A DNA stretch of 42,809 nucleotides from Clostridiales bacterium (lineage in GTDB: Bacteria > Bacillota > Clostridia > Oscillospirales > Oscillospiraceae): positions 1 to 42,809 of the forward strand of contig JAJBVG010000018.1 in the NCBI GenBank assembly GCA_020859945.1, given 5' to 3'. Made by a program: the position numbers and the translations under genes. Positions 1-42,809 of this stretch are shown one piece after another. The stretch's first letter is position 1. Every line of letters begins with the position of its first letter. The notes under the pieces are model-generated. The model worked only from the letters and a program-made list of their open reading frames with translations. It did not search any database and had not been told where the DNA came from.

Positions 1-2
1 TT

Positions 3-1019
3 TTGGGCTACGACCGTGGGAAGGACGGAAACCTCGTTGTAAACGAAGAACAGGCAAAAGTTGTGCGGCTTATCTACAAGCTGTTCCTTGACGGCCTGAC
101 GGCATATGCTATTGCTTCGGAGCTTACTAAGAGGGAGATAAAGACTCCAACAGGAAAGAACAAATGGAATATGTCCACGGTTCAGAGCATCCTTACCAAT
201 GAAAAGTACAAGGGCGATGCCCTGCTCCAGAAAACCTACACGACTGACTTTCTGACAAAGAAAAGCAAGGTCAACGAGGGCGAAATCCCGCAATACTATG
301 TTGAGGGAAACCACGAAGCCATCATTGAGCCGAAAATTTTTGATTATGCGCAGATGGAGATGGAAAGGCGCTCCCAGAGCAGCCAGCGCTACAGCGGCGT
401 GAGCGTTTTCTCCTCTAAAATCAAATGCGGCGAATGCGGCTGCTGGTACGGCTCCAAAGTCTGGCACTCCAACGATAAATACCGCCGGGTCATTTATCAG
501 TGCAACAACAAATACAAAGGCGATAAAAAGTGCGGCACTCCGCACATTACCGAGGATGAGGTCAAAGCAGTGTTCGTCCGGGCAGTCAACATTCTGCTCT
601 GCGAGCGGGATGAACTGATTGCCAATGTGCAGACCATCATCGCCATGCTGTGCGACAGCACTGAACTGGAGAAAAGGCAGGCGGAGCTTCACAGTGAGCT
701 GGAAGTTATCGTAGAACTGACCGAGCGGTGTGTAAATGAAAATGCCCATGTTGCTCTCGACCAGGACGAGTACACAGAACGCTACAACAGTCTGGTGGAA
801 CGCTACGAAAAGACAAAAGCACAGTACGATGAAGCCACGCAGACGATTGCGGATAACGCCGCAAGGAAAAAGCAGATGGAACAGTTCATCACATCCATTG
901 AAAGCCAGCAGCCCATTACAGAATTTGACGAGGAGACTTGGACGAGCCTGGTGGATTTTGTGACAGTCTACAGCGAGAAGGACATCCGAGTGACATTCCG
1001 AGACGGCACAGAGGTTTGA
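3..1019 (+). CDS. Large serine recombinase, C-terminal part (5' end outside window)
   Basis: The reading frame is open to the left edge, so only the last 338 residues are visible and the catalytic resolvase domain with its nucleophilic serine lies upstream. Visible residues about 10-120 match the 'Recombinase' DNA-binding domain (VVRLIYKLFLDGLTAYAIA, then WNMSTVQSILTNEKYKG). A zinc ribbon follows with Cys142, Cys145, Cys167 and Cys177. A glutamate/lysine-rich coiled coil spans about 215-300, and a short beta tail (DIRVTFRDG) ends the protein. This order is typical of the large serine integrases of conjugative elements and phages, which integrate and excise DNA between attP and attB. Its position at the window edge next to a tRNA suggests it ends an integrated element. 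Family call is firm; the identity of the element is unknown. Confidence 0.9.
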   Translation: MGYDRGKDGNLVVNEEQAKVVRLIYKLFLDGLTAYAIASELTKREIKTPTGKNKWNMSTVQSILTNEKYKGDALLQKTYTTDFLTKKSKVNEGEIPQYYVEGNHEAIIEPKIFDYAQMEMERRSQSSQRYSGVSVFSSKIKCGECGCWYGSKVWHSNDKYRRVIYQCNNKYKGDKKCGTPHITEDEVKAVFVRAVNILLCERDELIANVQTIIAMLCDSTELEKRQAELHSELEVIVELTERCVNENAHVALDQDEYTERYNSLVERYEKTKAQYDEATQTIADNAARKKQMEQFITSIESQQPITEFDEETWTSLVDFVTVYSEKDIRVTFRDGTEV

Positions 1020-1342
1020 ACAGAATACGGATTTTTACGGCATCCGGCTTCGGTCGGGTGCTTTTTCTATCGTTAAATTATGCACACCCCTCATTTTGCA
1101 CCTGTTCACAATCGTTAATAGGGTGGCGTGTTCATCGTTAATGGGGTATCCGTGTTCATCGTTATTTTGTATCAATGTGCGTGTTCAGATCGACTTTATT
1201 CTAACAAACTCAATCGCCTTTTTCTATACCCTGGTCTCACATCTATTGTAAAGCTACAGCCTTAAATTTATGCTCGATGGCTTGACACCAAACTCCAAGG
1301 CATGGTACACTTTTCTAAATCCCAAAAGGAGGAATATACAAT
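1020..1342. other. Intergenic tail of recombinase with imperfect direct repeats
   Basis: No gene is seen here. Between about 1107 and 1190 the motif GTTCA-TCGTTA recurs three times (GTTCACAATCGTTAATAGGG, then GTTCATCGTTAATGGGG, then GTTCATCGTTATTTT) at a spacing of about 25 bases. Such repeats next to a recombinase gene may be binding or attachment sequences, but this is inference. A promoter for the next gene lies at 1282-1311. Confidence 0.5.
1282..1311 (+). promoter_or_regulatory. Sigma-A-type promoter of the 112-aa protein gene
   Basis: TTGACA (1282-1287) and TACACT (1306-1311) are separated by 18 bases, 32 bases upstream of the start codon at 1343. Confidence 0.5.
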
Positions 1343-1681
1343 ATGTTTGGAAACAATGACAAGAAGGCTGCTAAGGCCGATGCGAAGGCGGCGAAAGAAG
1401 CTGCCAAGGCTGAGAAGGAACGGCAAAAGCAGGATGAGCTGCTCCGCAAGTTCGGGGTGGAAGGACTCAACGACCCAAAGTCCGTGGAAATTGTCCGGGA
1501 CATCTCAGCAACGCTCTGCGGGGATGACCTTATTGAACTGGGAGCCTCACTCGGCGGTGCAAGCGAGAAAGACCTTTTGCACCAGATTTATCGGCATAAC
1601 CAGGTACAGACCCGCCAGAACTGGCTCATTATCCGGCAACTGGATCGAATCGCTACCGCGCTGGAATCTAAAGATCAGTAA
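1343..1681 (+). CDS. Small hypothetical protein with lysine/alanine-rich coiled-coil start
   Basis: A 112-residue protein preceded by a strong AAAAGGAGG ribosome site eight bases before ATG. Residues about 7-35 are an alternating Lys/Ala/Glu helix (DKKAAKADAKAAKEAAKAEK), probably a coiled coil. The rest is acidic and helical, with no signal peptide or membrane segment. I do not recognise a functional domain. It has its own promoter and a near-perfect terminator, so it is an independent unit. It sits between the recombinase and the tRNA and may be cargo of the integrated element. Function unknown. Confidence 0.75.
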   Translation: MFGNNDKKAAKADAKAAKEAAKAEKERQKQDELLRKFGVEGLNDPKSVEIVRDISATLCGDDLIELGASLGGASEKDLLHQIYRHNQVQTRQNWLIIRQLDRIATALESKDQ

Positions 1682-1702
1682 ATACGTTTAACCGAAAAGA
1701 GC

Positions 1703-1740
1703 AAAGGGCCGCATTGGGGTAAAATCCAATGCGGCCCTTT
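1703..1740 (+). terminator. Intrinsic terminator-like hairpin
   Basis: A perfect 15-bp inverted repeat (arms 1703-1717 and 1726-1740, AAAGGGCCGCATTGG and its complement) with an 8-base loop, 22 bases after the stop of the 112-aa gene. The T-tract is short. Confidence 0.75.
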
Positions 1741-1827
1741 AGACATTTTGGTGTAACTTTGGTGTAATCAAATGCAAATAAAATTCACTAAAATGACCAC
1801 ACAGAAAATGTAAATACAAAGAGAAAT

Positions 1828-1879
1828 AATAAAACGTGCTGAAAATTGAGTTTAATCACAACTTTCAGCACGTTTTATT
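1828..1879 (-). terminator. 17-bp inverted repeat abutting the tRNA 3' end
   Basis: Arms AATAAAACGTGCTGAAA (1828-1844) and its exact complement (1863-1879) enclose an 18-base loop. The right arm ends on the base that encodes the final A of the tRNA CCA tail. On the minus strand this is a plausible terminator for the tRNA. Its contact with the tRNA 3' end also fits an element boundary. Confidence 0.55.
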
Positions 1880-1954
1880 GGTACACCCGAAGGGACTCGA
1901 ACCCCCACCATTCAGAACCGGAATCTGACGCTCTATCCATTGAACTACGGGTGC
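1879..1954 (-). tRNA. tRNA-Arg (anticodon CCG)
   Basis: The reverse complement gives a 76-base cloverleaf. Acceptor arms are GCACCCG and CGGGTGT (with a G-U first pair). The anticodon stem is TCAGA/TCTGA around the loop TTCCGGT, so the anticodon is CCG. The T arm is GGGGG-TTCGAGT-CCCTT. The discriminator A and CCA are encoded in the DNA. Any protein frames across this stretch are spurious. Confidence 0.95.
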
Positions 1955-1972
1955 ATATCTCCAACAGATGTT

Positions 1973-2001
1973 ATTATAACAGCCTTCCCCCCGGTTGTAA
2001 A
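1973..2001 (-). promoter_or_regulatory. Promoter of tRNA-Arg
   Basis: On the minus strand TTTACA (1996-2001) and TATAAT (1973-1978) are separated by exactly 17 bases, 18 bases upstream of the tRNA 5' end. Confidence 0.75.
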
Positions 2002-2053
2002 CCCTTTTTTTCTGAAAAGTGGCCTGTTTTTTTCGTAAAATTTCTCCCTGCGG

Positions 2054-2082
2054 TTGTGCAATTTTCAGAAGTGTGCTACAAT
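2054..2082 (+). promoter_or_regulatory. Promoter of the Smr-domain gene
   Basis: TTGTGC (2054-2059), 17-base spacer, TACAAT (2077-2082). The start codon at 2124 follows 41 bases later. Confidence 0.6.
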
Positions 2083-2123
2083 AATTTGTTGTCTTGGAAG
2101 AAACAGGCGAGGAGGGACCCATC

Positions 2124-2471
2124 GTGAAGCAGACCATCCGTGTTATCAACCTGGAGGCGGGGATGCCCACCGTAGACCAGGCGCTCCGCCGTCTCAGCGG
2201 CGAGCTGTACACCAGCCGCCGCATGGGGTGCCGGGCAGTCAAGCTGATCCACGGCTACGGCAGCTCCGGCAAGGGCGGCAAGATACGGGTCGCCATCCGT
2301 CGGGAGCTGGGCGGGCAGAAGCTGCGGGGACAAATCAAAGACTATATCCCCGGCGAGGACTTCTCCATCTTCAACAGTGCCACCCTCCAGGCGTTTTCCT
2401 TGGCAGAGGACCTGCGGAACGACAAAGACCTGGACCGGTATAACAACGGGGTCACATTTGTGTTGCTGTGA
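2124..2471 (+). CDS. Smr-domain protein (stand-alone, MutS2 C-terminal type)
   Basis: A 115-residue protein. GTG at 2124 is chosen because GAGGAGGG lies seven bases upstream; an in-frame TTG at 2094 lacks a ribosome site. The core LIHGYGSSGKGGKIR matches the Smr signature HGxGxGxLR, and the preceding NLEAGMPTVDQALRRL is the usual lead-in helix. Smr domains bind or nick nucleic acid, and stand-alone forms are common in Firmicutes with roles in DNA processing or in ribosome-collision rescue of mRNA. Here the last motif residues are KIR rather than LR. It is monocistronic, with its own promoter and a terminator shared with the convergent aminotransferase gene. The target is unknown. Confidence 0.85.
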   Translation: MKQTIRVINLEAGMPTVDQALRRLSGELYTSRRMGCRAVKLIHGYGSSGKGGKIRVAIRRELGGQKLRGQIKDYIPGEDFSIFNSATLQAFSLAEDLRNDKDLDRYNNGVTFVLL

Positions 2472-2541
2472 ACCTGTGTTGGCGAGCGATTAGACGAATA
2501 TAAGCTGGTTTTCACGGACTGACTTACCACCAGCAAAAACA

Positions 2542-2568
2542 GGGGACCGGGTATCGTACCCGGCCCCC
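2542..2568. terminator. Bidirectional terminator between convergent genes
   Basis: GGGGACCGGGTA and TACCCGGCCCC pair around TCG with one bulged A. It lies between the Smr gene (plus) and the aminotransferase gene (minus), with A-rich sequence on the left serving as a U-tract for the minus strand. Confidence 0.7.
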
Positions 2569-2608
2569 GTTGCGTTGTTATGAAAAATACGACTGCTCAG
2601 GCGAGTTC

Positions 2609-3829
2609 TCAATCCTGATGATAAGTAGCCAGATAATCACCGATGCGGCCCAGGGCGACGGTGATTTCCTCCGGCTTGGGGAGCATGACCAGACGGAAGT
2701 GGTCCGGCTCCGGCCAGTCGAAGCCGCTGCCGGGAACAAACAGCACCTGGGTGTTGTGCAGGATGTCCATGGCGAACTCCTTGTCGTTGGTGATTTTGAA
2801 CTTCTTGGTGTCGATCTTGGGGAACAGATAGAACGCGGCGTGGTTCTTCACGTAAGTGATGCCGGGAATCTTATCCAAGGCCTTGCAGGTGGCCTCCCGC
2901 TGCTCATAGAGACGGCCGCCGGGGACCATCATGGCCTCGGTGCTCTCCGGGTCGTTGAGGGCGGCGGGGATGACCAGCTGGGTCAGGGCGTTGCCGCACA
3001 GCCGCATGGCGGCGATCTTCTGAATGGCTTCGGTGGCGGGGACGGTGAAGCTCTCCGGGCCGGTGATGACCATCCAGCCGCAGCGGAAACCGCAGACGAT
3101 GTGGGACTTGGACAGGCCGTTGAAGGTGATGACCGGCAGGTCCGGGGCCAGTTCCGCAGTGGAGCGGTGGGTGACGCCGTCCATCAGCAGGCGGTCATAA
3201 ATTTCATCGGACAGGACGAACAGGTTGTTCTCACGGGCAATCTGTGTCAGGCCCAGGATGACTTCGTCGGGATAGACCGCGCCGGTGGGGTTGTTGGGGT
3301 TGATGAGCAGCAGAGCCTTGGTCTTGGGGGTGATCTTGCTGCGAATGTCGTCCAGGTCGGGATACCAGTTGGACTTCTCGTCGCAGGTGTAGAATACCGG
3401 AGTGGCCTCGGACAGATAGACCAGGTTGGTCCACAGAGAATAACTGGGGGAGGGGACCAAAATCTCGTCGCCCACGTCAAACAGGGCGGTGGCCACCATA
3501 TTGGCTACTTCGCTGACGCCGTTGCCTACGAAAATGCGGTCCATCGACACGCCGGTCAGGTTCTTCTTGTTGGTGTGGTAGTCATAGATGGCCTGCCGCG
3601 CCTCCGGCATACCTTTCAGGTCGCAGTAACCCACAGCCTTGTCCACGTTGTCCAGCAGGGCGGAACGCAGACTGTCGGGCATACCAAAGCCGAAGGTGGC
3701 GGGGTTGCCGGTGTTCAGCTTCATGACCGGGATGCCTCTGGCGGCCATGGCGTTGGCCTCGACGAACAGCGGGCCGCGGATGTCGGAGTGGACCGGAGCC
3801 ATTCTGGCTGCAACTTTAAATTCGCTCAT
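2609..3829 (-). CDS. PLP-dependent class I aminotransferase, AlaA/AlaT-like (alanine transaminase)
   Basis: A 406-residue cytosolic enzyme. ATG at 3829 follows AAGGAGAG; longer upstream frames run through the promoter and are rejected. Fold-type I aminotransferase motifs are visible: NTGNPATFGF near the N-terminus, SPSYSLW, INPNNPTGAVYP, LSDEIYDRLL and the PLP-lysine motif FNGLSKSHIVCGFRCGWM. These match glutamate-pyruvate transaminases of the AlaA type, in which FNGLSK-x4-GFR-x-GWM is characteristic. The likely reaction is alanine + 2-oxoglutarate to pyruvate + glutamate. It is monocistronic with a consensus promoter about 120 bases upstream. Valine-pyruvate or broader specificity is possible. 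Confidence 0.88.
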   Translation of the reverse strand: MSEFKVAARMAPVHSDIRGPLFVEANAMAARGIPVMKLNTGNPATFGFGMPDSLRSALLDNVDKAVGYCDLKGMPEARQAIYDYHTNKKNLTGVSMDRIFVGNGVSEVANMVATALFDVGDEILVPSPSYSLWTNLVYLSEATPVFYTCDEKSNWYPDLDDIRSKITPKTKALLLINPNNPTGAVYPDEVILGLTQIARENNLFVLSDEIYDRLLMDGVTHRSTAELAPDLPVITFNGLSKSHIVCGFRCGWMVITGPESFTVPATEAIQKIAAMRLCGNALTQLVIPAALNDPESTEAMMVPGGRLYEQREATCKALDKIPGITYVKNHAAFYLFPKIDTKKFKITNDKEFAMDILHNTQVLFVPGSGFDWPEPDHFRLVMLPKPEEITVALGRIGDYLATYHQD

Positions 3830-4189
3830 AAAAACTCTCCTTACGATAAAATACCTACTTCTGTGAAAGAGCTGCCGCCAGTGGACAAGCCGCAGGATGC
3901 AAAAACCCTTACATTGATTTATATTATAAAGTCTGTTAAAAGAAATGTCAACCGGCAGATGCAGTTTTCCACGAAAATCAGAGAAGTTGTGGGAAAAGGA
4001 TTGGATATTTTGACGAGCAGGACGGGAGGAAGGACCAGTGGATTGCAAAGAATTTTGCCAATATAGCGCGCAGAATGATAAAGGGGCTGTTTTTTGCGGA
4101 AAATCTATGGTATAATCCTCCTATCAACAGTGTCGCTGCCAGTGAGCGGCCCACGCAAACGAAAACCATATCTGAAAGGGGCTTTCTCT
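3830..4189. other. Divergent intergenic region
   Basis: No gene is seen in these 360 bases. The region holds the leftward consensus promoter (3923-3951) and a likely rightward -10 TATAAT at 4111-4116 for the mutarotase-like gene, with only a weak -35. Nothing else is recognised. Confidence 0.5.
3923..3951 (-). promoter_or_regulatory. Promoter of the aminotransferase gene
   Basis: On the minus strand TTGACA (3946-3951), 17-base spacer, TATAAT (3923-3928): a perfect sigma-A promoter, leaving a leader of about 85 bases before ATG 3829. Confidence 0.8.
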
Positions 4190-5062
4190 ATGTCTAAACT
4201 GACCACCGGCGTCTACGAAAAATACGGCGCCACCTACGCGACCCTCACCCTGACCGACGGCGAATGTGCGCTGACCGTCACCCCCGAAAAGGGCGGCATG
4301 GCCACCTCCTTCACCAAAGGCGGCGAGGAGTACCTCTGGCTGCGGGACAAAAACTTTGAGTCCACCGACCGTCCCCGCTGCGGCATCCCCATCCTGTTCC
4401 CCAACTGCGGCAAGCCGGACGGCGGCGTTCACACCTTTGGCGGCGCGGACTACCCCATGGAGATTCACGGGTTCGCGGACCTGGTGCCCTGGCAGGTCAA
4501 GACGGCGGCGGACGACGCCATCGAGTTGACTCTGGCTCCTAACGGTCTGACCAAGTTCGTCTATCCCTTCGACTTCCTGCTGACCATGCGTTACACCCTG
4601 AACGGCGCCACCGCCGGTCTGACACTGACGGTGGAGAACACGGGTGACAAGCCGCTGCCCTTCAGCGTGGGTTTCCACCCCTACTTTGCCGCCAGCAAGT
4701 TGGAAAACGTCAGCTTTGACATCACCGCTGCCACCTGCTCAGAAAACGCCAAGGGGGAGCAGCCCGCCGCCCCCGCTGTGCTGACCCTGACCAAAAAGCC
4801 GGGCAGCGCCGATTCCATCCGCCTGCTGACCGGCGTGAAAAGCCCCATGCAGCTGACCGACGCGGGCAACGGCCACACCGTCGAAGTGGCTTTTGACGAG
4901 GCGGTGTTCACCAACGGCGTGCTGTGGCAGCAGGACGTGGAATCCTTTGTCTGCATGGAGCCGTGGAACGGCTGGGCCAACAGCGTCAACGAGGCAGGCA
5001 AGCACATTGAGCTGGCCCCCGGCGCGAGCAAGAACTTCGCCTGGACCATCACCATCGGCTGA
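4190..5062 (+). CDS. Aldose 1-epimerase (mutarotase) family protein
   Basis: A 290-residue cytosolic protein. ATG at 4190 is chosen because GAAAGGGG precedes it and the next residues begin the usual galactose-mutarotase-like fold. Visible motifs are RCGIPILFPNCGK, MEIHGFA, the conserved GFHPYFA strand with its histidine, and the C-terminal MEPWNGWANS. These are the hallmarks of the aldose-1-epimerase/LacX group, which interconverts alpha and beta anomers of free or phosphorylated hexoses. The sugar cannot be read from sequence. A rightward TATAAT lies at 4111. It is followed by spoVAC after 66 bases, but a hairpin blocks simple translational coupling (see 5073-5125). Confidence 0.85.
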   Translation: MSKLTTGVYEKYGATYATLTLTDGECALTVTPEKGGMATSFTKGGEEYLWLRDKNFESTDRPRCGIPILFPNCGKPDGGVHTFGGADYPMEIHGFADLVPWQVKTAADDAIELTLAPNGLTKFVYPFDFLLTMRYTLNGATAGLTLTVENTGDKPLPFSVGFHPYFAASKLENVSFDITAATCSENAKGEQPAAPAVLTLTKKPGSADSIRLLTGVKSPMQLTDAGNGHTVEVAFDEAVFTNGVLWQQDVESFVCMEPWNGWANSVNEAGKHIELAPGASKNFAWTITIG

Positions 5063-5072
5063 GTTTGTGTAT

Positions 5073-5125
5073 GGTTTGTTCCTTTCCGGGAAAACCTAAT
5101 TGCAACCAAAGGAAAGGAACAAACC
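5073..5125 (+). promoter_or_regulatory. 15-bp inverted repeat masking the spoVAC ribosome site
   Basis: GGTTTGTTCCTTTCC (5073-5087) and its exact complement (5111-5125) enclose a 23-base loop. The right arm contains the AAGGAAAGGAAC Shine-Dalgarno region of spoVAC, and pairing can extend through CAT/ATG toward the start codon. Read-through transcripts from the mutarotase gene would therefore hide the ribosome site, while a transcript starting inside the loop would not. Pairing is seen; the regulatory role is inferred. A terminator role is less likely as there is no T-tract. Confidence 0.6.
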
Positions 5126-5128
5126 CAT

Positions 5129-5566
5129 ATGGATATGACAAATCAGGAATTTGGCGAACTGGTCAACCGCAAAAGTACCCCGTCCCCCTTGTGGAAGGAC
5201 CTCTGTCTGGCCTTTTTGGTGGGCGGGGGCATTTGCTGCGTGGGGCAGGCCCTCCAGCTGTTCTGGCAGAGCTTTGGCTTGAGCCAGCAGGACGCGGGGA
5301 CCTGCGTCACCATCTCGCTGATCTTCCTCTCCGCCCTGTTCACCGGGCTGAACGTCTACGACAAGCTGGCAAAACACGCCGGGGCGGGGACGCTGGTGCC
5401 GGTGACGGGCTTCGCCAACTCCATCGTCAGCCCGGCGATGGAGTTCAAGAGCGAGGGCTTTATCACTGGTATGGCCGCCAAAATGTTCACCATCGCCGGG
5501 CCGGTGCTGGTGTTTGGCATCGGCTCCAGCGTCCTCTATGGGGTGCTGCTGGCGCTGTTCCGCTGA
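5129..5566 (+). CDS. spoVAC: Stage V sporulation protein AC
   Basis: A 145-residue integral membrane protein of the SpoVA channel that moves calcium dipicolinate through the spore inner membrane during sporulation and germination. Hydrophobic segments lie at about 28-47, 60-77, 85-105 and 120-143. The conserved core is LVPVTGFANSIVSPAMEFKS followed by EGFITGMAAKMFTIAGPVLVFG, as in Bacillus SpoVAC. ATG at 5129 follows AAAGGAAAGGAAC. The usual partners spoVAD and spoVAE are absent: a repeat and a HAD gene follow instead, so this is a lone or separated copy. SpoVAE is a shorter paralogue, but the length and N-terminal cytosolic tail favour SpoVAC. Confidence 0.93.
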   Translation: MDMTNQEFGELVNRKSTPSPLWKDLCLAFLVGGGICCVGQALQLFWQSFGLSQQDAGTCVTISLIFLSALFTGLNVYDKLAKHAGAGTLVPVTGFANSIVSPAMEFKSEGFITGMAAKMFTIAGPVLVFGIGSSVLYGVLLALFR

Positions 5567-5578
5567 GCTGTTGGAAAT

Positions 5579-5757
5579 AAGCTGTTAGCCGTTAGCCATT
5601 AGCTGTTAGTCAGGTATCGTCAACCCAAAGCGCAGAGCTTTAAAAGAAACGCCGCCAAGCCAATAGCTGGAATAGCTGTTAGTAAGGCAAAAGTGTAGTG
5701 CTTAAAAGGACGCTCCGCCAAGCTAATAGCTAAAAGCTAACAGCTGATAGCTTTTTA
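5579..5757. repeat. TTAGCTG heptamer-rich dispersed repeat, copy 1
   Basis: It opens with a seven-base period TTAGCCG-TTAGCCA-TTAGCTG-TTAGT and closes with the inverted form CTAATAGCTAAAAGCTAACAGC. In between are two direct units of roughly 60-70 bases (5601-5668 and 5674-5731) sharing AGCTGTTAGT, a GCTTTAAAAG/GCTTAAAAGG core and CCGCCAAGC-AATAGCT. A second, shorter copy lies at 27417-27475. It is a MITE-like or STRR-like intergenic element without coding capacity. Confidence 0.7.
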
Positions 5758-5776
5758 TTCGGAAACGAGGCGCTTT

Positions 5777-6418
5777 ATGTACTTATTCGACCTGGACGGC
5801 ACACTGATCGACTCCGCCGGGGTGTGGCGGCAGATCGACGTGGATTTTTTAGCCAAACGAGGGATTCCGTGGACGGAGGAATACAACCAGGGGGTCATCC
5901 ACACGATTTTTCCCCTGGCGGCCCAGTTCACAAAGGAATACTGCCACATCCCCGACTCGCCGGAGGACATCATGGAGGAGTGGCGGCGCATGGCCCTGGC
6001 GGAGTACCGGGACCGCATCCCGCTCAAACCCCACGTCCGCGCCTTTCTGGAGCAGTGCGCAGGGGAGGGGAGGACCATGGCGATTTACACCTCCTGCGAG
6101 CCGGTGCTGTGCCAGGCGGCGCTGCACCACCACGGCATCGAGGGCTATTTCTCCCAAATCGTCTACGCCTCCGACCTGGGTATGGAGAAGCGTTCCCCCG
6201 CGGCCTTCGCCGCTGCATTGGAGCGGCTGGGGGTCAGGCCGGAGGAGTGCCGGTTCTTTGACGATTCCCCTGTCTCCTGCGCCGGGGCCAAGGCCGCCGG
6301 ACTGACCGTCACCGGCGTCTATGATTCCCTCTTTGCCGCCCAGGAGGGGGAGCTGCGGCAGCTGTGCCACTCCTACATCCGGGATTTTTCTGAGTTGCTG
6401 CCCCCGGCAAAAGGGTAA
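5777..6418 (+). CDS. HAD-superfamily phosphatase (beta-phosphoglucomutase/Gph-like)
   Basis: A 213-residue cytosolic HAD hydrolase. Motif I is FDLDGTL with Asp5 (nucleophile) and Asp7 (acid/base). A helical cap follows (about 15-80), then motif II in AIYTSCEP, motif III lysine in GMEKRSP, and motif IV FFDDSPVSCAGAKAAG with the metal-binding aspartates. All catalytic positions are present, so it should be an active phosphatase on a small phosphorylated metabolite; the substrate is not predictable. It starts at the first ATG after the repeat, with GGAAACGAGG as a modest ribosome site. It stands alone. Confidence 0.85.
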   Translation: MYLFDLDGTLIDSAGVWRQIDVDFLAKRGIPWTEEYNQGVIHTIFPLAAQFTKEYCHIPDSPEDIMEEWRRMALAEYRDRIPLKPHVRAFLEQCAGEGRTMAIYTSCEPVLCQAALHHHGIEGYFSQIVYASDLGMEKRSPAAFAAALERLGVRPEECRFFDDSPVSCAGAKAAGLTVTGVYDSLFAAQEGELRQLCHSYIRDFSELLPPAKG

Positions 6419-6534
6419 CACACCAGGTCAGTTTTGCTCTCCATTTTTCCATATACTTTTTCGTCTGGTTCAGTATAATGGGTACAATTCTTGCAACCGC
6501 AAACCAACTGCAACGAAAAGTGAGGGCTTTTTTT

Positions 6535-8721
6535 ATGTCGATTGTATTCAATAAAACAAAGTGGACCTTTACGCTCCAGACGCGCAATTCCTCCTATCAG
6601 CTGCAAATTGGCAATCTGAACTACTTAATGCACCTTTATTACGGCCCGTCTCTGGAGGACGAGGACCTGTCTTACCAAATCATGCAGTATGACCGGGGCT
6701 TTTCCGGCAACCCCTACGACTCCCGGTATCAGCGAACCTTCTCGCTGGACGCGCAGCCCCAGGAGTTCCCCACCCAGCAGCAGGGAGACTTCCGGGTGCC
6801 CTCCATCCAGGTGGTCAATCCCGACGGCAGCCGTGCCTTCGATGGGCGGTTCCAGTCCTATCAAATCAGCGACGGAAAATACCGGCTGGAGGGCCTGCCC
6901 ACCTGCTTCGCCACCGAGAACGACCATGTCCAGACCCTGGAGATCCTGCTGGAGGACGCGGTCAGCAAGGTCCAGGTGACGCTGCTCTACGCCGTCTTTG
7001 AGGAGGCGGACATCATCACCCGCGCCGTCAAGGTCACCAACGGCGGCGCAGGGACCATCCACCTCCAACGCATCATGTCCGCCTGTTTGGACTTCCTCAA
7101 CGGGGCCGGGTACGACCTCATCAGCTTCCCCGGTCGGTACGGCCAGGAGCGGCAGGTGGAGCGGCAGAAGCTGACCCACCACGTCCACACCATTCAGTCG
7201 GTCCGGGGGACCTCCTCCCACCAGCAGAACCCCTTCCTCATCCTCTGCGACCACAACGCCACTGAGGACTACGGCGACTGCTATGGTATGGCGTTTATGT
7301 ACTCCGGCAGCTTTCTGGCGGAGGTAGAGTTGGACCAGTACGACCAGCTCCGGGTGCTGATGGGTATCCACCCCAAGCAATTCGACTTCGCCTTGGCCCC
7401 CGGTGAGAGCTTCGAGGGGCCGGAGGTGCTGATGGCCTTCTCCCAGCAGGGACTGACCGGCCTCTCCCACCTGTACCACGACTTCTTCCGCACTAATCTC
7501 TGCAAGAGCAAGTATATGCGGGAGACCCGCCCCATCCTCATCAACACCTGGGAAGCCGCCTTTATGGACTTCGACGACCGGAAGCTGGTGGAAATCGCCA
7601 AGTCCGCCCAGCAGTTGGGGGTGGACCTACTGGTGATGGACGACGGCTGGTTTGGCAAGCGGGACGACGACAACTCCGGTCTGGGCGACTGGGTGGTGAA
7701 CACCAATAAAATCAAATGCGGCCTGAATACCCTGGTCCAGCAGATCAACGACCTGGGGATGCAGTTTGGCATTTGGTTCGAGCCGGAGATGGTCTCCGAG
7801 GATTCCGACCTCTACCGCGCCCACCCGGACTGGGTGATGGAAATTCCGGGCCGCCACGCCGTCCGCAGCCGGAACCAGCTGGTGCTGGACCTGACCCGCC
7901 GGGACGTGCAGGACTACCTCATTCGCTCTGTCAACCAGGTGCTGGACAGTGCCAACATCGTCTATATGAAGTGGGACATCAACCGCTCTATCACCGACAT
8001 CTGGTCCAACGCCCTGCCCCCGGAGCGGCAGGGGGAGGTCTACCACCGCTATGTATTGGGCTTGTACCGGGTGATGGACCGCATCATCAACACCCACCCG
8101 GACATCCTCTTTGAGGGCTGCTCCGGCGGCGGCGGGCGGTACGACCCGGCCATGCTGACCTTCTACCCCCAGTATTGGGTGTCCGACAACACCAAACCGC
8201 TGGACCGGCTCAAGCTCCACTACGGCACGTCCTTCCTCTATCCAATCAGCAGTATGGGCGCTCACGTCTCCGAGTCCAGCCCCCATGTGCCGCTGAAAAC
8301 CAAGGCGGTGGTGTCCATGTGCGGCACCTTTGGCTATGAGCTGGACGCCACCCACCTCAACGCCGATGAGGTCGCCGTCTGCCGGGAGCAGACCGAGGCG
8401 TTCCGCACTTATTACCCCATCATTTTCTTCGGGGACTATTACCGGCTGACCGACCCCTTCCAGCCGGGGAACTTCACCGCCTGGATGTCCGTCACCAAAG
8501 ATAGCTCCGCCGCGCTGGTCAGCGTAGTGGTCACCAGCCTGACGGTCAATGGCCCCCAGGAGTACCTGCATTTGAAAGGGCTGGACCCAAAACGCCGCTA
8601 TCGGGTGGCCGACAAGAATCTGGTTCTCTCCGGCGCGGCGCTGATGCACGCCGGACTGCCCATCCCCAGAGAGGTGCCGGAGTTCTCCTCCATGCAGTTC
8701 CATCTGGAGGCGGTGGATTGA
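6535..8721 (+). CDS. Alpha-galactosidase, GH36
   Basis: A 728-residue enzyme without signal peptide, so cytosolic. The start at 6535 (GTGAGGG upstream) gives the family-typical N-terminus. An N-terminal beta-supersandwich (about 1-320) precedes the (beta/alpha)8 barrel, which carries WEAAFMDF, VMDDGWFGKRDDDNSGLGDW and WFEPEMVS. The nucleophile is Asp481 in MKWDINR and the acid/base is Asp551 in VSDNTKPLD; both are in the GH36 consensus contexts. FEGCSGGGGRYD is also family-typical. It releases alpha-1,6-galactose from melibiose, raffinose or stachyose that has already been imported. A TATAAT at 6474-6479 with a weak -35 lies upstream and a terminator follows. No transporter is adjacent. Confidence 0.95.
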   Translation: MSIVFNKTKWTFTLQTRNSSYQLQIGNLNYLMHLYYGPSLEDEDLSYQIMQYDRGFSGNPYDSRYQRTFSLDAQPQEFPTQQQGDFRVPSIQVVNPDGSRAFDGRFQSYQISDGKYRLEGLPTCFATENDHVQTLEILLEDAVSKVQVTLLYAVFEEADIITRAVKVTNGGAGTIHLQRIMSACLDFLNGAGYDLISFPGRYGQERQVERQKLTHHVHTIQSVRGTSSHQQNPFLILCDHNATEDYGDCYGMAFMYSGSFLAEVELDQYDQLRVLMGIHPKQFDFALAPGESFEGPEVLMAFSQQGLTGLSHLYHDFFRTNLCKSKYMRETRPILINTWEAAFMDFDDRKLVEIAKSAQQLGVDLLVMDDGWFGKRDDDNSGLGDWVVNTNKIKCGLNTLVQQINDLGMQFGIWFEPEMVSEDSDLYRAHPDWVMEIPGRHAVRSRNQLVLDLTRRDVQDYLIRSVNQVLDSANIVYMKWDINRSITDIWSNALPPERQGEVYHRYVLGLYRVMDRIINTHPDILFEGCSGGGGRYDPAMLTFYPQYWVSDNTKPLDRLKLHYGTSFLYPISSMGAHVSESSPHVPLKTKAVVSMCGTFGYELDATHLNADEVAVCREQTEAFRTYYPIIFFGDYYRLTDPFQPGNFTAWMSVTKDSSAALVSVVVTSLTVNGPQEYLHLKGLDPKRRYRVADKNLVLSGAALMHAGLPIPREVPEFSSMQFHLEAVD

Positions 8722-8746
8722 CCCGCCCCTGAAATAAGAGCAAAAT

Positions 8747-8786
8747 AATACCTGACCTGGCTCATTTTTGCCCGGTCAGGTATTTT
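8747..8786. terminator. Terminator between alpha-galactosidase and MATE genes
   Basis: AATACCTGACC (8747-8757) pairs with GGTCAGGTATT (8774-8784) and is followed by TTTTTT on the plus strand. The convergent MATE gene can use it from the other side. Confidence 0.85.
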
Positions 8787-8807
8787 TTATGTGCAATTTG
8801 CAGCCGT

Positions 8808-10166
8808 TTAATCCTTTTTGGCGCCAAGAATGTCCTTTTGCCGCAGCTCCCGCACCGTCATGCAGGCGGCGTAAACTGTGGCGGCGATCTCGGCCACCCA
8901 GAAGGCGTACCAGGCGTAGTCCACGCCAAACATCCGGGCCAGCAGCCAGATCCCCGGCACCAGCAGGATAAACTGCCGAATGGCGGTACCCAGCATATTC
9001 ACCACGCCGTTGCCCAGGCCGGACAGGGAGTAGCCCAAAATCATAGTGGTGGAGGCAAAGGCGAAGGTGGGGGAGATGATGCGCAGGGCAGGGACGCCCA
9101 GGGCCAACATGGTCTCGCTGGCGGAGAAGATGGACAGCAGCTGAGAGGGGAACGCCCAGAAAATCACCGTCATAACCAGGGAGATAACCCAGGAGACGGG
9201 GAGGACCACCTTAAACAGCGCCAGGATGCGGTCTTTCCGGTCCGCGCCGTAGCTGTACCCCACGATGGGGATGGCGGCCTGCCCCAGACCGTTCATGGGC
9301 ATAAACAGGAAGTTTTGCAGCTTGTAGTACACCCCGAAGAAGGCCACCGCCGTGGAGGAGTAGGAGATGAGAATGGCGTTGACCGCTGTGACCATAACGC
9401 TGCCCAGAGCCTGGGTGATGATGGTGGGCAGGCCCACGGTGTAGATTTGGCCCAGCACCTGGCTGTTGAACCGGAACCCTTTCAGGCTGACGTTGACCAT
9501 GGGGTTATGGAGGTGGTTGAGCAGGACGGCGGCGGCGCCGGAGGCCCATTGGCCGATGACGGTGGCAATGGCCGCGCCCCGGATACCCATAGCGGGCAGA
9601 CCCAGCAGACCGAAAATCAGGATGGGGTCCAAAATCAGGTTGGTCACTGCGCCGATGATGAGGGACACCATGCTGTCGAAGGTGTTGCCCACGGACTGCA
9701 AAAACCGCTGGAACATGGTGCTGATAAAGGTGCCGGCGCAAAACAGCATACAGATCCACAGGTACTGGCGGCAGTAGGCCCCGATGACCGGGTCAGAGGT
9801 GAACATCCCCACGAACCAGCCCGTGCAGGTCAGGCCCAGCAGCATGAACACCGCCATGCCCGCCAGAGCCAGCAGCATACCGGTGGTGGCGATGTTGGTG
9901 GTGCGCTCGTACTGTTTTGCGCCCACGCTGCGGGACAGCAGGGCGTTGATGCCCACGCTGGTGCCCACGGACACGGCGATCATCAAAATCTGCACCGGGT
10001 AGGCCAGGGAGACGGCGGTCAGCGCCTCCTCGCCGATCCTGGCCACAAAGATGCTGTCTACGATGTTGTAAAGGGACTGCACCAGCAGCGAGATCATCAG
10101 GGGCAGCGACATATTCAATACCAACTGGGGCATTGGCATGGTTTCCATTTTGTTGTTTTCTTTCAT
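8808..10166 (-). CDS. MATE-family multidrug efflux transporter (MepA-like)
   Basis: A 452-residue inner-membrane protein with about 12 hydrophobic segments. It carries the MATE fold in two halves, including PLMISLLVQSLYNIVDSIFVA near the N-terminus and GLGQAAIPIVGYSYGA at the start of the second half. ATG at 10166 follows AAAGGAGA; a TTG 39 bases upstream lies inside the leader and is rejected. MepA-type pumps export cationic toxic compounds using a Na+ or H+ gradient, and in Clostridia the family is often guanidine-riboswitch controlled. Divergent padR 297 bases away and a structured leader (10197-10247) point to regulated expression. The substrate is not readable from sequence. Confidence 0.92.
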   Translation of the reverse strand: MKENNKMETMPMPQLVLNMSLPLMISLLVQSLYNIVDSIFVARIGEEALTAVSLAYPVQILMIAVSVGTSVGINALLSRSVGAKQYERTTNIATTGMLLALAGMAVFMLLGLTCTGWFVGMFTSDPVIGAYCRQYLWICMLFCAGTFISTMFQRFLQSVGNTFDSMVSLIIGAVTNLILDPILIFGLLGLPAMGIRGAAIATVIGQWASGAAAVLLNHLHNPMVNVSLKGFRFNSQVLGQIYTVGLPTIITQALGSVMVTAVNAILISYSSTAVAFFGVYYKLQNFLFMPMNGLGQAAIPIVGYSYGADRKDRILALFKVVLPVSWVISLVMTVIFWAFPSQLLSIFSASETMLALGVPALRIISPTFAFASTTMILGYSLSGLGNGVVNMLGTAIRQFILLVPGIWLLARMFGVDYAWYAFWVAEIAATVYAACMTVRELRQKDILGAKKD

Positions 10167-10167
10167 A

Positions 10168-10201
10168 GCTTCTCCTTTGGCTGACAGATAATAGAAGCCC
10201 G
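10168..10201 (-). promoter_or_regulatory. Possible SD-sequestering hairpin of the MATE gene
   Basis: On the minus strand GCTTCT, just after the aptamer-like stem, is complementary to AGAAGC, which overlaps the end of the GGAGAAGC ribosome site. Its first bases adjoin the 3' arm of the upstream stem, so the two structures could compete. Pairing is seen; function is inferred. Confidence 0.4.
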
Positions 10202-10247
10202 GCAAACGGTTTTGCTGCGAGAGCGGGTCCGTTACGCCGGGTACACC
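10197..10247 (-). promoter_or_regulatory. Structured 5' leader, candidate guanidine-IV (mepA) riboswitch
   Basis: The minus-strand RNA starts within a few bases of GGTGTACCCGGC. Outer arms CCCGGC/GCCGGG and inner arms AACGG/CCGTT form an interrupted stem with a GU/U internal loop and a 19-base apical loop. The class described upstream of Clostridial MATE (mepA) genes is guanidine-IV, and both position and overall shape fit. I cannot align it to the family model here, so the ligand is inferred from gene context. Confidence 0.5.
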
Positions 10248-10252
10248 TTTTT

Positions 10253-10280
10253 ATTTTACTCTCTTTTTGCGTTTTTTCAA
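10253..10280 (-). promoter_or_regulatory. Promoter of the MATE gene
   Basis: On the minus strand TTGAAA (10275-10280), 16-base spacer, TAAAAT (10253-10258). The transcript would begin at about 10246, directly at the structured leader. Confidence 0.65.
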
Positions 10281-10410
10281 CCCTTTTTTGGCTAAAAATA
10301 CTCCAGCCGAAAAGCACGAAATCGTAAAACTTTAGAAAATTCGTTCCATAAAACCGTTTAATTTCATGAAAATTCACGGAAAATAATATTAAAAAACAGA
10401 CATTTGTATA

Positions 10411-10439
10411 TTGCAATTTTGCCGCCTATTCGATATAAT
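10411..10439 (+). promoter_or_regulatory. Promoter of padR
   Basis: TTGCAA (10411-10416), 17-base spacer, TATAAT (10434-10439), ending 24 bases before the start codon; a near-consensus sigma-A promoter. Confidence 0.75.
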
Positions 10440-10463
10440 ACAATGTTGAAAGGTGGGGTATGA

Positions 10464-10826
10464 ATGAACGCAAAAGAAACCACGCGGGGCCATTCCTTTG
10501 AGGACTACTTCAAGCGCGCTGTCAATCCCATGGTGGTCATGTCACTGCTGATCGAGCGCCCGAAGTACGCCTATGAAATGACCCAGGAGCTGAAGGACAA
10601 GACCAACAGCGAGTATACCATGCCGCTGCTCTATCCTGTGCTGTACAGACTGCAAAATCAGGGTTTCATCGAGGAGGCGGAAAAGCTTATCTCCGAAAAC
10701 AACCGGGTCCGCAACTATTACCGGCTGACGCCGCTGGGATATCAACGTCTGGAAGAGATGAAGCAGGAATATCTTCAGCTGTGCCGCAACGTGGATGACC
10801 TGGTTGACCTGTCTGAAACGACCTGA
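10464..10826 (+). CDS. PadR-family transcriptional regulator
   Basis: A 120-residue winged-helix DNA-binding protein. The PadR core spans residues about 20-90: NPMVVMSLLIERPKYAYEM, then PLLYPVLYRLQNQGFIEEA, ending in the wing RNYYRLTPLGYQRLEE. The C-terminal helix (about 90-115) would mediate dimerisation. ATG at 10464 follows AAAGGTGGGG; an ATG four bases earlier is out of frame. PadR repressors commonly control a neighbouring efflux pump, and this one is divergent from the MATE gene, so it may repress that gene or itself. No clear PadR operator was found in the shared region. Confidence 0.9.
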   Translation: MNAKETTRGHSFEDYFKRAVNPMVVMSLLIERPKYAYEMTQELKDKTNSEYTMPLLYPVLYRLQNQGFIEEAEKLISENNRVRNYYRLTPLGYQRLEEMKQEYLQLCRNVDDLVDLSETT

Positions 10827-10871
10827 CTGTGGGTGGATTCCACCGTTTTGCGCTTTATGTCCCTGAAAAGA

Positions 10872-10918
10872 AAGCAGGAGACCGTTCTCATTTGAAACGG
10901 TTTCCTGCTTCTTTATTT
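10872..10918 (+). terminator. Intrinsic terminator after padR
   Basis: AAGCAGGAGACCGTT (10872-10886) pairs with AACGGTTTCCTGCTT (10896-10910) with one G-U pair and a 9-base loop, followed by CTTTATTTG. It also lies just past the end of the convergent sirtuin gene. Confidence 0.8.
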
Positions 10919-10939
10919 GTCTGGAAGCCGCTGCCCCCG

Positions 10940-11677
10940 TTATCGCACCTGAATTTGGCCCAGCACCTGACCGATTTTCCCGGCGATGACCAAATCGGCC
11001 TGCCGGTCATAGCCGGTGGGCTGGAGGTTGATGAGCACCAGCTTATGGCCCCGGTAGTAGTTGATGAGGCCCGCGGCGGGGTAGACCACCAGAGAGGTGC
11101 CGCCCACGATGAGCACATCCGCAGCCCGGATGTAGTCCACCGCACGGTAGAGGGTGGTGTCGTCCAGCCCCTCCTCGTAGAGCACCACGTCCGGCTTGAT
11201 GGTGCCGCCGCAGCGGGGGCACTTGGGCACGCCGGGGCTGTTCAATACGATGTCCACCCCGTCGAAGTGGGCGCCGCACTTCATGCAGTCGTTCCGGCGG
11301 ATGCTGCCGTGCAGCTCCAGCACCTCTTTGCTGCCTGCATCCTGGTGGAGGCCGTCGATGTTCTGGGTGATGACGGCCCGCAGCTTTCCGGCCTGCTCCA
11401 GCTCCGCCAGCTTTTTGTGGGCGGCGTTGGGCTTGGCGTCCGGGGCGATCATCTTGTCCTTATAAAACCGGTAGAACTTCTCCGGTTTGCGCATGAAATA
11501 AGTATGGGAGATGATGGTCTCTGGTGGCTCGTCGTACCTCTGGTTGTACAGCCCATCCTGACTGCGAAAGTCGGGGATACCGCTCTCGGTGGAGACGCCT
11601 GCCCCGCCGAAAAAGACGATGTTGTCGCTGCCGTCGATCCACTGCTGCAAGGTCTCGATTTCTCTGGTGTTGTCCAT
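10940..11677 (-). CDS. cobB: NAD-dependent protein deacylase, sirtuin (SIR2/CobB)
   Basis: A 245-residue cytosolic enzyme that removes acyl groups from lysine using NAD+. The NAD-binding motif GAGVSTESGIPDFRS lies near residue 27. TQNIDGLHQDAG, the catalytic His in LELHGSI, and a zinc ribbon (CMKCG, then CPRCGG) follow. The C-terminal Rossmann part has VGGTSLVVYPAAG and LINLQPT. ATG at 11677 is preferred (AAAGGA ten bases upstream) over GTG at 11686, whose spacing is too short. It is monocistronic with its own consensus promoter. Whether it prefers acetyl, succinyl or other acyl groups cannot be told. Confidence 0.93.
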   Translation of the reverse strand: MDNTREIETLQQWIDGSDNIVFFGGAGVSTESGIPDFRSQDGLYNQRYDEPPETIISHTYFMRKPEKFYRFYKDKMIAPDAKPNAAHKKLAELEQAGKLRAVITQNIDGLHQDAGSKEVLELHGSIRRNDCMKCGAHFDGVDIVLNSPGVPKCPRCGGTIKPDVVLYEEGLDDTTLYRAVDYIRAADVLIVGGTSLVVYPAAGLINYYRGHKLVLINLQPTGYDRQADLVIAGKIGQVLGQIQVR

Positions 11678-11732
11678 CGTGTTCACATCCTTTCGGAAAT
11701 TTTGGATTTTTTCAAGTACGGTCTTTGATTAT

Positions 11733-11761
11733 AGTATAATCTGAACTTCGGGCAATGTCAA
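11733..11761 (-). promoter_or_regulatory. Promoter of the sirtuin gene
   Basis: On the minus strand TTGACA (11756-11761), 17-base spacer, TATACT (11733-11738). Confidence 0.75.
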
Positions 11762-11797
11762 TCGTTCGATATCCGTCGAAATATTTCTCCAAACCCC

Positions 11798-11837
11798 TTG
11801 ACAGCGTGACGCTGATATGATATCGTTTTGATATCAT
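11798..11837 (+). promoter_or_regulatory. Promoter region with palindromic operator-like site before the SPFH gene
   Basis: TTGACA at 11798-11803 lies 17 bases before TATCGT (11821-11826). Overlapping the -10 is ATGATATC-GTTTT-GATATCAT (11817-11837), an 8-bp palindrome with a 5-base spacer. Its position on the -10 suggests a repressor operator; the regulator is unknown. Confidence 0.45.
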
Positions 11838-11858
11838 AAAGATATGGAGGTATCCGTC

Positions 11859-12860
11859 ATGGAAGAAAAAATCCTGACCACCCGCAAGCTGGGGATGCCC
11901 ATGTTGCTGGGGAATATCCTGCTGCTTTTCGCCCTCGCCGCCCTTTTTGTAGTCTCGCTCCTCATTGAGAACGGCGTGCTGGTGTTCCTGTCCATTCTCC
12001 TGCTGTGTGTGAGCTGGATCCCCCTCCTGGGCCTGAAGGTGCTCAAGCCCCAGGAGGCGCTGGTGCTGACTCTGTTCGGCAAGTATATCGGCACACTGAA
12101 AGGGGAGGGGTTCTACTGGGTCAATCCCTTCTGCTCGGCGGTGAATCCTGCCGCTTACACCAAGCTGAGCCAAAGCGGAGATGTGAAGAGCCTCTTCAAA
12201 AAAGCTGCTGGCGGTGAGGGAGACAGCGCGCCCAACGACTCCGACGGCAAGCGCATTTCCCTGAAAATCATGACCCTGAACAACTCCCGGCAGAAGATCA
12301 ACGACTGCCTGGGCAACCCGGTGGAAATTGGCATCGCCGTCACCTGGCGGGTGGTGGACACCGCCAAGGCCGTCTTTAACGTGGACAACTACAAGGAGTT
12401 CCTCTCCCTCCAGTGCGACAGCGCCCTGCGGAATATCGTCCGGCTCTACCCCTACGATGTGGCCCCTAACGTGGACACCACCGGCGACGGCGTCCCCGAC
12501 GAGGGCAGTCTCCGGGGGTCCAGCGAGGTGGTGGCCAGCCGCATCCGGGAGGAAATTCAGCAGCGGGTCAACGAGGCGGGCATTGAGGTCGTGGAGGCCC
12601 GCATCACCTACCTGGCCTACGCCCAGGAGATCGCCGCCGTTATGCTCCAGCGCCAGCAGGCGTCGGCCATCATCGACGCCCGGAAGATGATCGTGGACGG
12701 CGCTGTGGGCATGGTGGAAATGGCCCTGGAGCGGCTCAACGAAAACGACGTGGTGCAGCTGGACGAGGAGCGGAAGGCGGCCATGGTGTCCAACCTGCTG
12801 GTGGTGCTCTGCGGCAACCGGGACGCCCAGCCCATCGTCAACTCCGGCAGCCTCTATTGA
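11859..12860 (+). CDS. SPFH/band-7 domain membrane protein
   Basis: A 333-residue protein. ATG at 11859 follows GGAGG; the ATG at 11844 contains that ribosome site. Two hydrophobic segments (about 17-40 and 43-58) anchor it, followed by an SPFH (stomatin/prohibitin/flotillin) domain: [20 protein letters not shown], then [10 protein letters not shown], then the [20 protein letters not shown] strand and [10 protein letters not shown]. The C-terminal helix [20 protein letters not shown] is classic for the family. Such proteins oligomerise in membrane microdomains. An insert rich in Gly/Asp lies at about 108-130. It is 3 bases upstream of a small RHH-like gene, so both are one operon. Confidence 0.88.
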
Positions 12861-12863
12861 CCT

Positions 12864-13082
12864 ATGGCAGAACCCAAGAAACAGGTTCCCCTCCGGCTCT
12901 CCCCCAAGCTCTACAACGCCATCGCTGCCTGGGCGGAGGACGACTTCCGCTCAGTGAACGGACAAATCGAGTACCTGCTGACGGAGTGCGTCAAGCAGCG
13001 CATCAAAAACGGCCAGTATGTACCAAAAGAACTGGACCCGCCTCTGGAGCTGGATTTTTTGAAGGAACCGAAGAAAAAATAA
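12864..13082 (+). CDS. Small Arc/ribbon-helix-helix-like protein
   Basis: A 72-residue protein starting three bases after the SPFH stop. [20 protein letters not shown] is a ribbon-helix-helix opening (beta strand then helix), and the second helix is [16 protein letters not shown]. This resembles the Arc/MetJ fold and suggests a DNA-binding dimer. Pairing with an SPFH gene suggests it either autoregulates the operon, possibly at the palindrome at 11817-11837, or acts as a small partner. No toxin is adjacent, so a toxin-antitoxin role is not supported. Confidence 0.75.
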
Positions 13083-13102
13083 CACGAGAAGCAAAAAAGA
13101 TG

Positions 13103-13136
13103 CCCCCGCTGCCTGGAAAAAGCAACGGGGGTTCAT
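13103..13136. terminator. Terminator between RHH gene and serA
   Basis: CCCCCGCTGC (13103-13112) and GCAACGGGGG (13122-13131) pair with one mismatch between two convergent genes, flanked by an A-run on the left. Confidence 0.6.
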
Positions 13137-13157
13137 TAAATGTGAAAATGTGAGGTT

Positions 13158-14324
13158 TTACTGCAACGCCCGCACGCGAATGACGTTGGGCAGGCTGGCG
13201 ATGGTGTTCACCATAGACTCGCTGACGCGGGTGTCCAGATCCACCACAGTATAGGCCATGTCCTTCCGGGACTTATTGACCATGTTCTCAATGTTCATTC
13301 CGGCGGCGGAGAAGGAGGACATGATAGCGGTCAGGATGGTGGGCACGTTCCGGTGGATGACGCACACCCGGCACAGGCCGCTGCGGGCCAGCGTCACCTG
13401 GGGCATGTTGACCGAGTTGACGATGATGCCGTTCTCCAGGTAATCTTTCAGCTGCTGGGCGGCCATGACCGCGCAGTTCTCCTCGCTCTCCGGGGTGGAA
13501 GCGCCCAGGTGGGGGGTGCCGATGACGTTTTTGCAGGCCATCAGCTGATTGTCCGGGAAGTCGGTGACGTACTTGGCCACGTGGCCGGACTCCAGCCCGG
13601 CGATGACCGCGTCGTTGTTCACCAGGCCACCTCGGGCCAGGTTGATGAGCCGCACGCCGCCCTTCATCTTGGAGATGGCCTCCGCATCGATGGTGTTGGC
13701 GGTCTCCTTGTTGTAGGGGATGTGGATGGTGATATAGTCGCTGTTGCGGTAAATCACGTCCAGGTCGGTGGTGTGCTTCACGTGGATGTCCAGCCCCAGA
13801 GCGGCGTCCACAGAGAGGAAGGGGTCGTAGCCGATGACCTTCATGCCCAGGGCGATGCAGGCGTTGGCCACCTTCGCGCCGATGGCGCCCAGGCCGATGA
13901 TGCCCAGGGTTTTGCCCGCCAGCTCCGGTCCGGCGAAGGCGGATTTGCCCTTTTCCACCACGGTGGTCACGTCCACCCCGGCGGCGACCTGCTCTTTGAC
14001 CCAGTCTGCGCCGCCCATGATGTCACGGCTGCTGTAGAGCATGGAGGCGATGACCAGCTCTTTCACGGCGTTGGCGTTGGCACCGGGGGTGTTGAACACC
14101 ACGATGCCCGCCTTGTTGCAGCGGTCGATGGGGATGTTGTTGGTGCCGGCACCGGCGCGGGCCACGGCCAGCAGCTCCGGGGGGAAGTCCATCCCGTGAA
14201 GCTTGGCGGAGCGGACGATTGCCCCCTCGTACTGCTCAAACTCGTCGGAAATTTGATATCGCTCTTTGGGTAGCTGGTTCAGGCCCGCAGCGGCGATTTT
14301 GTTCATTGTTTTGATGCGATACAT
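13158..14324 (-). CDS. serA: D-3-phosphoglycerate dehydrogenase (short ACT type)
   Basis: A 388-residue cytosolic enzyme that oxidises 3-phosphoglycerate to 3-phosphohydroxypyruvate with NAD+, the first step of serine synthesis. The Rossmann glycine motif LGIIGLGAIGAKVA lies near residue 150. Catalytic-site motifs are NLARGGLVNND (Arg), DFPDNQ and GTPHLGASTPE (His). A C-terminal ACT domain (about 315-388, CVIHRNVPTILTAIMSSFSA) would bind serine for feedback. ATG at 14324 follows GGGGAGGA. It lies 18 bases after serC on the same strand, so the two form one operon. Confidence 0.95.
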   Translation of the reverse strand: MYRIKTMNKIAAAGLNQLPKERYQISDEFEQYEGAIVRSAKLHGMDFPPELLAVARAGAGTNNIPIDRCNKAGIVVFNTPGANANAVKELVIASMLYSSRDIMGGADWVKEQVAAGVDVTTVVEKGKSAFAGPELAGKTLGIIGLGAIGAKVANACIALGMKVIGYDPFLSVDAALGLDIHVKHTTDLDVIYRNSDYITIHIPYNKETANTIDAEAISKMKGGVRLINLARGGLVNNDAVIAGLESGHVAKYVTDFPDNQLMACKNVIGTPHLGASTPESEENCAVMAAQQLKDYLENGIIVNSVNMPQVTLARSGLCRVCVIHRNVPTILTAIMSSFSAAGMNIENMVNKSRKDMAYTVVDLDTRVSESMVNTIASLPNVIRVRALQ

Positions 14325-14342
14325 GACGGTTCCTCCCCAATA

Positions 14343-15431
14343 TCAGCCGTTTTCCTGGTCAAACTGCTTGATGAAGTCGCACAGCCTTTCCACGCCTTCC
14401 ACGGGCATGGCGTTGTAGATGGAAGCGCGCATACCGCCCACCTTCCGGTGGCCCTTCAGGTTGACGAAACCCGCTTCGGTGGCCTGGGCCACGAACTTTT
14501 TGTCCAGCTCGTCGGAGTCGCTGCGGAAGGTGACGTTCATATCAGAGCGGCTGGCCTTGTCGGTGGCGCAGCAGTGGAACAGGGCGGAGTTGTCCAGCAC
14601 GTCGTAGAGCATCTGGGCCTTACCGTGCTTGATCTTCTCCATGCCTTCCACGCCGCCCATACTCTCCAGCCAGGTCAGCACCTCGCCCAGCATGTAAATG
14701 CACCAGCAGGGAGGGGTGTTGTACATGGAGTCCTTGTCGATCATGGTCTTGTAGTTCATCATCAGCGGGGTGAAGGGCAGCTCGTGACCGGCCAGGGATT
14801 TCTTGATGATGACGATGGTCAGACCAGCAGGGGCCAGGTTTTTCTGTGCCCCGGCGTAGATGATGCCGTACTTGGAGACATCCACCCGGCGGCTGCAAAT
14901 ATCGGAGGACATATCACACACCAGCGGCACGTCGCCGGTCTCAGGCACATACTGCCATTCGGTGCCGTAAATGGTGTTGTTAGCGCAATAATAAAAATAA
15001 GAGGCGTCCGGGCGGACCACCAGCTGCTCCTGGGCGGGGATATAGGTGTGGTTTTTGTCCTCAGAAGAGGCCGCCACGGCGATGTCACCGTACTTTTTCG
15101 CCTCTTTATAGGCGATGGTGGCGAAGTTGCCGGTGACGGCGTAATCCGCCTTGCCGGTCTTGCCGATGAGGTTCAGCGGGATGGCGGAGAACTGGGAGGA
15201 CGCGCCGCCCTGGAGGAACAGCACCTCGTACTCGTCGGGAATGTGCATCAGGGCCTTGAACTTGGCCTTGGTGTCGTCAAAAATCTTCTGGAACACTTTG
15301 GACCGGTGGCTCATTTCCATGACGGACATACCGGACCCCTGATAGTTGGTGATCTCGGCGCCGGCTTTCTCCAGCACGGAGAGGGGCAGCATGGAAGGGC
15401 CTGCGGAAAAGTTGTAAATACGATCGCTCAT
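14343..15431 (-). CDS. serC: Phosphoserine aminotransferase
   Basis: A 362-residue PLP enzyme that converts 3-phosphohydroxypyruvate and glutamate to O-phosphoserine, the second step of serine synthesis. It starts IYNFSAGPSMLPLSVLEKAG, the family N-terminus. FLQGGASSQFSAIP binds PLP phosphate, and the PLP lysine lies in YAGAQKNLAPAG. MRASIYNAMP near the C-terminus is also family-typical. ATG at 15431 follows AAAGGAGATCCTCCCC. It is the first gene of the serC-serA operon. A 94-base leader with tandem hairpins precedes it (15432-15525). No serB is adjacent. Confidence 0.96.
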   Translation of the reverse strand: MSDRIYNFSAGPSMLPLSVLEKAGAEITNYQGSGMSVMEMSHRSKVFQKIFDDTKAKFKALMHIPDEYEVLFLQGGASSQFSAIPLNLIGKTGKADYAVTGNFATIAYKEAKKYGDIAVAASSEDKNHTYIPAQEQLVVRPDASYFYYCANNTIYGTEWQYVPETGDVPLVCDMSSDICSRRVDVSKYGIIYAGAQKNLAPAGLTIVIIKKSLAGHELPFTPLMMNYKTMIDKDSMYNTPPCWCIYMLGEVLTWLESMGGVEGMEKIKHGKAQMLYDVLDNSALFHCCATDKASRSDMNVTFRSDSDELDKKFVAQATEAGFVNLKGHRKVGGMRASIYNAMPVEGVERLCDFIKQFDQENG

Positions 15432-15525
15432 GGGGAGGATCTCCTTTCAAACCTGCGGTTTCAATCTCGCCGCGTGTATTGGTCCCGGCTGACGGCTTCA
15501 AACTCGCCGGGCCTCTGGGACGCAA
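15432..15525 (-). promoter_or_regulatory. serC leader with two similar hairpins
   Basis: The minus-strand RNA contains CGGCGAGTTTGAAGCCG and then GCGGCGAGATTGAAACCGC, two near-identical stem-loops sharing GGCGAG-x2-TGAA-x-CCG. The first can alternatively refold as CCCGGC/GCCGGG. No T-box GGUGGUACCGCG element or T-tract is present. It may be an unrecognised cis-regulatory leader of serine genes. Confidence 0.4.
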
Positions 15526-15530
15526 GAGCT

Positions 15531-15560
15531 ATTATACCAAATTTCGCGCTGTCAAGACAA
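15531..15560 (-). promoter_or_regulatory. Promoter of serC-serA
   Basis: On the minus strand TATAAT (15531-15536) with TTGTCT (15555-15560) 18 bases upstream. A better TTGACA at 15550-15555 is only 13 bases away and is less likely. Confidence 0.6.
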
Positions 15561-15734
15561 CCACAGCAATCTCCAAAAAGCGCCGCGCTTTTTCACTGTA
15601 TTTTGTTAAATTATTTCGGCCTGCCATTTTTGACTTTCCTTTTTCATTTCTTATGGTATAATGAAACCCTGAAACAGCTTTGGGCTGGTATGATACAAGT
15701 TTTCCACAGAAAATCGCCAGTCGGTTACGAACCG

Positions 15735-15905
15735 CCCCTCTTGCCTCCCCTGTGAAGCGCTGGCCGAATGGCCAATTCCACTTTAGCGCAAATGCAGGGA
15801 GCTATGGCCCTTTAGGGCCATGCGAGTCGCAAAGGGGAGGAGGGCCGCCGCCTTTAGGCGGTGGCGCAGGGAGGGGCGAAGCCCTGGAAGTGCCGCTTGA
15901 CGGCA
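15735..15905. repeat. Palindrome-cluster intergenic element
   Basis: Three short palindromes occur in a row: CTGGCCGAATGGCCA, ATGGCCCTTTAGGGCCAT and GCCGCCTTTAGGCGG, then GCAGGGAGGGGCGAAGCCCTGG. This looks like a dispersed, non-coding REP-type element inserted in the leader between the TATAAT at 15656-15661 and the NYN gene. In other gut Firmicutes similar stretches give spurious proline/glycine-rich peptides. Confidence 0.5.
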
Positions 15906-15944
15906 GAGGGGTTTTACCATTTTCCCCATCAGGAAGGAGATTTT

Positions 15945-16712
15945 ATGCCCGAACCCATTGAACTGCGTCTCGCCGTCCTCATCGACGCGGACAACGCCCC
16001 CCGCACCGCTATGAAAGAAATTATGGAGGAGATCGCCGTCTACGGCTCCCCCACCATCAAGCGCATTTACGGCGACTGGACCACCCCCAACATGGCCAGC
16101 TGGAAGGCCATGCTGTTGGAGTACGCCATCACCCCCATCCAGCAGTACGCCTACACCACCGGTAAAAACGCCACCGACTCGGCTATGATCATCGACGCAA
16201 TGGACATCCTCTATTCCGGTCGGGTGGACGGCTTCGTGCTGGTGTCCAGCGACAGCGACTTCACCCGCCTGGCGACCCGGCTCCGGGAGGCTGGGATGAA
16301 GGTCTACGGCATGGGGGAGAAAAAGACCCCCCAGCCCTTCATCGCCTCCTGCGATAAATTCGTCTATATCGAGGTCATCCGGGCCGCTGCCAAGGAAGCG
16401 GAGCCGGAGCAGGATCACCGCACCGGCCAAAAGGCCAACAAGCGCAAGCAGACGGCTCAGAACAACCGCTCCATCTCTCCTGTCACAGCGGACATTATTG
16501 AGCTGATCGCCCTGAGCCTGGAGGACATCACCGACGACGAGGGCTATGGGATGCTCTCTGCCCTGGGAACCCTGCTGCTGAAAAAGCGCCCCGACTTCGA
16601 CAGCCGGAACTACGGCTTCAAAAAGCTCTCTTCTATGATTCAGTCCATCCCCCGGTTCGAGGTGCAGAAGCAGGGTACCACCACCTACATCCGGGATTTA
16701 CAGGCGAAATGA
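15945..16712 (+). CDS. NYN-domain ribonuclease-like protein with OST-HTH/LOTUS domain
   Basis: A 255-residue cytosolic protein; ATG at 15945 follows GGAAGGAGA. The N-terminal NYN (PIN-like) nuclease domain (about 1-150) shows LAVLIDADNAPRTA, YGDWTTPNMASWK, the TDSAMIIDAMD acidic motif and the SSDSDFTRLATRLREAG strand, giving the metal-binding aspartates. A Lys/Gln-rich linker (about 165-180) leads to a C-terminal OST-HTH/LOTUS domain (about 182-252; GYGMLSALGTLLLKKRPDFD, YIRDL). The LabA/DUF88-LOTUS architecture is common in bacteria and is thought to act on RNA. It is monocistronic. The substrate is unknown. Confidence 0.88.
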   Translation: MPEPIELRLAVLIDADNAPRTAMKEIMEEIAVYGSPTIKRIYGDWTTPNMASWKAMLLEYAITPIQQYAYTTGKNATDSAMIIDAMDILYSGRVDGFVLVSSDSDFTRLATRLREAGMKVYGMGEKKTPQPFIASCDKFVYIEVIRAAAKEAEPEQDHRTGQKANKRKQTAQNNRSISPVTADIIELIALSLEDITDDEGYGMLSALGTLLLKKRPDFDSRNYGFKKLSSMIQSIPRFEVQKQGTTTYIRDLQAK

Positions 16713-16782
16713 GAAAATTGCCCTACCAATTTTCTTGAAATCGCGTTTTTCCTCTGGACTTTTCGCCTGTTATAGTGTATGA

Positions 16783-16943
16783 TACCGGTGTGAGTGATGA
16801 GCAGATCCCTTGTCACAAACCCGATTGCCGCTTCGCCCCGCCCCTTGAAAGAACACAAGTTCTGACAAATGGCCGGACGGACTGTCCTTTGCGTTTGATG
16901 ATTAGGATATTTTATGCCCGCATCCTCCGATGCGGGCTTTTTT
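16783..16943 (+). ncRNA. Candidate small RNA or attenuated leader upstream of hydF
   Basis: An extended -10 (TGTTATAGT, 16769-16776) would start a transcript at about 16783 that ends in a perfect terminator, GCCCGCAT/ATGCGGGC (16916-16937) plus TTTTTT, 70 bases before hydF. The intervening 130 bases contain CTTGTCACAAACC and TTCTGACAAATGG and no convincing reading frame. It is either a stand-alone RNA or an attenuator leader for the hyd operon. I recognise no known RNA family. Confidence 0.35.
16916..16943 (+). terminator. Intrinsic terminator upstream of hydF
   Basis: An 8-bp perfect stem (GCCCGCAT / ATGCGGGC), 6-base loop and six T residues. It lies within the 300-base gap between the NYN gene and hydF. 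Confidence 0.85.
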
Positions 16944-17012
16944 CTGTGCTTTCCGGCGCGCAGGCTGCGACTGTGCCCGCCGGAAACGCCCCACGAGAGA
17001 AAGGAGACGCTT

Positions 17013-18215
17013 ATGAAGACCTCCCTGAACGAGACCCCCGCCTCCAGCCGCACCCACATCACCTTTCTGGGCCGGATGAACAGCGGCAAAAGCGCCCTGG
17101 TCAACGCCTTCGCGGGCCATGCCGTCTCCATCGTGGACGGCGCAGCCGGGACCACCACCGACCCCGTCCGCAAGAGCATGGAAATTCACGGCATCGGCCC
17201 CTGTGTCCTCATCGACACGGCGGGTTTCGACGACGCCGGAGATTTGGGGCAGAAGCGGGTGGAGACCACCCGGCAGGTGGCCCAGGAGACGGATTTGGCT
17301 GTCATCCTCTTCACCCAGGAGAGTCTGGAGGAGGAGGCCAACTGGTTCCGGCTCTTTGCCCAGCAAAATACCCCCGTGGTGGCGGTGGTCAGCAAGTGCG
17401 ACGCCAACCCCGATACAGAGGCCCTCTGCGCCGCCATCCGCCGGGAGCTGGACACCGACCCCATCACCACCAGCGCCGTCACCGGGCAGGGGGTGGATGC
17501 CCTGCGGGAGCGGCTGGTGGAGCTGTCCCACCGGACGGAGGCTAAGCGGTTCATCACCGGGAACCTGGTGGGAGAAAATGACCTGGTGCTGCTGGTGATG
17601 CCCCAGGACATCCAGGCCCCGGAGGGACGGCTGATTCTGCCCCAGGTGCAGACCATCCGGGAGTTGCTGGACAAAAAGTGTCTGGTGATGAGCTGCACCA
17701 CTGACAAGCTGGAACAGACCCTCTCTGCGTTGGCCTATCCCCCCAAACTCATCATCACCGACTCCCAGGTGTTCCGGCTGGTCTACGACAAAAAGCCCAA
17801 AGAGAGCTTGCTCACCTCCTTTTCCACCCTGTTTGCCGCCTACAAGGGGGACATCCACACCTATATTCAGGGTGCAAAAGCCATTGACGGGCTGCGGGAG
17901 ACTGACAAGGTCCTCATCGCCGAGGCGTGTACTCATGCCCCCATGGAGGAGGACATTGGCCGGGTGAAAATTCCCCGGCTGCTGCGCCAGCGCACCGGCC
18001 CCGGTTTGACCGTGGACGTGGTCAGCGGCAAGGACTTCCCCGCCGATTTGGGGCAGTACGCCCTCATCATCCAGTGCGGGGCCTGTATGTTCAACCGGAA
18101 GTACGTCCTCAGCCGGGTGGCAGAGGCTCAGGCCGCCGGGGTCCCCATGACCAACTACGGCGTGGCCATCGCCCACCTGAGCGGCATTTTGGCGGACGTA
18201 GCCATCCCCGAATGA
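17013..18215 (+). CDS. hydF: [FeFe]-hydrogenase H-cluster maturation GTPase HydF
   Basis: A 400-residue cytosolic scaffold protein on which the 2Fe subcluster of [FeFe] hydrogenase is assembled before transfer to the apo-enzyme. The GTPase domain has a P-loop GRMNSGKS (20-27), a switch region with GTTTDP, DTAGFDD and the SKCD specificity motif. The C-terminal 4Fe-4S site is Cys306-x-His308 and Cys355-x2-Cys358, matching the CxHx46-53CxxC HydF signature with exactly 46 residues between. ATG at 17013 follows AAAGGAGA. It heads the hydF / TM1266-type / hydG operon. Confidence 0.97.
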   Translation: MKTSLNETPASSRTHITFLGRMNSGKSALVNAFAGHAVSIVDGAAGTTTDPVRKSMEIHGIGPCVLIDTAGFDDAGDLGQKRVETTRQVAQETDLAVILFTQESLEEEANWFRLFAQQNTPVVAVVSKCDANPDTEALCAAIRRELDTDPITTSAVTGQGVDALRERLVELSHRTEAKRFITGNLVGENDLVLLVMPQDIQAPEGRLILPQVQTIRELLDKKCLVMSCTTDKLEQTLSALAYPPKLIITDSQVFRLVYDKKPKESLLTSFSTLFAAYKGDIHTYIQGAKAIDGLRETDKVLIAEACTHAPMEEDIGRVKIPRLLRQRTGPGLTVDVVSGKDFPADLGQYALIIQCGACMFNRKYVLSRVAEAQAAGVPMTNYGVAIAHLSGILADVAIPE

Positions 18216-18246
18216 GAGAACAACAAATATAAAAGGAGAGAACACT

Positions 18247-18492
18247 ATGGAGACAAGACTGGCAGTCATTGCCATTGTGGTGGAAAACCCCGACAGCGTG
18301 GAGGCGTTGAACGCCCTCCTGCACGAGTACGGCAGCGTCATCATCGGGCGAATGGGTATCCCCTACCACGCCAAGGGGGTCAACCTCATCAGCGTGGCGG
18401 TGGATGCGCCCATGGACGCCATCAGCACCCTGTCCGGCAAGATCGGGCGGCTGGACGGCGTCAGCGCAAAGGTGGCTTATTCAAGAGTTTAA
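18247..18492 (+). CDS. TM1266-type putative [FeFe]-hydrogenase system regulator
   Basis: An 81-residue protein with an ACT-like or ferredoxin-like fold: it opens RLAVIAIVVENPDSVEALNA, continues LHEYGSVIIGRMGIPYHAKG and ends with VNLISVAVDAPMDAIS. This matches the 'iron-only hydrogenase system putative regulator' family found beside hyd maturation genes; its name reflects genomic context rather than experiments. It has no DNA-binding helix I can see, so a ligand-binding or protein-partner role is possible. It starts after AAAAGGAGAG, 31 bases downstream of hydF and 37 bases before hydG. Confidence 0.88.
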   Translation: METRLAVIAIVVENPDSVEALNALLHEYGSVIIGRMGIPYHAKGVNLISVAVDAPMDAISTLSGKIGRLDGVSAKVAYSRV

Positions 18493-18529
18493 GCCTAATA
18501 TATTAAAAAATGGAAAGAGGAACCATGCT

Positions 18530-19951
18530 ATGGCAATTTACAACCCCAGCTCCCTGAAAGCGGAGGAGTTCATCAACCACGAGGAAATCATGGAGACCCT
18601 GGCCTACGCCGACGCCCACAAAGAGGACGCGGAACTCATCGACCAGATCATCGCCAAAGCCAAGGAGCTGAAAGGTCTGTCCCATCGGGACGCCTCCGTT
18701 CTGCTGGCCTGCACGCTGCCGGATAAGGTGGAGCAGGTCTACGCCCTGGCGGAGCAAATCAAAAAGGACTTTTACGGCAACCGCATCGTGCTGTTCGCGC
18801 CGCTGTACCTGTCCAACTACTGCGTCAACGGCTGCACCTACTGCCCCTATCATGCCGTCAACAAGCACATCCCCCGGAAAAAGCTCACCCAGGAGGAAAT
18901 TCGCCAGGAGGTCATCGCCCTCCAGGATCTGGGCCACAAGCGGCTGGCCATCGAGTCCGGCGAGGACCCCGTGAACAACCCCATCGAGTACATTTTAGAG
19001 TCCATCAAGACCATTTACTCCGTCCACCACAAAAACGGCGACATCCGCCGGGTGAACGTCAACATCGCCGCTACCACCGTGGAGAACTATCGCAAGCTGA
19101 AAGAGGCGGGCATCGGGACCTACATCCTCTTCCAGGAGACCTACCACAAGGAGTCCTATGAGCAGCTGCACCCCTGGGGCCCCAAGCACGATTACGCTTA
19201 CCACACCGAGGCAATGGACCGGGCCATGGAGGGCGGCATTGACGACGTGGGACTGGGCGTGCTGTTCGGCCTGGACAAGTACCGCTATGAGTTCGCGGGT
19301 ATCCTGATGCACGCCGAGCATCTGGAGGCCGTTCACGGCGTCGGCCCCCACACCATCTCCGTCCCCCGCATCTGCCCGGCGGACGACATCGACCCCAGCA
19401 CCTTCTCAAACGCCATCGACGACGACACCTTTGCCAAAATCGTGGCCTGCATCCGGGTGGCGGTGCCGTACACCGGTATGATCGTCTCCACCCGGGAGAG
19501 CCAGCGCACCCGGGAGCGGGTGCTGCATCTGGGCATCTCTCAGATCTCCGGCGGCAGCCGCACCAGCGTGGGTGGCTACACCGAGGAAATTCGCCCGGAG
19601 GACACGGTACAGTTCGACATCTCCGACCAGCGCAGTTTGGATGAAGTGGTCAAGTGGCTGATGGATATGGGTTATATCCCCAGCTTCTGCACCGCCTGCT
19701 ACCGGGCGGGGCGCACCGGCGACCGGTTCATGGAGGTCTGCAAGTCCGGCGCCATCCAGAACTGCTGCCATCCCAACGCCCTAATGACCCTGAAGGAGTA
19801 CCTGGAGGACTATGCCACCCCCGCCACGCGTGAGGTGGGCCTCAAGCTTATCCAGAAGGAGCTGGCAAACATCCCCAATGAGAAGGTGCGGGCCATCACC
19901 GTCCAGCACCTGGCCGACATCGAAAACGGCCAGCGGGATTTCCGCTTCTAA
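18530..19951 (+). CDS. hydG: [FeFe]-hydrogenase maturase HydG (radical SAM tyrosine lyase)
   Basis: A 473-residue radical SAM enzyme that splits tyrosine to p-cresol plus the CO and CN ligands of the H-cluster. The SAM cluster motif is Cys98-x3-Cys102-x2-Cys105 (CVNGCTYC). The C-terminal auxiliary cluster is Cys387-x2-Cys390-x22-Cys413, exactly the HydG pattern that separates it from ThiH. IESGEDP and SGGSRTSVGGY are also typical. ATG at 18530 is chosen as the in-frame start after GGAAAGAGG. The third maturase, hydE, is not in the window. Confidence 0.97.
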   Translation: MAIYNPSSLKAEEFINHEEIMETLAYADAHKEDAELIDQIIAKAKELKGLSHRDASVLLACTLPDKVEQVYALAEQIKKDFYGNRIVLFAPLYLSNYCVNGCTYCPYHAVNKHIPRKKLTQEEIRQEVIALQDLGHKRLAIESGEDPVNNPIEYILESIKTIYSVHHKNGDIRRVNVNIAATTVENYRKLKEAGIGTYILFQETYHKESYEQLHPWGPKHDYAYHTEAMDRAMEGGIDDVGLGVLFGLDKYRYEFAGILMHAEHLEAVHGVGPHTISVPRICPADDIDPSTFSNAIDDDTFAKIVACIRVAVPYTGMIVSTRESQRTRERVLHLGISQISGGSRTSVGGYTEEIRPEDTVQFDISDQRSLDEVVKWLMDMGYIPSFCTACYRAGRTGDRFMEVCKSGAIQNCCHPNALMTLKEYLEDYATPATREVGLKLIQKELANIPNEKVRAITVQHLADIENGQRDFRF

Positions 19952-19973
19952 TTTCCAATTTTATCGCAACCAC

Positions 19974-20013
19974 CGCCCGGAGGAGAGCGAAAACGCTTTT
20001 CTCCGGGCGTTTT
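19974..20013 (+). terminator. Terminator of the hyd operon
   Basis: CGCCCGGAGGAGAGCG (19974-19989) and CGCTTTTCTCCGGGCG (19994-20009) form a 16-bp stem with two mismatches, an AAAA loop and a TTTT tail. Confidence 0.85.
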
Positions 20014-20095
20014 CTGTCCTTTACGGGAAAAGGGATGGAAAACGCCGCCTTTATGCGGTATAATAGAAGAAAACAAACCGACATGGAGGGGTATT

Positions 20096-21349
20096 ATGCG
20101 ATTCTTTCACCTGGCGGATCTGCACCTGGGCAAGTCCCTGTACGGCTACTCCCTCATCGACGAGGGGGACCAGCCCTATTGGGTGGATCGGTTGCTGGAG
20201 GCGGCGGACCAGTACCAGCCCGACGCGGTGGTCATCGCGGGGGACGTGTATGACCGGGCGGTGCCGCCCAAGGAGGCGGTGGCGTTGCTGGACCGGCTGC
20301 TGACCGCCCTCTCCCGGCGGAACATCCCCGTGTTGATGGTGGCGGGAAACCATGACTCCGGGCCCCGTCTGGCCTTTGCCAGCGGTCTGCTGGAGCGGGA
20401 AGGTGTCTACATCGCTGGGGAGTGTCAAAAGGAGCTGCCGCAGGTGACGCTGGAGGACGAACACGGCCCCGTGACCTTCTGGCTGATGCCCTATCTGTTC
20501 CCGGCGGCGGTGCGCTTCGCTTTGGACAGGGAGGACCTGACCACCTATGACCAGGCGGTCCGCGCCCTGCTGGAGGCGCAGCCCATTGACACAGCCCGGC
20601 GGAACGTGTTGGTGGCCCATCAGTTCGTCGTCTCCGGCAGCGCGGAGCCGGAGCGGGACGGCTCCGAGACCGCTGTGGGAGGTGTGGGACAGGTAGACGC
20701 AAGTGCCTTTTCTGCCTTTGACTACGTGGCTCTGGGCCACATCCACGGCGCACAGAAAATAGGCCGAGAGACGGTGCGCTATGGCGGCTCGCCGCTGCCC
20801 TACAGCTTCTCCGAGGTGGGCCAGTGCAAGGGCGTGACCTTGGTGGAGCTGGGGGAGAAAGGGCAGGCAGAGATTCAGCGCATTGAACTGCCTGAACTTC
20901 ACCGGATGCGGCAGGTGAAAGGGACGCTGGAGGAACTGCTCGCCCTGGGAACGGAAAATGTCTCTCTCCGAGAGGACTACTTGCGGGCGGTGCTCACCGA
21001 CGTACAAATGCCGCCCCGCGCCATGGAGCGGCTGCGTGCTGTGTATCCCAACCTGATGGAGGTGGCGCGGGAGCTGCCCCAGGCGACCCAGCGCTCCGCC
21101 GGACGGATGACCCAGGTGAAAGAACAGCCCCTGGAGGACTTGTTTTGGGACTTTTACACCCACCAGGCAGGAGAGGTCCCCGACCAGGCCCAGACGGAGC
21201 TGGCGGCCTTTGCTGCGGAGCAGGCCCGGCAGGGGACGCTGCCGGAACTGCGTCGGGGGGAGCGCACAGATAAAGAAACGCTGGCGCTGGTGGACTTTGC
21301 CCTGCGCCGCTTCGGAGAGGAGGAGCAGCCATGCGACCCGAAAAACTGA
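20096..21349 (+). CDS. sbcD: Exonuclease SbcCD subunit D (Mre11-type nuclease)
   Basis: A 417-residue Mn2+-dependent calcineurin-type nuclease that with SbcC cuts DNA hairpins and blocked double-strand ends. The phosphoesterase motifs are all present: FHLADLHLGK (Asp8, His10), VIAGDVYDRAVP, MVAGNHDSGPR, VLVAHQF and ALGHIHGAQ. The C-terminal half (about 280-417) is the capping and SbcC-binding region. ATG at 20096 follows TGGAGGGG; a TATAAT lies at 20059-20064. Its end overlaps the start of sbcC by 19 bases, so the two are translationally coupled. Confidence 0.96.
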   Translation: MRFFHLADLHLGKSLYGYSLIDEGDQPYWVDRLLEAADQYQPDAVVIAGDVYDRAVPPKEAVALLDRLLTALSRRNIPVLMVAGNHDSGPRLAFASGLLEREGVYIAGECQKELPQVTLEDEHGPVTFWLMPYLFPAAVRFALDREDLTTYDQAVRALLEAQPIDTARRNVLVAHQFVVSGSAEPERDGSETAVGGVGQVDASAFSAFDYVALGHIHGAQKIGRETVRYGGSPLPYSFSEVGQCKGVTLVELGEKGQAEIQRIELPELHRMRQVKGTLEELLALGTENVSLREDYLRAVLTDVQMPPRAMERLRAVYPNLMEVARELPQATQRSAGRMTQVKEQPLEDLFWDFYTHQAGEVPDQAQTELAAFAAEQARQGTLPELRRGERTDKETLALVDFALRRFGEEEQPCDPKN

Positions 21350-24300
21350 CCATGGGGGCCTTTGGTCCCTACGCCGGGGAGACCACGGTGGACTTCACTC
21401 AGCTGGGCAGCGGGCTTTACCTCATCTCCGGCAACACTGGCGCAGGGAAAACCACCCTGTTCGACGCCATCGTCTACGCCCTCTACGGCGTGGCCAGCGG
21501 CAGCGGACGAACGGCAGAGATGTTCCACAGCGACTACGCCGACAAGCATGACCGCACCTGGGTAGAGCTGACCTTCACCCAGGGTGGGCGGCGGTTCCGG
21601 GTATACCGGGAGTTTCGCTTTCCCAAAAAGCGGGACGGCAGCGTGGGCAAACCCACCAAAAACGCTCTTTTAGAGGAAGAGGGAAGGCCCCCTGTCACCA
21701 AAGAGGCCGCCGTTACCGCCCGTATCACAGAGCTGCTGGGGTTGGATGCCACCCAGTTCCGGCAGATCGTCATGCTGGCGCAGGGAGAGTTCCGCCGGTT
21801 CCTGGAGGCGGGCAGCGATGAGCGGGGTAAAATTCTGGGCCAGCTCTTTGACAACCGGCTGTATCTGGACTTCCAGCAGCGGTTAAAGCGGGGGGCGGAC
21901 TGCCTGGAGGCTCAGCGGCAGGAGACGGAGCGGGAGATCAATCTGCGGCTAAGTACCCTCAGCCTCCCGGAAGAACTGACGGAAGAACAGAAAAGCCGTT
22001 TCGATCTCCACCATCCCCAGTTGGCGGAGGCTTTGGCCCAGCTGGAGGCCGAGGACCGGCAGACTCTGGAGGCGCTGGACGGAGAGCTTCGCGCCCAGGA
22101 GACCCGGCGGGAGGAGATGCAGACCCAAAAGGCTCTGGCCCAGCAGCGGAACCAGCGGCTGGACGCGCTGGAACAGTGCCGCCGGGAGGAACAGGACTTG
22201 AAAAACCAGGCGGAGCCGATGGAAGCTCTGGCTCTCCGGCTGGAAAGGGGCAGGAAGGCCCTCAGGTTGGTGTCTCCCAGCGCCCACGCACTGGAGCAGG
22301 CCCGGAGTCGTCTGCTCCAGACCCAGGGAGAACTGGGCCAATGGACAGGCCAGCGGGAGCGGGAAACCCAGCGGTTCCAATCCTTGGAGAAGGAGTGCCA
22401 GCGCTGGCGGGAGCAGACCCCACAGATGGAGCGGCTGGGGCACCAGATCCAGGCCATTGCCGAGGCGCTGCCCGACTATGACCGGGTGGAGTCCATTCAA
22501 AAGGCGCTGGACAGCGCCAACCTCCGCCTGACTGCCGCCCGGCGAAGTGAAACCCAGGCCCAGGAGAGCAAACAGCGACTGGAGACGCAGCAGGCCACGT
22601 TGCAGGTCAAATTGGAATCTCTCAAGGGGGCGGAAGTGACCTGCGTTCGGCTGGCGGCGGAGCGGGAACAGGCCAGCGGGCGGCTGAACCGCCTCACCAG
22701 TCTGGCGGAACAAATGGAGGATTTGAAAATCGTACTGGCACAGGGCCTGGACCTGAGCTGTCGTCAACAACAGCAACAGCAGCGCCTCCAGACGGCGACA
22801 GATCGGCGCAGTTACCTGTATGACGCTTTTTGGAATGGTCAGGCCGGAATCATGGCGGAGCAGTTGGAGGAGACGCTGACGCTGGAAGGCGAGGGCGTTT
22901 GCCCCGTCTGCGGCGCCCGGCACTTGCGGGGGGACCACCCGCCTTTCGCCCAAAAACCGACGGAAACACCCACGCAGGAGGAACTAAACCGGGCTGAGGC
23001 CGCTGAAAAAGAGGAGCAGAAGAAAAACAACACCCTGTTGGACGAGCTTTCAGAAAAACGAAACAGCTGGAAGGCGGGGAAAAAGGCCGCGCTGAACCTG
23101 GCAGTTGAGTTATTCCCGGAAACGCCGGATTGGGACACGCTGACTCAGCCGGAATTTTTAAGATTGACCATTGCCCAGAGCAGAACGTACCTGACGAAGC
23201 TGGAAGCTGAATTAAAGACCGCACAGGAGCAGCGTCGGGACAAAGAGGATACCGAGGCACAGTTGCAATATCTCCTTTCTCAACAGGAACGGGCGCGGAC
23301 GAATCTGGACGAACAGACGGAGAACTGCAGAACCGTGCAGGAGGAGGTCACACGTCTGACCGCCCAGGCGGAGGAAGGACGGCGCACACTCCCGTTCCCC
23401 TCCCGTCAGGAAGCGCTGGCGGAGCAGGAAAAGCTGACTGCCCGGCGGGACCAGTGGCAGCGGGGGTTGGACCAGGCCCAGGCCGCACTGGACGAGAGCC
23501 AACGGGAACTGGCGCGGCTGGCCGGTCTGCTGGACACCGGGGAGACCCGCTTAATCGCCCAGCGACAAGAGTTGGAAGCCGCCGCCGCGCAGATGGATGC
23601 CGCCTGGAAGGGCGCAGGGTTTGCGTCCCTGACGGAGTACCAACGGGCGCTGTCCCCGGAGGGGCAGACCATCGACGAGGACTGGCTGACCGCACAGGAG
23701 GCCCGGCTGACCGAGTACCAAAACCGTTGCCGGGACTGCGCCAACCGGCTCCGTTCTCTGGAGGAGGAGACCGCCGGGTGGGAGCGCAGCGATTTGGCGG
23801 CTCTGGAGGGCGCGTTGCAAACGCTGGAAGGCGAGCTTGCCGCCCAAAGGGAGGCGCGAGACCGGCAGTACCACCGGCAGCAGGCCAACCGGCAGGTGGC
23901 TCAGGGGGTGGCCGAAGGTCAGGCGACACTGCGGCGCATCGCCCCGGCGGAGCGGGAGCTGAAACGGCTGGCGCAGGTTGCCAACGGACAGGACACTGCT
24001 CTGGGCCGCTACAGCTTTGATCGGTATGTTCTCAGCGCCTTCTTTGAGGAGATCATCGCCCAGGCCAACTGCCATCTGGACGTGATGAGCGGCGGAAAAT
24101 ACAGCCTGGCCCGGCGGGAGACCGCGGACCGGAAAAACGGCGCGGCGGGGCTGGAGCTGGAGGTGCGGGACGCCTTCACCGGGGAGGCCCGGCGCACCCC
24201 GTCTCTCTCCGGCGGCGAGTCCTTCCAGGCGTCGCTGGCCCTGGCGTTGGGCCTCTCCGATGTGGTGCAGCAGCACGCCGGAGGGGTCCAGCTGGAGACC

Positions 24301-24495
24301 ATGTTCATCGACGAGGGCTTCGGCTCCCTGGATAATCAGGCGCTGGAAAAGGCCCTGGAGGTGCTGCGTCAGCTGGCCGGAGACAGCCGACAGGTGGGCA
24401 TTATCTCCCACGTGGAGAAGCTGGAGGAATGTATCCCCCAGAAAATACTGGTCAAAGGCGGCAGGAACGGCAGCACCGTCGAGCTTCAAATTTAA
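21331..24495 (+). CDS. sbcC: Exonuclease SbcCD subunit C (Rad50-type ATPase)
   Basis: A 1054-residue SMC-like ATPase partner of SbcD. Walker A is GNTGAGKTT (34-42), followed by MLAQGEFRRFLEA (Q-loop region). Two long coiled coils, rich in Gln/Glu/Arg (about 190-500 and 560-850), flank a zinc hook CPVC (Cys524, Cys527). The ABC signature LSGGESF lies at 959-965 and Walker B METMFIDEGFGS around 994. All catalytic parts are present and the length is normal. It overlaps sbcD by 19 bases. No clear terminator was seen before the next gene. Confidence 0.96.
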   Translation: MRPEKLTMGAFGPYAGETTVDFTQLGSGLYLISGNTGAGKTTLFDAIVYALYGVASGSGRTAEMFHSDYADKHDRTWVELTFTQGGRRFRVYREFRFPKKRDGSVGKPTKNALLEEEGRPPVTKEAAVTARITELLGLDATQFRQIVMLAQGEFRRFLEAGSDERGKILGQLFDNRLYLDFQQRLKRGADCLEAQRQETEREINLRLSTLSLPEELTEEQKSRFDLHHPQLAEALAQLEAEDRQTLEALDGELRAQETRREEMQTQKALAQQRNQRLDALEQCRREEQDLKNQAEPMEALALRLERGRKALRLVSPSAHALEQARSRLLQTQGELGQWTGQRERETQRFQSLEKECQRWREQTPQMERLGHQIQAIAEALPDYDRVESIQKALDSANLRLTAARRSETQAQESKQRLETQQATLQVKLESLKGAEVTCVRLAAEREQASGRLNRLTSLAEQMEDLKIVLAQGLDLSCRQQQQQQRLQTATDRRSYLYDAFWNGQAGIMAEQLEETLTLEGEGVCPVCGARHLRGDHPPFAQKPTETPTQEELNRAEAAEKEEQKKNNTLLDELSEKRNSWKAGKKAALNLAVELFPETPDWDTLTQPEFLRLTIAQSRTYLTKLEAELKTAQEQRRDKEDTEAQLQYLLSQQERARTNLDEQTENCRTVQEEVTRLTAQAEEGRRTLPFPSRQEALAEQEKLTARRDQWQRGLDQAQAALDESQRELARLAGLLDTGETRLIAQRQELEAAAAQMDAAWKGAGFASLTEYQRALSPEGQTIDEDWLTAQEARLTEYQNRCRDCANRLRSLEEETAGWERSDLAALEGALQTLEGELAAQREARDRQYHRQQANRQVAQGVAEGQATLRRIAPAERELKRLAQVANGQDTALGRYSFDRYVLSAFFEEIIAQANCHLDVMSGGKYSLARRETADRKNGAAGLELEVRDAFTGEARRTPSLSGGESFQASLALALGLSDVVQQHAGGVQLETMFIDEGFGSLDNQALEKALEVLRQLAGDSRQVGIISHVEKLEECIPQKILVKGGRNGSTVELQI

Positions 24496-24570
24496 GCTGC
24501 AAAAACGGGGAAAACAGTTCTCATTTGCCACAAAGCGGCGAAATTGTCCATTCAACGGAGGGAAAGAGAC

Positions 24571-24600
24571 TTGACGGTGTCCGCTTTGATGCGCTAAAAT
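24571..24600 (+). promoter_or_regulatory. Promoter of the TetR-type gene
   Basis: TTGACG (24571-24576), 18-base spacer, TAAAAT (24595-24600); start codon at 24692. Confidence 0.6.
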
Positions 24601-24691
24601 AAACTTGTTCATTTATATCTTTTCCGGACGAGGGGGCTGCAAAGTCCCGCCGCCCGTACCATCGGAGAAACGGGGAAGGAGACATCGGGGT

Positions 24692-25249
24692 ATGGCGGAT
24701 TCCAACATCACCAAACGGGCGCTGGCGATGGCAATGAAAGAGCTGATGGAACAGATGCCCTTCTCCAAGATCAGCGTGGGGGACATCTGCGAGAAATGCG
24801 GCATGAACCGCAAGAGCTTTTACTATCATTTTCGGGACAAATACGACCTGGTCAACTGGATCTTCGACGTGGAGTTTATACAACTCACCGTTCAGCACGA
24901 AGAGGGCATCCGCTGGGCGCTGCTGGGGGAACTGTGTCAGTATTTTTACGATAACCGGGTCTTTTACCGGCGGGCGCTGGAGGTGAAGGGACAGAACTCC
25001 TTTTCCGACCACTTCCGGGAGATGCTTTCCCCACTGTTGCGGGAACTGTTAAGGAAGGTTCTCGCCGAGCCGCAGCAGATGGAGTTTTATATCAATTTTT
25101 ATTCCGATGCGTTTATCTGCTCCCTGGAGCGGTGGCTCTCCAGCCGGGATTGTATGCCGCCGGAGCAATTTGTGGGGCTGCTCCAGTCCAGTATCCTGAC
25201 CCTGGCCGATTTGACCAAGCTGGAGGGTGAGGAGTCGGAACAGGTATGA
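24692..25249 (+). CDS. TetR-family regulator (DhaS-like)
   Basis: A 185-residue one-component regulator. The N-terminal helix-turn-helix is ITKRALAMAMKELMEQMPFS, then KISVGDICEKCGMNRKSFYY, then HFRDKYDLVNWIF. The C-terminal part (about 75-175) matches the TetR_C domain seen in DhaS-type regulators (YRRALEVKGQNSF; FYSDAFICSLERWL). ATG at 24692 follows GGAAGGAGA. The ligand and targets are unknown; the next genes are two lipoproteins with their own promoter, so they may or may not be targets. Confidence 0.87.
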   Translation: MADSNITKRALAMAMKELMEQMPFSKISVGDICEKCGMNRKSFYYHFRDKYDLVNWIFDVEFIQLTVQHEEGIRWALLGELCQYFYDNRVFYRRALEVKGQNSFSDHFREMLSPLLRELLRKVLAEPQQMEFYINFYSDAFICSLERWLSSRDCMPPEQFVGLLQSSILTLADLTKLEGEESEQV

Positions 25250-25296
25250 CCCCCAGTGATTTACATTAAATTTCCATGAAAGCACTGCCAACTGAA

Positions 25297-25325
25297 TTGA
25301 CAGACGTTCTGATATGTGCTATTCT
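25297..25325 (+). promoter_or_regulatory. Promoter of the lipoprotein pair
   Basis: TTGACA (25297-25302), 17-base spacer, TATTCT (25320-25325); first start codon at 25373. Confidence 0.65.
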
Positions 25326-25372
25326 GAATATAACAGAAATATATGCTTTGTCAATGAATGGAGGTCCCTTTT

Positions 25373-25813
25373 ATGTGGAAATGGAAACGATTCCTTTGTA
25401 TGTTCCTGTCCCTTGTCATCTTGCTTTCCCTCTCTGCCTGCGGCAGTTCTAATCAAACGACCATTGACCAATGCGAATGGACGCTGAATACAATACAGAG
25501 CGACAGCGATGGCGGGAAAGTGGTGGCCTGCGCTGTGGACTACCTGGCCTCGTACCCCGGTGCGGCTGAGGTCGATTTTTCCTGTGCCGCCAGCGAGGGC
25601 GCGTTTGTGCTGACAGACCACGCCAGCGGTCAGGTCTACAGCGGGACTTACACGGAGAGTACAGCCACCGGCGACAGCCTTCTTTATACCGTCCAGTTTG
25701 ATGACAGCACAGGAAACGCCACCTCCGCGCTGACAAAATATGCGGACGGCGGCGCCGCCCCGACGTTGGTGCTTTCCGTTGACGGCTACACGATGTATTT
25801 CACCGGACAGTGA
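25373..25813 (+). CDS. Small secreted lipoprotein, unknown function
   Basis: A 146-residue protein with a type II signal peptide: KRFLCMFLSLVILLSLSACG, with Cys23 as the lipidated residue. The mature part is rich in Ser/Thr/Asp and beta strands (FVLTDHASGQVYSGTYTE, LLYTVQFDDSTGNATSALTK). It resembles small extracytoplasmic lipoproteins with a single beta-sandwich-like domain, but I recognise no family. ATG at 25373 follows GGAGG; an ATG 15 bases earlier overlaps that site. It is in an operon with the next lipoprotein, whose signal peptide is closely similar. Confidence 0.8.
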   Translation: MWKWKRFLCMFLSLVILLSLSACGSSNQTTIDQCEWTLNTIQSDSDGGKVVACAVDYLASYPGAAEVDFSCAASEGAFVLTDHASGQVYSGTYTESTATGDSLLYTVQFDDSTGNATSALTKYADGGAAPTLVLSVDGYTMYFTGQ

Positions 25814-25828
25814 GAGGGGAGATGCAAT

Positions 25829-26146
25829 ATGAAACGATTCCTTTGCATGTTTTTGACCCTCGCCGTCCTGTTTTCTCTGACCGCCTGCGGAAATGAAACA
25901 GCGGACCGCGTGACCTTTCAGGCCACCATTTTGGATGCAGACGAGAGCGGTTTCCTTGTGGAGCCAGTGGCGGGGAGCGCGGAACTGAATAGCTCTGACC
26001 GCATTATTATCCCTATGACGGCAATGGAATCCTCCCCTGAGCCAGAGGTGGGGGACACGCTGGAAATCGTCTATAACGGCGACATCGCAGAATCCTACCC
26101 CGCCCAAATCACCACCGTTTACAGCATCCGCGTGCTGGAAGAATAA
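25829..26146 (+). CDS. Small lipoprotein, DUF3221-like
   Basis: A 105-residue lipoprotein with signal peptide KRFLCMFLTLAVLFSLTACG (Cys20). The mature domain TFQATILDADESGFLVEP through GDTLEIVYNGDIAESYPAQI to VYSI resembles DUF3221-type OB-like domains, common in Firmicutes and of unknown role. It starts 15 bases after the previous gene with AGAGGGGAG as ribosome site. The signal-coding DNA is nearly identical to that of its neighbour, so one arose by duplication of the leader or of the gene. Confidence 0.8.
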   Translation: MKRFLCMFLTLAVLFSLTACGNETADRVTFQATILDADESGFLVEPVAGSAELNSSDRIIIPMTAMESSPEPEVGDTLEIVYNGDIAESYPAQITTVYSIRVLEE

Positions 26147-26222
26147 CACAAGCTTCTAATTCGAGTAAGCATAGAAATCCCCTGCCCACACAACCTGCGA
26201 ACGAGAGAAAGGAAGGTTTTGC

Positions 26223-27413
26223 ATGAATTTTGTCTTTGTTTCCCCCCAGTTCCCCGACTGTTACCGCCACTTCTGCCAGCGCTTGAAGGGCAACGGCGTC
26301 AATGTGCTGGGCATTGGCGACTGCCCCTATGCTCTGCTGCACCCGGAGCTGAAAGCCTCCCTGACCGAGTATTATAAGGTGGACACCATGGAGGACTACG
26401 ACCAGATGCTCCGGGCGGTGGCCTATTTCACCTTCCGCTATGGCAAAATCGACTATCTGGAGTCCAACAACGAGTATTGGATGGAGCAGGACGCCCGTCT
26501 GCGCCAGGACTTCCATATCACCAGCGGTCTCCAGCCGGAGGATATGCGGAAGTTCAAGAACAAATCTGCCATGAAAGCCTATTACGCGGCGGCGGGCATC
26601 CCCACCGCTCGGTATCACCTGCTGACCGACCGGCAGAGTGCCCTGGACTTCGCCCATCGGGTGGGGTATCCTCTGGTGGCAAAGCCCGACAACGGGGTAG
26701 GGGCCGCCGGGAACCGCACTCTTCGCTCGGACGCGGACCTGTACCGTCTGTTTGACATGGACCTTGGCTCCCAGTATATTTTGGAGGAGTTCGTCTCCGG
26801 GGACGTGTCCGCCTTTGACGGCATTGTCAACAGCAAGGGCGAAATTGTCTTTTGCGCCAACCATGTGACCACCATCTCCATCATGGACATGGTGCAGCAC
26901 CACGGCCCCATGTACTACTCCGTGTTGAAGGATGTCCCCTGGGATATGCTGGAGGCGGGCAAGGCGGTGCTGAAATCCTTTGGCCTGAAAAAGCGCAGCT
27001 TCCACCTGGAGTTCTTCCGGCTCACCGAGCCCAAGGAGGGCTTGGGTAACGTGGGGGACATCGTGGGCCTGGAGGTCAACATGCGTCCCGCCGGAGGCTA
27101 CACCCCAGACATGATCAACTACGCCACCAGCGCCGACTACTACCAGCTGTGGGCGGATATGATCTGCTACGATGAACCCCGTCATGGCTACGATGGTCAG
27201 CGGTACTACTGCGCCTACGTTGGTCGGTGGGACGAAAAGCGCTACCGCCACTCCCACGACGACATCTGCCAGCGGTATGGTTGGCGCATCAAAGACTCTG
27301 GCCGCCTGACCGGTATCCTGGAGGGGACCATGGGCGACGACTTCCTCATCGGCGTGGCCGACACCGCCGAAGCCAGAGACGAGATGATTGGGTATATGCT
27401 GGAGGAATACTGA
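26223..27413 (+). CDS. ATP-grasp domain protein (carboxylate-amine ligase type)
   Basis: A 396-residue cytosolic enzyme. An N-terminal Rossmann-like part (about 1-110) precedes the ATP-grasp fold: KNKSAMKAYYAAAGIPTARY, YPLVAKPDNGVGAAGNRTL (ATP-binding lysine and glycine loop), QYILEEFVSGDVSAFDG and the metal site DIVGLEVNMRPAGGYTPDM. It probably joins a carboxylate to an amine or other nucleophile through an acylphosphate. The substrate is unknown; it is usually annotated only as ATP-grasp or CarB-like. ATG at 26223 follows GAGAAAGGAAGG, 76 bases after the lipoprotein. It may be co-transcribed. Confidence 0.85.
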   Translation: MNFVFVSPQFPDCYRHFCQRLKGNGVNVLGIGDCPYALLHPELKASLTEYYKVDTMEDYDQMLRAVAYFTFRYGKIDYLESNNEYWMEQDARLRQDFHITSGLQPEDMRKFKNKSAMKAYYAAAGIPTARYHLLTDRQSALDFAHRVGYPLVAKPDNGVGAAGNRTLRSDADLYRLFDMDLGSQYILEEFVSGDVSAFDGIVNSKGEIVFCANHVTTISIMDMVQHHGPMYYSVLKDVPWDMLEAGKAVLKSFGLKKRSFHLEFFRLTEPKEGLGNVGDIVGLEVNMRPAGGYTPDMINYATSADYYQLWADMICYDEPRHGYDGQRYYCAYVGRWDEKRYRHSHDDICQRYGWRIKDSGRLTGILEGTMGDDFLIGVADTAEARDEMIGYMLEEY

Positions 27414-27416
27414 AAA

Positions 27417-27475
27417 GCTGTTAGCTATTAGCTGTTAGCTGTTAGTTACGTACTGCAAGCCAGTAGCAATAGCTC
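27417..27475. repeat. TTAGCTG heptamer repeat, copy 2
   Basis: AAAGCTG followed by TTAGCTA-TTAGCTG-TTAGCTG-TTAGTTA in a seven-base period, then GTACTGCAAGCCAGTAGC and AATAGCT. The core matches the element at 5579-5757 but only one unit is present. It lies directly after the ATP-grasp stop codon. Confidence 0.65.
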
Positions 27476-27494
27476 ATTATCACGCTGAAATAAG

Positions 27495-27545
27495 CGCAAA
27501 AAACCAGCCGGGAAAGGTACAATCTCTTTTCCGGCTGGTTTTGCG
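27495..27545. terminator. Bidirectional terminator
   Basis: AAAACCAGCCGGGAAA (27500-27515) pairs with TTTTCCGGCTGGTTTT (27527-27542) with one bulge, between the ATP-grasp gene (plus) and rubrerythrin (minus). The minus strand ends in TTTTTT. Confidence 0.85.
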
Positions 27546-27554
27546 TTGTACGGC

Positions 27555-28103
27555 TTATTGCAGCTCTGGCTTCACCTGGAAATACCCCTGTCCGACGCCG
27601 CAGACGGCGCAAACCTCCGGCGCGCGCTTTGCCACCACCAGATGGCCGCACCTCCGGCACTCCCAGACCACCTCTCCGGCTCTGGCAAAGACGGTTTGAG
27701 CCTCCACGCTGCGGATCAACTTCTGGAACCGCTCCTCATGGCCCTTCTCCACCGCCGCCACCAGTCGGAACCGGGCCGCCAGCTCGGAGAAGCCCTCCGC
27801 CTCCGCGTCCTCGGCAAAGTGGGCGTACATCTCCGTCCACTCGTAATGCTCCCCGGCGGCGGCGCTTTTCAGGTTCAACGCCGTGTCCGCAATGCCTGAG
27901 AGGGCTTGGAACCACAGCCGGGCGTGTTCCCGCTCGTTGTCGGCGGTCTCCCGGAAGATGGCGGCGATTTGCTCGAACCCCTCCCGGTGGGCCACCTGCG
28001 CGAAGAAGTCGTATTTGCTCCGGGCCTGTGTCTCCCCGGCGAAGGCCGTGCGCAGGTTCTGGTCGGTTTTGGTGCCCAGCAGTTCTTTTCCGTATTGTTT
28101 CAT
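27555..28103 (-). CDS. rbr: Rubrerythrin
   Basis: A 182-residue non-haem iron peroxidase that reduces H2O2 in the cytosol of anaerobes. The ferritin-like diiron domain has Glu24, Glu57 and His60 (NEREH) and Glu119/His122 (AAVEKGH). The C-terminal rubredoxin domain has Cys149/Cys152 and Cys165/Cys168 in CRRCG-x10-EVCAVCG. All metal ligands seem present. ATG at 28103 follows ACAGGAGGG. A 9-bp inverted repeat (28107-28137) covers that ribosome site. It is monocistronic and divergent from the STAND NTPase gene. Confidence 0.95.
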
Positions 28104-28106
28104 GGC

Positions 28107-28137
28107 GATACCCTCCTGTTTGTTGGTCGAGGGTATC
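28107..28137 (-). promoter_or_regulatory. Inverted repeat covering the rubrerythrin ribosome site
   Basis: GATACCCTC (28107-28115) and GAGGGTATC (28129-28137) are exact complements around 13 bases. In the rubrerythrin mRNA the 3' arm contains GGAGGGTATC, the Shine-Dalgarno sequence. It could be a translation switch or, at the DNA level, an operator. Confidence 0.55.
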
Positions 28138-28232
28138 TTTCCCAGAGAGGCGGGGATTTATCCGCGGGTTGATGGTTTCTGCTTCTCCGTCCCTGGATTC
28201 GGCAGAAACGGACAATTTTTGCCTTTTTCGCC

Positions 28233-28260
28233 TTGCGCGGAGTGAAAAATATGGTATACT
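28233..28260 (+). promoter_or_regulatory. Promoter of the STAND NTPase gene
   Basis: TTGCGC (28233-28238), 16-base spacer, TATACT (28255-28260); start codon at 28309. Confidence 0.5.
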
Positions 28261-28308
28261 AAATAAAAGAAATGAAATGTTCGGCTCACACGGGGAGAAG
28301 GTGTTTCT

Positions 28309-30348
28309 ATGAGCATATTTAAGGACATTTATGATATAGGGAAGGATGTAGGCGAGGGAGCCAGTAAAAAAATCGAGGAGAGCCGCCGCAAGGCGGAACT
28401 GTTGACCGACCCGCCGCCCAGGGTCAAAGAGAATTTCATGTTCCGGGAGCAGTTGGTAGAGGATTTGCGCCGACAAATCGTTGCAGCGGAAAAAACCGAG
28501 GACAACAAATTTCTCCTCTCCGGCTTTGGCGGGGTGGGCAAGACCACCGTGGCCCGCGCGCTGTACCACAAGCTGAAAGACCAGTGCAAACAAATCGGTT
28601 GGGTGGAGTGCCGGGAAAACGGCGACCTGCGGGCCAGCCTGCTGGCGGCCATCGACACAGGAGCGCAGGAGCAAACGGACGACAACGAGCGCTTTCGGCA
28701 AATCAAGCGCCTTCTGCGAAGCGCGACAGGGGAGACCGTGCTGTTCCTGGACAACGTGGACCAGCCGGACCCGCTGCTGGACCAACTGACGGGCTATGAC
28801 ATCACCCTGGTGGTCACCTCCCGGATGGAGCGGGTGGAGGGCTATCGGTCCGTTCCCATCCCTCAGTTGAGCGAAAACCAATGCGTGAAGCTGTTCTGTG
28901 ACTATTGTGAGAGCCCCCTCTCGGACCAGGACGCGCCCGTGGTGTGGGAGCTGGTTCGGCTGGTCAGTTGCCACACTCTGGCGGTGAGACTGCTTGCCAA
29001 AGGAATCCCGGCGGGAATGGGCTTGGCAGAATATTTGGACAAGTTGAAAACGGAGGGATTTAAATTTCCCAGACTCAGATTCGGTACCAGCCATGACCGG
29101 GCGGAGCGCACCGTGGTGGGACACCTGAAAAAGCTCTTTGACCTGGCCAAACTGGACGAGGAACAGACCCGCGTCATGCAGAACCTGGCGCTGATGGCGG
29201 ACAGTCGCACTCTGCCCTTTGAGGTGCGGGAGTGGATCGGCTGCGGCGAAAACACTCTGGCGGCGCTGGTGCGCACCGGCTGGCTGACCCAGACGGGGGA
29301 GGGCTACGAAGTTCATCCCCTTGTCCGGGAAATCGTCCTGTTGGACCCGGTGCCGGTGGAGGCGGTGGAGCAGTTCCTTGATTTTGTGACCTACAAGGCG
29401 TATTTCCAGGACGGCGAGGACTACCGGGCGGTGCAGTTTAAGTTGGGAATCGTCGAGGCGGTGCTGAAGCAGGTGGCGGACAGGCTGGAGGAAAAACGGA
29501 ACACTGCCGCGCTTTACAACAGTTTGGGTAATGTCTATGACGTCCAGGGGGAGTATGCCAGAGCGGAAATCTATCACAAAAGGGCGTTGAACATTCTCAT
29601 AAAGGCATCGGGGGAGGACAACCTGGACACGGCTAGCATCTACAACAACTTGGGCATTGTTTACGATGAACAGGGAGAGTATACCCAAGCGGAGAAGTGC
29701 TATTGGAAAGCACTGAACATTCAGCGAAAGATACTTGGGGAGAACCACCCGGACACAGCTGGTAGCTACGACGAATTGGGTGCTGTCTACAATCACCAGG
29801 GAATATGCGTTCAGGCGGAGGTTAGCCACAAGAAAGCGTTGGCCATCCGACTAAAGGTGTTGGGCGAGGGGCACCCAGACACGGCTAACAGTTACAACAA
29901 CTTGGGTGCTGTCTATTACGCCCAGGGGAAGTACGTCCTGGCGGAGGAGTGCTACCAAAAAGCGTTGGCCATCCGTTTAGAGGTGCAGGGGGAGGACCAC
30001 CTGGATACGGCCAGCAGTTACGATAACTTGGGTAGTATTTATGGTAAACGGGAAGAATACACTCAAGCAGAGAAATTTTTCCATAAAACACTGGATATTC
30101 GGTTAAAGGTACTTGGAAAGGACCACCCGGACACGGCCAGCAGCTACAACAACCTGGGTTTCGCCTACGAATGTCAGAAAAAATATGATGAAGCGGTGGA
30201 ACTGCTTTTGAAAGCTTGGAAAACCCGAAAACAAAAACTCGGCTCGGAACACCCAGAAACCAATCGGACCAAAAACAACCTCCGCAACTGCTTCCCCCAC
30301 ATCGACCACGGCGACCAGGACTTCGACACCTGGCTGAACAACCAGTAA
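28309..30348 (+). CDS. STAND NTPase (NB-ARC-like) with six TPR repeats
   Basis: A 679-residue cytosolic signal-transduction ATPase. Residues 1-35 form a short charged helical tail. The NTPase core has Walker A GFGGVGKTT (72-80), Walker B VLFLDNVD (144-151), sensor VVTSR (168-172) and a GLPL-like CHTLAVRLLAKGI (221-233). A winged-helix part (about 265-375) follows (WIGCGENTLAALVRTGWL, YEVHPLVREIVL). Residues 400-651 are six 42-residue TPRs of kinesin-light-chain type (pattern Y-NLG-Y--QG-Y--AE--y-KAL-I---LG--H-DT). Ligand sensing by the repeats would drive NTP-dependent oligomerisation. No classical effector domain is fused, unlike most Avs/NLR-type antiphage proteins. Confidence 0.9.
   Translation: MSIFKDIYDIGKDVGEGASKKIEESRRKAELLTDPPPRVKENFMFREQLVEDLRRQIVAAEKTEDNKFLLSGFGGVGKTTVARALYHKLKDQCKQIGWVECRENGDLRASLLAAIDTGAQEQTDDNERFRQIKRLLRSATGETVLFLDNVDQPDPLLDQLTGYDITLVVTSRMERVEGYRSVPIPQLSENQCVKLFCDYCESPLSDQDAPVVWELVRLVSCHTLAVRLLAKGIPAGMGLAEYLDKLKTEGFKFPRLRFGTSHDRAERTVVGHLKKLFDLAKLDEEQTRVMQNLALMADSRTLPFEVREWIGCGENTLAALVRTGWLTQTGEGYEVHPLVREIVLLDPVPVEAVEQFLDFVTYKAYFQDGEDYRAVQFKLGIVEAVLKQVADRLEEKRNTAALYNSLGNVYDVQGEYARAEIYHKRALNILIKASGEDNLDTASIYNNLGIVYDEQGEYTQAEKCYWKALNIQRKILGENHPDTAGSYDELGAVYNHQGICVQAEVSHKKALAIRLKVLGEGHPDTANSYNNLGAVYYAQGKYVLAEECYQKALAIRLEVQGEDHLDTASSYDNLGSIYGKREEYTQAEKFFHKTLDIRLKVLGKDHPDTASSYNNLGFAYECQKKYDEAVELLLKAWKTRKQKLGSEHPETNRTKNNLRNCFPHIDHGDQDFDTWLNNQ
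29506..30261 (+). repeat. Six tandem TPR-coding units of 126 bases
   Basis: Each 126-base unit encodes one 42-residue TPR beginning A-SYNNLG and ending H(P/L)DT. Units 2-6 share long identical stretches such as CACCCGGACACGGC and TACAACAACTTGGG. The similarity at DNA level suggests recent expansion or gene conversion of the sensor. Confidence 0.8.
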
Positions 30349-30360
30349 CCCCCAAACGCA

Positions 30361-30399
30361 AAAGGCGGACGCCTGCGGCCTGGCCGCGGCTCCGCCTTT
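30361..30399. terminator. Terminator between convergent genes
   Basis: AAAGGCGGA (30361-30369) pairs with TCCGCCTTT (30391-30399), with an inner GCGGCC/GGCCGC stem, just after the STAND gene and just before the end of the small minus-strand gene. Confidence 0.7.
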
Positions 30400-30407
30400 C
30401 TGCGTCC

Positions 30408-30587
30408 TTAGTACAGCTCCCGCAGGACGTTCTCGGAATACTCCCGCAGCGCGGCCAGGTTCCGAATGGAATCGCCGCACTGGATGACCCGCTCCCGCAC
30501 CGGGTCCGGCAGGACGGTGAAGTAGCACTCCGCGTCCCGGTCGCAGTGGAGCAGGTGGTTTAAATTGCGATAGTTCTGTTTTTTCAC
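30408..30587 (-). CDS. Small conserved protein, unknown function
   Basis: A 59-residue protein (GTG start at 30587, GGGAG eight bases upstream); an ATG at 30602 would give 64 residues but lacks a ribosome site. NLNHLLHCDRDAECYFTVLP and the following helical part resemble small proteins common in Clostridia with the pattern LNHLxxCDxDAxxYFxxLP. No function is assigned to these. It lies downstream of the amidase on the same strand, 63 bases away, and may be co-transcribed. Confidence 0.65.
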   Translation of the reverse strand: MKKQNYRNLNHLLHCDRDAECYFTVLPDPVRERVIQCGDSIRNLAALREYSENVLRELY

Positions 30588-30650
30588 GGTTTTGTCTCCC
30601 ATTCCGCGCCGTTTCCGGCGCATGGATATGGTGGACAAAATGGGAGCAGT

Positions 30651-31397
30651 TTATTCGTTTTCCAACGTAATGAACTGCTGCAAAGCGAAACCGGACACGC
30701 CGTTCCACTCCACCACGAACCAGTTTTGATAGCGGTTCCAGACGGTGAGCCGGGTGCCGTCCTGGAGGGACACCACCACCTCGCTGGCGGTGTCCGGCGC
30801 GGCGCGGACGTTCAAACTGCCCCAGTTCAGGTCCACATAGCCCGCCTGGGGCGGCTGGAGAGGCAGAAAGGGCAGGGAAAAATACTGGGCCACCGCCTCC
30901 GCCAGCGCCTTGGCGATCTCCGGCACGTTGTCCCGTATCCACTGGGCGTCCTCCTGGTTGTCGTGGTAGGCCAGCTCCACCAGCACGGCGGGAGCCGTGA
31001 CCTTCGCCACCTCGCCAATGGTAGTGGTGGGCAGGGCGCGCACCTTCTCCGGCTGGGGGTAGATGGTGCGAAGATGGTTGACAATCAGCTCAGCGGCCCG
31101 GCGGCTGTGGACGGAGTTGGGGGAATAGTACACATCGGTCCCCTGGAGAACGCCGGAAAGGGCCTCCGGCGCGGCGTTGCTGTGCAGGGCCAGGTGCAGA
31201 GAAAATTGCCCGGCGTTAGACGCTTCGATGGACTGGGCGGCGGTCATATCCGTGGTATTTCGCACAAAGGAGATGCCGCAGGCCCGAAACCACCGCTCCA
31301 GCTGGTCGGCAATCAGGTTCATGTACAGTTCTTCGTTCCCGCCGCCCACGTAGGGGTTGAACTCCTGGGAGGAGGGGGACAGATAGACAAAAGGCAT
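30651..31397 (-). CDS. N-acetylmuramoyl-L-alanine amidase (Amidase_3) with SH3b domain
   Basis: A 248-residue cell-wall hydrolase that cuts the bond between muramic acid and the stem peptide. The Amidase_3 domain (about 1-180) shows the zinc ligands in NEELYMNLIAD (Glu), LALHSNAAPE (His) and the catalytic VELAYHDNQEDA (Glu). The first histidine of the usual DPGHGG motif is absent, replaced by SPSSQEFNPY, as in a Clostridial variant subgroup. A C-terminal SH3b domain (about 188-245; GSLNVRAAPDTASEVV) binds wall. No signal peptide is seen, suggesting spore or mother-cell lysis use. ATG at 31397 follows GGGAGG. Confidence 0.88.
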   Translation of the reverse strand: MPFVYLSPSSQEFNPYVGGGNEELYMNLIADQLERWFRACGISFVRNTTDMTAAQSIEASNAGQFSLHLALHSNAAPEALSGVLQGTDVYYSPNSVHSRRAAELIVNHLRTIYPQPEKVRALPTTTIGEVAKVTAPAVLVELAYHDNQEDAQWIRDNVPEIAKALAEAVAQYFSLPFLPLQPPQAGYVDLNWGSLNVRAAPDTASEVVVSLQDGTRLTVWNRYQNWFVVEWNGVSGFALQQFITLENE

Positions 31398-31501
31398 AGA
31401 CAGGGCCTCCCAAACAGAAAGATGTCCCAGTCTATGCCGATGGGGGAGAGGGGGGACCCAGGGAAATCAATTTTGAAAAGCTCCTAGGGAAAATTACGCT
31501 T

Positions 31502-31573
31502 CTGTAGGGGCGGCCCTCGGCCGCCCGTGGGTTTCGTGTTCTGTTCCCGGGCGGCCACGGGCCGCCCCTACAG
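31502..31573. repeat. GGGGCGGCC palindromic repeat, copy 1
   Basis: CTGTAGGGGCGGCC at the left and its complement GGCCGCCCCTACAG at the right, with internal CCGCCCG / CGGGCGG, form a long hairpin of about 72 bases. Same family as 32554-32622 and 34018-34040. Confidence 0.8.
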
Positions 31574-31598
31574 GCATATGGATAAAAAAGGCGTTCTT

Positions 31599-32462
31599 TT
31601 AACCCAGCATCTCCCCGATGACGTTGGACAGAGCGGCGAACTGTTCCAAACTCAGCTGTTCCCCGCGGGTGTTCTCCCCCAGACCGCAGGCGGTCAGGGC
31701 CTCCCGCAGCTGCTCCTTGGTCAACTGCGTGGAAAACGCGGAGGAGAGGCCGTTCAGCAGCTTTTTTCGCCGCTGGAGGAAGGCCGCCCGCACCACGTGA
31801 AAGAACTGCATTTCGCTGTCCACTGCCGCAGGGGGCGCGGAGCGCATGGTCATCCGCACCACCGCTGACGTGACCTTGGGCGCGGGGTAGAAGCAGTGAG
31901 GCGGCACCTCGAACAGCAGCTCACAGTCCGCGTAGTATTGGCACAGCAGCGTAAACGCGCCGTAGTCGCTGGTGTTGGGCCGGGCGCAAATGCGCTTTGC
32001 CACCTCCCGCTGGATCATCACCGTGACGGAGGCGAAGCGGCGGCTCTCCAGCAGCCGGGTCAGCACCGGTGTGGTGATGTTATAGGGCAGGTTGGCGCAG
32101 ACGATAGGGGTCAGCCCGCCGCAATGCTCCTCCAGCAGAGCGTCCAGGTCCAGCTTCATAATGTTGCCGGGAATGACCGTCACGTTGGGACAGTCAGCCA
32201 GCGTCTCCGCCAGCACCGGCAGCAGCGCGGTGTCCAGCTCCACCGCCGCAACTTTGCCCGCACGTTGGGCCAGTTGGACGGTCAGCGGGCCGATGCCCGG
32301 CCCGATTTCCAGCACGGCGGTGGTCTCGTCCGCACCTGACGCTTCGGCAATGGCCTGGGGAACGCTGCCGTCGATGAGGAAGTTCTGCCCCATGGACTTG
32401 GAGAAGTGGAAGCCGTACCGGGTCAGCAGGGGTTTGATTTCGCGCAAATCACAGAGATCCAT
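31599..32462 (-). CDS. rsmA: 16S rRNA (adenine1518/1519-N6)-dimethyltransferase
   Basis: A 287-residue SAM-dependent methyltransferase that dimethylates two adjacent adenines in the 3' end hairpin of 16S rRNA during late 30S assembly. Motifs are KSMGQNFLIDGSVPQAIAEA, the SAM loop VLEIGPGIGPLTVQLAQRAG, the acidic VAAVELD and the catalytic NLPYNITTPVL. The C-terminal helical domain has FYPAPKVTSAVV and AFLQRRKKLLNGLSS. ATG at 32462 follows AAGGTGAT. The longer upstream frame crosses a repeat and is rejected. Confidence 0.96.
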   Translation of the reverse strand: MDLCDLREIKPLLTRYGFHFSKSMGQNFLIDGSVPQAIAEASGADETTAVLEIGPGIGPLTVQLAQRAGKVAAVELDTALLPVLAETLADCPNVTVIPGNIMKLDLDALLEEHCGGLTPIVCANLPYNITTPVLTRLLESRRFASVTVMIQREVAKRICARPNTSDYGAFTLLCQYYADCELLFEVPPHCFYPAPKVTSAVVRMTMRSAPPAAVDSEMQFFHVVRAAFLQRRKKLLNGLSSAFSTQLTKEQLREALTACGLGENTRGEQLSLEQFAALSNVIGEMLG

Positions 32463-32767
32463 CTTGGGAATCACCTTTTTCTTACAGGAATAGAATCTGA
32501 TTATCTCTTTGGCCTGTTGCGCGGATTGAGAATCATTCATTTGACACTGTATGTGTAGGGGCGGCCCTTGGCCGCCCGGAGAACCATCTTCTTGCACAGG
32601 GCGGCCAGGGGCCGCCCCTACAGAGCGCGCGGTAACAGTTCCGAACAAAAGCGTTATAGGTGATGCAAAGAGATAATCCATTAAACAGGGGAGAGGCAAG
32701 CAAAGGGACAAAAAAGCGGCGCTCGAATCCGCGCTTTTCGGCCCGAACGCGAGCGCCTGATGTAACA
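32463..32767. other. Intergenic region upstream of rsmA
   Basis: It contains repeat copy 2 (32554-32622). The remainder has an A-rich stretch followed by the GC-rich GCGGCGCTCG...CGAGCGC near 32714-32755, possibly the terminator of the phosphatase-GNAT gene. No further gene is seen. Confidence 0.4.
32554..32622. repeat. GGGGCGGCC palindromic repeat, copy 2
   Basis: TGTAGGGGCGGCCCTTGGCC at the left and GGCCAGGGGCCGCCCCTACA at the right, separated by a variable middle; same termini as copy 1. It sits in the 305-base gap between rsmA and the phosphatase-acetyltransferase gene. Confidence 0.8.
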
Positions 32768-33934
32768 TTAATCCTCTTTGGGATAGCCGATGTCCTTTTC
32801 CAGCAGCTCCAGGGGCACTTGGCTGTCCTGAGCCATGCCGATTTTCCGAAAACCGTTGCGGGTGTAAAACCGCTTGGCGATCTGGTTGGTGGGAGCGCAG
32901 CGGAGCCGCAGCTTGTCCCGGCCGAGAGGCCGGGCGGTGGAGACCGCCTGTCCGATGAGCTGGACGCCCAGCCCCTTGTGGCGATAGGCGGGGTTCATGT
33001 AGACGAAGGGGACGAAGCAGACGCCGCTTTCCGCGTCCCGCTCCAGGTTCATCTGGATCATGCCCACGATCTCCTCCCCCAGACAGGCCACCATCACCGA
33101 CTTGGGTTCGTTCAGGCTGGCGCGGAGGGCCGCCTGATAGAACGCTTCCCCGTCGAAGAACGCCTCCCGCCCGTGGATGTCCACCCACGCCTCATGGCGG
33201 TAGCGGAAGTACAGCTCCTTTTCCTCGTAGGGCCGCCAGGGGCGGAACCACAGGTTGGCGTTACCCATGGCAAAGACGGTGCGCTCCTCGCCGGGGCCGC
33301 GCTGCTTTATCATGGTGGAGATTTCCAGAGGCAGGTGGGAGTTGTCCGCCTCGAACAGCACCCGCACGTCGCGGCCCTCCACCTCAATGCAGGCCACGCC
33401 GGTGTTGTCGCTGTGGGGGACTTTTTCAATTCCCTCCAGACCGTAGCCCCGGAACCAGGACAGCGCCGTCCGAATCACCATGCCGTGAGAGAAGCAGGCC
33501 ACGGTTTTGCCGGGGTTGGCGTCGGCGATTTTGAAAATCGCCTCCACCATCCGCTCCTGCACCTGCTGGTAGGTCTCGCCGCCCTCCACGGAGTAGGCGG
33601 GGGAGACCTCCCCAAAGAGCCGCATCCGCTCCGGGTCGTGTACCTGCACGTCCCCAAAGGGCACATCCTCCCACACGCCGACGCCAATTTCAATCAGCCC
33701 CGGCTCGATTTGCAGCGGCAGATGGTGCGGCACATAAATGGCCCTTGCGGTGGTTTTGCACCGGGTCAGGGGGCTGGAATACACCGCGTCGATAGGCACC
33801 CCGTCAAAGCGGCCCGTCAGGGCCGCGATCTGCCGGTAGCCGGTGTCGGTGATGAGGGAATCGTACCAGCCGTGCATCCGGCGGTACAGGTTGCCCTCCG
33901 CCTGGGCGTGGCGAATCAAATACAGTCGCGTCAT
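32768..33934 (-). CDS. Histidine phosphatase - GNAT acetyltransferase fusion
   Basis: A 388-residue two-domain cytosolic protein. Residues 1-200 are a phosphoglycerate-mutase-like histidine phosphatase: LIRHAQAEGN (phospho-His9), SSPLTRCKTTA, the glutamate in GVGVWEDVPFGD and the second histidine in FSHGMV (His150). Residues about 225-388 are a GNAT domain with the acetyl-CoA loop RHKGLG (318-323) and FYTRNGF. Both sites look intact. The fusion is unusual and could couple dephosphorylation to acetylation of one substrate; none can be named. ATG at 33934 has only a weak ribosome site (GAGAAAG). Confidence 0.88.
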   Translation of the reverse strand: MTRLYLIRHAQAEGNLYRRMHGWYDSLITDTGYRQIAALTGRFDGVPIDAVYSSPLTRCKTTARAIYVPHHLPLQIEPGLIEIGVGVWEDVPFGDVQVHDPERMRLFGEVSPAYSVEGGETYQQVQERMVEAIFKIADANPGKTVACFSHGMVIRTALSWFRGYGLEGIEKVPHSDNTGVACIEVEGRDVRVLFEADNSHLPLEISTMIKQRGPGEERTVFAMGNANLWFRPWRPYEEKELYFRYRHEAWVDIHGREAFFDGEAFYQAALRASLNEPKSVMVACLGEEIVGMIQMNLERDAESGVCFVPFVYMNPAYRHKGLGVQLIGQAVSTARPLGRDKLRLRCAPTNQIAKRFYTRNGFRKIGMAQDSQVPLELLEKDIGYPKED

Positions 33935-34017
33935 TGCAGCGTTCGCTCGCTTTCTCTATGGTATCCGCGAGAGACACGGAATTAGCATTTAACAGGAAAA
34001 ATAGCTTGCTTTTTTAA

Positions 34018-34040
34018 GCGGCCACGGGCCGCCCCTACAG
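34018..34040. repeat. GGGGCGGCC palindromic repeat, partial copy 3
   Basis: Only the right half is present (AGCGGCCACGGGCCGCCCCT followed by ACAG), identical to the end of copy 1. It lies just after the pyrD stop codon and may be a truncated insertion. Confidence 0.65.
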
Positions 34041-34053
34041 GCAAAAGAATGAT

Positions 34054-34983
34054 TTACCAGGGCTTTACGCCGCCGGTCAGTTCGCTGACGGATTTCAGAC
34101 CCTGCTCCGCAGCCAGCGCCGCCAGGCCGTCCCGCACCTTCAGGGGGGCGTAGGGGTCGGCAAAGCAGGTCGTTCCCACCGCCACGGCGGTAGCGCCCGC
34201 CAGCAGCATCTGGGCCGCGTCGTCGCCCTTGGTCACGCCGCCCATGCCCAGCACGGGGATGTTTACCGCGTTGGCGACTTCCCAAACCATCCGCACCGCC
34301 ACCGGCAGCACCGCCGGGCCGGACAGTCCGCCGGTGTTCATGTGCAACACCGGGCGGCGGGTCTTTACGTCAATGCGCATCCCCCGGATGGTATTGATGA
34401 GGGAGACGGCGTCCGCCCCCGCGTTCTCCACCGCTTTGGCGATGACGGTGATGTCGGTGACGTTGGGGGAGAGCTTGACCATCACCGGCACACTCCCAGC
34501 GTGTTTTTTGGCGCACTCAGTCACCTCAGCGGTCATCTCCGGGACGGTGCCGTACTGCAAACCGCCGCACTTCACGTTGGGGCAGGAGACGTTGACCTCG
34601 ATCATGTCCACGCCCGCGTCAGAGAGCTTTTCGCACATGATGCCATACTCATCCGGCGTGTTGCCGGAGATGTTGGCGATGATTTTCAAGTCGTGCTGCC
34701 GCAAATAGGGCAGTTCCTCCGCGATAAAGCGGTCCACGCCGGGGTTTTGCAGCCCAACGGAGTTCAGAATCCCCATGGGGGTCTCGGCAATGCGGGGCGG
34801 GGGATTGCCCTCCCTGGGGTAGAGGGTCAGGCCCTTGCAGCAGATGCCGCCCAACTCGCTGATGTCGTAAAACTGGCCGTACTCCCGGCCAAAGCCGAAG
34901 GTGCCGGAGGCCACCACGATAGGGTTCTTCATGGACATCCCCGCCAGGGTGACACCCATCTCTACGCCGTTGATGACGCTCAT
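34054..34983 (-). CDS. pyrD: Dihydroorotate dehydrogenase B, catalytic subunit
   Basis: A 309-residue FMN enzyme that oxidises dihydroorotate to orotate, the fourth step of UMP synthesis, passing electrons to NAD+ through PyrK. Motifs are MKNPIVVASGTFGFG, the substrate loop NSVGLQNPGVD, the catalytic NVSCPNVKCGG (Cys), VKLSPNVTDI and MGGVTKGDDAAQMLLAGA for FMN phosphate. The catalytic cysteine and pyrK neighbour define class 1B. It overlaps the pyrK stop by four bases (ATGA). It is last in the operon pyrC-pyrF-pyrK-pyrD. Confidence 0.96.
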   Translation of the reverse strand: MSVINGVEMGVTLAGMSMKNPIVVASGTFGFGREYGQFYDISELGGICCKGLTLYPREGNPPPRIAETPMGILNSVGLQNPGVDRFIAEELPYLRQHDLKIIANISGNTPDEYGIMCEKLSDAGVDMIEVNVSCPNVKCGGLQYGTVPEMTAEVTECAKKHAGSVPVMVKLSPNVTDITVIAKAVENAGADAVSLINTIRGMRIDVKTRRPVLHMNTGGLSGPAVLPVAVRMVWEVANAVNIPVLGMGGVTKGDDAAQMLLAGATAVAVGTTCFADPYAPLKVRDGLAALAAEQGLKSVSELTGGVKPW

Positions 34984-35735
34984 GCCCAGTCCACCTCCTC
35001 TGCGGGAAATACCGGCCCGTCCTTGCAGACGTGCTTATAGCTGCCGCCCACCGAGCAGGCGCACACCAGGCAGGCCCCCACGCCGCAGCCCATCCGCTCC
35101 TCCATGGAGACCTGACAGGGTACGCCGAAGTCTTTCGCCGCCTTGTAAACGTTTTTCAGCATGGGCTTGGGACCGCAGGCGAAAACCGCGCTGATGGTTT
35201 TATCTTCCTCCAGATATTGCCGCACCAGCGCGTCCACAAACCCATGGTAGCCCACAGAGCCGTCGTCGCTGGCCACCTTAACCGGGCAACCGGCCGGTTG
35301 GAAGTCCTCCAGCAGAATGACGGCCTGCTGATTGCGGAACCCCAGCGCCGCCGCCGCGCCGCCGGGCGCGGCCTTTGCCGCATAGAGCATGGGGGGTACG
35401 CCAATGCCGCCGCCCACCACCAGCACCTTTCCGGTTTCGGGGTAGACAAAACCGTGGCCCAAGGGCCCCAGCACGTCCAGCGTGGACCCTTCCGACTGTT
35501 TGGCAAGCCAGGCGGTGCCTTCTCCCCGGACCTGGAACACCACCCGGAGGGTATCGCCCTCCGCGTCGCAGATAGAGATGGGGCGGCGGAGCAGGTGGCC
35601 CTCGCCGCAGGCGATGTTGACGAACTGTCCGGGCTGGGCAGACTGGGCCATCTCTCCCGCGTCCAGCAGGAAGGAGAGGGTGTCCGGGTTCAGCCGGTCC
35701 GCCCGGATGATTCGACAAAGAGCTTGTACAGGCAT
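34980..35735 (-). CDS. pyrK: Dihydroorotate dehydrogenase electron-transfer subunit
   Basis: A 251-residue FAD and 2Fe-2S protein that carries electrons from PyrD to NAD+. RPISICDAEGD binds FAD, VLVVGGGIGVPPMLYAAKAA is the nucleotide-binding loop, and the iron-sulfur motif is MGCGVGACLVCACSVGG with a later HVCKDGPVF cysteine. It is of ordinary length for the family. ATG at 35735 lies 24 bases downstream of the pyrF stop. Confidence 0.96.
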   Translation of the reverse strand: MPVQALCRIIRADRLNPDTLSFLLDAGEMAQSAQPGQFVNIACGEGHLLRRPISICDAEGDTLRVVFQVRGEGTAWLAKQSEGSTLDVLGPLGHGFVYPETGKVLVVGGGIGVPPMLYAAKAAPGGAAAALGFRNQQAVILLEDFQPAGCPVKVASDDGSVGYHGFVDALVRQYLEEDKTISAVFACGPKPMLKNVYKAAKDFGVPCQVSMEERMGCGVGACLVCACSVGGSYKHVCKDGPVFPAEEVDWA

Positions 35736-35759
35736 AAATACGGCTCCTTTTCGTCTAAA

Positions 35760-36686
35760 TTAGTCCAAAATCGGGGTGATAGCGGTGATAGCGTCCCGCA
35801 TCTCCAGGGCTGCGGCGCGGGCCGCCTCCTGGTAGTCCGCACCGGCGTTGCCGGTCTTTTTCCATGCGCACATAATGCCGCGGGAGGAGTTGACGATGGC
35901 GCCGTGGCCCTTTTCGTCAAAAGCGAAGCGCACGTCCTCGGCGGTGCCGCCCTGGGCGCCGTAGCCGGGAACCAGCAGGAAGGTGTGGGGCAGTGCCTGG
36001 CGCAGCTGGGCCAGCTGCTCCGGCCAGGTGGCCCCCACTACTGCGCCCACCCGGTTGTAGCCGTAGCAGTCCAGATAGCCCTCGCCCCACTTGGCGGCGA
36101 GACTGCCCATCACATCGTAGATTTTCTGCTCACCAATGGTCAGGTCCTGCAAATCCACGGCGGAGGGGTTGGAGGTCCGCACCAGCACAAAGAGGGCCTT
36201 GTCCTCCTGGTTGGCGATTTTCAGGAAGGGGTTCACCGCATCCGCGCCCATGTAGCCGTTGACGGTGACACAGTCCGCGTCAAAGCAGGGCAGCTGCGCG
36301 CCTCCCACCACGGTCTTGCCCAGCCAGCCCTCAGCGTAGGCGGAGGCGGTGGCCCCGATGTCGCCCCGCTTCACGTCGGCGATGACGTACATCCCCTTTT
36401 CTCTGGCATAGCGGATGGTGCGTTCCAGCATCTCCATGCCCTCCCAGCCCAGCAGCTCATAATAAGCGGACTGGGGCTTCACGGCGGGGACGATGTCGCA
36501 CAGCGCGTCGATGAGACCGCAGTTGAAGGCGAAAATGGCCTCCGCCGCGGCCTTCCGGGTCTCGCCGTACTGGGCGATGGCCCGGTCGATCATAGGCTGG
36601 GGAACGTACTCCAGCCGGGCGTCCAGCCCGGCCACGGTGGGGTTTTTGGTGCGGATAATGGCTTGCTGCAAACGGTCAAAAGACAT
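35760..36686 (-). CDS. pyrF: Orotidine 5'-phosphate decarboxylase (type 2)
   Basis: A 308-residue enzyme that decarboxylates OMP to UMP. It belongs to the longer type 2 group (about 270-310 residues), shown by NPTVAGLDARLEYVP, FNCGLIDALCDIVPAVKPQS and the catalytic loop VIADVKRGDIGATASAYAEG with the Lys-Asp network. VPGYGAQGGTAEDVR near the C-terminus binds phosphate. ATG at 36686 follows AGGGAGAGA. It is the second gene in the operon, 35 bases after pyrC. Confidence 0.95.
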   Translation of the reverse strand: MSFDRLQQAIIRTKNPTVAGLDARLEYVPQPMIDRAIAQYGETRKAAAEAIFAFNCGLIDALCDIVPAVKPQSAYYELLGWEGMEMLERTIRYAREKGMYVIADVKRGDIGATASAYAEGWLGKTVVGGAQLPCFDADCVTVNGYMGADAVNPFLKIANQEDKALFVLVRTSNPSAVDLQDLTIGEQKIYDVMGSLAAKWGEGYLDCYGYNRVGAVVGATWPEQLAQLRQALPHTFLLVPGYGAQGGTAEDVRFAFDEKGHGAIVNSSRGIMCAWKKTGNAGADYQEAARAAALEMRDAITAITPILD

Positions 36687-36721
36687 ATTGTTATCTCTCC
36701 CTGTTCAGTTTTGGACATGCG

Positions 36722-38005
36722 TTAATCGTCGTAGCGGTAAATGATCTTGCCGCCCACGATGGTGTATTTCACCTTGCCCTTCACCTGCATCCCGGCGAAG
36801 GGGGTGTTGCGGCCCTTGGAGCGGAAGTCGCCTGGGTCGATGGTCCACGCCTCGTTGGGGTCGAAGATGGTCAGGTCAGCGTCGGCCCCCATGCTCAGGC
36901 CGCCCTTGTGCAGCCGCAGGATACGGGCGGGGTTGGTGGTCATTTTGCGGATCACATCCACCAGGGTCATTCTGCCGGTGTGGTAGAGCTGGGTCAGCGT
37001 AATGGCCAAAGAGGTCTCCAGTCCCACCATGCCGCTGGGGGCTTCGGTCAGGGGCCTGGCCTTCTCCTCGGCGGAGTGGGGGGCGTGGTCGGTAACGATG
37101 CAGTCAATGGTGCCGTCCCGCAGGCCCTCCACAATGGCCTCCACGTCCTTGGTGGGACGCAGGGGCGGGTTCACCCGGGCCATGGACCCCTGGAGCAGCA
37201 CCTGCTCGTGGGTCAGGGTGAAGTATTGGGGGCAGGTCTCGCAGGTGATCTGCACCCCTCTGCGCTTGTAGCGCCGGACGATGTCCACGCTCTTGGCGGT
37301 GGAGATGTGGCAGATGTGGACGGGCTGCCCCGTCTCCTCGGCCAGCATCGCGTCCCGCATGATCATGATCTCCTCCGCAATGGCGGGGCGGCCATGGATG
37401 CCCAGTTGCCGGGAGACCCGGCCCTCGTTGACGGCGTAGTTGGCGGCCAGGGTGCTGTCCTCCTCGTGACAGAGGATGGGCAGCTTCTGGCGACCCGCCA
37501 CGATCAGCGCGTCCCGCATCAGGTTGGCGTCCATCAGCGGCACGCCATCATCGGAGAGGGCCACGGCTCCTGCGGCTTTCAGTGCCTTGAAGTCGGTGCG
37601 CTCTTCCCCTTGCAGACCTACAGTGACGGCGCCCACCGGCAGCACCTGAACGCCGCTGCCCTCCAGCTGAGCCTTCTCGCGGATGTAGCGGATGGTTTCC
37701 GGGTTATCGGCCACAGGCTTGGTGTTGGCCATGCAAGCGATGGAGGTAAAGCCCCCGTGAGCGGCGGCGGCCGTCCCGGTGATGATGTCCTCTTTATAGG
37801 TCAGGCCAGGGTCCCGCAGGTGGACGTGCATGTCCACCAGACCGGCGCAGACGGCGAAGCCTCTGGCGTCCACCACCTGGGCGTAACGGTCCTCCAGCTG
37901 GCTCCCAATGCAGGAAATGCGCCCGTCCTCGATGAGGATGTCCATTTTCCCGCCAATTCCGCTGACCGGATCGACGATTTTGCCCTGTTTGATCAGCAGC
38001 TTCAT
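36722..38005 (-). CDS. pyrC: Dihydroorotase (class I)
   Basis: A 427-residue zinc amidohydrolase that cyclises carbamoyl-aspartate to dihydroorotate. The metal motif is DMHVHLRDPG (HxH), with later ligands in CHEEDSTL and ICHISTAKS, and the substrate/metal Asp in VTDHAPHSAEEK. The length and motifs match the bacterial class I type. ATG at 38005 follows AAAGGAGTG. It is the first gene of pyrC-pyrF-pyrK-pyrD; pyrB, pyrE and carAB are not in the window. The leader has a GC-rich hairpin but no PyrR-binding consensus or T-tract. Confidence 0.96.
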   Translation of the reverse strand: MKLLIKQGKIVDPVSGIGGKMDILIEDGRISCIGSQLEDRYAQVVDARGFAVCAGLVDMHVHLRDPGLTYKEDIITGTAAAAHGGFTSIACMANTKPVADNPETIRYIREKAQLEGSGVQVLPVGAVTVGLQGEERTDFKALKAAGAVALSDDGVPLMDANLMRDALIVAGRQKLPILCHEEDSTLAANYAVNEGRVSRQLGIHGRPAIAEEIMIMRDAMLAEETGQPVHICHISTAKSVDIVRRYKRRGVQITCETCPQYFTLTHEQVLLQGSMARVNPPLRPTKDVEAIVEGLRDGTIDCIVTDHAPHSAEEKARPLTEAPSGMVGLETSLAITLTQLYHTGRMTLVDVIRKMTTNPARILRLHKGGLSMGADADLTIFDPNEAWTIDPGDFRSKGRNTPFAGMQVKGKVKYTIVGGKIIYRYDD

Positions 38006-38029
38006 GGTTTCACTCCTTTGTCATAGTTA

Positions 38030-38051
38030 CGCCGCACCCCATTGTGCGGCG
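38030..38051 (-). promoter_or_regulatory. Leader hairpin upstream of pyrC
   Basis: CGCCGCAC (38030-38037) and GTGCGGCG (38044-38051) pair exactly around six bases, 25 bases before pyrC ATG. It has no T-tract, so it is not an intrinsic terminator, and may stabilise or regulate the leader. Confidence 0.5.
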
Positions 38052-38075
38052 CGCTTTATCACTTTCCTACCCTCA

Positions 38076-38104
38076 ATTATACATGAAGAAGGGCCTCTTT
38101 GCAA
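38076..38104 (-). promoter_or_regulatory. Promoter of the pyr operon
   Basis: On the minus strand TTGCAA (38099-38104), 17-base spacer, TATAAT (38076-38081). Confidence 0.8.
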
Positions 38105-38244
38105 TCCGTTTTGGTCAAAAACCGCCCGCGATTTCTTTGTCAGAAAAAACCACGCTCCCGCAGGGCAAAAACCACGCGAAGCCGCGCATACTAGCTCTGC
38201 GCAGTTTTGCGCCGGATTCCTTAGCAAGTGAGGTGAGTGCAGCA

Positions 38245-38418
38245 ATGAAATATTCCAACTTCCTGCGGGGCGTGGGAATGGGGATCGCCGCAGGCGCGGT
38301 CATGGGGGCCATGGTGCCGACCCACCGGAAACGCGGCCTCAAGCGGTCCTCCGCAGCCCGTGCCATCAAAGCGGTCACGGACGTGATGGACAACCTGTCC
38401 GACGCCATGGGGCTGTAA
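38245..38418 (+). CDS. Small glycine/alanine-rich protein, YtxH-like
   Basis: A 57-residue protein starting at ATG 38245 after GTGAGGTGAG. FLRGVGMGIAAGAVMGAMVP is a short hydrophobic segment, followed by a basic helix (THRKRGLKRSSAARAIKAVT) and VMDNLSDAMGL. This layout resembles YtxH-like or small membrane-associated proteins seen in Clostridia. Function unknown. A clear terminator follows. The surrounding genes (pyr operon on the other strand, DUF4867 downstream) give no clue. Confidence 0.7.
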   Translation: MKYSNFLRGVGMGIAAGAVMGAMVPTHRKRGLKRSSAARAIKAVTDVMDNLSDAMGL

Positions 38419-38430
38419 GCAGACCAGCGG

Positions 38431-38480
38431 CAGCGCCGTACCGTTCAGCGGGAGCCAACTGTACGGCGCTGTCATTTTTT
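38431..38480 (+). terminator. Intrinsic terminator
   Basis: CAGCGCCGTAC (38431-38441) pairs exactly with GTACGGCGCTG (38461-38471), followed by TCATTTTTT. Confidence 0.88.
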
Positions 38481-38505
38481 GGCGGAAAGTGGTCCGGTCA
38501 CTATG

Positions 38506-38549
38506 GGACTTTTGCACAAAAATGATAGAAAGAATTTAGTGAAAAGTCC
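38506..38549 (+). promoter_or_regulatory. Inverted repeat upstream of the sugar-locus promoter
   Basis: GGACTTTT (38506-38513) and AAAAGTCC (38542-38549), extending imperfectly to GGACTTTTGCAC/GTGAAAAGTCC, lie 28 bases before the -35. It may be a regulator-binding site. Confidence 0.4.
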
Positions 38550-38576
38550 GAAACGCAATTCAAACCAAATTCACTC

Positions 38577-38605
38577 TTGACAATGGTGCAAAATAACTAT
38601 ATATT
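38577..38605 (+). promoter_or_regulatory. Promoter of the putative sulfoquinovose locus
   Basis: TTGACA (38577-38582), 17-base spacer, TATATT (38600-38605). It leaves a leader of about 205 bases before the DUF4867 start. Confidence 0.75.
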
Positions 38606-38611
38606 AAGGGA

Positions 38612-38817
38612 TAGAAACCGAGGGAGATTGGTCATATTGCCACCAGAAATGGAAAGCTCTTCGCGTTTTTTTGTAGGACAGTTGATTAATTTAATGAAAT
38701 AACCATATTTTCTGCCCGCAGACCCACGCTATGTCCTGTTTTTGACCAATCGCGTTATTTTCGCAGAGATATTGCTCTTTGCGCTATGTGAAGCGGGAGA
38801 GAAGGAGAGGAACAGAT
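38612..38817 (+). other. Long AT-rich leader before the DUF4867 gene
   Basis: GATTGGTCA (38626-38634) and its exact complement TGACCAATC (38743-38751) enclose 108 bases, which could close a structured leader or be paired operator sites. The remainder is AT-rich, unlike the surrounding GC-rich genes, and contains no gene. Confidence 0.4.
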
Positions 38818-39486
38818 ATGACCCTCGAACGGCTGAACCAGGTCAACGACGTCCCGGTGCGCTCTGTCCGGGAAAGCGCCTTTGCCACCTATGGGCGCGT
38901 GATCGACGGCTATGATTTTTCCGGCCTGACTGCGTATATGGAGCAGCAGACCCCCATCCCGGAGAACGAGAACATTTACCTGGCCTCGGTGCCGGAGATG
39001 GAGCAGGACGCTGTGGTGAGCCAGCTGCAAGCGGTGTTTTACGGCGGGATGCCCATTGAGGTGGGCTACTGCAACGGGCGCAACACCACCTATAACGGCT
39101 TCGAGTACCACAAGGGCAGCGAGATTAACGTGGCCATCACCGACCTGATGCTGGTGCTGGGCCACACCTGGCTGATCCGGGACAACACCTATCGGGTGGA
39201 GGACGCCGAGGTATTCTTCGTGGAGAAGGGGACCGCTATCGAGCTGTTCCAAACCACGCTGCATCTGTCCCCCTGCCGGGTGACGGACGAGGGCTTCAAA
39301 GCCATCGTTATCCTGCCCCGGGGAACCAACACGCCGCTGGCGGAGAAAACCGTCACCGCTGACCCGGAGAGCCGTCTGCTCCTCCAGACCAACAAGTGGG
39401 TCATCGCCCACCCGGAGCGGGAGCCGCTCATCCGCCAGGGAGCCTTCCCCGGTCTGTTGGGAGAGAACAAAGCGCTTTATTATTAA
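38818..39486 (+). CDS. DUF4867 protein, candidate sulfoquinovose isomerase
   Basis: A 222-residue cytosolic protein, ATG at 38818 after GGAGAGG. Motifs include FATYGRVIDGYDFSGL, VFYGGMPIEVGYCNGRN, GFEYHKGSEINVAITDLMLV and DAEVFFVEKGTAIELF, matching the cupin-like DUF4867 family. From memory, DUF4867 members in Firmicutes sulfo-transaldolase or sulfo-transketolase clusters act as sulfoquinovose to sulfofructose isomerases (SqvD/SftI type). The next gene being a sulfoquinovosidase-like enzyme, 47 bases downstream on the same strand, strongly supports that. His and Glu in YHKGSE are plausible metal ligands. The family call is firm, the reaction is inferred. Confidence 0.72.
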   Translation: MTLERLNQVNDVPVRSVRESAFATYGRVIDGYDFSGLTAYMEQQTPIPENENIYLASVPEMEQDAVVSQLQAVFYGGMPIEVGYCNGRNTTYNGFEYHKGSEINVAITDLMLVLGHTWLIRDNTYRVEDAEVFFVEKGTAIELFQTTLHLSPCRVTDEGFKAIVILPRGTNTPLAEKTVTADPESRLLLQTNKWVIAHPEREPLIRQGAFPGLLGENKALYY

Positions 39487-39533
39487 TACTTAATGAGGCA
39501 CACCCGTGCCCAGAGAAAAGAGAGGTCTTACTT

Positions 39534-41555
39534 ATGAAACTCATTCGCAATGGCCTGGATCTTACCCTGCAACACGGCAAAAATACCCTTTTAACCGCCA
39601 CAAAAGCCTGCCCCATGATTTATGTGGGCCAGGGCAGCGAATCCGTCGAGATGTACCGGGGCAACTTCACCATCGAGGACTATGTCACCGAGCGCCGCCC
39701 CCTGATGATATCCGATGCAGAGGATACCAAAGACGGTCTGCTGCTGAACTTTGAAAACGAATTGACCGCCCTCGTCCGGCAGGACGGGGACTGTGTTACC
39801 TTAATTTTTGAACAGAAAAACCCCGCCATCAACCGCTTTTGGTTCCGCGTTCCGGCGGAGAAGGGCGAGCACTGCTACGGCTGCGGCGAGCAGATGTCCT
39901 ATTTCGACCTGCGGGGCCGTCACTTTCCCCTGTGGACCTCCGAGCCGGGGGTGGGGCGGGACAAATCCACCTACCTGACCTGGCGGTACGACCAGGACTG
40001 CAAGGGCGGCGGCGACTACTACAACACCAATTATCCCCAGCCCACCTTTGTGTCCTCCCGGCACTACTACCTCCACGCAGACGCCTCCTCTTACGCGGAC
40101 TTCGACTTCCGCAACGAGACCTTCCACGAGCTGCAATTCTGGCAGGTCCCGGCCAGTATCCGCCTCGAGGCGGCAGAGACCTTCCCGGCGCTGCTGGAGA
40201 AGCTGACCGCTTTCCTGGGCCGTCAGCCGGAGCTGCCCGACTGGATCTACAACGGCCTCATCGTGGGCGTACAGGGAGGCAGCGTGCGTTCCTTCGGCAT
40301 CGTGGACCGGAGTCTGGCGGCGGGCATCCCCGTCTCCGGCGTGTGGTGCCAGGACTGGGCGGGGGTGCGTTACACCTCCTTCGGCAAGCGGCTCCGCTGG
40401 GATTGGCATTCCAATATGGCGCTGTATCCCAATTTGCCGGGGCAAATCGCCGCGCTGCACAAGCGGGGCATCCGCTTTCTGGGTTACATCAGCCCCTATC
40501 TCTGCACCGACGGTGACCTGTTCCCGGAGGCGGAGAAGGCGGGGGTTTTCGCCAGGCGCGCCGACGGCAGCACCTATCTGGTGGACTTCGGCGAGTTCGA
40601 CTGCGGCGTCATCGATTTGACCGACCCCAAGGCTTACGCTTGGTATAAAGACAACGTCATCAAGAAGAACATGCTGGACATTGGCATGGACGGCTATATG
40701 TGCGACTTCGGGGAGTACCTCCCCACAGACGACATCTGCCTTGCCAGCGGCAACTCCCCCATGCTGGAGCACAACCGCTGGCCGGTGCTGTGGGCCAAGT
40801 GCAACCATGACGCCCTGGTGGAGACCGGCAAGTGGGGCCAGGTGGTCTACTTCATGCGGGCTGGTGGCACCGGCAGCCAGAAGTATTGCCCCTTGCTGTG
40901 GGCGGGGGACCAGTCAGTGGACTTCACCCGGCACGACGGGCTTTGCACCGTCATCAGCGCCGCCCTCAGCGCAGGCATGAGCGGCTGCGGCCTGACCCAC
41001 AGCGACATCGGCGGATACACCTCCATGTACGAAAACGTCCGCACCAAAGAGCTGTTCCTCCGCTGGGCGGAGATGGCGGCGTTCACCGCAGTCATGCGCA
41101 CCCACGAGTGCAACCGCCCGGAGCAGAACTTCCAATATTACGACGACGAGGACTGCATGGCGCAGCTGGCCCGGCTGGTGAACATCTACACTGCCTTGGC
41201 CCCCTGCCTCAAGGCGCTGGTGGCGGAAAACGCCCAGAAGGGCCTTCCCGTTCAGCGGCCGCTGTTCCTCCACAACGAGGACGACGAGGCGTGCTACAGC
41301 AACCAGTTCGAGTACCTGTTGGGGCCGGACATCCTGGTGGCCCCAGTGTGGCAGTCCAATGTGACGGAGTGGGAGGTCTACCTGCCGGAAGGAGAGTGGC
41401 TCCACCTGTGGAGCGGCGAAGCCTACGGCAAGGGGACCCATACCGTTGCCGCGCCGCTGGGCGATACCCCCGTATTCTACAAGAAAAACTCCCCCTGGGC
41501 CGCCCTGCTGGACGGAATTCGGGAAAAGTACGGAAAATACCCCCCATACCTCTGA
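39534..41555 (+). CDS. yihQ: GH31 sulfoquinovosidase (YihQ-like)
   Basis: A 673-residue glycosidase without signal peptide. ATG at 39534 follows AGAGAGG. The GH31 barrel carries the nucleophile Asp391 in GYMCDFGEYLPTD and the acid/base Asp459 in LLWAGDQSVDF. The sulfonate-binding signature of E. coli YihQ is conserved: Gln273 in WCQDWAG, Arg286 and Trp289 in GKRLRWDW, and Tyr495 in HSDIGGYTS. MRAGGTGSQKY and EDDEACYSNQFEYLLGPDIL also align with YihQ as I recall it. It would release sulfoquinovose from sulfoquinovosyl glycerol or related sulfolipid fragments. Ordinary GH31 alpha-glucosidases lack this Arg-x2-Trp pair, so the specificity is well supported. Confidence 0.88.
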   Translation: MKLIRNGLDLTLQHGKNTLLTATKACPMIYVGQGSESVEMYRGNFTIEDYVTERRPLMISDAEDTKDGLLLNFENELTALVRQDGDCVTLIFEQKNPAINRFWFRVPAEKGEHCYGCGEQMSYFDLRGRHFPLWTSEPGVGRDKSTYLTWRYDQDCKGGGDYYNTNYPQPTFVSSRHYYLHADASSYADFDFRNETFHELQFWQVPASIRLEAAETFPALLEKLTAFLGRQPELPDWIYNGLIVGVQGGSVRSFGIVDRSLAAGIPVSGVWCQDWAGVRYTSFGKRLRWDWHSNMALYPNLPGQIAALHKRGIRFLGYISPYLCTDGDLFPEAEKAGVFARRADGSTYLVDFGEFDCGVIDLTDPKAYAWYKDNVIKKNMLDIGMDGYMCDFGEYLPTDDICLASGNSPMLEHNRWPVLWAKCNHDALVETGKWGQVVYFMRAGGTGSQKYCPLLWAGDQSVDFTRHDGLCTVISAALSAGMSGCGLTHSDIGGYTSMYENVRTKELFLRWAEMAAFTAVMRTHECNRPEQNFQYYDDEDCMAQLARLVNIYTALAPCLKALVAENAQKGLPVQRPLFLHNEDDEACYSNQFEYLLGPDILVAPVWQSNVTEWEVYLPEGEWLHLWSGEAYGKGTHTVAAPLGDTPVFYKKNSPWAALLDGIREKYGKYPPYL

Positions 41556-41818
41556 AAACCCTCTGACCCTGTTCTTTATGGCGGGGAGCTCCCTTCCCGC
41601 CGGAGAAATACGCCAGACAACACCGCGCAAGGAACGCAGCGTCGTTTCACCGGAGATTTTGTCAGCCGCTGGACGCAAGTGCCTGAAATCCCTCACGGGG
41701 ATATGCTCCCTGCTTCAGACTTTTCGTCCCGCGCCGCCGGAACGCTTCGTGTGGGCTGCCGCCGCCGAAAGGCGAGGTGTTGTCACCCACAATTCATTTT
41801 ATTTATGGAGGTAAAAAA
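41556..41818 (+). other. Intergenic region before the solute-binding lipoprotein
   Basis: These 263 bases hold no gene. A short hairpin GGCGGG-AGCTCCCT-CCCGCC (about 41580-41600) and a GTGGG...CCCAC hairpin with an inner GCCGCCGCCGAAAGGCGAGG (about 41752-41790) are visible. No strong promoter is seen, so the lipoprotein may be read from the upstream promoter. Confidence 0.45.
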
Positions 41819-42809
41819 ATGAAGAAACTACTCGCCCTGATCATGGCCCTGGCTATGGTCCTGTCTCTGGCGGCCTGCGGCTCTTCCAGCTCCAGCTCCA
41901 GCGACACCACCACCGACACATCCACCGCTGCCGCAGACGAAGAGGAAGAAACCGTCTCCAACGGCGGCACCACCGTCACCATCATCTGCGGTTACGGCAC
42001 CGGCGGCACTGCCGATTTGGTTGCCCGTAAATACGCGCAGGTGGCCAACACCATCCAGTCTGATTACAACTTCATCGTCTCCAACGTCACCGGCGGCGAC
42101 GGCTTTGCCGCTGCGACTCAGTTTGCCGATGAGGACGCCGACACCATGGACCTGCTGGTCTACGGCTATGGCCTGATTTACCGCGCTGACCTGGGCACCA
42201 CCTATGGCACCGAGGAAGTGGACTTCGACCGCGCCAGCTTCACTCCCGTTGGCACCATTGATGACCGTACCTGGATCCTCTACACCACGCCCGACCAGAC
42301 CCTGGAGAGCATCCTGGAGAAAGCCCAGACCGAGGGTATCAAGATGTCCGGCGGCAACCCCCTGTCCGACTGCCACCTGTGCCTCGGTTCCCTGCTGGCC
42401 CAGATGGGCGGCAAGGTCACTGTCGTCTCCGGTTATGACGGCGGCGCTGAGCAGAAGAAGGGCCTGACTGACGGCGAAGTTGACGTGTTCGTCGGCACCA
42501 CCCAGGCCGCGCAGGACGAGGTCGAGGCCGGTACTCTGATCCCCATCTTGGCCTTCTCTGACACCGAGTTCACTGGCTTCGTGGACGAAAACGGCGACGC
42601 CATCACCGTTCCCACCGTGGCTGGCGACACCAAGGCCGAAGCGCTGGACGCCAGCATCGACTTCTCCAGCTCCATCCTGCCCGCCGGCGGCACCCTGGCC
42701 GTCCACACCGGCTGCGACGAAGCGTTCTATGAGGACATGACCGAGATCATGACCAACGTCTGGGCCGAGGCCGACTACTATGAGTGGATCGACTCCGTCC
42801 TGCTGAACA
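41819..42809 (+). CDS. TctC-like (tripartite tricarboxylate transporter) solute-binding lipoprotein, 3' end outside window
   Basis: 330 residues are visible; the frame is open at the right edge. The N-terminus is a lipoprotein signal MKKLLALIMALAMVLSLAAC with Cys20 lipidated, then a Ser/Thr-rich linker (about 22-50). TVTIICGYGTGGTADLVARK resembles the TctC P-loop-like opening, followed by YNFIVSNVTGGDGFAA and the ISPx-type middle DVFVGTTQAAQDEVEAGTLI. Such proteins bind small acidic ligands and feed a TctA/TctB membrane pair, which would lie past the edge. RBS is GGAGG eight bases before ATG. Its placement suggests a sulfoquinovose or sulfonate ligand, which is inference. TctC itself is well supported. 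Confidence 0.8.
   Translation, partial: MKKLLALIMALAMVLSLAACGSSSSSSSDTTTDTSTAAADEEEETVSNGGTTVTIICGYGTGGTADLVARKYAQVANTIQSDYNFIVSNVTGGDGFAAATQFADEDADTMDLLVYGYGLIYRADLGTTYGTEEVDFDRASFTPVGTIDDRTWILYTTPDQTLESILEKAQTEGIKMSGGNPLSDCHLCLGSLLAQMGGKVTVVSGYDGGAEQKKGLTDGEVDVFVGTTQAAQDEVEAGTLIPILAFSDTEFTGFVDENGDAITVPTVAGDTKAEALDASIDFSSSILPAGGTLAVHTGCDEAFYEDMTEIMTNVWAEADYYEWIDSVLLN

What the first reader, a model, noticed from the sequence alone, without database searches (positions are those of the whole stretch)
38577..42809. Start of a sulfoquinovose utilisation locus in a spore-forming anaerobe
The sequence shows a GH31 enzyme with the YihQ sulfonate-recognition residues (Gln273, Arg286, Trp289, Tyr495) next to a DUF4867 gene and a solute-binding lipoprotein, behind one TTGACA/TATATT promoter. 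Known biology: YihQ-type enzymes free sulfoquinovose from plant sulfolipid, and DUF4867 proteins have been linked to sulfoquinovose isomerisation in Firmicutes sulfoglycolysis. Inference: this gut-type Clostridium degrades sulfolipid sugar to DHPS or sulfolactate, feeding sulfonate-respiring neighbours.
Basis: partly seen in the sequence, partly recalled or inferred. Interest (0 to 1): 0.78.

Follow-up and report, generated by a model that had tools for sequence, protein, structure and literature searches.

The report
Sulfoquinovose operon with unusual importer
A gut-type Clostridia genome carries genes to take up and break down sulfoquinovose, the sulfur-containing sugar of green plants, through a route that should release the two-carbon sulfonate isethionate rather than the three-carbon products first guessed, and it also carries an enzyme that may break isethionate down further.

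Summary
In detail: 38577-42809 has a TTGACA-17-TATATT promoter, a DUF4867 gene, a YihQ-type GH31 with all named residues, and a solute-binding lipoprotein cut off by the contig end. The lipoprotein is a TctC-type (tripartite tricarboxylate transporter, TTT) receptor. Two relatives, and the next contig, complete the operon: DUF4867-SQase-TctC-TctB-TctA-SftI-like sulfoquinovose isomerase. No C3-sulfonate enzyme was found near, and the genome shows no TAL_FSA transaldolase. A second locus on another contig (about 67 kb away in relative G013) encodes exporter-SqwI-SqwG-SqwH-SqwF, the sulfo-transketolase pathway, whose product is isethionate. Isomerase and SqwH occur in the same 5 of 32 same-genus genomes; in one of these, and in other Oscillospiraceae, the two loci adjoin. 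So the sulfoquinovose reading stands, the product (DHPS or sulfolactate) does not. Two parts look new: the TTT importer, for which I found no report in the held library, and a glycyl radical enzyme of the isethionate sulfite-lyase/HpsG type in three of the genomes, behind a near-identical TctA in two. Its ten checked active-site residues equal those of IslA. That raises the untested possibility that one fermenter carries sulfoquinovose all the way to sulfite.

The parts
38506..38549 (.). inverted repeat GGACTTTTGCAC ... GTGAAAAGTCC just upstream of the -35 box; candidate operator
   Evidence: present in three same-genus relatives; function inferred only
38577..38605 (+). sigma-70-type promoter TTGACA-17-TATATT
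   Evidence: (11 of 12), unchanged in 3 of 3 relatives aligned
38818..39486 (+). DUF4867 cupin (SftX/SqvB-like); metal ligands E96, H98, E102, H149 kept
   Evidence: PF16161; alignment to 9gyy; ligands from PMC11968277
39534..41555 (+). GH31 sulfoquinovosidase (YihQ type), nucleophile D391, acid/base D459, sulfonate residues Q273, R286, W289, Y495
41819..42809 (+). TctC-type solute-binding lipoprotein of a tripartite tricarboxylate transporter, cut off by the contig end (330 residues present)
   Evidence: TctB, TctA and the isomerase lie on contig C39 (L091:198-3763), gap about 84 bases judged from G013

Best explanation
This is the uptake and entry operon of a split sulfo-transketolase pathway. 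The GH31 frees sulfoquinovose from sulfolipid head groups such as sulfoquinovosyl glycerol. The lipoprotein TctC and the membrane proteins TctB and TctA bring the sugar or its glycoside in (inferred). DUF4867 probably helps to open or mutarotate the sugar ring (proposed in print, activity not detected). The SftI-like isomerase encoded at the operon's end makes sulfofructose. A second operon elsewhere in the genome (EamA-type exporter, SqwI, SqwG, SqwH, SqwF) moves two C2 units to glyceraldehyde 3-phosphate, giving two xylulose 5-phosphate and sulfoacetaldehyde, which is reduced to isethionate and exported. Shown by sequence: gene content, order, family membership, co-occurrence. Inferred: substrates, direction of transport, flux.
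For: SQase identity. Complete operon DUF4867-SQase-TctC-TctB-TctA-isomerase on single contigs in G013 and G015 and TctB-TctA-isomerase in the own genome on C39. The isomerase's only NCBIfam match is sulfoquinovose isomerase SftI NF048012, 410 bits. Second locus in the own genome on C59: EamA, RpiB/LacAB, Transketolase_N, Transket_pyr plus C, Fe-ADH; the two transketolase subunits and the ADH are 79-88% identical to those beside the sulfoquinovose genes in the rabbit-gut MAG L042. With strict limits, isomerase and SqwH occur in the same 5 of 32 same-genus genomes; in G023 they are neighbours in one locus with TctCBA and an SQase at the contig end. In 12 of the 15 family genomes with an isomerase hit over 500 bits (300 searched), a transketolase matching the SqwH query lies within about 3 kb. 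No TAL_FSA in the own genome, while 10 of 14 control genomes ring. The sulfo-TK route to isethionate by Oscillospiraceae and Caproiciproducens is published (PMC13219744, passages).
Against: No experiment. The link of C6 to C39 crosses a gap of about 84 bases and rests on synteny; a partial second TctA on C10 makes this repeat ambiguous. The two loci lie on different contigs in the own genome. The isomerase scores under its model's curated cut-off (410 against 700) and has no Pfam hit. The SqwF candidate matches the SarD sulfoacetaldehyde reductase model (208 bits, cut-off 700) only as one of 16 Fe-ADH-type models and not best. The transketolase pair groups with pairs from other settings rather than with the Faecalispora-type pair (99/97 support), though one clade of both sulfoquinovose-linked types is not rejected (AU p 0.21). 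G023 gave no DUF4867 match. Four of the five genomes with both loci are close relatives, so the co-occurrence is few events.
Confidence: 0.83

Rival explanations
1. Sulfo-transaldolase (or sulfo-EMP) pathway ending in DHPS or sulfolactate.
For: DUF4867, SQase, TctCBA and isomerase are found together with a transaldolase in 9 of the 15 TctCBA loci, all 9 also with a sulfolactaldehyde reductase-type gene.
Against: No TAL_FSA match in the own genome, which is 99.5% complete; no relative of the C. clostridioforme reductase in 4 of 4 genomes searched (which warns that an empty answer has no positive control); a complete set of sulfo-TK genes is present instead. A reductase-type frame (44% over 168 aa) about 15 kb from the pathway genes in G023 stands beside a glucarate-dehydratase-like frame (named by eye) and is more likely of that pathway. 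Sulfo-EMP kinase and aldolase were not searched for.
Confidence: 0.04
2. The TctCBA transporter does not carry sulfoquinovose but a short sulfonate (isethionate or similar), or serves both, and sulfoquinovose enters by another system.
For: A TctC C-terminal part 96% identical (171 of 178 residues, against G013) lies with TctB and TctA directly upstream of an IslA-like glycyl radical enzyme in G019, and a TctA 3' part 98.5% identical in DNA does so in the own genome. TTT SlcHFG is a putative sulfolactate importer (PMC10507020, passages).
Against: Among 51 isomerase loci TctCBA occurs in 15 and the GPH-type transporter in 17, never together (chance 6e-4, not corrected for relatedness; some loci are short), as if one replaces the other; all 15 have the SQase.
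Confidence: 0.25
3. The C59 transketolase locus is an ordinary pentose or housekeeping set, unrelated to sulfoquinovose.
For: Its transketolase pair groups with pairs from non-sulfoquinovose settings, of which three of the six whose neighbours I looked at lie beside a glycyl-tRNA-synthetase-like frame (named by eye); RpiB and Fe-ADH are common families.
Against: The same five genes lie directly beside the sulfoquinovose genes in L042 and G023, and in L043 beside TctA and the isomerase; presence and absence match the isomerase in 32 of 32 genus genomes; the own genome has other transketolase pairs.
Confidence: 0.07
4. The GH31 acts on another 6-sulfonated or acidic sugar glycoside, and the operon serves that substrate.
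For: Only sequence supports the substrate; the rare sulfosugar sulfofucose exists (PMC12421959, start of abstract in the listing).
Against: All sulfonate and catalytic residues as in YihQ and an SftI-type isomerase.
Confidence: 0.05

Closest known systems
Sulfo-transketolase pathway (SqvB, SqvD/SftI, SqwGH, SqwI, SqwF, SqwE) of Clostridium sp. MSTE9, Faecalicatena and rumen Oscillospiraceae (PMC9594981, PMC11659671, PMC13219744; passages read)
   Same: SQase, DUF4867, isomerase, split transketolase, RpiB-type isomerase, Fe-ADH, a drug/metabolite (EamA-type) permease as exporter candidate
   Different: Genes split over two distant loci in the own genome and three relatives; importer of the TTT family, where PMC11659671 describes an ABC importer; transketolase pair of a clade separate from that of Faecalispora
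Sulfo-transaldolase clusters with TctCBA, for example Clostridium clostridioforme AGR2157 (L090), C. transplantifaecale (L044), Oribacterium (L047, L050, L089) and C. aminophilum (L048, L084); gene maps
   Same: DUF4867-SQase-(TauE)-TctCBA-isomerase core in the same order
   Different: They have SftT-type transaldolase and a sulfolactaldehyde reductase-type gene upstream; neither was found in this genome
SlcHFG tripartite tricarboxylate transporter, putative sulfolactate importer (PMC10507020, passages)
   Same: TTT system assigned to a sulfonate
   Different: Substrate there is a C3 sulfonate; here a C6 sulfosugar is inferred
Isethionate sulfite-lyase IslA/IslB of Bilophila wadsworthia (7kq3; PMC8473560, passages)
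   Same: Glycyl radical enzyme of the second TctA locus has all ten checked active-site residues and 63% identity
   Different: Found here in a genome that also encodes the isethionate-producing pathway, next to a TctA copy and a ROK regulator; sulfite reductase and microcompartment genes were not searched for

Membership tests
GH31 sulfoquinovosidase (YihQ) | matches YihQ, not other GH31 enzymes | tested here: met
   PRK10426 934 bits over cut-off 553; YihQ-type chains 772-1034 bits against 153 for the next GH31; no tree was built
GH31 sulfoquinovosidase (YihQ) | sulfonate-recognition and catalytic residues | tested here: met
   Q273, R286, W289, Y495, D391, D459
GH31 sulfoquinovosidase (YihQ) | hydrolyses sulfoquinovosides | not testable with these tools
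   needs an enzyme assay
DUF4867 (SftX/SqvB) | Pfam match and 2His-2Glu metal site | tested here: met
   E96, H98, E102, H149 from the alignment
SftI/SqvD sulfoquinovose isomerase | NCBIfam NF048012 above curated cut-off | tested here: inconclusive
   only match of that library, E 9e-123, but 410 bits against 700; no Pfam hit, Fucose_iso_C included
Tripartite tricarboxylate transporter (TTT) | TctC, TctB and TctA in one operon | tested here: met
   TctB PF07331 and TctA PF01970 in G013; TctC related to TTT receptors; own TctB and TctA on C39, one gap of about 84 bases
Sulfo-transketolase pathway | SqwGH, SqwI, SqwF with isomerase and SQase in one genome | tested here: met
   two loci; by family and by identity to L042, not by assay
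Sulfo-transketolase pathway | transketolase pair in one clade with a pair from a published sulfo-TK organism | tested here: inconclusive
   two clades; single clade not rejected, AU p 0.21; Faecalispora sporosphaeroides used as anchor (named among the DUF4867 sulfoglycolytic examples in PMC11968277); the MSTE9 pair was not on hand
Sulfo-transaldolase pathway | SftT transaldolase (TAL_FSA family) | tested here: not met
   no PF00923 match in the own genome, 10 of 14 control genomes ring
Isethionate sulfite-lyase IslA (second locus) | ten active-site residues of B. wadsworthia IslA | tested here: met
   10 of 10, while 6lon differs at 192 and 682
Isethionate sulfite-lyase IslA (second locus) | falls in the IslA and not the HpsG group | tested here: inconclusive
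   64% and 63% identity to IslA chains, 61% to 6lon; of 148 separating columns 72 as IslA, 29 as 6lon, 47 as neither; NF048011 does not separate them

The most novel reading that the evidence does not exclude
One fermenting Oscillospiraceae lineage carries the whole anaerobic route from sulfoquinovose to sulfite: sulfo-transketolase to isethionate, then an IslA-type glycyl radical enzyme to acetaldehyde and sulfite. Uptake of both sulfonates would be by near-identical TTT transporters, so that the usual two-species cross-feeding step is folded into one cell.
Probability: 0.3. Interest if true: 0.75.

Novelty: new variant of a known kind. Interest (0 to 1): 0.52.

Why it matters
Sulfoquinovose is a major dietary sulfonate, and its gut turnover is a source of hydrogen sulfide. 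Naming isethionate, not DHPS, as the product changes which neighbours can use it (IslA carriers rather than HpsG carriers). The split gene layout means that a cluster-based screen that demands pathway genes within 15 kb would miss such degraders. A TTT importer for a sulfosugar would add a transporter class that I did not find for sulfoquinovose in the papers searched, and binding assays can test it directly. The glycyl radical operon makes it testable whether a single fermenter releases sulfite from plant sulfolipid.

Tried and rejected
Rejected: the C94 DUF4867 locus of the own genome as part of the pathway; it sits with a Fucose_iso_C isomerase, an FGGY kinase and ABC-type sugar transporter frames (named by eye), the common non-sulfo setting of DUF4867 in PMC11968277. 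Rejected as evidence: the NCBIfam HpsG name of the glycyl radical enzyme, because an IslA control scores as high. Rejected: Gemmiger L085 as an isomerase plus glycyl radical enzyme locus; the frame runs from one gene into the other as in a misjoin. Rejected: a reductase-type frame near the G023 locus as sulfolactaldehyde reductase, since its neighbour looks like glucarate dehydratase. Plasmid search with the GH31: 203 records, all under 60% identity, best 56.5%; it led nowhere. Weak and left open: a shared AAATTCTTT element upstream of both own loci and of the EamA operon in G023; it was absent from the other sulfoquinovose-locus spacers tested except for one-mismatch forms in L090, and the window holds 2 exact copies in all. 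Independent recruitment of the transketolase pair: suggested by the tree, not established.

Paper searches behind the statement that no TTT importer for sulfoquinovose was found in print: one paper each, PMC10507020, about taurine and sulfolactate; 46 papers, 20 listed, none of the 20 holding the word sulfoquinovose; none; 18 of 18 listed by title and start of abstract. Most subscription papers are not held; the original sulfo-TK paper was not looked up. For sulfoquinovose degradation and isethionate lyase in one genome: searches (5 papers; 25 papers, 20 listed), listings and starts of abstracts, with passages of PMC11659671, PMC13219744, PMC8397734 and PMC8473560.
Full report
What is in the window. 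The window is the whole contig C6 of genome G000 (2.67 Mb, 97 contigs, 99.5% complete), and the contig ends at 42809. Reading rightward from 38577 there is a promoter TTGACA-17-TATATT (11 of 12 matches), then DUF4867 at 38818-39486, a GH31 enzyme at 39534-41555, and a lipoprotein from 41819 that runs off the contig. Upstream lie opposite-strand genes (the frame at 36722-38005 reads like a dihydroorotase, named by eye) and a small plus-strand frame (38044-38418) followed by a hairpin with a T run (by eye), so the operon most likely begins at 38577.

The GH31. It matches the YihQ model PRK10426 with 934 bits (cut-off 553) and six YihQ-type solved chains with 772-1034 bits, against 153 for the best other GH31. 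That these YihQ residues bind the sulfonate is recalled; PMC11968277 (passages) names Asp405 as catalytic and speaks of highly conserved sulfonate-recognition residues. I built no GH31 tree.

DUF4867. The match is strong, and the four metal ligands of the B. megaterium structure (Glu97, His99, Glu103, His150; PMC11968277, passages) are E96, H98, E102 and H149 here (alignment). The same paper found no mutarotase, binding or kinase activity; ring opening or mutarotation remains a proposal, shared by PMC9594981 (passages). G023, which has the rest, gave no DUF4867 match, though its contig ends inside the SQase, where DUF4867 would follow.

Completing the operon. Relatives of the same genus carry the whole operon on one contig: G013 (L024) and G015 (L026) read DUF4867, SQase, TctC, TctB, TctA, then a 446-residue protein, then genes of other kinds. 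TctB and TctA are confirmed by Pfam; TctC itself has no Pfam hit but is related to receptors of TTT systems (5oei, 8hkb, 7ndr; E 5e-6 to 3e-4). The 446-residue protein has no Pfam match; its only NCBIfam match is sulfoquinovose isomerase SftI, 410 bits, under the model's cut-off of 700. In the window's own genome the isomerase lies on contig C39 behind TctB and TctA. Measured on G013, the C6 end and the C39 start are about 84 bases apart.

Where sulfofructose is cut. Gene maps of the 51 named loci found by the isomerase show two main settings: with a transaldolase and a sulfolactaldehyde reductase-type gene (sulfo-TAL), or with a split transketolase, RpiB-type isomerase and Fe-ADH (sulfo-TK); a few have both or, on short contigs, neither. 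The own genome has no TAL_FSA match, while 10 of 14 control genomes ring, and no relative of the reductase was found in 4 of 4 genomes searched (which itself warns that it has no positive control). It does have, on contig C59, a five-gene locus EamA, RpiB, Transketolase_N, Transket_pyr plus C, Fe-ADH, with the transketolase subunits 88% and 85% and the Fe-ADH 79% identical to those beside the sulfoquinovose genes of the rabbit-gut MAG L042. In G013 both loci lie on one 178-kb contig: the isomerase ends at 80.5 kb and the Fe-ADH starts at 148.0 kb. The stretches in between (80.5-140 kb) hold none of the pathway families searched.

Co-occurrence. With strict limits, SqwH is found in 5 of 32 same-genus genomes and the isomerase in the same 5 (G000, G013, G015, G019, G023); 1 in about 201,000 by plain chance, but four of the five are near relatives, so the events are few. 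In G023 the two halves are neighbours: EamA-RpiB-TKn-TKc-FeADH facing ROK-isomerase-TctA-TctB-TctC, with the SQase next at the contig end. The same layout is seen in L042. Of 300 family genomes, 15 have an isomerase hit over 500 bits; in 12 of the 15 a transketolase matching SqwH lies within about 3 kb, in G000 it is on another contig, and G035 and G159 had none under the limit of that search. The split is thus most simply a derived state of the window's close relatives (inferred).

The transketolase tree. A tree of 34 concatenated subunit pairs puts the pair of this lineage (9 rows) and the pair of Faecalispora, Lachnospiraceae and other loci (10 rows) in two separate clades. Twelve pairs from non-sulfoquinovose settings group with the former (99/97); of the six whose neighbours I looked at, three lie beside a glycyl-tRNA-synthetase-like frame (by eye). 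One clade for both sulfoquinovose-linked types is not rejected (AU p 0.21). Independent recruitment is therefore possible, not shown.

The importer. Among the 51 loci, TctCBA is found in 15 and a GPH-type transporter in 17, never both (chance 6e-4, not corrected for relatedness). All 15 have the SQase, 9 have the transaldolase, 3 the transketolase, and 3 neither on the stretch held (two of these are the window's relatives, the third is cut off). This supports TctCBA as the sugar's importer. Searches of the held library found no paper that names a TTT importer for sulfoquinovose (with the limits told under Tried and rejected); the nearest is SlcHFG, a putative sulfolactate TTT importer (PMC10507020, passages). 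PMC11659671 (passages) describes ABC import and a drug/metabolite permease as exporter candidate.

A second TctA locus. Looking for the ROK regulator missing from the split locus led to contig C10: a TctA 3' part (98.5% identical in DNA over 908 bases, spacer included, to C39), a glycyl radical enzyme, its radical-SAM activase and a ROK regulator. G019 has TctC (C-terminal part)-TctB-TctA-enzyme-activase-ROK on one contig; G015 has enzyme, activase and the start of ROK behind other genes; G013 shows only a ROK remnant in the stretch held. In the 154 fetched loci the enzyme occurs only in G000, G015 and G019, apart from a 32% match in the Gemmiger misjoin; further genomes could not be searched. 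The enzyme scores 1494 bits with the HpsG model, but control chains of IslA (7kq3, 1488) and 6lon (1510) score alike, so the name decides nothing. It is 63% and 64% identical to two IslA-type chains and 61% to 6lon. All ten IslA residues mutated in PMC8473560 (passages) are kept, whereas 6lon has L and I at 192 and 682. Where the two IslA chains agree and 6lon differs (148 columns), it follows IslA at 72, 6lon at 29 and neither at 47. That 5ymr is an IslA and 6lon an HpsG is recalled; the 61% identity of 6lon to B. wadsworthia IslA fits the 60.6% printed for HpsG in PMC8397734. Isethionate lyase is the most likely function, unproven. Against two full transporters: a DNA search of the own genome with the operon found no second TctC, only short matches in the signal-peptide region. 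Two full copies with one collapsed in assembly, a partial copy, or a strain mixture cannot be told apart.

How it most likely works. Sulfolipid head groups are bound and imported by TctCBA, the GH31 frees sulfoquinovose (no signal peptide seen by eye, so inside the cell; inferred), DUF4867 may open the ring, the isomerase gives sulfofructose, SqwGH with SqwI yields two xylulose 5-phosphate and sulfoacetaldehyde, SqwF makes isethionate, and EamA exports it. Reaction steps are those published for sulfo-TK (PMC9594981, PMC12890257, PMC11659671; passages). In the three genomes with the glycyl radical enzyme, isethionate could be taken back or kept and cleaved to acetaldehyde and sulfite.

Verdict. 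The sulfoquinovose locus is real. The product is most likely isethionate. It is a new variant of a known kind through its TTT importer and its split layout, with an open and more interesting question about the glycyl radical enzyme.

Noticed in passing
L145:140-5963 (G000:C10), L149 (G019:C42), L150 (G015:C164): Glycyl radical enzyme-activase-ROK operon of the IslA/HpsG type in the window's genome and two relatives; in G000 and G019 it stands behind a TctA nearly identical to that of the sulfoquinovose operon.
   Followed up: partly
L012 (G000:C94) 221-4274: Second DUF4867 gene beside a Fucose_iso_C isomerase, an FGGY kinase and ABC sugar transporter-like frames: the non-sulfo ketose setting of DUF4867.
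   Followed up: partly
window 38506-38549 and L112 about 116 bases upstream of EamA (G000:C59): Inverted repeat upstream of the window's promoter, and an AAATTCTTT element shared (in opposite orientation) by the promoter regions of both own loci and the EamA operon of G023; possible common regulator site, weak.
   Followed up: partly
tree; L118-L127, L136, L137: Split transketolase pairs from non-sulfoquinovose settings in the family are closer to this lineage's SqwGH than the Faecalispora-type pair is.
   Followed up: partly
G013:C53 (L151:8829) and G019:C111: A third, more distant DUF4867 gene (about 173 bits with PF16161) in two of the relatives.
   Followed up: no
L085:446-2342 (Gemmiger formicilis An723): Frame of a glycyl radical enzyme runs into the tail of an SftI-like isomerase, probably a misassembly.
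   Followed up: partly
window 63-1019 and L091:5382-8799: Open frames at the left edge of the window and downstream of the own isomerase read like serine recombinases (named by eye only).
   Followed up: no
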